IMG/VR virus record: IMGVR_UViG_3300034061_000237
Location: 1-24,895 of that record
Length of the DNA: 24,895 nucleotides
DNA from: a virus
Strand: one strand, 5' to 3'
In this document: positions 1-24,895 of the stretch, piece after piece
Position numbering within the stretch: the first letter of the stretch is position 1
Layout of the letters: each line of letters opens with the position of its first letter
Made by a program: the position numbers and the translations under genes
The notes under the pieces: model-generated
What the model saw: the letters and a program-made list of their open reading frames with translations, nothing else
Told to the model about the DNA's origin: nothing
Database searches by the model: none

Positions 1-10
1 TCTTAGCCAT
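1..10 (-). CDS. Start of a further gene, cut by the left window edge
   Basis: An ATG lies at 10-8 on the minus strand and is followed by codons for Ala and Lys before the window ends. It sits 9 bases after the TAG stop of the upstream gene, and AGGTG lies 6 bases before it as a plausible ribosome binding site. Only three codons are visible, so no function can be given. The tight spacing and direction suggest it continues the same operon, next to the internal-virion-like genes. Confidence 0.45.
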
Positions 11-19
11 GTTTTTCAC

Positions 20-1771
20 CTAAAAGAGTCCTGCTGTTTTGCCGGCGGCAGCGGTAGACAAGCCCGCAATGCCTAAGCCTGCTGCGGTCTGCAGTGGGCT
101 GGCAGAGGGAGCCGTCTGAGCCGTCATCGCCATCTGGGTTGTAGGAGCACCCCGGTAAATATCGCTCATGAAGCCCAGTCGCTGATAGGGGTCCATTAGC
201 TCCTGCATCGTTGTGCCACGAATGGCATCCAGCTGCGCCTGTTCGTTCTGACGCTCCAACAGGCCAACCTGACCCAGCATACCGACATCGGCTGCACCAA
301 GCTGCTGAGTTGCTTCACCCATCGCGCCCATCTGCGTACCGAGTGTGCCCATCTGGGTTCCCAGTGAGCCGAGGGTTTGTGCTTTGGACAGATCTACACC
401 AGCCTGCTGCGCGGTCAACGCGCCAATGCCCTGCCCAAGCTGACCGTACAGGCCGGCTCTTTGGGCTGCAATGCCGGACTGCGTCTGAGCAATCTGCCCG
501 GGCAACAGCCCCAGCTGCGCCTGTTGTGCGCCCAACTGGCCGACAAGACCCGCGCCTGACTGACCCAGCTGCGCCTGCTGCATGGCCTGCTGACCTTGCA
601 AGGAGCCAATGCCCTGCAGTGCGCCTGACTGTTGCAGCGCCTGACCCTGTTGAGTTTGCTGCAGCTGCGCCAATTGCATGGCCGTGTTGGCGTCGTAGCC
701 TGCCTGCTGAAACTGCTGTGCTGCAACCTGCAGCGCCAACTGCGCCTGCTGCCCTGTGAGCTGACCGCTTTGTCCAGCCGCCTGCTGCAGACCCTGTGCT
801 TGACCCAACTGACGCTGCTGCTGGGACTCAAAGCCCTGCATCGACGCCTGTTGTGCTTGAGCGAAGTTCTGGGCGTAGTCTTGCATGATGCGTTGCTGCA
901 TCTGGTCCTGCACGTTGCGCTCAAACTCCGCGCGCTGAACGCCCTCACGAGTACCGCCAAAAGCTCCGGCGCCCACGGCCTGAGCAGCCTGACCCTGACG
1001 GGCAATGTCTGCCTGCCGACGCATCTCTTTGAGCGCCTGCTGCGTAACTTCCTGCTGATACGGGTTCATGAATGACTGAGCGGAGCGTGGGTCATAGGAC
1101 TGCGCTGCACCGAGCAGCGAACCAATTCCAGCACCCAAGACACCCGATGCAGCGCCGTACTGCTGCGCGGCTTGCTGTGCAGCATTTATAGCAGTGCCCG
1201 TAGCGCCTTCAGCGCCACGCATACCACCGCCAAGAATACGTGCGCTGGTGGTGAAATCAGAGGGCGTAGCAGCGGTGGCCGCCAGTTGTGCCGCCTGAAT
1301 GCTGCCCGTGGCAGGACGTAGATCCGCTTGCATAAAGCCGCCAGCAAGGTCACCCGCACGAATGGTTCGACCAATACCTGCACCAATATCCTGAAGACCA
1401 GAACCGGCAAGACTTTCGTACTGTGCCATCGGGGCGAGAGTGTTAACGCCGTAGCCCAGCACATCCTGAGCCTTCTGGAACATGGGGCCTGTCTGTACGG
1501 CGCCAGCAGCTAACGCGCCACGCTGTGTCAGATCCATGCCTTGGGTAATGGCCTGAGAGCCGCCTTGGAGGAAGGGCTCGTATGCGCCGATACCCTGACG
1601 CGCCAGATCCATCGCCTGCTGCTCACCAAGTGACAGCCCGGCTGCTTCGATGGCAGGTAAGCTAAAGGACTGCCCATACAGACGTTTTGCCTCGTCCATC
1701 AGGTCGATCTTGCGGCCCTCTATTCCGGGCGCTTCCCGTTGGTACTGCGTTACATAGGATGTATCAGCCAT
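20..1771 (-). CDS. Gln/Ala-rich internal virion or ejection-type structural protein
   Basis: This is a 583-residue protein. Residues about 1-60 are mixed and helical. Residues about 225-300 carry a charged helical part beginning near YDPRSAQSFMNPYQQEV. Residues about 290-480 are very rich in Gln, Ala, Gly and Leu with many QxAQL-like steps. The end has a conserved-looking block, MDPYQRLGFMSDIYRGAP (about 526-543), and a small hydrophobic AGLGIAGLS tail. I recall this C-terminal block from virion proteins of environmental marine phages. Low-complexity Ala/Gln helices are common in ejected internal proteins and in scaffold or tape-measure-like proteins. The start overlaps the stop of the upstream 651-residue gene by 8 bases, which suggests translational coupling. 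The role is inferred from composition and position; no enzymatic motif is visible. Confidence 0.72.
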   Translation of the reverse strand: MADTSYVTQYQREAPGIEGRKIDLMDEAKRLYGQSFSLPAIEAAGLSLGEQQAMDLARQGIGAYEPFLQGGSQAITQGMDLTQRGALAAGAVQTGPMFQKAQDVLGYGVNTLAPMAQYESLAGSGLQDIGAGIGRTIRAGDLAGGFMQADLRPATGSIQAAQLAATAATPSDFTTSARILGGGMRGAEGATGTAINAAQQAAQQYGAASGVLGAGIGSLLGAAQSYDPRSAQSFMNPYQQEVTQQALKEMRRQADIARQGQAAQAVGAGAFGGTREGVQRAEFERNVQDQMQQRIMQDYAQNFAQAQQASMQGFESQQQRQLGQAQGLQQAAGQSGQLTGQQAQLALQVAAQQFQQAGYDANTAMQLAQLQQTQQGQALQQSGALQGIGSLQGQQAMQQAQLGQSGAGLVGQLGAQQAQLGLLPGQIAQTQSGIAAQRAGLYGQLGQGIGALTAQQAGVDLSKAQTLGSLGTQMGTLGTQMGAMGEATQQLGAADVGMLGQVGLLERQNEQAQLDAIRGTTMQELMDPYQRLGFMSDIYRGAPTTQMAMTAQTAPSASPLQTAAGLGIAGLSTAAAGKTAGLF

Positions 1772-3719
1772 TTTTACGGCCCTCTAGTTTGCGCATTAAC
1801 GCGTACATTCGTTGAGCGCCCTTGCGCCGTGATCCGTCGCCCATGTTGCGCACGGCCTTGGCCGTGAAAACGAACTCGCCGTCGGACAACATGGCAGGGA
1901 TATCGTCGGATGTGCCAGTGCCGGGGCCGTTGATCGGACCCGTCTTACGCGGAAACCCCTTGTCCATGCTGCCGCCCTTGGCAGCGGCTCGCGGAGGTGG
2001 AGTGTAGCTGTACGGGTTAAACTGTGGCGTGGTGGATGTTGTGTTAACCCCGCCGTAGCGTATCCTCTGGTCTGGATTCTGCTCCAGATACCGCTCTCCG
2101 GGGCTTATGCCTGACATAAAGTCTTCAAAGCCCTCGGGAGGCGCAACCTCTTCCTCTTTAAAGCCACCCGTGAGAGCCATGATACCGAGGCCGGTGGCGG
2201 CGAGGGGGGCGTATTGGCTAATCATGCCGGGCATTGCAGCTTGATATGCTCTACGACCCTCTGCTATCAGTTCACTTGCAGTTGCATTGGGAAACTCTTG
2301 CCGCATGGCAGCAATAGCCTCTGCTTCTGCTGTTTCTGCAGCAGCTTCTCCAGCCGCTTTAATTCGATTGGGCAACACTTTGTCCAAGCCTTGTTGAACA
2401 AGGCTTCTGTCTGGCTGCACCGGAGGGCCAAATCGAGCCTCTGGTTTTCCAATAAGGCTTCCTAACTTTTGTGCGTCTGTGAGCGGGGCTTTTGGCATGC
2501 CTTCAAGCGAGGGTATGTTGTACCCAGACTTAAAGCCACCAATGCCGCTACCGGGCATGTTTGATATGTCGGGCACATCGTAATTAAAACCACCCTGCAG
2601 ACTGCCAATACCGCCAGATGGCATGGCCGCAGACTGCGTAGGGCTTATTGATTGCAACGGCAACGGTTCTCCCGTTGGAGCAGGGGGCTCCATAGGACGC
2701 AAAGGCTGCTGGGAAGCAATCTCTGGCCCCGCTGCAGCTTCTGCTGGCGCACCCGTGAAGAACTCCTTGGCCTTGGTGAACTGTCCGCCAATGCTAGTAG
2801 GTCCGGTGTAGCTGCCGGCCTGAAACGCCTGTGCTCCACCCATCACGCCAGCACCTGCACCTGCAGTAAGACCGCCAAGCGCACCCGCCTTGAGTGACTC
2901 TTTCAGGCTGCCGCCGCCCAGTGCAGTAGAGCCTGCTGATCCGACAAAGCCAGACACCGCCGCAACGCCAGCCGTGGAGCTTATGCCCATAGCCGTGGCA
3001 GCCGCCGGTCCGAGGAAAAAGGCCAGCGCCATCGTTGTTACGATTTTACCCACACTTGAGCTTGCGAATTTCTTGACCGCCTGACCAACCTTTTTTAACG
3101 CCTTTTTGGCACCTTTAAAGATTTTCTTGATGAAGAACTCAGGCATGCCGGTCATTGGGTTAATCGTGCCGCTGCCGCCCATGTCCTTAAGCATTGCTGC
3201 TTCGCGCGGAGAGATGTGCGCCAGCATCGTGTCGCCGTAACGACCTTGCTGCGCCATTGCTGCTGCGAGTGGGTTCAGTGACGCGATACCGCCACGAGCA
3301 AAGCCCTGCGGGGGCATAGGCATATTGGTTGTGGCGCGTATTTGGTCAACAGCGAGGTTAAGCGCACCAAAGAACTCTGGGTCAAAGGCCGGTGGCAACA
3401 GGTCCTCTGGGATGTCCTGCGCAAGGTACTTGGCACGTATCTGCGGGTACTGATCCGGCGCTGCCAAGACCTCGTCCAACATCTGATTGAGCACATCCAG
3501 CACTTCGGGCGGCAACGCCAGATCCTGCAGTTCTGCTCTGAACTCAGCAACGGCTACTGGGTCGGCTTCCTGTGCACTGTCAAGGATGTCCGCCGTGAAC
3601 TCGGACGGAGGCATCTCCTGCCGCAGTTGCTCGAAAGCAGCGAGATTGTCCGGTGACATTGAATCTTGAGCGGCGGCTTGGGGAGGGAGTTGCGCCATTC
3701 CCGGCATAGCATTAACCAT
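1764..3719 (-). CDS. Large internal virion-like structural protein with hydrophobic core
   Basis: This is a 651-residue protein. Residues 1-140 are acidic and helical and rich in Pro and Gln. A motif FARGGIASLNP (140-150) is followed by AHISPREAAMLK (167-178) and GGSGTINPMTGMPEF (181-195). A strongly basic stretch (198-218, FIKKIFKGAKKALKK region) leads into a long Ala/Gly-rich hydrophobic part (about 225-300). The middle is Pro/Gly-rich linker. The last 60 residues hold a widespread phage C-terminal block, DDIPAMLSDGEFVFTAKAVR, then a basic helix. A basic-plus-hydrophobic core would fit a protein that inserts in or crosses the host membrane during DNA ejection, but this is inference. AAGGA before the ATG is a good ribosome binding site. 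The 101-base gap upstream (3720-3820) holds a hairpin. Confidence 0.72.
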   Translation of the reverse strand: MVNAMPGMAQLPPQAAAQDSMSPDNLAAFEQLRQEMPPSEFTADILDSAQEADPVAVAEFRAELQDLALPPEVLDVLNQMLDEVLAAPDQYPQIRAKYLAQDIPEDLLPPAFDPEFFGALNLAVDQIRATTNMPMPPQGFARGGIASLNPLAAAMAQQGRYGDTMLAHISPREAAMLKDMGGSGTINPMTGMPEFFIKKIFKGAKKALKKVGQAVKKFASSSVGKIVTTMALAFFLGPAAATAMGISSTAGVAAVSGFVGSAGSTALGGGSLKESLKAGALGGLTAGAGAGVMGGAQAFQAGSYTGPTSIGGQFTKAKEFFTGAPAEAAAGPEIASQQPLRPMEPPAPTGEPLPLQSISPTQSAAMPSGGIGSLQGGFNYDVPDISNMPGSGIGGFKSGYNIPSLEGMPKAPLTDAQKLGSLIGKPEARFGPPVQPDRSLVQQGLDKVLPNRIKAAGEAAAETAEAEAIAAMRQEFPNATASELIAEGRRAYQAAMPGMISQYAPLAATGLGIMALTGGFKEEEVAPPEGFEDFMSGISPGERYLEQNPDQRIRYGGVNTTSTTPQFNPYSYTPPPRAAAKGGSMDKGFPRKTGPINGPGTGTSDDIPAMLSDGEFVFTAKAVRNMGDGSRRKGAQRMYALMRKLEGRKNG

Positions 3720-3793
3720 GTCTTTTTCCTTTAGAAGTTAAAAGCCACACGGGGCTGCGCGCCGGGGAGGGTCGCGAAAATACCTAAAATTAT

Positions 3794-3813
3794 CAACGAA
3801 GATGCCTTCGTTG
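3794..3813 (-). terminator. Perfect 8-bp hairpin, possible weak terminator
   Basis: CAACGAAG and CTTCGTTG flank a 4-base loop, giving a perfect 8-bp stem. On the minus strand it lies 7 bases past the stop of the 110-residue gene and is followed by ATAATTTTAGG, a poor T tract. It could be a weak intrinsic terminator, an RNA processing site or a 5' leader structure for the 651-residue gene. The rest of the 3720-3820 gap shows no clear -35/-10 pair. Confidence 0.4.
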
Positions 3814-3820
3814 TCTACTG

Positions 3821-4153
3821 TTAAGACCGATCCGTCTCTAAATAGGACAGCACAAACGTCACGGTTGCCACGCTCGATAGCACCTTGAGCACGTCTGTAG
3901 CTTCTAAGATACAGGGAACGCCGCTAAAGACGTCCATCGTCTGATTCGTGGGCAGCTGATAGGTCTTCAGGAGCCGGTGTGCCGTGGCGCCTCCAGCCGG
4001 GTACAGGTTGACTGAAATCGCCGCCACCGAAGCGTTCCCGTTGGTCACTCGCAGCGACGACAGCACTGCCGTGTTGGCAGCCGGCACCGTGTAAATGGTC
4101 GTCTCTGTCGTTGCATCCGGTATAAGCGGTTTTCTAAAGTATTTGTTAGACAT
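3821..4153 (-). CDS. Small beta-rich virion protein
   Basis: This is a 110-residue protein with alternating hydrophobic residues and a central LSSLRVTNGNASVAAISVNL segment, typical of a small beta sandwich. I recognise the overall pattern (YTVPAANTAVLSSLRVTN) from hypothetical structural proteins of tailed phages that resemble decoration or tail-associated proteins. There are no Cys pairs, membrane segments or catalytic motifs. It follows the C1q-like protein by 5 bases and is the last gene before the hairpin at 3794-3813, so it probably ends a transcription sub-unit with the stabilisation-type protein. The precise virion location is unknown. Confidence 0.6.
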   Translation of the reverse strand: MSNKYFRKPLIPDATTETTIYTVPAANTAVLSSLRVTNGNASVAAISVNLYPAGGATAHRLLKTYQLPTNQTMDVFSGVPCILEATDVLKVLSSVATVTFVLSYLETDRS

Positions 4154-4158
4154 GCTGA

Positions 4159-4872
4159 TTACCCGGCTGACACAAAGTTGATGGTGAGGATCACAGACGG
4201 TATCGCTGGCCGTGTGGGGCTTGTGCCGGCAGCGTAGTGCTCAATATACACGTCTGCGTTGTCAGACCACCACGCGATTTCCAGATAGTTCACTGCAGGG
4301 TCGGTGACCGTGAAAATCCCCGTAATTGCCGGAACGATGTGCGCCCAGATGGAGCCGCTTTTTCTTGCCGGTATATCAAATCTGGTATTACTGAGTGGGT
4401 AGTTTACCCCAGTGTCCTTGGCCCAAATCTCAAGCTCTGCTGCAGAGTTACTGCGGTTGGTCATCTGCAGTGTGAAGGTCACCAGATACTGCCCACTGCA
4501 GGGTACGTATATCTTGCTGTTGTCCACCACACGAATGCCGTTGGTCAGCGCGACCGTGTTATAGGTGAGCAGGTTCTCGCTGGTGATGCCATCGCTTTCC
4601 TGATCAACGTCCGACAGCAGCATCGCGTGAGGCTGCATCATGCCGTTGGATATCTGGAACCCGCGTATTCCACCGGCAAAACCGCCGCCCGCTCCGCTGC
4701 CCGCGCTCATCCACGTTGCCGCACCAGCAGTGTCTTGGCTGACGATGGGCGTGTAGCTGGAGTTAAGCTGCAGAATAACCTGCTCCAACGAGCGCACCAG
4801 CTGGTTAAACTGCTCCGGGCTGTAGTCGCCGCTGACCGCGTTGGGCAGACGGACGTTCTGAATCTTACTCAT
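4159..4872 (-). CDS. Putative tail or fibre protein with C1q/TNF-like beta sandwich
   Basis: This is a 237-residue protein. An N-terminal helical part (about 1-45, PEQFNQLVRSLEQVILQLNS) looks like a trimerising coiled coil. A Gly-rich hinge follows (AGSGAGGGFAGGIRGF, about 56-71). The C-terminal 160 residues are beta-rich, with YLVTFTLQMTNRS and YLEIAWWSDNADVYIEHY segments reminiscent of C1q/TNF-like jelly rolls found in phage receptor-binding or collar proteins. The start codon overlaps the stop of the 622-residue gene as ATGA, so translation is likely coupled. The stalk-plus-globular-tip layout supports a trimeric virion appendage. The fold assignment is by eye only. Confidence 0.6.
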   Translation of the reverse strand: MSKIQNVRLPNAVSGDYSPEQFNQLVRSLEQVILQLNSSYTPIVSQDTAGAATWMSAGSGAGGGFAGGIRGFQISNGMMQPHAMLLSDVDQESDGITSENLLTYNTVALTNGIRVVDNSKIYVPCSGQYLVTFTLQMTNRSNSAAELEIWAKDTGVNYPLSNTRFDIPARKSGSIWAHIVPAITGIFTVTDPAVNYLEIAWWSDNADVYIEHYAAGTSPTRPAIPSVILTINFVSAG

Positions 4873-6737
4873 CGCAAGCCGTCCGGCTGGATGTCAACAC
4901 GCATCGTGCCGAACCGCCACGACGTATCAATTGCCGTGCTGGTCATGCGAAGCGCGATTTGCCGACCACGGGCACGGGTGTCCACCTTCTGTGTGGTTGG
5001 CGTGATCACATACGGGTCCAGCGAGCTTGGGCTGGCTGTGGCTTGAGGATAGGGTCGCAGGAACAAGTTCACAGTGATGTTGCCCAGCTGGTTCTTAAAG
5101 TCAGGAATGAACCGGCTCATCAAGAGCATGTTGTCGCCATCACCGATGTCAAAGTACCCAGATTCGAGGAACGCGGGCAGCGGTTGGCCGGCAGCGTTTA
5201 CCCCATCCTCGTGGTTGTACACCACTGAGCGGCCCGGGGACAGGCCATAAATAGTGTTCAGCGTGGGCTCAGTGCTGTTGGGCAGGAACTCCGCACCCAC
5301 AGGCTTCTCAAAGCTGCCCACATCCTGCCACGCCGTGCGGGCCAGAGTGCCGATGGACCAGACGTTTTCAAGGTAGTTCAGCGTCACTGCGCGGTCGATA
5401 AAGTCGCTGGTGAAGCTGCAGTAGAAGAAGGTGACCTCGTTAAAGTCCGTGTTCAGCGCAGCAAAGACCTTGGTGTCCTGCACGAGATTTATGTCGTTAA
5501 ACACGTAGTCCTGCACACTGCAAGGAAGCTTTTTGACTGTACCGTCGAACACGTAAAACGCTTCTTTGCCCATCCAGAACGCCAAACCGTTAACGTCCAC
5601 CGCTGCGTGTGGGCCAATACATCCGCAGTTAGCCGCCAGCTGCTGGAACCCGAAAGTGTAGGGTGGTCCGATGTACTGCATGCCATGCAAAGAGGTGTCG
5701 GTAAAGATCAGTATCTGCCCGCGCGAGCGCACTGCAGAGACGATTGCACTGCCGTCTGACAGCCGCTGACCGCCTGCCGTGTTGGTGGCCGACTCCGCAA
5801 AGGTGTTAATGTCCTCCTGATTCGAGAACCGCACGAACATCGGATCTTGTGTGCTGGGATCGCCGATGGTGGTCTCGGTGCCAAAGACGACCATGTGCCT
5901 GTCCGGGCTCGATATCAGCATGTAGGCGTTTGCGGTAGGCGCACCCGAAACAATCGAGGCTCTGGTCCCAACACCGTCGGTCGTTGGGTTCCACTTAAAC
6001 ACCTGCCGGTTCACAAGCTGCATAACAAGCGTTTCGCCGAAGTTGTCGAACTTCCATACTCGCGAGGACAATGTCGTCACTTCGCTCACGGTACGGGGAG
6101 TGCCCCACGTTCCAACGCCCCACGATCCAGTGCCAAACCCGAAGTCAAAAAAGCTCACATCGGAGCCTGTGCTGATCTGGTATGCGCCCACCACTGACGC
6201 GCCGCCGTCCCCACTGTCACTGGAGTTGGCAGCCACGGGCGCGGTGATGGTGTACGTTGAGGAGTTGATGACCGTGGTGATTTGGTATTCTGAATTAAGA
6301 ATAGCCGCTGTAATAACGCCGCCCAAGCTTACCGCGCCCGAGAAGGTAACAAAGTCCCCCTCGTCAGCGCCGTGGTTAGTGTCGGTAACCGTGAGCGTTG
6401 TCGATCCAGTGGCCGCAGCAAACGTGACATCGCCTGCCCCGGTTGTGCTTCTCAGCGGGGTAATGTCGTACCACGCACCGCCCGAGCTGACGTAGATTTT
6501 TTTAGAAGTACCGAGGGCCAAGAATGGAATGCCGATCAGGGAGTTCCACGAGAAAAGGTCACTCCCGCTACCAACCAGATAGACGGCCTCCCCCGTAAAG
6601 TAGTTCCAACCCCCTATTTTCTCGGGCAGGCCATAGCGAAACCGCACGTTATCGCAGTTTGTCCAGCCGCCCTCGGCACCGTATTCGGTGTTCTGTTTAT
6701 CGATGCCGGGAGCAAGGGTCAGTCTAAAGTACGCCAT
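4869..6737 (-). CDS. Putative head-tail stabilisation / tail nozzle protein (P22 gp10-like role)
   Basis: This is a 622-residue protein beginning MAYFRLTLAPGIDKQN and continuing with a CDNVRFRYGLPEKIGGW block (about 28-44). I associate this N-terminus with the packaged-DNA stabilisation or nozzle proteins of short-tailed marine phages. Residues about 95-185 form an inserted beta domain (HGADEGDFVTFSG). Later segments (RHMVVFGTE, LIFTDTSLHGMQYIG, LAFWMGKEAFYVFDG) repeat hydrophobic strand patterns compatible with a beta-propeller body. The last third is also beta-rich. Its size suits this family. Together with the adaptor genes near 18-19 kb it argues for a short-tailed virion without a tube or sheath. 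The name is family knowledge; remote similarity should be confirmed by structure prediction. Confidence 0.65.
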   Translation of the reverse strand: MAYFRLTLAPGIDKQNTEYGAEGGWTNCDNVRFRYGLPEKIGGWNYFTGEAVYLVGSGSDLFSWNSLIGIPFLALGTSKKIYVSSGGAWYDITPLRSTTGAGDVTFAAATGSTTLTVTDTNHGADEGDFVTFSGAVSLGGVITAAILNSEYQITTVINSSTYTITAPVAANSSDSGDGGASVVGAYQISTGSDVSFFDFGFGTGSWGVGTWGTPRTVSEVTTLSSRVWKFDNFGETLVMQLVNRQVFKWNPTTDGVGTRASIVSGAPTANAYMLISSPDRHMVVFGTETTIGDPSTQDPMFVRFSNQEDINTFAESATNTAGGQRLSDGSAIVSAVRSRGQILIFTDTSLHGMQYIGPPYTFGFQQLAANCGCIGPHAAVDVNGLAFWMGKEAFYVFDGTVKKLPCSVQDYVFNDINLVQDTKVFAALNTDFNEVTFFYCSFTSDFIDRAVTLNYLENVWSIGTLARTAWQDVGSFEKPVGAEFLPNSTEPTLNTIYGLSPGRSVVYNHEDGVNAAGQPLPAFLESGYFDIGDGDNMLLMSRFIPDFKNQLGNITVNLFLRPYPQATASPSSLDPYVITPTTQKVDTRARGRQIALRMTSTAIDTSWRFGTMRVDIQPDGLR

Positions 6738-6750
6738 TACACAGCCCTAA

Positions 6751-7017
6751 TTACATCATTTTTGCAGGACGTGTGCCCTTGATAGCCACACCAGCGCCAC
6801 GAACTTTTGACTTGCCGCCCGCAGCGCCGCCCTTGGTAGCCATGCCACCAGCTGCGTAGCCTTTCTTCATCATGCCGCCTTCGGCCATCTTGCCCTTGCC
6901 ATCTGCTGCGAATGCTGGGACTTTCTTGCCGTCCTTTTCAACCATCTTCATTGCGCCGCCCGCCTTCATGCCCTTAGCGGTCATACCACCAGCGGCCATA
7001 CCTTTAGCTTTCATCAT
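6751..7017 (-). CDS. Gly/Met/Lys-rich repeat peptide, unknown function
   Basis: This is an 88-residue low-complexity protein built of imperfect units such as KGMAAGGMTAKGMKAGGAMK and GGMMKKGYAAGGMATKGG. It is strongly basic with almost no acidic residues outside the centre. It overlaps the end of the upstream 227-residue gene by 14 bases and has GGAGAAAG before a tandem ATG ATG start. Similar small K/G/M-rich proteins occur in environmental phage structural operons, and one with related KGGM units is encoded here at 19214-19432. A role as a virion-packaged basic peptide is possible but unproven. No fold or catalytic motif can be named. Confidence 0.6.
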   Translation of the reverse strand: MMKAKGMAAGGMTAKGMKAGGAMKMVEKDGKKVPAFAADGKGKMAEGGMMKKGYAAGGMATKGGAAGGKSKVRGAGVAIKGTRPAKMM

Positions 7018-7687
7018 TTTCTTTCTCCGCGTACAGATTGTTAAAAGTTACATTGGGGTCCAGATACGAATCGTCTTGCTCTGCGCAGTGTATCCACTGA
7101 CTCGGTTTAAAGTCCGGTGCGCCTTCACCTGTTACCCAATACGCGGGGCTAGTGACACGGACTCTGTTGTTAGGCAATGCTACGATGTTACCCGTCCATT
7201 TACCAGCATCAGTTAAGATCAGCACATGGGTCTGCTTGTGCTGTGCAGGGTCCTCGGAGACCTCGCTCTCGGCGTAGTCAACGGTAAACAAATAACGACC
7301 CTTGAAGAACTCGTTGTTGATCTTGCACATCCACTGGGACGGTTTAGCCCGGTCGATGGAGATAATGCTGTGGTGGTAGGAACTGCAATCCCAAGGCTGC
7401 ACAAAGTGCGTTTCCATGCGCTCCGGCCACTCTTCCAGCGGTATATCCCCAACCAGCGCAGTGATCGGCATACGTGCCCACATCGCCCCGCCGTGCACGT
7501 TGGGCTGGCTACCATCGTCTGCTTCGCACCCTGTAAAGATCAACTGAAAAGACAGACACCTGTCAGGCATCGTGGTAACAGCAACTGCCAGCGCATGGAC
7601 GTACTCGCCGTGATAGCCCTGATGGCCGTTGGTAAATTCTTTGCGTACCCAACACTTAAAGTACGGAATGTTGCTTATAAGATACAT
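7004..7687 (-). CDS. Conserved phage protein of unknown function
   Basis: This is a 227-residue protein beginning MYLISNIPYFKCWVRKEF, a start I recall from a protein common in environmental marine podovirus-like genomes. It contains aromatic and His-rich segments, PWDCSSYHHSIISIDR in the middle and KGRYLFTVDYAESEVSEDPA near residue 130-150, then HKQTHVLILTDAGKW and ALPNNRVRV. It looks like a soluble alpha/beta protein with no signal peptide or membrane segment. The ATG directly follows the TAG stop of the endolysin gene. The position between lysis and tail genes suggests late expression. The repeated aromatic and Cys/His residues could bind metal or sugar, but I see no established motif. Confidence 0.7.
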   Translation of the reverse strand: MYLISNIPYFKCWVRKEFTNGHQGYHGEYVHALAVAVTTMPDRCLSFQLIFTGCEADDGSQPNVHGGAMWARMPITALVGDIPLEEWPERMETHFVQPWDCSSYHHSIISIDRAKPSQWMCKINNEFFKGRYLFTVDYAESEVSEDPAQHKQTHVLILTDAGKWTGNIVALPNNRVRVTSPAYWVTGEGAPDFKPSQWIHCAEQDDSYLDPNVTFNNLYAEKENDES

Positions 7688-8173
7688 CTAGCCCCCAGAC
7701 AAAAATAAAGCTCGTTCGGCCTCTCTACGTCTGACTAGACCGTTCAGCACCTTGCCGCCGGCCTTGTTCCATTTCAGGAACTCATCTGCTGCGCCATCGT
7801 AGTCGCCACGATTGTACTTCATTCGCAGCGTTGATGACTGCAAGTTCCCTAACCCCACATTGAACGCAAAGCTGACCAGCGCGTCAAGATGGCACTGATT
7901 ATCAGCAGCAGCAGGACATAGTCGTAGTACCCCTGCCTCAAAGCGTTGTAAATCTTTCTCAAGCAACGTATCAATCTCATCACCGGAAAACGTCCTATTG
8001 TGCTCAGTTTTGAGCGGGTAGTTGGCTCTCTCGTCGTTCTTCAACCGCGCTTGGTCAGGGTACAGCACGTGGCCGTAGGCAATCGTCCACAACGTCGCGG
8101 GGCACTTGTACGGCATGGCGTGACAACCCTCGAAGGATTTTATCAACTGTATCCCCGCCTCAGATGTACTCAT
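7688..8173 (-). CDS. Endolysin, GH24 lysozyme (muramidase)
   Basis: This 161-residue protein hydrolyses the beta-1,4 bond between N-acetylmuramic acid and N-acetylglucosamine in peptidoglycan. The GH24 signature is clear: SFEG carries the catalytic Glu15, followed after 8 residues by Cys24 and after 5 more by Thr30 (LWTIAYGH), the E-8-(C/D)-5-T spacing of phage lysozymes. LVSFAFNVGLGNLQSSTL and GLVRRREAERALFL match the conserved C-terminal helices. Length is typical for a single catalytic domain. The N-terminus (MSTSEAGIQ) is not hydrophobic, so there is no signal peptide or SAR anchor. Release should therefore depend on a holin. Its start overlaps the stop of the 3TM holin-like gene by 4 bases (ATGA). 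Confidence 0.93.
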   Translation of the reverse strand: MSTSEAGIQLIKSFEGCHAMPYKCPATLWTIAYGHVLYPDQARLKNDERANYPLKTEHNRTFSGDEIDTLLEKDLQRFEAGVLRLCPAAADNQCHLDALVSFAFNVGLGNLQSSTLRMKYNRGDYDGAADEFLKWNKAGGKVLNGLVRRREAERALFLSGG

Positions 8174-8655
8174 TTCTTACTGAAAGCCTGCGACCCGAAC
8201 CAAAAACTGATGATGGCAGCAAGGATCGCCATCTCGTCATCGGAGAAAACCATGTCCATCGCTACAGAAAACGCCACACCCGTTGAGTAGGCGTACCAGA
8301 TGCCGGCAACGTCCACCACGATCAAGAGACCTACAAACAGGTACGTGACGACGGGTCGCACAGAGGCTCGCAGGTTAATTACCCACGTGCTGGCGCCCTC
8401 ACCGATCTTCATGTCGTGCTTCCACATCGCGAGCTTTTCCTGCGCCTGTGTCTGCATTGCAATTTGATCGGTCTTAATCTCTTCGACGCGAGCTTGGGCA
8501 ATAAAACCTTCTTTTGCCAGAGCAATCTCACGCTCACGGTTAGCCGCCATCAGAGCCAGTTCGTGCTTCTTGTCGCCACGATCTTGCACAAAATCCAGTA
8601 CCTTCGGCAAACCACCGGCAGCAAAACCCATCAAACTTGATATTAAACTTAACAT
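8170..8655 (-). CDS. Holin-like protein, 3TM gene-transfer-release type
   Basis: This is a 161-residue protein. Residues 1-20 are a hydrophobic, Gly-rich helix (MLSLISSLMGFAAGGLP). Residues 22-90 form a charged helix starting VLDFVQDRGDKKHELALM. The C-terminal half holds two strong membrane segments (about 101-124, VVTYLFVGLLIVVDVAGIWY; and about 140-157). This matches the layout of the Pfam family described as a holin of three TMs for gene-transfer release, as I remember it. It would permeabilise the inner membrane and let the cytoplasmic endolysin reach the wall. It overlaps the upstream small membrane gene by 7 bases and the endolysin by 4 bases, the expected holin-endolysin pairing. The actual lysis timing function is inferred. 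Confidence 0.78.
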   Translation of the reverse strand: MLSLISSLMGFAAGGLPKVLDFVQDRGDKKHELALMAANREREIALAKEGFIAQARVEEIKTDQIAMQTQAQEKLAMWKHDMKIGEGASTWVINLRASVRPVVTYLFVGLLIVVDVAGIWYAYSTGVAFSVAMDMVFSDDEMAILAAIISFWFGSQAFSKK

Positions 8656-8909
8656 GATTTGTTACCTCGGCAAGGGGGTTCAGCATCGGCATTGCTAAGT
8701 TTTACCCCAGCAAGAAGGCCAATGAAGCCCCCGATAATTGTTTGGAAAGCAGGGGAGATCAGTTTAAATACTTCAGCATTGTCGATATTTTCAAACCACA
8801 AGCCGACCACTAGCGCAATAATCATGACTAGGACAGAGACACACAGCGTGGCGGAAACCATCAGCGTTACGGCGAATGTCAATTTGCCTTTGATGTCACC
8901 TTCGTTCAT
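8649..8909 (-). CDS. Small two-TM membrane protein, candidate second holin or pinholin
   Basis: This is an 86-residue protein with two clear hydrophobic segments: about 12-38 (VTLMVSATLCVSVLVMIIAL region) and about 48-68 (LISPAFQTIIGGFIGLLAGV). Both termini are polar. The tail contains PPCRGNKSC. Size and topology are typical of small phage holins. It is located immediately upstream of the 3TM holin-like gene, overlapping it by 7 bases. It may be the main holin, a holin partner or antiholin; the sequence does not decide. Start codon ATG at 8909, with the upstream stop only 4 bases away. Confidence 0.68.
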   Translation of the reverse strand: MNEGDIKGKLTFAVTLMVSATLCVSVLVMIIALVVGLWFENIDNAEVFKLISPAFQTIIGGFIGLLAGVKLSNADAEPPCRGNKSC

Positions 8910-8913
8910 CTAT

Positions 8914-9390
8914 TTACCCCAGATTTAGAATTATGCCGATACCAAAAGCCACTATTGCCCCAACGAGGCCAAGAATCGCAGTAATGGTCAGTGTGTTTGC
9001 AATGAACTTACGCATCTTGCGCCGCTGGTTGAGCGTCGCTCTTTCCCGCGTGTCTTTAATCTTGGCGCGGTCACGCATCATTGCCGTGTACTCCTCAACG
9101 CCCCATCGCCAGACAATCAACTCGCGCAGCTCTTTTTCCTGTTGTTCGATCTTCTTGCGGGCTATCAGGGCTTGCATCGCTTCTTGTTCAACGCTGCCGC
9201 TGAAGATGAGCTTCTTAAAAAGCGGCGGGTCTTTGGCTTCCTCTTCCGCGTTCTTAACATCGGACACAGCCTTAAACCACGTGCCCAACTGACCGCCCAT
9301 ATCTTCCAGCTCACGGCCCATCTCAATGCCACGTTTAATGACTTTGTAGGCAGATGTGGCTATGGCTAAAGCAGAAACCGGATCAAGCAT
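8914..9390 (-). CDS. Helical membrane-anchored protein of the lysis block
   Basis: This is a 158-residue protein. MLDPVSALAIATSAYKVIKR opens it, followed by a long charged helical region (about 25-125, rich in Glu, Lys and Arg, with EQQEKELRELIVWRWG). A C-terminal transmembrane segment lies at about 131-156 (TLTITAILGLVGAIVAFGIG). I recall this arrangement from conserved proteins near the lysis genes of marine phages, but its function is not established. It might be a spanin-like or membrane-scaffolding accessory. No lipobox or classical Rz signature is seen. The start overlaps the stop of the preceding gene as TAATG. Confidence 0.65.
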   Translation of the reverse strand: MLDPVSALAIATSAYKVIKRGIEMGRELEDMGGQLGTWFKAVSDVKNAEEEAKDPPLFKKLIFSGSVEQEAMQALIARKKIEQQEKELRELIVWRWGVEEYTAMMRDRAKIKDTRERATLNQRRKMRKFIANTLTITAILGLVGAIVAFGIGIILNLG

Positions 9391-9635
9391 TACTCGCTAC
9401 CGCCACCGTTAAATTTGCCCCATGCACCGAGCATCAGCAGGCCAAGGACGAACAACGTGCCAGCTTTCGCCAGCGTGTTCAGGACAGTTTTCTTGATGCC
9501 GCGCCAATCGGTAATCAGACTACGCAGATCACGGACATCGTCACCGGCCTCTTCGTCGTGCAAACCGACTTCTTTGAGAGCCAGCTTCATCTCCTCCCGG
9601 ATAATCTTGCGTAACGCGAGTTCGTCTATGTCCAC
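9390..9635 (-). CDS. Small single-TM protein, DUF6127-like
   Basis: This is an 81-residue protein. The acidic N-terminal part has LRKIIREEMKLALKEVGL and DVRDLRSLITDWRGIKK, a pattern I associate with the DUF6127 phage/prophage family. A C-terminal membrane segment follows (about 55-74, LAKAGTLFVLGLLMLGAWGK). Cytoplasmic N-terminus and membrane-anchored C-terminus are likely. It is the first of four consecutive membrane-protein genes upstream of the endolysin, so an accessory lysis role is a reasonable inference. The TAATG overlap with the next gene suggests the two are made in fixed ratio. GGAGTG upstream of the ATG is an acceptable ribosome binding site. Confidence 0.65.
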   Translation of the reverse strand: MDIDELALRKIIREEMKLALKEVGLHDEEAGDDVRDLRSLITDWRGIKKTVLNTLAKAGTLFVLGLLMLGAWGKFNGGGSE

Positions 9636-9645
9636 GATTCACTCC

Positions 9646-9990
9646 TTAAGCTGCATTCAAGGCTTCAAGGCGGCCCCATACCCAACTAGCTGCGGCAGTG
9701 GGGTCAAAGGGTATTGTGGCATCAGGGTTGTTGGGCTGTGATGGATCGGGTTGAGTCCAGTTTGCGCCTACAGTTGCAAGGTAGGTTTGCAGGTCTGACT
9801 GTGAAGCAAACACTTCAAAATCACCCGTTGCGTTGTCGCAAGAAATGCCCACCATTACCATGTCGCGGGGGGAGGGAGTTGTTGGATCACCAACCACAAA
9901 AACACCGCCTACCCCGGTTGACTCAAGGCAAAGAAACTCAGGCACTGTTCCGTTTTGATTCAATCGGTACTTCATCGCTTGATGCGCCAT
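9646..9990 (-). CDS. Small conserved phage protein, unknown function
   Basis: I choose the ATG at 9990 (MAHQAMKYRLNQNGTVPEFL) because AAGGAG lies 7 bases before it. An upstream in-frame ATG at 10050 would overlap the glycosyltransferase by more than 110 bases. The 114-residue product has SDLQTYLATVGANWTQPDP and DATIPFDPTAAASWVWGRL near its end, a pattern I have seen in small proteins next to tail or fibre genes of aquatic phages. It is soluble, acidic and has no enzymatic motif. Even with the chosen start it overlaps the end of the glycosyltransferase by 53 bases in a different frame. A fibre-assembly role is only a guess from position. Confidence 0.6.
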   Translation of the reverse strand: MAHQAMKYRLNQNGTVPEFLCLESTGVGGVFVVGDPTTPSPRDMVMVGISCDNATGDFEVFASQSDLQTYLATVGANWTQPDPSQPNNPDATIPFDPTAAASWVWGRLEALNAA

Positions 9991-10702
9991 GTTCGACTCC
10001 TTGGGCGTACTGCCCAGAAAATAAATATGCCCCAAAATGTCCCAGTTCACACCACGGAGCTGCCCATACGGAACCCCCGTGTTTTCTATAAAGATGGCAG
10101 AAGTTGTAGTCCTCTGATAACAGCTCGTGGTCTACGTTCTGAACCTTAAAATAGTCGTACACCTTTTCACCGGGCAGTGTGGTATTCCCGCTATTGGTGT
10201 ACCAACCCACATGAGGCTTTATTATCTCAAAAACGTCTCTGCGTATCAGCATAAATCCAGTGCCAATGTGTTTTACTTGGAACGGCTTGTTGGCATCGGT
10301 CATTTTATGACCCGGCAGCTCGTTGAGGTTAAATATCCCAGTAAGCTTTGACAGATTTATGTAGTTGTCCTTTACGCCTTTTCGCACTCGATCCCAGTTG
10401 ATGCCCTTCATTGGAACAGGGCCACCAATGATTCCTTTCTCTGCCTTCAACATCTTGGCTATGTCGTTTGCAACAAACTTCTGATCTGCGTCAATAAACA
10501 TCAGATGCGTTGCGTCTGGCATGGACATGAAGTGGTGCGCGATGGTGTTGCGCCCCCTCTGGATCAAAGACTCATTGCCGAGAAAGATACAAGTCATCTT
10601 GATCCCGTACTGAATACAGGCTTCTTTTAAAGCCAAGAGCGACTGCGTGTACTCGGTACACATCATGCCGCCGTAACATGGTGTTCCAATGACAAGGTGC
10701 AT
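9938..10702 (-). CDS. GT2-like glycosyltransferase
   Basis: This 254-residue protein most likely transfers a sugar from a nucleotide-sugar donor. The GT-A hallmarks are visible: an N-terminal strand MHLVIGTPCYGG, the segment ESLIQRGRNTIAHHFM (44-59) and a DxD-type metal site in HLMFIDADQKF (Asp71 and Asp73). GFMLIRRDVF follows in the middle. A C-terminal SEDYNFCHLYRKHGGSVWAAP segment with a nearby LGHFG supplies the usual acidic base and His. There is no signal peptide or membrane segment, so it should act in the cytoplasm. It lies just after the adhesin array and overlaps the preceding gene as TGATG. Possible targets are phage virion proteins or host surface precursors; the acceptor is unknown. 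The last 18 residues overlap the next gene. Confidence 0.78.
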   Translation of the reverse strand: MHLVIGTPCYGGMMCTEYTQSLLALKEACIQYGIKMTCIFLGNESLIQRGRNTIAHHFMSMPDATHLMFIDADQKFVANDIAKMLKAEKGIIGGPVPMKGINWDRVRKGVKDNYINLSKLTGIFNLNELPGHKMTDANKPFQVKHIGTGFMLIRRDVFEIIKPHVGWYTNSGNTTLPGEKVYDYFKVQNVDHELLSEDYNFCHLYRKHGGSVWAAPWCELGHFGAYLFSGQYAQGVEHGASSDEVPIESKRNSA

Positions 10703-11529
10703 CAGTCCTCCGCGCTCTTGTCTTCAAGCAACACATTAGTCAATGACGTAGGGTCAAACACCGAGAACCCGCGCCTTGCCGCAAACGTAGCAGGATCATC
10801 TGCCCACTTGTCAGCACACGCCTCAAGCCAACGCATGGTCATCTCGTGTGTAGGAGCCTGACCGTTAGCGATCAGTTGGTTTTCCATGTTCAGGTACGCA
10901 TACACTTCTGCTTGCGCTTGGGCTGCGTTGATACCTAAGTCAAACAGGTAGATCAGGTTGCCCTCGTCAATCATGCCATTACGACTACGCGCTGCGTTAA
11001 GCCCTTGCTTCATACAAGTCATAATGTGGTAGCGGGATTCTTCACGCTCATAATCTTCTTCAGTGATCTCGTTCAGCCCTACTTTTTCCAGCAACTGCTT
11101 GTGCTGGTTAACCATAAAGTTCATCTTGCGTAGTGCGCCGTTGACATGGTTCTGAGTACCTTCAAGGTGGCTGTTCAGCTCCAGAATCTCGATTTCCATC
11201 AACTCAATGTCCAGCGGGTCTGTGCAAAGGGCAAGATCACGCTCTTTCTTTTTCAGCTCGTTCTGCTTCTTACGCAGGCCAATGTAGGCTTCTTGTAATG
11301 CTGATTTTGTTCTGTCGATCTCGGCCAAGGTGTGCTTAATTGAACGGATCGGAGTAATCGCTGTAACGTCCAACGTTACTGACATAAACTGGCTGTGCGA
11401 CTTATGGAAGTTGCTTGTGTCGCGTGTAACAGCAGGCATTCTGTCCTGAATGTTTTTCAGCATGACGTTGTACTCTGGCTTGGTTACAGTCAGAGCAGTA
11501 TTCATGTTACTTAAAATAAGGTCTTTCAA
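10702..11529 (-). CDS. Coiled-coil protein, unknown phage function
   Basis: This is a 275-residue protein if translation starts at the TTG at 11529, which has AAAGGAT 6 bases upstream. An in-frame ATG at 11505 (MNTALTVTKPEYNVM) is the alternative, with a weaker ribosome binding site. Residues 67-150 are charged heptad-like helices (LRKKQNELKKKERDLA, then LMEIEILELNSHLEG). The C-terminal part is a globular helical region with MTMRWLEACADKWADDP. No catalytic motif, signal peptide or membrane segment is seen. It sits between the propeller-like adhesins and the glycosyltransferase. It might be a chaperone or virion accessory, but I do not recognise it securely. Confidence 0.6.
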   Translation of the reverse strand: MKDLILSNMNTALTVTKPEYNVMLKNIQDRMPAVTRDTSNFHKSHSQFMSVTLDVTAITPIRSIKHTLAEIDRTKSALQEAYIGLRKKQNELKKKERDLALCTDPLDIELMEIEILELNSHLEGTQNHVNGALRKMNFMVNQHKQLLEKVGLNEITEEDYEREESRYHIMTCMKQGLNAARSRNGMIDEGNLIYLFDLGINAAQAQAEVYAYLNMENQLIANGQAPTHEMTMRWLEACADKWADDPATFAARRGFSVFDPTSLTNVLLEDKSAED

Positions 11530-11556
11530 GGTATTATCCTTTGTAAAGTTGTTGTT

Positions 11557-12561
11557 TTATAGCCCGCCGTGGGCGCTGGAGCAAGAAGAAACAAATTCTC
11601 TGGCCTCCAATAAATCTCCAAAATCCACTGAATTTCCTAAAGTATCAATACTTATGTATTGAATTACGTTGGTTCGGTTGCTATTCCCCGCAAAAACTCC
11701 ACGCGTACTGCTGGCACATCCCGCTGTTTCAGAGGTGACAACAAACGTATCCCCAAAATCAACAGCATTACCTGTGGAGGCAATTGTTACATAATCAATA
11801 ATATTTCGGTTTGTACTCAAAAACCCGCCAGCCCAAATACCACGAGTAGAATTAGAAAATGAGGCCATATTACTTCGCGCTAATGTCAAATCCCCAAAAT
11901 CGGTTGCGTTGCCAGTTGAGGCAATCGTTACGTAGTCAATAACATTGGTTGAATCACCGCCGCCAAAAACACCCCTTGTTTGAGAGGCCAGTCCGCCACG
12001 ACCGTAATTGCTGATGGTCGTGTCACCAAAATCTAATGCATTGCCAGTAGATGCTATGGTTATGTAAGATATTGTGTCTGTGCTGGGGTCTTGGCCGTTA
12101 GCAAAAAGACCACGCGTACTTGAAGAACACGCTGAAATGTTATATCGGGCCAATGTAAGATCGCCAAAATCTAACGCATTGCCGCTAGTTTGGAAAACAA
12201 CATAGTCTATTATGTTTACCACACCGTCCCCTTCTCCCCCTCCAAAAACACCTCGCACAGAAGAAGAGCACCCCGCTCCACCATATCTAGCTACTGTCAA
12301 ATCGCCAAAATCCGTTGCGTTACCCAATGTTGAAATCACTATGCTGTAAATAGTGTTGGCACGGGAACCGCCGTCATTGTTTCCCCCCGCAAACAACCCA
12401 ATTGGCGCAACATTCCCCGCAATCGGCCACAGCCCTTGCTTGAGCCAATAAGCTGCTTGTTCAAGCGTCCACACACCAGAAGCCGCACCGTCTTGGAAAG
12501 GGCCAGCAGGCGTTGGAGGAATAGGCTTGATGAAGCCGCCGGGCCAGTTTTTAATAGCCAT
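11557..12561 (-). CDS. Adhesin-like protein C: six blade-like repeats, third of a tandem trio
   Basis: This is a 334-residue protein. The leader has NWPGGFIKPIPP (5-16), a feature shared with paralogue A. SGVWTLEQAAYWLKQGLW (28-45) is shared with paralogue B. From residue 54 to the end there are six repeats of 44-49 residues. Each runs G-(L/V/I)-(F/W)-x-x-(G/N), then a YxxI strand, S-T-x-G-N-A-x-D-F-G-D, and a C-S/A-S ending before Arg-Gly. The last repeat ends CSSAHGGL. Repeat number and length fit a six-bladed beta propeller or Kelch-like disk, a common ligand-binding fold. The repeats here are the most diverged of the trio (one lacks the CSS, one has FSNS). It starts right after the TAG stop of gene B. 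Receptor binding is inferred. Confidence 0.75.
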   Translation of the reverse strand: MAIKNWPGGFIKPIPPTPAGPFQDGAASGVWTLEQAAYWLKQGLWPIAGNVAPIGLFAGGNNDGGSRANTIYSIVISTLGNATDFGDLTVARYGGAGCSSSVRGVFGGGEGDGVVNIIDYVVFQTSGNALDFGDLTLARYNISACSSSTRGLFANGQDPSTDTISYITIASTGNALDFGDTTISNYGRGGLASQTRGVFGGGDSTNVIDYVTIASTGNATDFGDLTLARSNMASFSNSTRGIWAGGFLSTNRNIIDYVTIASTGNAVDFGDTFVVTSETAGCASSTRGVFAGNSNRTNVIQYISIDTLGNSVDFGDLLEAREFVSSCSSAHGGL

Positions 12562-14363
12562 CTATAAGCCTCCGTGGGCGTTGGAGCAAGCTGCTAAACC
12601 GTATCTACCTGCTGTTAAATCACCAAAATTTGTTGCGTTGCCAGTAGTAGCAATCGTGACGTAATCAATCACATTAGACTTTGTTGAAGTGTTCCCCCCT
12701 CCCCATACTCCGCGAACAGTAGAAGAACAAGCGGATGTATAGTCTCGCCCCACTGTTAAATCGCCAAAATCAGTAGCGTTTCCAGCAGACGCGATTGTTA
12801 TGTAGTCAATCACATTACTATTGCTTTGACCCCCACCAAACAAACCCCTAGTGGACGACGAACACCCGGCAAGCCCGCGTCTTCCTACAGTAAGATCACC
12901 AAAATCAGTTGCATTGCCTGTTGAAGCAATGGTGACATACTGAATCACATTGGAATCGTTGCTGTCACTGGCAAAGACACCCCTAGTAGTGGAAGAACAC
13001 GCTCCCATGTACTCAGCTGTCGATAACAAGTCTCCAAAATCCGTAGCGTTACCAACAGACGCAATAGTGATGTACTGCACTACATTTATGGTACCCCCGG
13101 AAGTGTCGCCTCCTGCAAACAAGCCCCTTGTAGAACTACTGCATCCAACAATCCTTCTAGTTGCAGACAATAAGTCTCCGAAATCGAGAGCATTACCTGC
13201 CGTGGAGATAGTCACGTACTGAATTACATTGGTGGAATCTGCACCGAAACCGCCGCCCCACACTCCTCTGGTAGAGGAAGAACAGGCGGCCAAGTCCCGA
13301 GTGGCCGCAATCAAATCACCAAAATCCGTGGCATTACCTGTAGTTGGGATTAAAATATAGTCCAATATGTTTACATTAGTAGTAGTGATTCCACCACCAA
13401 ATACTCCCGTTGGTGTGGCCGGATTTGTCCAATTCCCCTGCGCCACGGCCTGATACACCGCAGGCATTGTCCATACACCGCTGTAACTAGGCATTATGCA
13501 AGTCCTCCGTGGGCGCTGGAACAACCAGCAAGACCCTCTCTCGCTGCCGTTAAATCTCCAAAATCAGTAGCGTTGCCAACAGAGGCAATCGTTACATACT
13601 GAATGATATTGCTGCTGCCGCCGCCTGCAAACAAGCCTCGCGTTAAAGAAGCACACGCGGAGTTGCCCGATTCAACTTCTATCAAATCCCCAAAATCAGT
13701 GGCATTGCCAGTAGACGCTATTGTTATATAGTCAATAACATTAATGTCCACGAAACTTGTATTGTACCCACCCCCAAAAACACCCCTTGTATCGGACGAG
13801 CATGCTGACAAGTAGACTCTTCTTACGCTCAAATCTCCAAAATCAGTGGCACTGCCTGTTGAAGCAATCGTAATGTAGTCCAGAACATTACTTACCACAC
13901 TGCCCGTCCACCCTCCACCAAAAACACCTCTCGTTGGAGAAGAACACGCGCCGGGAAGCTCTCTGTCTACTGTTAAGTTACCAAAGTCTTGTCCATTACC
14001 CGTGGTCGCTATTGTTATATATGTGATTGGGTTAGAAACTCCGCCACCTTCTTGTCCACCACCAAAAACACCTCTCGTTTGCGAAGAACATCCTGCGGTT
14101 CCGCTAGAAACGAAAGGGAAATCCCCAAAATCAACGGCGTTTCCTGCAGAAGCAATCGTTACATAATCCATCACATTAGAGTAGCCGGGAATTGACGTTA
14201 ATCCCGTAGCGAACACTGCCCTGCTGCTTGACGAACAAGCACCGAGTTGATACCGATTTTGCGTAAGGTCACCAAAATCAGTAGCGTTGCCTGTTGTTGA
14301 GAGGGTTACATAATCTATGACGTTAGACAGCCCCCCTCCTGAACCGCCACCAAACAAACCCCT
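11560..14363 (-). repeat. Eighteen blade-like coding repeats in three sets of six
   Basis: Units of about 132-150 bp occupy three blocks: 14363-13497, 13410-12565 and 12402-11560. The codons for Asp-Phe-Gly give a recurring CCAAAATC or CCAAAGTC core on the plus strand, next to GCATT/GCGTTGCC or similar. All three blocks end with near-identical DNA around GCCGTGGGCG or TCCGTGGGCG. The units are imperfect and in frame, so they are coding repeats rather than a CRISPR or satellite. They could support recombination between paralogues. Confidence 0.85.
12562..13494 (-). CDS. Adhesin-like protein B: six blade-like repeats, second of a tandem trio
   Basis: I choose the ATG at 13494 (MPSYSGVWTMPAVYQAVAQ): it overlaps the stop of gene A as TAATG and has GGAGGA 9 bases upstream. 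The 310-residue product has a short N-terminal module SGVWTMPAVYQAVAQGNW (5-22), related to that of protein C and to short modules in other phage tail proteins. It is followed from residue 29 by six repeats with consensus RG(V/L)(F/W)GGG, SNVIDYVTIAS, GNATDFGDLT and ACSSST. The final unit ends ACSNAHGGL. No membrane segment or signal is present. The repeats are uniform in length, as expected for propeller blades. It is probably a virion surface or tail-tip protein; whether A, B and C form one complex is unknown. Confidence 0.76.
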   Translation of the reverse strand: MPSYSGVWTMPAVYQAVAQGNWTNPATPTGVFGGGITTTNVNILDYILIPTTGNATDFGDLIAATRDLAACSSSTRGVWGGGFGADSTNVIQYVTISTAGNALDFGDLLSATRRIVGCSSSTRGLFAGGDTSGGTINVVQYITIASVGNATDFGDLLSTAEYMGACSSTTRGVFASDSNDSNVIQYVTIASTGNATDFGDLTVGRRGLAGCSSSTRGLFGGGQSNSNVIDYITIASAGNATDFGDLTVGRDYTSACSSTVRGVWGGGNTSTKSNVIDYVTIATTGNATNFGDLTAGRYGLAACSNAHGGL

Positions 14364-14690
14364 TGCCGCCGCAGGCGTTACACTGCCACTAGCCGAGCTA
14401 AAAGGGCTGGGGCCATAACTGTTCAGCGCCCACACAGAAAACGTGTACGGCGTACCGTTCGTTAATCCAGTTACAGTAATTGGCGACGATGCACCTGAGA
14501 CCGTTACCCGTTCAGGGCTGGAAACCGCGTAGTACGCCGTGATAGCCGAACCACCCACGTTAGCGGGTGCAGTAAAAGCAACTGATGCGGAAGCATTTCC
14601 CGCGCTCGCCGTGCCAATTGTAGGCGCGTTCGGGTTCTTTAGCGGATCATAATTAGCCGAAATAAACCCGGCTGGCGGTCGTAAAGACAT
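13494..14690 (-). CDS. Adhesin-like protein A: FN3 domain plus six blade-like repeats
   Basis: The ATG at 14690 (MSLRPPAGFISANYDPL) is preferred: it lies 10 bases after the upstream stop with AAGGGG before it. An in-frame ATG at 14741 would overlap the previous gene by 41 bases. The product is 398 residues. Residues 6-10 (PAGFI) resemble the leader of protein C. Residues about 19-108 are a clear fibronectin type III domain (NAPTIGTASAG, ITVTGLTNGTPYTFSVWALN). Residues 110-397 hold six repeats of 43-50 residues, with motifs RGVFGGG, IDYITIAS, GNATDFGDL and ACSS, ending GCSSAHGGLA. FN3 domains and propellers are both frequent in phage proteins that contact host surface polysaccharides. It is the first and largest of three tandem paralogues. 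Confidence 0.77.
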   Translation of the reverse strand: MSLRPPAGFISANYDPLKNPNAPTIGTASAGNASASVAFTAPANVGGSAITAYYAVSSPERVTVSGASSPITVTGLTNGTPYTFSVWALNSYGPSPFSSASGSVTPAAARGLFGGGSGGGLSNVIDYVTLSTTGNATDFGDLTQNRYQLGACSSSSRAVFATGLTSIPGYSNVMDYVTIASAGNAVDFGDFPFVSSGTAGCSSQTRGVFGGGQEGGGVSNPITYITIATTGNGQDFGNLTVDRELPGACSSPTRGVFGGGWTGSVVSNVLDYITIASTGSATDFGDLSVRRVYLSACSSDTRGVFGGGYNTSFVDINVIDYITIASTGNATDFGDLIEVESGNSACASLTRGLFAGGGSSNIIQYVTIASVGNATDFGDLTAAREGLAGCSSAHGGLA

Positions 14691-14700
14691 GGGGTACCCC

Positions 14701-15084
14701 TTACGTAATTTCTTCCCACGAGACCGTAACAACGATGTCATTCGCTACGCTGGCTGTTGCACCAATCGACTTGTCTTCCAAGAGATAGAAGGTTGTGGTC
14801 TTGTCTGTGATGATCAGCGTTGCGTCAGCAGGGACAGAGATCGTGGAAACAATCGCAGTGCCCGTACCTCCAAGATCGTCCTGAGAGAAAATCTTGATTG
14901 TAATGTCCGCCGCGTTAGTGCCATCGACGTTTGCAGCAACAATGGAATTGATCTTGTAGACCTTGCCGCTGGATGCCGCGTTGTTGACCAGCGCAGTCGC
15001 AAACGGGTCAGCCGTTGAGCTGATTAAATTGGTACTGGTGTTGCCCAGTATACTGGTCACGTTAACAATATTCGGATTTGCCAC
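14701..15084 (-). CDS. Small beta-rich virion protein (GTG start)
   Basis: This is a 127-residue protein starting with GTG at 15084. AAGGAG lies 7 bases before it, immediately after the stop of the fibre gene. The sequence begins MANPNIVNVTSILGNT and continues with GKVYKINSIVAANVDGTNAA, ADITIKIF and VPADATLIITDKTTTFYL. I recall this pattern from a very common small structural protein of marine phages. It is a predicted beta sandwich with no membrane segment or signal. It lies between the short fibre and the propeller-like adhesins, so a tail-tip or decoration role is likely. The exact role is not established. Confidence 0.68.
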   Translation of the reverse strand: MANPNIVNVTSILGNTSTNLISSTADPFATALVNNAASSGKVYKINSIVAANVDGTNAADITIKIFSQDDLGGTGTAIVSTISVPADATLIITDKTTTFYLLEDKSIGATASVANDIVVTVSWEEIT

Positions 15085-15095
15085 GTTCTATCTCC

Positions 15096-15911
15096 TTACA
15101 AACCAAAAATTAGCGAGAAAGCGATGGCTTGGCCTTTACTGGCTCCACTCGCTGCTGGGGTTGTTGATTGCCACGTTGTGCCGTTACTGGTCAGGACGTT
15201 ACCGTTTGAGCCGGGTGCTACAAACAGCGGGGCTGATGTGCCGTTGCCCAAGATTACGTTGTTCAGAGTCAGCGTTGTCGCGCCTGTGCCGCCGTTGCCG
15301 ACGGGTAGAGTACCCGTAACATTGGTGGTCAGGTTGACAAAGGTTGTAGACGTAGTGCCCGTACCGCCGTTGGCGATTGGCAATGTGCCCGTAACATTGG
15401 TGGTCAGGTTGGCAAAGGTTGTAGACGTAGTGCCCGTACCGCCGTTGGCGATTGGCAATGTGCCAGTCACGCCCGTAGCCAAACTCACCGTGGGGTTAGC
15501 CAGCGTAACTGCCGCGCCTCCACCCGCACCGTCAGTTACTATCATCGCCTTTGTGCCGGTCGCAATGGTTACCGTAGCACCTGAGCCTTGTGATATCGTA
15601 ATCGACTGACTGCCGCTCGTAGCGTTCTCAATGATCCAGACCTTGGACACCGTATTTGGCGCCAGTGTCACGGTACGCGTTACAGTCAAGGACACCGCAG
15701 AGGTAATCTTCAAGTACAGCGAGCGGACACCGTCAGCCGACGCATCCGGCATCGTAAAGGTCTCGTTGGCGTCAGCGGCCATCTGCTTGGTGCCAAGGCT
15801 AAAAGCGTCAGCGATCAGGGCGAGGTTGGTGTTGGTGCTTGTGCCCCATGTGCCTGACTCGTCGCCCGTGGCGATTTCCTTTAGTCGTAGATCATTTGAA
15901 TAACTTGCCAT
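15096..15911 (-). CDS. Short tail fibre-like protein with GTLPxxNGGTG repeats
   Basis: This is a 271-residue protein. The N-terminal part MASYSNDLRLKEIATGDESG with GTWGTSTNTNLALIADAF is a familiar phage tail-fibre opening. A beta-rich middle follows (TFTMPDASADGVRSLYLKI, VWIIENATSGSQSITIS). Residues about 147-220 contain three VTGTLPxxNGGTG(T/A)T units, the motif seen in many trimeric phage fibres. The tail GNVLTSNGTTWQSTTPAASG also resembles phage fibre tips. The two central repeat units are almost identical in DNA (75 bp each). Start ATG at 15911 lies 8 bases after the upstream TAG, with TAGGAG as ribosome binding site. It is likely a host-contact or fibre-linker protein. Confidence 0.8.
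   Translation of the reverse strand: MASYSNDLRLKEIATGDESGTWGTSTNTNLALIADAFSLGTKQMAADANETFTMPDASADGVRSLYLKITSAVSLTVTRTVTLAPNTVSKVWIIENATSGSQSITISQGSGATVTIATGTKAMIVTDGAGGGAAVTLANPTVSLATGVTGTLPIANGGTGTTSTTFANLTTNVTGTLPIANGGTGTTSTTFVNLTTNVTGTLPVGNGGTGATTLTLNNVILGNGTSAPLFVAPGSNGNVLTSNGTTWQSTTPAASGASKGQAIAFSLIFGL
15313..15462 (-). repeat. 75-bp tandem repeat inside the fibre gene
   Basis: Two adjacent 75-bp units (15313-15387 and 15388-15462) are nearly identical. The clear differences are one G/A change in an Ala/Val codon and divergence at the end of the second unit. Each encodes 25 residues of the VTGTLPIANGGTG type. A third, more diverged protein-level unit lies beside them. The high DNA identity suggests recent duplication or recombination. 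Confidence 0.88.
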
Positions 15912-15919
15912 GTCAGCTC

Positions 15920-16783
15920 CTACGCAGCGTCGTCTACTTCAATCCAATTCGGGGTTTGAACATCATTTACTTCATTCCAATTCGGCGTCTGTGCATCGTT
16001 TACGATGTTCCAACCAATTATTCTTACATTGCCGACCGCGCCAACTCCAGCAACGCCGGTTGGTATAACTACGTCATCAACCGATATGACTACACTGCCT
16101 ACATTGCCGGTGCCGGCCACACCCGTGACCGATTTTCTAACAAGCGATACTACACTGCCTACCGCGCCCGTTCCAGATACGCTTGCGGCAACAATGTCCG
16201 TATCGTAAGCCGGAGTTGCAATACCGACAGCGCCTGAGCCCTGTACCCCTATTAACTGGGGCGCAACAATGTCTACAACGTCTCCAACCGCGCCAGTCCC
16301 GTCAACGCCGGTTACTGCAAACGTAATGCGTGGGACTGCGCTGCCTATCTGTCCAGTGCCTACAACACCTACGGGGATAAAGATAGCCGCTATAACTAGG
16401 TCTACGGTGCCTACTGCGCCTGTGCCTTGCACTCCCACAGGGATGACAATGTCATCAACCTGTACTTCAAAGCCGCCGATTTCACCAACGCCTTGAACCC
16501 CAGACACGCCGTAAGCAATCTTTGGTCTTACTGTTCCAACGGCACCTGAACCTTCAACACCTACGGGGATAACAGAATCATTTACTGCAGTTACAACGTC
16601 CCCAACGGAACCAGTACCCGCTACGCCTGTAACACCAATATTGGCGTCATAGATAAGCGCAACGGCACCAACTGCACCAGTACCTTGAACACCGTCCACC
16701 ACATAGGCAGGAGCGATGCCCCCGAAGCCATTAAAGCCCCAAGCGCCTTCGCCCCAACCTTTATTGTAGGTGGTCGCGCCCAT
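15920..16783 (-). CDS. Eleven-fold GVxGTGxVG repeat protein, likely virion appendage
   Basis: This is a 287-residue protein. Residues 1-30 have GWGEGAWGFNGFGG, an aromatic/Gly opening seen in phage structural proteins. Residues 31-261 contain eleven repeats of about 20-22 residues with consensus GVxG(T/S)GAVGxV followed by an alternating hydrophobic strand and often VIPVGV. The last 26 residues contain two QTPNW(N/I)EV units of 11 residues, with a third diverged WNIVNDA element before them. Regular short beta repeats suggest a solenoid or stacked beta structure, for example a fibre shaft. I recall similar GVSGTGxVG arrays in marine phages, but not a proven function. A single matching unit ends the 116-residue protein at 18197-18547. 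Confidence 0.74.
   Translation of the reverse strand: MGATTYNKGWGEGAWGFNGFGGIAPAYVVDGVQGTGAVGAVALIYDANIGVTGVAGTGSVGDVVTAVNDSVIPVGVEGSGAVGTVRPKIAYGVSGVQGVGEIGGFEVQVDDIVIPVGVQGTGAVGTVDLVIAAIFIPVGVVGTGQIGSAVPRITFAVTGVDGTGAVGDVVDIVAPQLIGVQGSGAVGIATPAYDTDIVAASVSGTGAVGSVVSLVRKSVTGVAGTGNVGSVVISVDDVVIPTGVAGVGAVGNVRIIGWNIVNDAQTPNWNEVNDVQTPNWIEVDDAA
16001..16693 (-). repeat. Eleven in-frame repeats of about 63 bp
   Basis: The repeats encode the GVxGTGxVG units of the 287-residue protein. They are conserved in protein more than in DNA: on the plus strand GCGCC or GCACC-type codons for GAVG recur roughly every 60-66 bases. This means old duplications under selection for protein pattern. At 15935-16003 a separate 33-bp coding repeat (CAATTCGG core) encodes the QTPNW units. 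Confidence 0.8.
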
Positions 16784-16791
16784 GAGCTATC

Positions 16792-17247
16792 TCACGCAAT
16801 ACGGATAATTGCAGTAGCTGCAGCGGCTGCAGGAAATTGAATCTGGAAATCACCGGAACTCACGGTCTGGTCGCCGCCAAAACTCAGCACCGCACACGCA
16901 GAGTTTGAGTTGTTGGTGTTGTAAATCATCGCCCCGCAAGTTGTGAACGACGCGCTTGACCATGTGGTGTCAGCAAAGTCCGTAATAGCCGTAGTGCTGT
17001 CAGCAGTAGGAGTGACGTTAGTGAGCGTGTTGCCGCCCGCCGTGTACCCTGTGCCGCTGGCTTCGTCGGTGTTACCGGTAATGTTAGAGTAGTTTGTACT
17101 CGCCGCGCCGTACGTGCCAGAGCCTGCAGCAGCAGACTTTAGCAGTGCGATCTTGAATACATCTGCGCCGTTGGTAAAGTCGTGAAGACCCTTGAGCAGC
17201 TCAACTTTAAAGCTGGTGGGCATTGCGGTAGTGACGGTAATAGCCAT
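16792..17247 (-). CDS. Beta-rich phage structural protein
   Basis: This is a 151-residue protein beginning MAITVTTAMPTSFKVELLKG, then LHDFTNGADVFKIALLKSAA. It contains EASGTGYTAGGNTLTNV and FADTTWSSASFTTCGAMIYN and ends AIIRIA. I recognise this as a common conserved structural protein family of tailed phages (pattern SFKxELLxGxHDF and GTGYTAGGNTL), whose exact virion place I cannot state. It is Thr/Ser/Ala-rich with no membrane segment. The start follows the upstream TAA by one base, with GGAGAG as ribosome binding site. The neighbours are the connector-region protein upstream and the repeat protein downstream. Confidence 0.7.
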   Translation of the reverse strand: MAITVTTAMPTSFKVELLKGLHDFTNGADVFKIALLKSAAAGSGTYGAASTNYSNITGNTDEASGTGYTAGGNTLTNVTPTADSTTAITDFADTTWSSASFTTCGAMIYNTNNSNSACAVLSFGGDQTVSSGDFQIQFPAAAAATAIIRIA

Positions 17248-17248
17248 G

Positions 17249-17536
17249 TTAACTCTCCAATAATTTTACAAGTTCCGGATGCCCAGCGGCGCGGAATTTA
17301 TTTGCTAACGTGGTGTGGTTAGACCTCACCGCTTGTCTCATGTAATGCACCAGCACCCCACGAATTTCGTTTTTAAAGGCTTCGGCCTGATCTCGGATAA
17401 CCGGGTGGCAGTTGCCGCCCACCGACACAATCTTGTTCAGCGCCTGCTCTGCCAGCTCTTCAGGCGTAAAGCCCCGTCCGGACACCAGCGTTGCCTTGAT
17501 CTCGCCTATTTCTCCGCCACCCAGTGAGCTAAACAT
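17249..17536 (-). CDS. Small conserved helical protein of the connector region
   Basis: This is a 95-residue protein starting MFSSLGGGEIGEIKATLVSG. It continues with FTPEELAEQALNKIVSVGG, then IRDQAEAFKNEIRGVLVHYM and the ending HTTLANKFRAAGHPELVKLL. It is predominantly helical and soluble. I recall homologues placed next to adaptor genes in aquatic phage genomes, always of unknown function. It starts 2 bases after the stop of the adaptor-like gene, so it probably belongs to the same translational unit. It may be a small virion or chaperone component. Confidence 0.68.
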   Translation of the reverse strand: MFSSLGGGEIGEIKATLVSGRGFTPEELAEQALNKIVSVGGNCHPVIRDQAEAFKNEIRGVLVHYMRQAVRSNHTTLANKFRAAGHPELVKLLES

Positions 17537-17538
17537 CG

Positions 17539-18195
17539 TTATGGTCCCGGTGAATCTGATCGAATGGGTATCCGGATCATGCCGTCTCGGAACTCGTCAC
17601 GACGTCGGCGACCCTGCTGCTCAATGCCCAAGCCCTGTATGGCCTGCTTGTAGCTGTTATCAAAGTACCCAAGCATCTCAGCTGGACCCTTGGTGTAACT
17701 GTATGCCTGAATCAGGCATGCGTACAGCAGCGCCTCGGGGGCGTTTGTGCTGATCCACGTTGTTGGGTTGGCAGACGACAGCTGTGCCGGGCGGTAGATG
17801 TACCCTATTTCCACGACGTAATTAGAATTGGGCGTTGGCGCAATGTTGAACGTATCCTGATCCCACACCGCGTAGTACTTCGGCACACCCGTCAAAGAGG
17901 GGTTCGGCCAAAACTCACGCATGAAGGAAGTGTCGCGAAAATCCAAATAAACCTTGTCCGTGCCAACGGTAATGAACATGTAGCGATGCGTCAGAATATC
18001 TGTTGGCGACGTCAGGAATCGATTGCCGGAGGTCATGGAGCCTATTGACTCTTTTTTGTACACATCAAGATCGATATCCCGAAGAATACGGTTCTCGGCC
18101 ATTGTGATAAACGTGTTAATAACCGCGTTGGTGAACACGTTAGCGTCCACCTCGGTGTAGTTCCTAATGTTTGTGACCAGCTCGTCGTATGTCAT
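17539..18195 (-). CDS. Head-tail adaptor protein (phage SU10 adaptor-like)
   Basis: This is a 218-residue protein. Its N-terminal helices read MTYDELVTNIRNYTEVDANV and FITMAENRILRDIDLDVYKK. The middle has ILTHRYMFI and a conserved FRDTSFMREFWPNPSLTGVP segment, followed by PKYYAVWDQDTFNIAPTP. The C-terminal helices have APEALLYACLIQAYSYTKGP and a basic QQGRRRRDEFRDG end. This matches the adaptor family named after Escherichia phage SU10 as I remember it. The protein would dock below the portal ring and link the head to the short tail. Length is typical. It follows the 116-residue gene by one base. Family placement is fairly secure; the structural role is from relatives. Confidence 0.77.
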   Translation of the reverse strand: MTYDELVTNIRNYTEVDANVFTNAVINTFITMAENRILRDIDLDVYKKESIGSMTSGNRFLTSPTDILTHRYMFITVGTDKVYLDFRDTSFMREFWPNPSLTGVPKYYAVWDQDTFNIAPTPNSNYVVEIGYIYRPAQLSSANPTTWISTNAPEALLYACLIQAYSYTKGPAEMLGYFDNSYKQAIQGLGIEQQGRRRRDEFRDGMIRIPIRSDSPGP

Positions 18196-18196
18196 G

Positions 18197-18547
18197 TCAG
18201 GTTATCACTATCGTCACTTTGCCAATGGATCCAACACCTTGAACCGCGTTCTGCTCAGGGAAAGGCTGCATGTTTGTGCCGCCATTTGCGCTGCCGATAC
18301 TCTGGAAGGCTGCGTCACCCGGTAAGCCTACGAAAATCACCTGCGGCTCCACCCTGTCAGGGCGCGGATCTCGCAGCGCAATTGCATCGCCAGTATACCG
18401 CAACGGCTGCAATTGTGGCTCTTTTGGCTCATAGTCGTCAGGGCAAACCATGAACCCGCGCCAGTTTTTCCTTAAAACCTTGTACGGGTATCGCTGTCCG
18501 CAGTTATCGCAGAGTGCATAAGAAAACTTGCCCGTTGCAAACGCCAT
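18197..18547 (-). CDS. Conserved connector-region protein with Cys motif and a repeat tail
   Basis: This is a 116-residue protein. The N-terminus is MAFATGKFSYALCDNCGQRY, with KVLRKNWRGFMVCPDDYEPK after it. Cys13, Cys16 and Cys35 form CxxC plus a single Cys that could be part of a zinc site. PQLQP and ALRDPRPDRVEP follow, a pattern I recall from small proteins near phage neck genes. Residues 101-113 (AVQGVGSIGKVTI) match one unit of the eleven-fold repeat protein at 15920-16783. The gene lies between the two adaptor or connector-like genes with gaps of one base. A neck or fibre-attachment role is inferred from position. Confidence 0.7.
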   Translation of the reverse strand: MAFATGKFSYALCDNCGQRYPYKVLRKNWRGFMVCPDDYEPKEPQLQPLRYTGDAIALRDPRPDRVEPQVIFVGLPGDAAFQSIGSANGGTNMQPFPEQNAVQGVGSIGKVTIVIT

Positions 18548-18548
18548 T

Positions 18549-19214
18549 TCACACCCCGAAATCAGGCACTATGTGGAAGCTCGCCGTGTCTCTATCCTCC
18601 AGCGCCGCTCTCTGGAAGTCCTCTTCATACATCTGCTTCAGTGCGCCGGTTCGATCCGGGCTGTACTTTAGCGACAACATGTAAGCGAGACCCGAGGCCA
18701 GACAGGGGAGGAATCGAAAGTTAACGTCCGACGTGTTGCCGTAAGCGCCAGCATCTTCAATGCGGCGAATCCGGTAGTACACAAAGGTGTACACCTTATC
18801 TGCCGCCGGGTATAGATACACCTGCGGCGTGTTAGAGCGTTCCACGTAGAACTGTGCAGGTCTTGCCTGCGTCAGCTTGTCCGGCAGGTCCAAGTACTCC
18901 TCCCGGCTGATCCGATCAATCGACACATCCTGCTGCTGCCCGGTTGTGGTCTGGCGGATTACCGCTGACAACACGTTGACCGTGTCCAGAGGAAGGTTCA
19001 ACACCCTGCTGCCCTGCGTCAGAGCAATCGTTGATTCCTCAATGGTCCACAGGTTCAGGCCACGGTTCGCCCAGTCCAAAAACAACAGGTTTAATGAGCG
19101 ACGCGCAGACGATAGCTGATAACCAGCCGTCATCCGCATGCCGCAACGCTCGAACGCCTCTTCAATAAGGTCGTCGATCTGTAGGTTAAAGTCTGTTGTT
19201 CCGGAGGTAGCCAT
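18549..19214 (-). CDS. Head-tail connector/adaptor-like protein
   Basis: This is a 221-residue protein beginning MATSGTTDFNLQIDDLIEEA with FERCGMRMTAGYQLSSARRS next to it. It continues with LNLLFLDWANRGLNLWTIEE, IDRISREEYLDLPDKLTQARP, VYLYPAADKVYTFVYYRIRRI and a helical C-terminus. The pattern (helical bundle at both ends with a beta insertion) is that of short-tailed phage adaptor or tail-accessory proteins that bind the portal. I recall the DFNLxIDDxIEEAxERCG signature from many marine phages. The start overlaps the previous stop as TAATG. Whether it is the first adaptor or a nozzle-side component cannot be decided from sequence. Confidence 0.72.
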   Translation of the reverse strand: MATSGTTDFNLQIDDLIEEAFERCGMRMTAGYQLSSARRSLNLLFLDWANRGLNLWTIEESTIALTQGSRVLNLPLDTVNVLSAVIRQTTTGQQQDVSIDRISREEYLDLPDKLTQARPAQFYVERSNTPQVYLYPAADKVYTFVYYRIRRIEDAGAYGNTSDVNFRFLPCLASGLAYMLSLKYSPDRTGALKQMYEEDFQRAALEDRDTASFHIVPDFGV

Positions 19215-19432
19215 TACTCACACGCCATCCCGCCTTTGCGCATTTTCATCGCGCGGCCCATAGCGTCTTTGCCTTTCTTCTTCATGGCACGGCCTTTTTT
19301 GTCAGCCAGACCACCCTTTGCCATCATGACCGGGCCAGTTTTCTTGCTGGTCTCAGAGATCATCTTGTTTTTTGGACCTTGCTCAACGGCTCCGCCGCCT
19401 CTTGTTGCTGCACCCATTCCACGTCCGGCCAT
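19214..19432 (-). CDS. Small basic Gly/Lys/Met-rich protein
   Basis: This is a 72-residue protein starting MAGRGMGAATRGGGAVEQGP with NKMISETSKKTGPVMMAKGG after it. It ends in a KGRAMKKKGKDAMGR-type basic stretch and KMRKGGMACE. It is highly basic with no hydrophobic core, so it is probably disordered or nucleic-acid-binding. It resembles the KGGM-rich 88-residue protein at 6751-7017, though I cannot prove common descent. The start is one base after the previous TAA, and its stop overlaps the next ATG as TAATG. Homologues in marine phage neck regions are uncharacterised. Confidence 0.65.
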   Translation of the reverse strand: MAGRGMGAATRGGGAVEQGPKNKMISETSKKTGPVMMAKGGLADKKGRAMKKKGKDAMGRAMKMRKGGMACE

Positions 19433-19433
19433 G

Positions 19434-19691
19434 TTACTTACCTCGATTTCGATACGATTTTACTTTTGCAGCTACCTTCTTGGGTTGCTTGCTAAACTGC
19501 ACACCCTTTGCTGTATCTGCACGTTTTTTTCTTGATGTTGCTGCGTACTCGGCACTGCTTAAGGCGCCAATCGCCTTCTCAGGCAAGTACCGCTCACCCG
19601 TTGCCTTGGGACCCTGCGTCGAGGGCTTACCAGACTTGGTGCGCCACTTCTGATCGCCCCACGCCTTTAAGGATTTTTGGGGTGCTTTCAT
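19434..19691 (-). CDS. Small basic conserved phage protein (KSLKxW…KWRT family)
   Basis: This is an 85-residue protein: MKAPQKSLKAWGDQKWRTKS, then GKPSTQGPKATGERYLPEKA and LSSAEYAATSRKKRADTAKG, ending FSKQPKKVAAKVKSYRNRGK. I recognise the pattern as a widespread small basic family in environmental phage and giant-virus-like sequences (possibly DUF5872, from memory). The function is unknown. A net positive charge and short helices suggest nucleic-acid binding. The ATG follows the upstream TAA directly. It is one of five consecutive small proteins between 20273 and 19214. Confidence 0.68.
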   Translation of the reverse strand: MKAPQKSLKAWGDQKWRTKSGKPSTQGPKATGERYLPEKAIGALSSAEYAATSRKKRADTAKGVQFSKQPKKVAAKVKSYRNRGK

Positions 19692-19820
19692 TTAAAGATA
19701 TTCACCCGACTCTTCACGCGCTATTGCCTCAAGCTCTTCTTCAGTGCCACAGGTGCAAGGGCCTTCGTCATGAATAGCGCAATCTAGCATGTGCCCATCA
19801 ATCATTTGTTGATTAATCAC
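19692..19820 (-). CDS. 42-residue Cys/His-containing small protein (GTG start)
   Basis: This short gene starts with GTG at 19820. AGGAGG lies exactly 8 bases upstream, and the GTG overlaps the end of the 58-residue gene (GTGATTAA). An internal ATG at 19805 has no comparable ribosome binding site. The product contains HMLDCAIHDEGPCTCGTEEE, where a Cys, a His and a CxC could bind a metal, then an acidic helix EELEAIAREESGEYL. A longer in-frame reading from 19925 would overlap the previous gene fully and is unlikely. No family is recognised. It is acidic, in contrast to its basic neighbours. Confidence 0.6.
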   Translation of the reverse strand: MINQQMIDGHMLDCAIHDEGPCTCGTEEELEAIAREESGEYL

Positions 19821-19989
19821 GATAACCCCCTCCTGACGCTTTGTATTTTTGAGCCAACATTTGTGCCTTGCGCGCGGACCACTGCCCCGGGCTGCCGCCC
19901 TTTCCGCCGGCCTTGATCTCTTCAAACAGCCGCTTGCGAAGCGTTGGCTTCGTGTAGTTCCCAGCCTTGTTCACCGTTGATTTTGCCAT
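19813..19989 (-). CDS. Small basic conserved phage protein (AGNYTKP…GQWSARKAQ family)
   Basis: I choose the ATG at 19989, which overlaps the previous stop as TGATG; an upstream in-frame ATG at 20001 lies inside the preceding gene. The 58-residue product is MAKSTVNKAGNYTKPTLRKR, then an IKAGGKGGSPGQWSARKAQM segment and LAQKYKASGGGYRD. I recall this conserved pattern from many aquatic phages and some bacterial and giant-virus genomes; no function is established. The protein is strongly basic, probably folded as short helices. It might bind DNA or RNA. It belongs to the tightly coupled run of small genes at 20273-19214. Confidence 0.68.
   Translation of the reverse strand: MAKSTVNKAGNYTKPTLRKRLFEEIKAGGKGGSPGQWSARKAQMLAQKYKASGGGYRD
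19829..19834 (-). promoter_or_regulatory. Perfect Shine-Dalgarno that sets a GTG start
   Basis: AGGAGG on the minus strand lies 8 bases before the GTG at 19820, inside the 3' end of the upstream coding region. It is one of the strongest ribosome binding sites in the window and is the main reason to accept the 42-residue GTG-started gene. Confidence 0.7.
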
Positions 19990-20273
19990 CAGCATTTCCA
20001 CCGTTTTCTGGCCTGTCTCAGCCGACTGTTCGGATTTTTTGCGGCCTCTGGGAAGTCACGCATCTGCCCCGCAGATCTCGCGCAGTAGGACTTTCGTCTT
20101 TCCGCGCGCTTGCCGGTGGGCTTGTCTTCCGTCACCGCTGTCTTAAGCTTACTACCGGGGTTGGCCTTGCGGTACGCCGCAACGCCCTTCTCCGTCATTC
20201 CCGCCCCTTTTTTAGTAGGGCGGAAGTTGCCGGATTTCACGGAGGTTTTAATCCCCATGCCCTTGGTAGCCAT
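19989..20273 (-). CDS. Small basic conserved phage protein (DUF6321-like)
   Basis: This is a 94-residue protein: MATKGMGIKTSVKSGNFRPT, a central MTEKGVAAYRKANPGSKLKT and AVTEDKPTGKRAERRKSYCA, then a RDFPEAAKNPNSRLRQARKR ending with WKC. The MTxKGVxxYRxxNPGSKLKTAVT and KRRKSFCAR pattern is well known to me from phages, giant viruses and some bacteria (DUF6321, from memory). The function is unknown. Its ATG overlaps the previous stop as TAATG, and its own TGA overlaps the next ATG, so it is translationally coupled on both sides. High Lys/Arg content suggests nucleic-acid contact. Confidence 0.72.
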   Translation of the reverse strand: MATKGMGIKTSVKSGNFRPTKKGAGMTEKGVAAYRKANPGSKLKTAVTEDKPTGKRAERRKSYCARSAGQMRDFPEAAKNPNSRLRQARKRWKC

Positions 20274-20575
20274 TAGGCAGCCGCTCCGCCTTCAAATAAC
20301 AGCGTGACACTCAACACTTCTGCGCTTGCAACGTCAATGAATATGCCTGTTTCAAACAGGATACCCATATCCGGAATGATCACATCCTGACCGCCCGCCG
20401 CTGCCGGCGTGAAGATCGTGAGCTTTGCTGTGCCAGCGGTAGTCGTGCCGTCTTTAAGCGCAAAGGAAGCTGCAGTGCCTGTGTTGGTGAAGTAAACCCC
20501 CACCAATCTGCACCTCCCAACGACCGCAGAGGCATCTGCAGTCTTGGTGACCGATTGAATATTGCTAAAGCTCAT
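20273..20575 (-). CDS. Small beta-rich structural protein
   Basis: This is a 100-residue protein with alternating strands: SNIQSVTKTADASAVVG, RCRLVGVYFTNTGTAASFAL, KDGTTTAGTAKLTIFTPAAA and VLSVTLLFEGGAAA. The small beta sandwich type resembles the virion proteins at 14701-15084 and 3821-4153, although sequence identity looks low. A strong AAGGAG that overlaps the stop of the preceding 44-residue gene serves its ATG. It is likely a minor virion or decoration protein. There are no Cys pairs or membrane segments. Confidence 0.62.
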   Translation of the reverse strand: MSFSNIQSVTKTADASAVVGRCRLVGVYFTNTGTAASFALKDGTTTAGTAKLTIFTPAAAGGQDVIIPDMGILFETGIFIDVASAEVLSVTLLFEGGAAA

Positions 20576-20580
20576 GCGAT

Positions 20581-20715
20581 TTACTCCTTAATGAGACCCT
20601 GCAGGATCATCGCTTTTCGCGCAGCTGAGCCCACAGCAGGCAGCTCAACAGGCGCAGGTGTTTGTTCCTTGGTGGTCTTTTTGGCCGGTTTTTTAGCCTT
20701 TTCGACGTCACTCAT
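20581..20715 (-). CDS. 44-residue Lys/Pro/Ala-rich small protein
   Basis: This is a short gene between two structural genes. It starts with ATG at 20715, 10 bases after the upstream TAA, and AAGGAG spans that stop. It ends with TAA at 20581. The product begins MSDVEKAKKPAKKTTKEQTP and ends with a small helix (AARKAMILQGLIKE). The N-terminal half is a basic, disordered linker. An identical arrangement, AAGGAG TAA, leads to the next gene. It fills an otherwise empty 150-base gap without stop codons, and spacing and ribosome binding sites support translation. Function unknown. Confidence 0.6.
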   Translation of the reverse strand: MSDVEKAKKPAKKTTKEQTPAPVELPAVGSAARKAMILQGLIKE

Positions 20716-20725
20716 GGCTTACTCC

Positions 20726-21445
20726 TTAGCGGGTTTGCGCACCGATGATGTAGTCTAACGTGGTTGCGCGGGTGCCGCTGGCTGAACCAGACAAGCTCAT
20801 CGCTGCCAACGCTAAGTTTTCGTCATCAGGGATGTTGGTGGTGTGCTGCGCAACTTTTCGCCCGTTAACAAAGAACGTCACGCTACCAGTGCTAGTGACG
20901 TTAAACGACAGCACAGCGTAGGTGTCATCGGCCAAGTCAACGCCAGAGTCGGTGGAAGTCTCAGTGCCGTTCTTCTCAGTCTTACACAGGATTGACGCAT
21001 CGCCGTCGTCCACTTGGAACACGATGCGGTCAGTTGCAGTCAACATTGCTTCGGGGTTGGTTGCAAAGTTCAGCGTCAAACCAGCGCAAATGTCAGTCTG
21101 GTCAGCGTCGTTGCACTTCAGGCGTGTTGAAAAGTAGATGTTTTTGTCAGTCGCCACGGCAAAGATCTCGTTGCCCTGAATAGAAGCGCCATCGTTGTCA
21201 GTGGTTGCGGTAGATGTCAGCGCCACTTCACCGCCGACCGTGTCAGCCACGATAGCAACGGCAGCGCCAGTGTCTTTGACCACAGTCCAGCTGTTTGTTG
21301 TGTCTATCGCAACACCGACAAAGTCATCAAGCAGTGAAAATACTGACAGATCGATGCCAATGGGCATGTCAGTCATACCAGCGAAGAGCGCGCTTGTGTT
21401 TGCACCAGAATAGAGTAACGGACCGGAGTAATGAGTAGCCGACAT
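20726..21445 (-). CDS. Lectin-like (jelly-roll) virion protein
   Basis: This is a 239-residue protein. The N-terminal part (MSATHYSGPLLYSGANTSAL) is typical of virion proteins encoded behind the capsid gene in environmental phages. From about residue 38 (LLDDFVGVAIDTTNSWTVVK) the sequence is beta-rich with NIYFSTRLKCNDADQTDICA, IVFQVDDGDASILCKTE, YAVLSFNVTSTGSVTFFVNG and a final ATTLDYIIGAQTR. This looks like a concanavalin-type jelly roll. GAGGA lies 8 bases before the ATG. The homing endonuclease gene separates it from the capsid gene. A head-decoration or carbohydrate-binding surface role is inferred from fold pattern and position only. Confidence 0.68.
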   Translation of the reverse strand: MSATHYSGPLLYSGANTSALFAGMTDMPIGIDLSVFSLLDDFVGVAIDTTNSWTVVKDTGAAVAIVADTVGGEVALTSTATTDNDGASIQGNEIFAVATDKNIYFSTRLKCNDADQTDICAGLTLNFATNPEAMLTATDRIVFQVDDGDASILCKTEKNGTETSTDSGVDLADDTYAVLSFNVTSTGSVTFFVNGRKVAQHTTNIPDDENLALAAMSLSGSASGTRATTLDYIIGAQTR

Positions 21446-21540
21446 AATGAAATCCTCACATGCGAGTGTTGCGCTTCAGTCTGCATGTAGTCCGCCCGGT
21501 CGGTCTGCAGCGCGTAAAATGTTCCGGGGTTACGTACTTT

Positions 21541-22503
21541 TTACGCTTTTTGGGGGGAGGTGTCAATGGTCTCGCCCTTTAATGCCCGCCTTGCGTTTTC
21601 TGTTTTCCAATCCTCCCTCATGCATGCTGTGCAACTGCCTTTGACTTTCCGGGGGGATATATGTCCTCGGACACAAGGCATCCCCGTAAAATACTCTTTG
21701 CTTCCCGCAGCTTTAGCAGCCTGTCGGGTACGGGGGTAGCTTGCGTACTCCTCAGATATGCTAGGACCTTGGTTAGGCGCCGCGTCCGCATAAGACAACA
21801 CCCATCCTGCCAACACACCACATTTTACCGGCTTTCCTGACCCGCAGGCTCTGATGGTGGTAGCGATAGAAACCCCCAGCTCGTCCCGCATAACGGATAA
21901 CCCTGCGAAAATACGTGTCTGCCCATCGGGGAGCCTTGCGAAAACAGCCCTGCGAAGCTTGTTTTTAGTCTCTTCGGTATGCGTTTTGCCCAACCAGTTT
22001 TGGTTGCCCGCATTGGCAATAGAAAGACTTCGGCGGTGTTCTTCTGAACGGATATGCCCCTTGGGGCCACGGTTACCCTCGCTAGCCTTCGACATTTTTT
22101 CACGGGTTTCCTTCGACGGAATAAACTTTCCGCCACGCCCTTCAGCTAACGCTGCTTGAACTTTGGCGGATAAAAGGGCTTTAGTCTCTTCCGTGTGCGG
22201 GATTCCTGTGCGCATCCCTATAGCATCGGTGTTTATGTTGTAGCACTCGGGCTTGCTAACATGCTCGTGAAGGTACTTATTTTCATGTTCAAAAGTAGAT
22301 ATACCTTCGGGAACTTCTTCAAGCACCTCAAAAACAAACGCATCCTCTCCGTACTTGTTCCAAGATGCCTGAAGGTGCGGGTTCTTATGTACACCCCTTT
22401 TTAAATCGTTCCTGTGCTGCCACTCGCGGCGAGCAAAAGACTCCGCACTGCCTATGTAGTACTTGTTGTTAATCATGTTTGTAATGCGGTAGATAACAGC
22501 CAT
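21541..22503 (-). CDS. Freestanding GIY-YIG homing endonuclease, I-TevI-like
   Basis: This 320-residue protein is predicted to cut DNA at a specific site and so spread its own gene. Residues 3-5 (VIY) and 15-18 (YYIG) form the GIY-YIG pair. Arg25 or Arg26 and Glu74 (FEHENKYL) match the catalytic Arg and Glu of phage T4 I-TevI, whose 20-50 region is closely similar by eye (NKYGEDAF, LEEVPE). Residues about 100-185 hold NUMOD3-like DNA-binding motifs (HTEETKALLSAKV, KETREKMSKAS, SEEHRRSLSIA, HTEETKNKLRRA). A helix-turn-helix-like unit (IFAGLSVMRDELGVSIATT) and a zinc-finger-like C-terminus (CVRGH … CTACMRED) follow. AAGGAG lies 8 bases before the ATG, and a promoter lies just upstream. Both flanking genes look intact, so it is intergenic rather than intron-borne. 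Confidence 0.88.
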   Translation of the reverse strand: MAVIYRITNMINNKYYIGSAESFARREWQHRNDLKRGVHKNPHLQASWNKYGEDAFVFEVLEEVPEGISTFEHENKYLHEHVSKPECYNINTDAIGMRTGIPHTEETKALLSAKVQAALAEGRGGKFIPSKETREKMSKASEGNRGPKGHIRSEEHRRSLSIANAGNQNWLGKTHTEETKNKLRRAVFARLPDGQTRIFAGLSVMRDELGVSIATTIRACGSGKPVKCGVLAGWVLSYADAAPNQGPSISEEYASYPRTRQAAKAAGSKEYFTGMPCVRGHISPRKVKGSCTACMREDWKTENARRALKGETIDTSPQKA

Positions 22504-22531
22504 TTTAGCTTCTCCTTACTGGGTATTTTAG

Positions 22532-22560
22532 ATAGTAATCCCGCTAAAGAGTGTTGTCAA
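22532..22560 (-). promoter_or_regulatory. Near-consensus sigma70-type promoter
   Basis: On the minus strand TTGACA (22560-22555) and TACTAT (22537-22532) are separated by exactly 17 bases. It lies between the terminator of the capsid gene and the endonuclease ribosome binding site (22517-22512), with predicted transcription start near 22525. It could drive the endonuclease and, if no terminator follows, all downstream tail and lysis genes. Confidence 0.78.
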
Positions 22561-22589
22561 GCCTTGTATCGCTATTTTACCATTACAAT

Positions 22590-22613
22590 AAAAAAGGGCC
22601 CCGAAGGGCCCTT
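22590..22613 (-). terminator. Intrinsic terminator behind the capsid gene
   Basis: On the minus strand AAGGGCCC, a TTCG tetraloop and GGGCCCTT form a perfect 8-bp stem, with six T in a row spanning the stem end and the bases after it, then ATTG. It sits 27 bases downstream of the major capsid stop codon. GC-rich stem, UUCG loop and T tract make it a textbook Rho-independent terminator. Confidence 0.93.
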
Positions 22614-22640
22614 AGTAACGACGTAAGTCGTTGATTTTGC

Positions 22641-23549
22641 TTACGGAGTACCGGGTGAGCCGAATATTCCGCGAGGATCAGAAAATCCAAACGAGTATCT
22701 CTCCCGCGCTTTGTACCTAACGTTACCAGTATCGAAGTCACCTTCAAAGCCGGTTTTGATCGCAGCACGGTTGAACATCTTCATGCCGTTAGGCGCATCG
22801 GTCTTGATGAAGAACGCATCTGGATCAACGAGGAAGTGGTTAACAGTGTAGCCCTGCGGAACCATGCCCATGTTGCGGATCGCGTTAATGTCGTTATCCG
22901 CTGTGCCTACGCGCAGGGTTGACTTCATGATACGGTCAGCAGTGAACTGCAGCTCTTTCGGGATGATCAGCTTCAGACCCTGAATCGCGATCTTCAAACC
23001 ACGCTCATCAGTGAAGGCAGCGATGTCGATCAGCGCCTGCTCCAGTGAGGTTTCAGAGAGGTCTGCAGATACAGACAGCTCGTTACGCAGATTTGGACCA
23101 CTCAGCGTGGGGTGATCTGTTGAGCAAAGCGCAACGCCGTCGCCACCGATTGAGGTGGTGAATGCACCGTTCAGGATGGCCGCAGCTTTGATCTGCTTGG
23201 TCTGCGCCATTGAGCGAGCCAGTGCCTTGGTGTAACGCACTGACAGACGGTCGTAGAGGTTGTCTTCTACGGCTTCTTCGGTCAGGCTGAACGCCAGAGC
23301 AATAGTTTCATGGGTGTAGCGAGCGGTGTAGACTTCTTGCGCGTTGTCGTACTCGACACCTGCGCCTTCAGACTTCACGGGTGCTTCGCCAAAACCGGAG
23401 AGCATAACTTCTTCTTCAAATGCGCGGTCAGAAGATTCAATTGAATAAATCTCCGTGTGCTCATTTTCGTAGTTGTCGTACTCCATACCGAACAGAGCGT
23501 TAAGACCCGGCTCAAGTTCGGCGACTAATTGGGAACGAGAAATAGCCAT
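22641..23549 (-). CDS. Major capsid protein (HK97-fold, Mu gpT-like family)
   Basis: This 302-residue protein is the main shell protein. It opens MAISRSQLVAELEPGLNALF. TARYTHETIALAFSLTEEAV and LSVRYTKALARSMAQTKQIK follow, forming the long helix region. GDGVALCSTDHPTLSGPNLRN is a motif I associate with Mu-like gpT and related environmental phage capsids. Later segments are DERGLKIAIQGLKLIIPKEL, STLRVGTADNDINAIRN and a conserved end VRYKARERYSFGFSDPRGIF. No protease domain is fused. TAGGAG lies 8 bases before the ATG. Position behind the decoration-like gene, size and motifs all agree. High late expression followed by a dedicated terminator fits a capsid gene. Confidence 0.88.
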   Translation of the reverse strand: MAISRSQLVAELEPGLNALFGMEYDNYENEHTEIYSIESSDRAFEEEVMLSGFGEAPVKSEGAGVEYDNAQEVYTARYTHETIALAFSLTEEAVEDNLYDRLSVRYTKALARSMAQTKQIKAAAILNGAFTTSIGGDGVALCSTDHPTLSGPNLRNELSVSADLSETSLEQALIDIAAFTDERGLKIAIQGLKLIIPKELQFTADRIMKSTLRVGTADNDINAIRNMGMVPQGYTVNHFLVDPDAFFIKTDAPNGMKMFNRAAIKTGFEGDFDTGNVRYKARERYSFGFSDPRGIFGSPGTP

Positions 23550-23562
23550 GAGTTAGCTCCTA

Positions 23563-24147
23563 TTATGGCGCAGTATTAGCAACGCCAGCGCTGCCATACA
23601 TGTGTGCGTTAATTTTAACCACAACATCAACGTGATTTGTAGCACGTTCGTTGCTGGGACTGTTATAGAAGCCCACAACCTTCAACACCAGCGTTGAAGT
23701 GTTGGCGATGGTAGATGAGTCTAGCTCAGTGCCAGACAGACCTGTGGTGCTGCTGCCTGCAGTGTAGGCGATGTTAGCGTTCAAGCCGATATCTGCCTGC
23801 ACAACGTCTTCATCCGCCTGAATCAGGAACAACTGACTGGGATCGTCTACCACTTCTGCGCTGATAACGCCGGTAGTGATGTTAACCGAACCCGGGTAGT
23901 AGTTCTTCCAAGTGGGCTTGCCGCTTGTAGGATCAATGTAGTTACAGCCGTTGAATACGCCCAACGCTACAGTGTGCAGCGTGGAATCGTACTTTACGAC
24001 ATAACCGCTAGAGAGTGTGACCAAATCCCCTTGATAAATTGCGCCAGACTGGTTGTCGTTGATCTCATAAGCGAACTGCTTCTGAGCTCCAGTGGCGGAC
24101 AAGTTACCAAGCGGGCGCAGGCCAAATGCTTTGTCTACGTTTGCCAT
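23563..24147 (-). CDS. Head decoration-like structural protein
   Basis: This is a 194-residue protein: MANVDKAFGLRPLGNLSATG, then QKQFAYEINDNQSGAIYQGD and LVTLSSGYVVKYDSTLHTVA, followed by beta-rich stretches (GVISAEVVDDPSQLFLIQAD, VLKVVGFYNSPSNERATN). The opening FGLRPLGNL and the IYQGDLVTL pattern are familiar from a protein encoded directly upstream of the capsid protein in many aquatic short-tailed phages. It is Ser/Thr/Val-rich and beta-structured, as expected for capsid decoration or stabilisation. AAGGAA precedes the ATG. Gap to the capsid gene is 13 bases. Function is inferred from family context. Confidence 0.73.
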   Translation of the reverse strand: MANVDKAFGLRPLGNLSATGAQKQFAYEINDNQSGAIYQGDLVTLSSGYVVKYDSTLHTVALGVFNGCNYIDPTSGKPTWKNYYPGSVNITTGVISAEVVDDPSQLFLIQADEDVVQADIGLNANIAYTAGSSTTGLSGTELDSSTIANTSTLVLKVVGFYNSPSNERATNHVDVVVKINAHMYGSAGVANTAP

Positions 24148-24171
24148 AGTGAAAGTTCCTTTAAATATAGG

Positions 24172-24660
24172 TTATTCGGAGGATCGAGATCCGCCGACGC
24201 TTACTTTTGACTGCCGCTCTGGCGCCGAGATACGCATGCTTGAATGCGCGTTGCTCTTCAACAGGTCGTTGTCTGCAGCCTTGATTTGATCGTGTGTACG
24301 GCTCTTATAAAACGCCCGTCGCTCGTCTGCTGTTTCCTCGGGAATTCGTGCCAGAACCACATCGCCTACAGAGATCACGCCCGCGTGTCGTCCGTCATCC
24401 AAGCCCTGCCCCGAAAATTCAGGGTATTCGTCGGCGCGCACTAACTCGTAGCCTTCTCTCATTTTTGAGGAGATATTCATTCTGTCATCCACTCCACCGG
24501 CTTCTCGTCTAATCCAGCGGTGCTTATAGCCTGCTGGGGCGGGAGGAGCATCGAGTCGTGATGGTGGTGCCCAAGGCTTGCGACGCGCAGTAACTTCTCG
24601 GGTTTCAGTTCCGCGAGTACTGCGATTTAATTTTGGTACAACAAAGTCGTTATCGCTCAT
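24172..24660 (-). CDS. Conserved head-region protein, unknown function
   Basis: This is a 162-residue protein beginning MSDNDFVVPKLNRSTRGTET. It contains KPWAPPSRLDAPPAPAGYKH with RWIRREAGGVDDRMNIS after it, then KMREGYELVRADEYPEFSG and DDGRHAGVISVGDVVLARIP. The end is charged (RRAFYKSRTHDQIKAADNDL). I recall this pattern (GYKHRWIR, REGYELVRADEYP, GVIGVGDxxLARIPEE) from a gene next to the capsid gene in environmental podovirus-like genomes. It is basic at the N-terminus and acidic in the middle, with no transmembrane segment. It may assist head assembly. GAGGTAA precedes its ATG. Confidence 0.7.
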   Translation of the reverse strand: MSDNDFVVPKLNRSTRGTETREVTARRKPWAPPSRLDAPPAPAGYKHRWIRREAGGVDDRMNISSKMREGYELVRADEYPEFSGQGLDDGRHAGVISVGDVVLARIPEETADERRAFYKSRTHDQIKAADNDLLKSNAHSSMRISAPERQSKVSVGGSRSSE

Positions 24661-24665
24661 GGTTA

Positions 24666-24895
24666 TTACCTCTTCACGTATTGGGCGTATTTTTCAAGCG
24701 GTACCCCTAGTTTTTTTGCCATCGCAACTTCACTAGGACTTAGCCTGATTGACCGGCGCGCTGAATTATTAACTCCCGATGATCGGGTAGCAGAGGCAAC
24801 CGTTTGCACGGGCCGGCTGGCTCTGGTTGTTTGTTGCGCAGACCCAGAAAACTTCTTTGGAAAGAGTTCCTGCATTCTGCGATCTATCTCATCAT
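24666..24895 (-). CDS. C-terminal part of a head-region gene, cut by the right window edge
   Basis: The reading frame is open to the window edge: codons upstream of the internal ATG at 24875 read DEIDRR without a stop, so the true start lies outside. The visible 76 codons end RLSPSEVAMAKKLGVPLEKY then AQYVKR. A long Ser/Thr/Arg/Ala-rich linker precedes this. I associate the closing SxxEVxxAKKLGVPLEKYAxY motif with the C-terminal helix of small head-assembly or scaffold-like proteins in marine phages, but this is weak. It is followed after 5 bases by the 162-residue gene. It belongs with the head-assembly genes by position. Confidence 0.6.
   Translation of the reverse strand, partial: DEIDRRMQELFPKKFSGSAQQTTRASRPVQTVASATRSSGVNNSARRSIRLSPSEVAMAKKLGVPLEKYAQYVKR

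Follow-up and report, generated by a model that had tools for sequence, protein, structure and literature searches.

Modular receptor-binding proteins and Kelch-like proteins are both already known from phages. For the former, the portion of the literature considered here (PMC8262889) describes, for example in Klebsiella phages, a conserved N-terminal anchor and an exchangeable C-terminal specificity module. In complexes of Kelch proteins with their substrates, BC loops frame the pocket, while DA loops form its floor (PMC7333892). HTVC023P-type pelagiphages and phages CRP-901/902 (PMC10149686) have a related tail-fibre N-terminus and capsid proteins 59-71% identical to that of the window, as we call the whole stretch of DNA analysed, a complete IMG/VR virus record of 24,895 bases; propeller matches were sought in these phages, and none was found.

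The window contains three adjacent genes, A, B and C, whose features are collected in Table 1. They are arranged head to tail: the stop codon of A overlaps the start of B (TAATG), and the start of C immediately follows the stop of B. Each contains six repeats of about 43-50 residues, as already noticed in the preliminary description, with the motifs RG(V/L)F(G/A)GG, NVIDY(I/V)TIAS, GNATDFGDL and ACSS always in this order. The three proteins are mutually 53-58% identical, and their repeats fall only in PHROGs families of unknown function. The array sits in a tail gene module, where it adjoins a tail-fibre gene and lies upstream of lysis genes. Outside the array, positions 7688-8173 encode a phage lysozyme, beside which 7004-7687 matches a ferredoxin-annotated phage family (phrog_3704, 7.7e-31); a homing endonuclease at 21541-22503 (phrog_314, 8.5e-37) adjoins the major head gene at 22641-23549.

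The three genes probably constitute a three-slot array of receptor-binding proteins (adhesins), with slot-specific anchors and exchangeable propeller heads, in a tailed phage related to HTVC023P. The anchors (RPPAGFI plus FN3; SGVWT..NW; GGFI plus GVWT) would fix the products to tail or fibre. Each head in the window would be a closed six-bladed Kelch-type propeller, running from strand b of blade 1 to the strand-a segment ACSS-AHGGL, by which the ring would be closed; replacement of whole heads, by recombination between the anchor and the terminal HGG/Shine-Dalgarno seam, would alter specificity slot by slot. The earlier interpretation of the trio, taken as a whole, is partly supported.

Table 1. 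Features of the three-gene array and of its immediate neighbours in the window
Feature	Position	Strand	Description
Gene A (slot 1)	13494-14690	minus	398 aa, ATG at 14690; RPPAGFI N-terminal anchor, FN3 and six-repeat head
Gene B (slot 2)	12562-13494	minus	310 aa, ATG at 13494; short SGVWT..GNW anchor and six-repeat head
Gene C (slot 3)	11557-12561	minus	334 aa, start at 12561; WPGGFI and GVWTL..KQGLWP anchor (~53 aa) and six-repeat head
FN3 domain of gene A, ahead of the repeats	14394-14612	minus	Pfam fn3, E 9.1e-7
Head of gene A	13497-14366	minus	six Kelch-like blades, terminus AHGGLA; fold predicted by homology to B
Head of gene B	12565-13380	minus	six Kelch-like blades, terminus AHGGL; predicted by AlphaFold2, Foldseek
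Head of gene C	11560-12402	minus	six Kelch-like blades, terminus AHGGL; fold predicted by homology to B
GGAGG in the HGG codons of gene A	13504-13508	minus	Shine-Dalgarno, 9 nt upstream of the gene B start codon; position-dependent codon choice
GGAGG in the HGG codons of gene B	12569-12573	minus	Shine-Dalgarno, 7 nt upstream of the gene C start codon; position-dependent codon choice
Upstream neighbour	15096-15911	minus	N-terminus resembles that of phage tail-fibre proteins (60-63% identical in Roseobacter phages CRP-901/902)
Gene directly upstream of the array	14701-15084	minus	127 aa; 89-96% identical in several relatives with different heads
Conserved downstream neighbour, adjoining the array	10702-11529	minus	TTG start; 76-100% identity in nearest relatives; phrog_1409, 3.9e-7

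Repeat number and predicted fold of the heads

The open reading frames of about 240 loci were scanned with a repeat profile, and repeats were counted in distinct ORFs uncut by a locus end. Of 300 such ORFs, 236 contain six repeats, 51 twelve and 13 other numbers. With this many six- and twelve-repeat relatives in other loci, the pattern is far beyond chance. Arbitrary repeat numbers among homologues, which the preliminary description had named as speaking against a propeller, do not occur, apart from exceptions that can be accounted for. Six of the 13 are halves of three split genes (2+4 in loci L019 and L103, 3+3 in L035), each summing to six; three, in L016, L006 and L056, have 3, 1 and 1 repeats, the first two resembling internal deletions; the other four come from the distant cyanophage S-SKS1. 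The first survey was biased towards full-length six-repeat relatives; searches with the anchors, blind to repeat number, agreed with it. Intact genes show blades only in sixes, and are thus a clean example of a ring-size constraint.

Proteins with twelve repeats feature a linker at mid-length, such as AAAVQPTPTSAAMALFGGG. One of them was modelled: two beta units are predicted (mean pLDDT 83.2, pTM 0.53), between which residues 337-345 form a linker of low confidence. The comparison of this model with six-bladed Kelch domains gives a TMt of about 0.9 and a TMq of about 0.42, as expected for two tandem rings. On this model and its matches, a single 12-bladed ring is unsupported.

Some related loci feature unusual gene arrangements. 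In L019 (5440-5540) and L035 (6890-6990) a stop-start (TAATG, TGATG) splits the slot-1 gene within a b-c loop, and Gly codons at the split site form a Shine-Dalgarno-like GGAGGTG or GGGGGTG; these split genes could correspond to a two-chain propeller or to a frameshift. A contig of 72.7 kb (L042, 1-15144) carries eleven propeller genes with other N-termini, ten of them with six repeats and one cut by the locus end. Related propellers are also found in L085 and L086, contigs assigned to Parcubacteria and Nomurabacteria MAGs, which are either phage contigs or misbinned.

The protein encoded by gene B was modelled by AlphaFold2 from an alignment of 73 proteins, taken from the window and related loci (mean pLDDT 94.6, pTM 0.89). 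The model is in agreement with the six-bladed propeller suspected earlier: a closed ring of six four-stranded blades is predicted, and the 891 PDB matches reported by Foldseek at E<=0.001 are headed by the six-bladed Kelch domains of KLHL12 (4e-20, TM 0.79/0.87) and KEAP1, at 10-15% identity. In the repeats, strand b is followed by a Gly doublet (G at 0.87 and 0.89 in the two columns; 1,152 repeats). The nearest predicted viral structures belong to uncultured Caudovirales proteins, to cyanophage S-SKS1 and to phage Kelch-like and virion structural proteins. At the sequence level, Pfam Kelch models had no match to A, B or C at E<=1, and a PDB sequence search with B gave no matches; the S-SKS1 relative does clear the Kelch_3 cut-off (34.5 vs 22 bits). 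The predicted fold, together with the lack of a Pfam match, indicates a Kelch-type propeller beyond the reach of Pfam by sequence. The heads of A and C, being homologous to B, are likely to be six-bladed Kelch-type propellers as well.

The AHGGL terminus previously ascribed to all three proteins is exact in B and C, while A ends in AHGGLA. The closure of the ring at this end, also proposed earlier, is plausible: the heads start at strand b, and the strand a that they lack can come from the C-terminal ACSS-AHGGL.

Sequence variation is unevenly distributed along the blades. In 1,152 aligned repeats, mean entropy is 3.32 bits in the b-c loops and 3.12 in the d-a loops, against 1.22 in the c-d turns and 1.18 in the a-b turns. 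In a four-stranded antiparallel blade, b-c and d-a loops share one face; on the predicted structure, variation is concentrated on that face of the propeller. By analogy with eukaryotic Kelch proteins, this hypervariable face is likely to be the ligand-binding one.

Anchors, slots and alternative heads

The N-termini of the array proteins form three classes, and the order 1-2-3 is kept. The presence of three copies in one phage had been regarded as unusual; in this phage group it is the usual arrangement. Of the distinct loci retrieved by the 50-residue slot-3 anchor alone, 37 extend far enough upstream, and in 36 of these two more array genes lie just upstream. In 29 of the 36 these are of classes 1 and 2, in five the second gene scores best on the FN3-containing class-1 model, and in the remaining two, which are variants, the first gene is split or belongs to no class.

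The same anchors also bear other heads: 84 ORFs carry non-Kelch ones, namely Gly_rich_2, laminin-G, Lcl_C, DUF7483, an SBBP beta-propeller, a second six-repeat family and a YPWS-repeat family. Full trios tend to be of one head family (22 of 35; shuffling gives an expectation of 10.8 and at most 17). A metagenome-assembled genome of Dishui Lake origin, DSL-LC04 (PMC10611076), encodes a capsid protein 88% identical to that of the window and carries six laminin-G stretches on the same anchor type. The second six-repeat family (GIFALG-x-TTRNKYTYSG; L141, 5481-6353, and 13 others) combines a near-constant scaffold with one strongly variable loop; it matches no Pfam family above cut-off, and its profile comparison with the Kelch heads (87% probability, E 4e-6) is suggestive only. 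The YPWS heads, of up to seven repeats, are found on the same anchors in L154 (3494-4654) and relatives, with no Pfam match.

These alternative heads bear on what the propellers do. That they act within the infected cell, off the virion, as Kelch-like protein adaptors may be surmised from the nearest solved structures, which are intracellular adaptor domains; yet the genes lie in the structural module, beside tail genes, and lectin heads occur on the same anchors, so that such a role is very improbable. The heads might instead be enzymes, such as propeller depolymerases degrading surface polysaccharide, six-bladed beta-propellers being among the depolymerase folds predicted in Klebsiella phages (PMC11448410). 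This, too, is improbable: the loops of the variable face contain no conserved, potentially catalytic residues, conservation being found in strands and turns instead, and the alternative heads on these anchors are of lectin or adhesin type. The putative receptor binding by the heads is well supported by their context, and the tail-fibre neighbour, the lectin or adhesin heads on the same anchors and the pattern of exchange described below suggest that the array proteins are attached to the virion and that their replacement changes the host range.

Head exchange and gene junctions

Heads are replaced one at a time, within conserved flanks. When the window is compared with locus L104, the heads of B are 98% identical, those of A and C only 57% and 52%, while anchors are 90-100% identical; among the neighbours, 14701-15084 is 96% identical, 10702-11529 86% and 9938-10702 89%, with 46-94% for genes further out. 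In the comparison with L017 it is C that is shared, at 98%, vs 51% for A and 56% for B; anchors are 70% (A), 100% (B) and 94% (C) identical, and downstream genes 85-100%. In the few pairs inspected by eye, DNA divergence starts at the anchor end, and identity returns at or near the HGG/Shine-Dalgarno seam. More generally, where two slot-3 anchors share 90% identity or more, the heads are mostly less than 65% identical (120 of 143 pairs); the slot-3 anchor being short, this indicates decoupling rather than recent exchange.

Heads are also found to cross slots. The slot-1 head of L213 is the slot-3 head of L014 (96% identical heads; 96.5% DNA identity over 853 nt), the slot-1 anchor regions of the two loci being 97.6% identical; two further slot-crossing pairs show 94% and 89% protein identity. 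It may be, although the odds lie slightly against it, that the array works as a combinatorial tropism kit, each of its three slots drawing independently on a large common pool of closed-ring heads, which move between slots and phages at the two defined seams; the set of receptors would then change one head at a time, leaving the tail unaltered.

The compared contigs are all metagenome assemblies, with exact stretches shared from the anchors, and repeat proteins are known to assemble poorly: in marine data, long reads contain Kelch-repeat proteins at 9 times the frequency seen in assembled sets (PMC9238414). The relatives being nearly all metagenome contigs, some of the mosaicism could thus be assembly chimerism. 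As an explanation of head exchange at large, however, chimeric assembly at conserved anchors is unlikely: exchanged heads are 89-98% identical across data sets, rather than 100%, ORFs remain open and in order, and quite different folds occur on the same anchors. The results on fold, repeat number and trio are independent of the exchange in any case.

The data do not support other origins of the diversity. A recent tandem duplication of the trio, or gene conversion within it, finds no support in the relationships of the heads: in no case (0 of 204) is the nearest relative of a head another head of the same locus, and the median identity of Kelch heads is 50.0% within a locus and 49.3% in general. 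As for blade-by-blade shuffling, no blade pair reaches 90% DNA identity between otherwise different heads. Nor do heads seem tied to one slot: with near-identical orthologues excluded, the nearest relative is from the same slot at a frequency of 0.44, vs 0.35 by chance, a weak test at about 59% identity.

The 3' seam coincides with the junction to the next gene. The GGAGG found in the terminal HGG codons of A and B is missing in C, the last gene of the array, where the Gly-Gly codons are GGC GGG. The same holds in the related loci: of the propeller genes preceding another array gene, 142 of 175 have GGAGG in their terminal Gly-Gly codons, vs 15 of 110 others (Fisher p ~1e-30), the figure for internal Gly-Gly pairs being 325 of 2254. 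The HGG residues themselves are present in 90 of 116 last genes and in 136 of 186 internal ones. AHGGL is therefore not kept solely as a Shine-Dalgarno sequence: HGG is as frequent in last genes, and only codon choice differs with position, indicating that the residues serve the protein, while the choice of codons serves the next gene. Their role in the protein is probably ring closure.

Against the reading of the heads as receptor-binding proteins, the products might decorate the virion and bind particles, mucus or glycans generally, without deciding the host; laminin-G, Lcl_C and FN3 domains do occur in general adhesins too. The position of the array next to a tail-fibre gene and the replacement of single heads between conserved flanks, typical of host-specificity genes, make this a rather unlikely account, though less so than an enzymatic function or an assembly artefact.

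Comparison with known systems

Open-access full texts gave no description of a three-slot array. Should the receptor-binding reading hold, host recognition in a widespread, mostly uncultured group of aquatic phages would depend on an array with a compact, closed-ring specificity part, which varies almost exclusively on one face. The related loci would then provide hundreds of natural binders, directly expressible, as well as a route linking uncultured phages to their hosts, and slot-wise exchange would be a natural process, trackable in long-read viromes.

With Kelch-type propellers, such as KEAP1, KLHL12 and the Pfam Kelch families, the heads share the predicted six four-stranded blades, the Gly-Gly after strand b and the BC/DA face, which in the window proteins is the putative ligand face. 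They differ from them by an identity of only 10-15%, by near-uniform repeats, by their phage anchors and by the absence of a Pfam Kelch match. Annotated phage Kelch-like proteins (BcepSaruman, PS119XW, vB_PcaM_CBB; BFVD matches) have a similar predicted fold, but are only 10-20% identical to those of the window.

The array has a conserved N-terminal anchor and an exchangeable C-terminal part. As far as the portion of the Klebsiella phage literature considered here goes, it shares with the modular receptor-binding proteins the conserved anchor, the swapped specificity part and the position in the tail module. The modular tailspikes described in that portion are enzymes (PMC8262889); the array, unlike the Klebsiella proteins as presented there, combines three anchor classes in a fixed order with slot-crossing heads and small rings, predicted to be closed.

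Follow-up and report, generated by a model that had tools for sequence, protein, structure and literature searches.

In the phage sequence analyzed here (the window, 24,895 nt, positions 1 to 24,895 of the IMG/VR record IMGVR_UViG_3300034061_000237), a homing endonuclease gene was found to end inside the predicted promoter of the genes that follow it. We suggest, with a probability of roughly four in five, that a cassette composed of its own promoter, a ribosome binding site and a GIY-YIG gene fills the gap between a resident terminator and a resident promoter, and that the downstream genes start at the latter, which is embedded in the end of the endonuclease gene. Comparison with relatives shows that an empty allele exists, that the front promoter is specific to the cassette, that the resident promoter is retained and that the same layout is found in two endonuclease families. 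The original prediction had read the order as capsid stop, UUCG-loop terminator, promoter with a 17-nt spacer, strong ribosome binding site and I-TevI-like GIY-YIG endonuclease, and this was confirmed, with all elements on the minus strand. The second promoter, at the end of the endonuclease gene, had been missed.

The front of the cassette and the chimeric endonuclease

The major capsid protein gene (22641..23549, minus strand) is of the HTVC023P / DSL-LC04 type, as judged from Pfam Phage_capsid_4, the PHROG major head protein and the capsid annotation of relatives, and its ORF (23549..22641) matches PF25209 with an E-value of 8e-13. The last 100 bp of the gene (22740..22641) share 83-89% identity with several relatives and the remainder mostly more than 90%; this 3' end is possibly a co-conversion tract. 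The gene is followed by an intrinsic terminator with a UUCG loop (22594..22613, minus strand), reading AAGGGCCC-TTCG-GGGCCCTT and then TTTTATT. It is resident by comparison with relatives, being present with or without the endonuclease, and a terminator was found 3' of the capsid gene in 231 of the 256 fetched sites.

The cassette promoter, TTGACA-17-TACTAT, lies 5' of the endonuclease gene (22532..22560, minus strand), matches the consensus at 10 of 12 positions with a 17-nt spacer, and is better than expected from shuffles of the 91 nt 5' of the gene (p = 0.012), while promoters of this quality are not rare across the region (5 found, 7.1 expected). The sequence AAGGAG is placed 8 nt upstream of the endonuclease ATG. 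All orthologous cassettes examined (L084, L086, L161 and L164) carry an identical front promoter and all empty alleles examined lack it, including a near-identical phage without the gene (L002). The suggestion that the endonuclease brought its promoter along is thus well founded.

The endonuclease gene (21541..22503, minus strand, 320 aa) was characterized by its ORF, Pfam, structure matches, family comparison and a predicted model. The GIY-YIG catalytic domain occupies residues 2-82 (22258..22500, minus strand; Pfam E-value 9e-7), and residues 4-92 match the structures 1ln0/1mk0 of the I-TevI catalytic domain (E 8e-14). In the alignment, Y5, Y16, R26, E74 and N89 are invariant, so the protein carries the catalytic Tyr, Arg, Glu and Asn of GIY-YIG enzymes, and this domain is the confident part of the predicted model (pLDDT about 90), in which the C-terminal tail is disordered. 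A DNA-binding region of the NUMOD type is predicted from NUMOD3 matches (Pfam 6e-15), the best of two motifs spanning residues 149-183 (21955..22059, minus strand). A zinc-finger-like domain follows at residues 249-307 (21583..21759, minus strand), detected with phrog_1081 and by family comparison. By its domains, the protein appears to be a freestanding, I-TevI-like GIY-YIG homing endonuclease, and domains and layout together bear out the view that such an enzyme sits at a transcription boundary.

It is also a chimera of the two endonuclease families found at this site, since residues 1-245 resemble the site's GIY-YIG family at 34-44% and residues 249-307 resemble the N-terminal zinc-like domain of its HNH-like family at 48-56%. 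The orthologues in L084, L086 and L161 differ from it in the middle module (residues about 100-155), the window version of which is also found in L088.

A predicted resident promoter in the end of the gene

The putative resident promoter of the downstream operon (21538..21566, minus strand) was recognized by prediction and from the alleles of relatives. It has a -35 hexamer TTGACA (21566..21561), a 17-nt spacer and a -10 hexamer TAAAAA (21543..21538), overlaps the end of the endonuclease gene, and reaches p = 0.007 against shuffles. The sequence ATTGACACCTCCCCCCAAAAAGCGTAA encodes the final eight residues, IDTSPQKA, and the stop, in the frame ATT GAC ACC TCC CCC CAA AAA GCG TAA. The predicted -35 and spacer are therefore coding sequence, the stop TAA (21543..21541) is the first half of the -10, and codons 313-320 (21544..21567, minus strand), disordered in the model, are written in what the alleles of relatives indicate to be resident promoter DNA.

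Relatives were gathered via the capsid and lectin-like proteins. The most informative empty allele belongs to the near-identical phage L002, which is 96.3% identical to the window in the 2,217 bases that end with the capsid stop; similarity returns at position 21570 (94.5% identity from there on), and 61 nt lie between these flanks versus 1,070 nt in the window. Its promoter, ATTGACACCTCCCCCCAAAAAGCGTAAAAAG, is letter-identical to the end of the window gene, and L091 carries the same letters, also with no endonuclease. In L002 and many other empty alleles the capsid stop is followed by terminator, promoter, conserved leader and next gene, and the distance from the -10 to the end of the leader is nearly fixed (mostly 83-91 nt). 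The gene is thus polymorphic in its presence at a fixed site, L002 and L091 being empty, L084 and L161 occupied and L083 a remnant. In the last of these no gene is left, only a 38-nt scrap, of which 34 nt (89%, hand count) match the L090-type gene at its 3' end, and then the promoter, which suggests that the endonuclease was lost and the promoter kept. One metagenomic contig (IMGVR_UViG_3300045999_003786) has an occupied allele at one end and a gene-less allele at the other, and represents either two strains of one sample or an assembly joint.

These alleles change the original picture in two respects. Invasion of an existing promoter region and arrival with a promoter had been offered as alternatives; both seem to have occurred, the gene lying between resident terminator and resident promoter and adding an extra promoter of its own, so that only the either/or framing falls. 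As for what relatives without the endonuclease keep, the terminator stayed and the upstream front promoter is absent, but these relatives have their own promoter after the terminator, so that gene-less relatives lacking both signals are not what we found.

In the reading we favor, the right edge of the cassette would be the -35 hexamer, so that the endonuclease frame would enter the promoter and take its last eight codons and its stop from there. Capsid operon transcripts would end at the terminator, and both predicted promoters would be active: the endonuclease would be transcribed from its own front promoter, and the downstream genes would restart at the embedded one, with some read-through in addition. 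Such an element would do almost no harm when it arrives and would be difficult to remove cleanly, since deletion of its end would remove the operon promoter; this would in turn lead to replacement of one endonuclease by another at the same seam. The embedded promoter would also explain retention of the endonuclease, as proposed for T4 (PMC2988022).

Alternatively, the embedded promoter could be part of the mobile cassette, with an outward-facing promoter in every endonuclease tail that travels with the gene. This would suit the group B phages, where L141 has TTGACA-17-TAAAAA with an HNH gene and the empty alleles use a different promoter, embedded in the terminator. However, group A empty alleles have the same promoter type without any endonuclease, in L002 and L091 with identical letters, and a nearly identical promoter is found with unrelated endonucleases, as a resident promoter would be. 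Moreover, searches for relatives of the L090 GIY-YIG and L141 HNH-like genes led to genes 3' of the same capsid gene; they revealed neither a homologue carrying tail and promoter at an unrelated locus nor any case of a gene moving independently together with the promoter. We consider this alternative unlikely.

Some alleles are built in other ways. Directly 3' of the capsid stop, the empty alleles of L094, L103, L192, L199, L049, L136 and L147 have the -35 (TTGTAG, TTGTGC or TTGTTG) inside the loop of the terminator hairpin and the T-run of the terminator within the 17-nt spacer, and terminator and promoter are thus fused. A fusion of this kind also closes the HNH-like gene of L028 and L039: the gene ends at TTGTAG, where TAG is both the stop and the final three bases of the -35, and a 17-nt spacer leads on to TACGAT. 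In the HNH-type genes of L346, L353, L364 and L370 the frame crosses an entire TTGACA-17-TATACA promoter and stops further on. In L077 the stop of the GIY-YIG gene (1984-2700) overlaps the next start codon (CTAATGG), and promoter and leader were lost. No clear embedded promoter was found in L007, L058, L120 and L125.

The same layout in two endonuclease families

Downstream of the capsid gene, 126 distinct regions contain five GIY-YIG types, several HNH-like types and one EDxHD/Vsr-like gene (L073, weak matches only), and the site is an insertion hotspot. In L099, a Cupin_8/JmjC-like gene lies between the capsid and lectin-like genes, with a native-type promoter copy on either side.

The stop falls inside the best predicted downstream promoter in 44 of 49 distinct GIY-YIG genes and 36 of 45 distinct HNH-type genes 3' of this capsid gene (80 of 94 together), counts that are not phylogenetically independent, as the 49 GIY-YIG proteins fall into 15 clusters at the 70% identity level and into 6 at 50%. 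Promoters were scored with an approximate E. coli sigma-70 matrix that was entered by hand and may not be that of the hosts. When a score of at least 8 is required, a promoter straddles the stop in 36 of 49 GIY-YIG genes versus 3 of 167 capsid stops used as control. The codon choice of the shared tail [VIL]D is narrow: the first residue is written NTT in 33 of 34 cases, where 8.2 would be expected from the same genes, and Asp is written GAC in all 24. Among the 33 genes with a stop adjoining the -10, 32 use TGA, capsid stops being mostly TAA, and this TGA would serve as the TGn of an extended -10. Tail lengths differ among genes, and some stop at the TGA inside TTGACA. Because of kinship, naive p-values on the tail and stop counts are overstated, but two families and several stop positions agree. 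We conclude that the stop-in-promoter layout is probably common to two endonuclease families across many related water-borne phages, and that the constraint appears to act on the promoter letters.

The seam can be followed in one pair of alleles, the GIY-YIG gene of L243 and the HNH gene of L335, which are identical at 45 of 46 bases counted from the -35, versus 33% in the preceding 30 bases. This pattern suggests replacement of one endonuclease by another, with the promoter as the seam, and the window and L088 show it too, with a shared promoter and unlike upstream DNA.

The bias in codons and stops also bears on the idea that control of the downstream operon has passed to the front promoter, leaving the overlap of gene end and promoter-like sequence as a relic. 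The front promoter does outscore the embedded one, 11.8 versus 10.0 on the approximate sigma-70 matrix, and read-through from it is expected, as the stretch from the endonuclease to the next gene shows no apparent terminator. A relic, however, would not account for codon and TGA biases that preserve the embedded promoter in two families, for its nearly fixed distance to the leader, or for its retention in L083 after gene loss, and we regard takeover as quite improbable. Capture of the operon by the endonuclease with its own promoter was likewise rejected as the main reading, the resident promoter having been kept. The earlier suggestion that the cassette promoter might drive all downstream genes is not needed, because an intact resident promoter stands behind the endonuclease, overlapping its stop, though read-through could still contribute. 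It is very improbable that the endonucleases require the shared tail [VIL]D[TP] as a protein motif and that the promoter resemblance is secondary: the tail is conserved as protein in both GIY-YIG and HNH genes, but its synonymous codons and the stop type beside the -10 are constrained, it is predicted to be disordered, and tails of varied length, some ending at the TGA in TTGACA, keep the promoter and not the peptide.

Leader RNA, downstream gene and known systems

A leader of about 80 nt separates the embedded promoter from the next gene. Folding and covariation predict that it forms five helices and two pseudoknots of the H type (21446..21529, minus strand), and its 3' end is the ribosome binding site of that gene. 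Among 29 distinct group A sequences this structure forms in 95.0% of cells versus 81.9 in shuffles, and 14 of its 27 pairs are changed on both sides. The covariation score is 0.347 versus 0.106 in shuffles and at most 0.096 in every slid control, a control that favors the structure since it was drawn from the same sequences. Single-sequence folds were inconsistent, as expected of a pseudoknotted structure. The last helix adjoins the ribosome binding site, which makes a role in translation control plausible. An HDV-like ribozyme topology, considered by eye, was dropped because the pairing order differs. The covarying pseudoknotted leader is also found in L003, L025, L094, L110, L120, L124 and others, and in group B relatives (L013, L150, DSL-LC04) the same topology is seemingly present, by eye, with other letters.

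The window leader has no Rfam match, and the Mu-gpT-DE covariance model (RF03012) does not match the window at E <= 1, nor in a targeted search at E <= 10. In this, and in its two pseudoknots, the window-type leader differs from Mu-gpT-DE, a model that is matched by the leader of some relatives at the corresponding place (L128: E 7e-6 and 40.4 bits, short of the gathering score of 49). By eye, the L128-type leader and Mu-gpT-DE share a UGACAG..CUGAC core. The group C leaders, with their weak match, are the only ones that resemble Mu-gpT-DE.

The first downstream gene (20726..21445, minus strand) is lectin-like (PF22237, Laminin_G_3) rather than one of the tail genes originally expected there. 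Since the gene annotated as 'cement protein' in DSL-LC04 occupies the same position, we consider it a candidate capsid-decoration gene.

In a literature search for an endonuclease hotspot beside the capsid gene, only the T4 review PMC2988022 was relevant. In T4, the coding regions of the endonucleases segG, segA, segE, mobB and mobC contain the promoter of the gene that follows, an arrangement proposed to favor retention (PMC2988022). The window gene is likewise a freestanding endonuclease in an intergenic gap with a predicted downstream promoter in its coding sequence; unlike the segG type, the promoter at this site straddles the stop, the stop often contributes bases to the -10 or extended -10, and the solution is common to two families at one site in many phages. 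Of other T4 genes, segD separates capsid gene 23 from gene 24, and segF is a GIY-YIG/HNH hybrid (PMC2988022). The window endonuclease combines both traits, but it is in sense with its own promoter, whereas segD is antisense with no identified promoter. Compared with I-TevI of the T4 td intron, which is autorepressed (PMC2988022), the GIY-YIG catalytic domain, the NUMOD3-type DNA-binding part, the zinc-finger-like module and the own promoter are shared, but the window gene is freestanding, with no intron evidence, and its zinc-like module is C-terminal and related to the site's HNH family. A promoter embedded in a freestanding endonuclease gene is therefore already known from T4; the recurrence at one site and the stop doubling as promoter are what stand out here.

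More broadly, we tentatively propose, at somewhat short of even odds, that aquatic podoviruses throughout a large clade have a dual-coded seam where the capsid and cement genes meet: unrelated endonucleases would swap there at the -35, the operon promoter, often with the TGn of an extended -10 as the stop, would code their C-termini, and loss of the endonuclease would be penalized, since the promoter would go with it. It may be, too, that the endonucleases recognize the embedded promoter and so regulate the operon. The site exposes a structured leader RNA outside Rfam and endonuclease families that appear to recombine with each other. It would offer a repeated, concrete case of a selfish endonuclease that is hard to delete, with stop and C-terminus made from an operon promoter, and its empty, occupied, remnant and swapped alleles make the retention idea raised for T4 testable by comparison.
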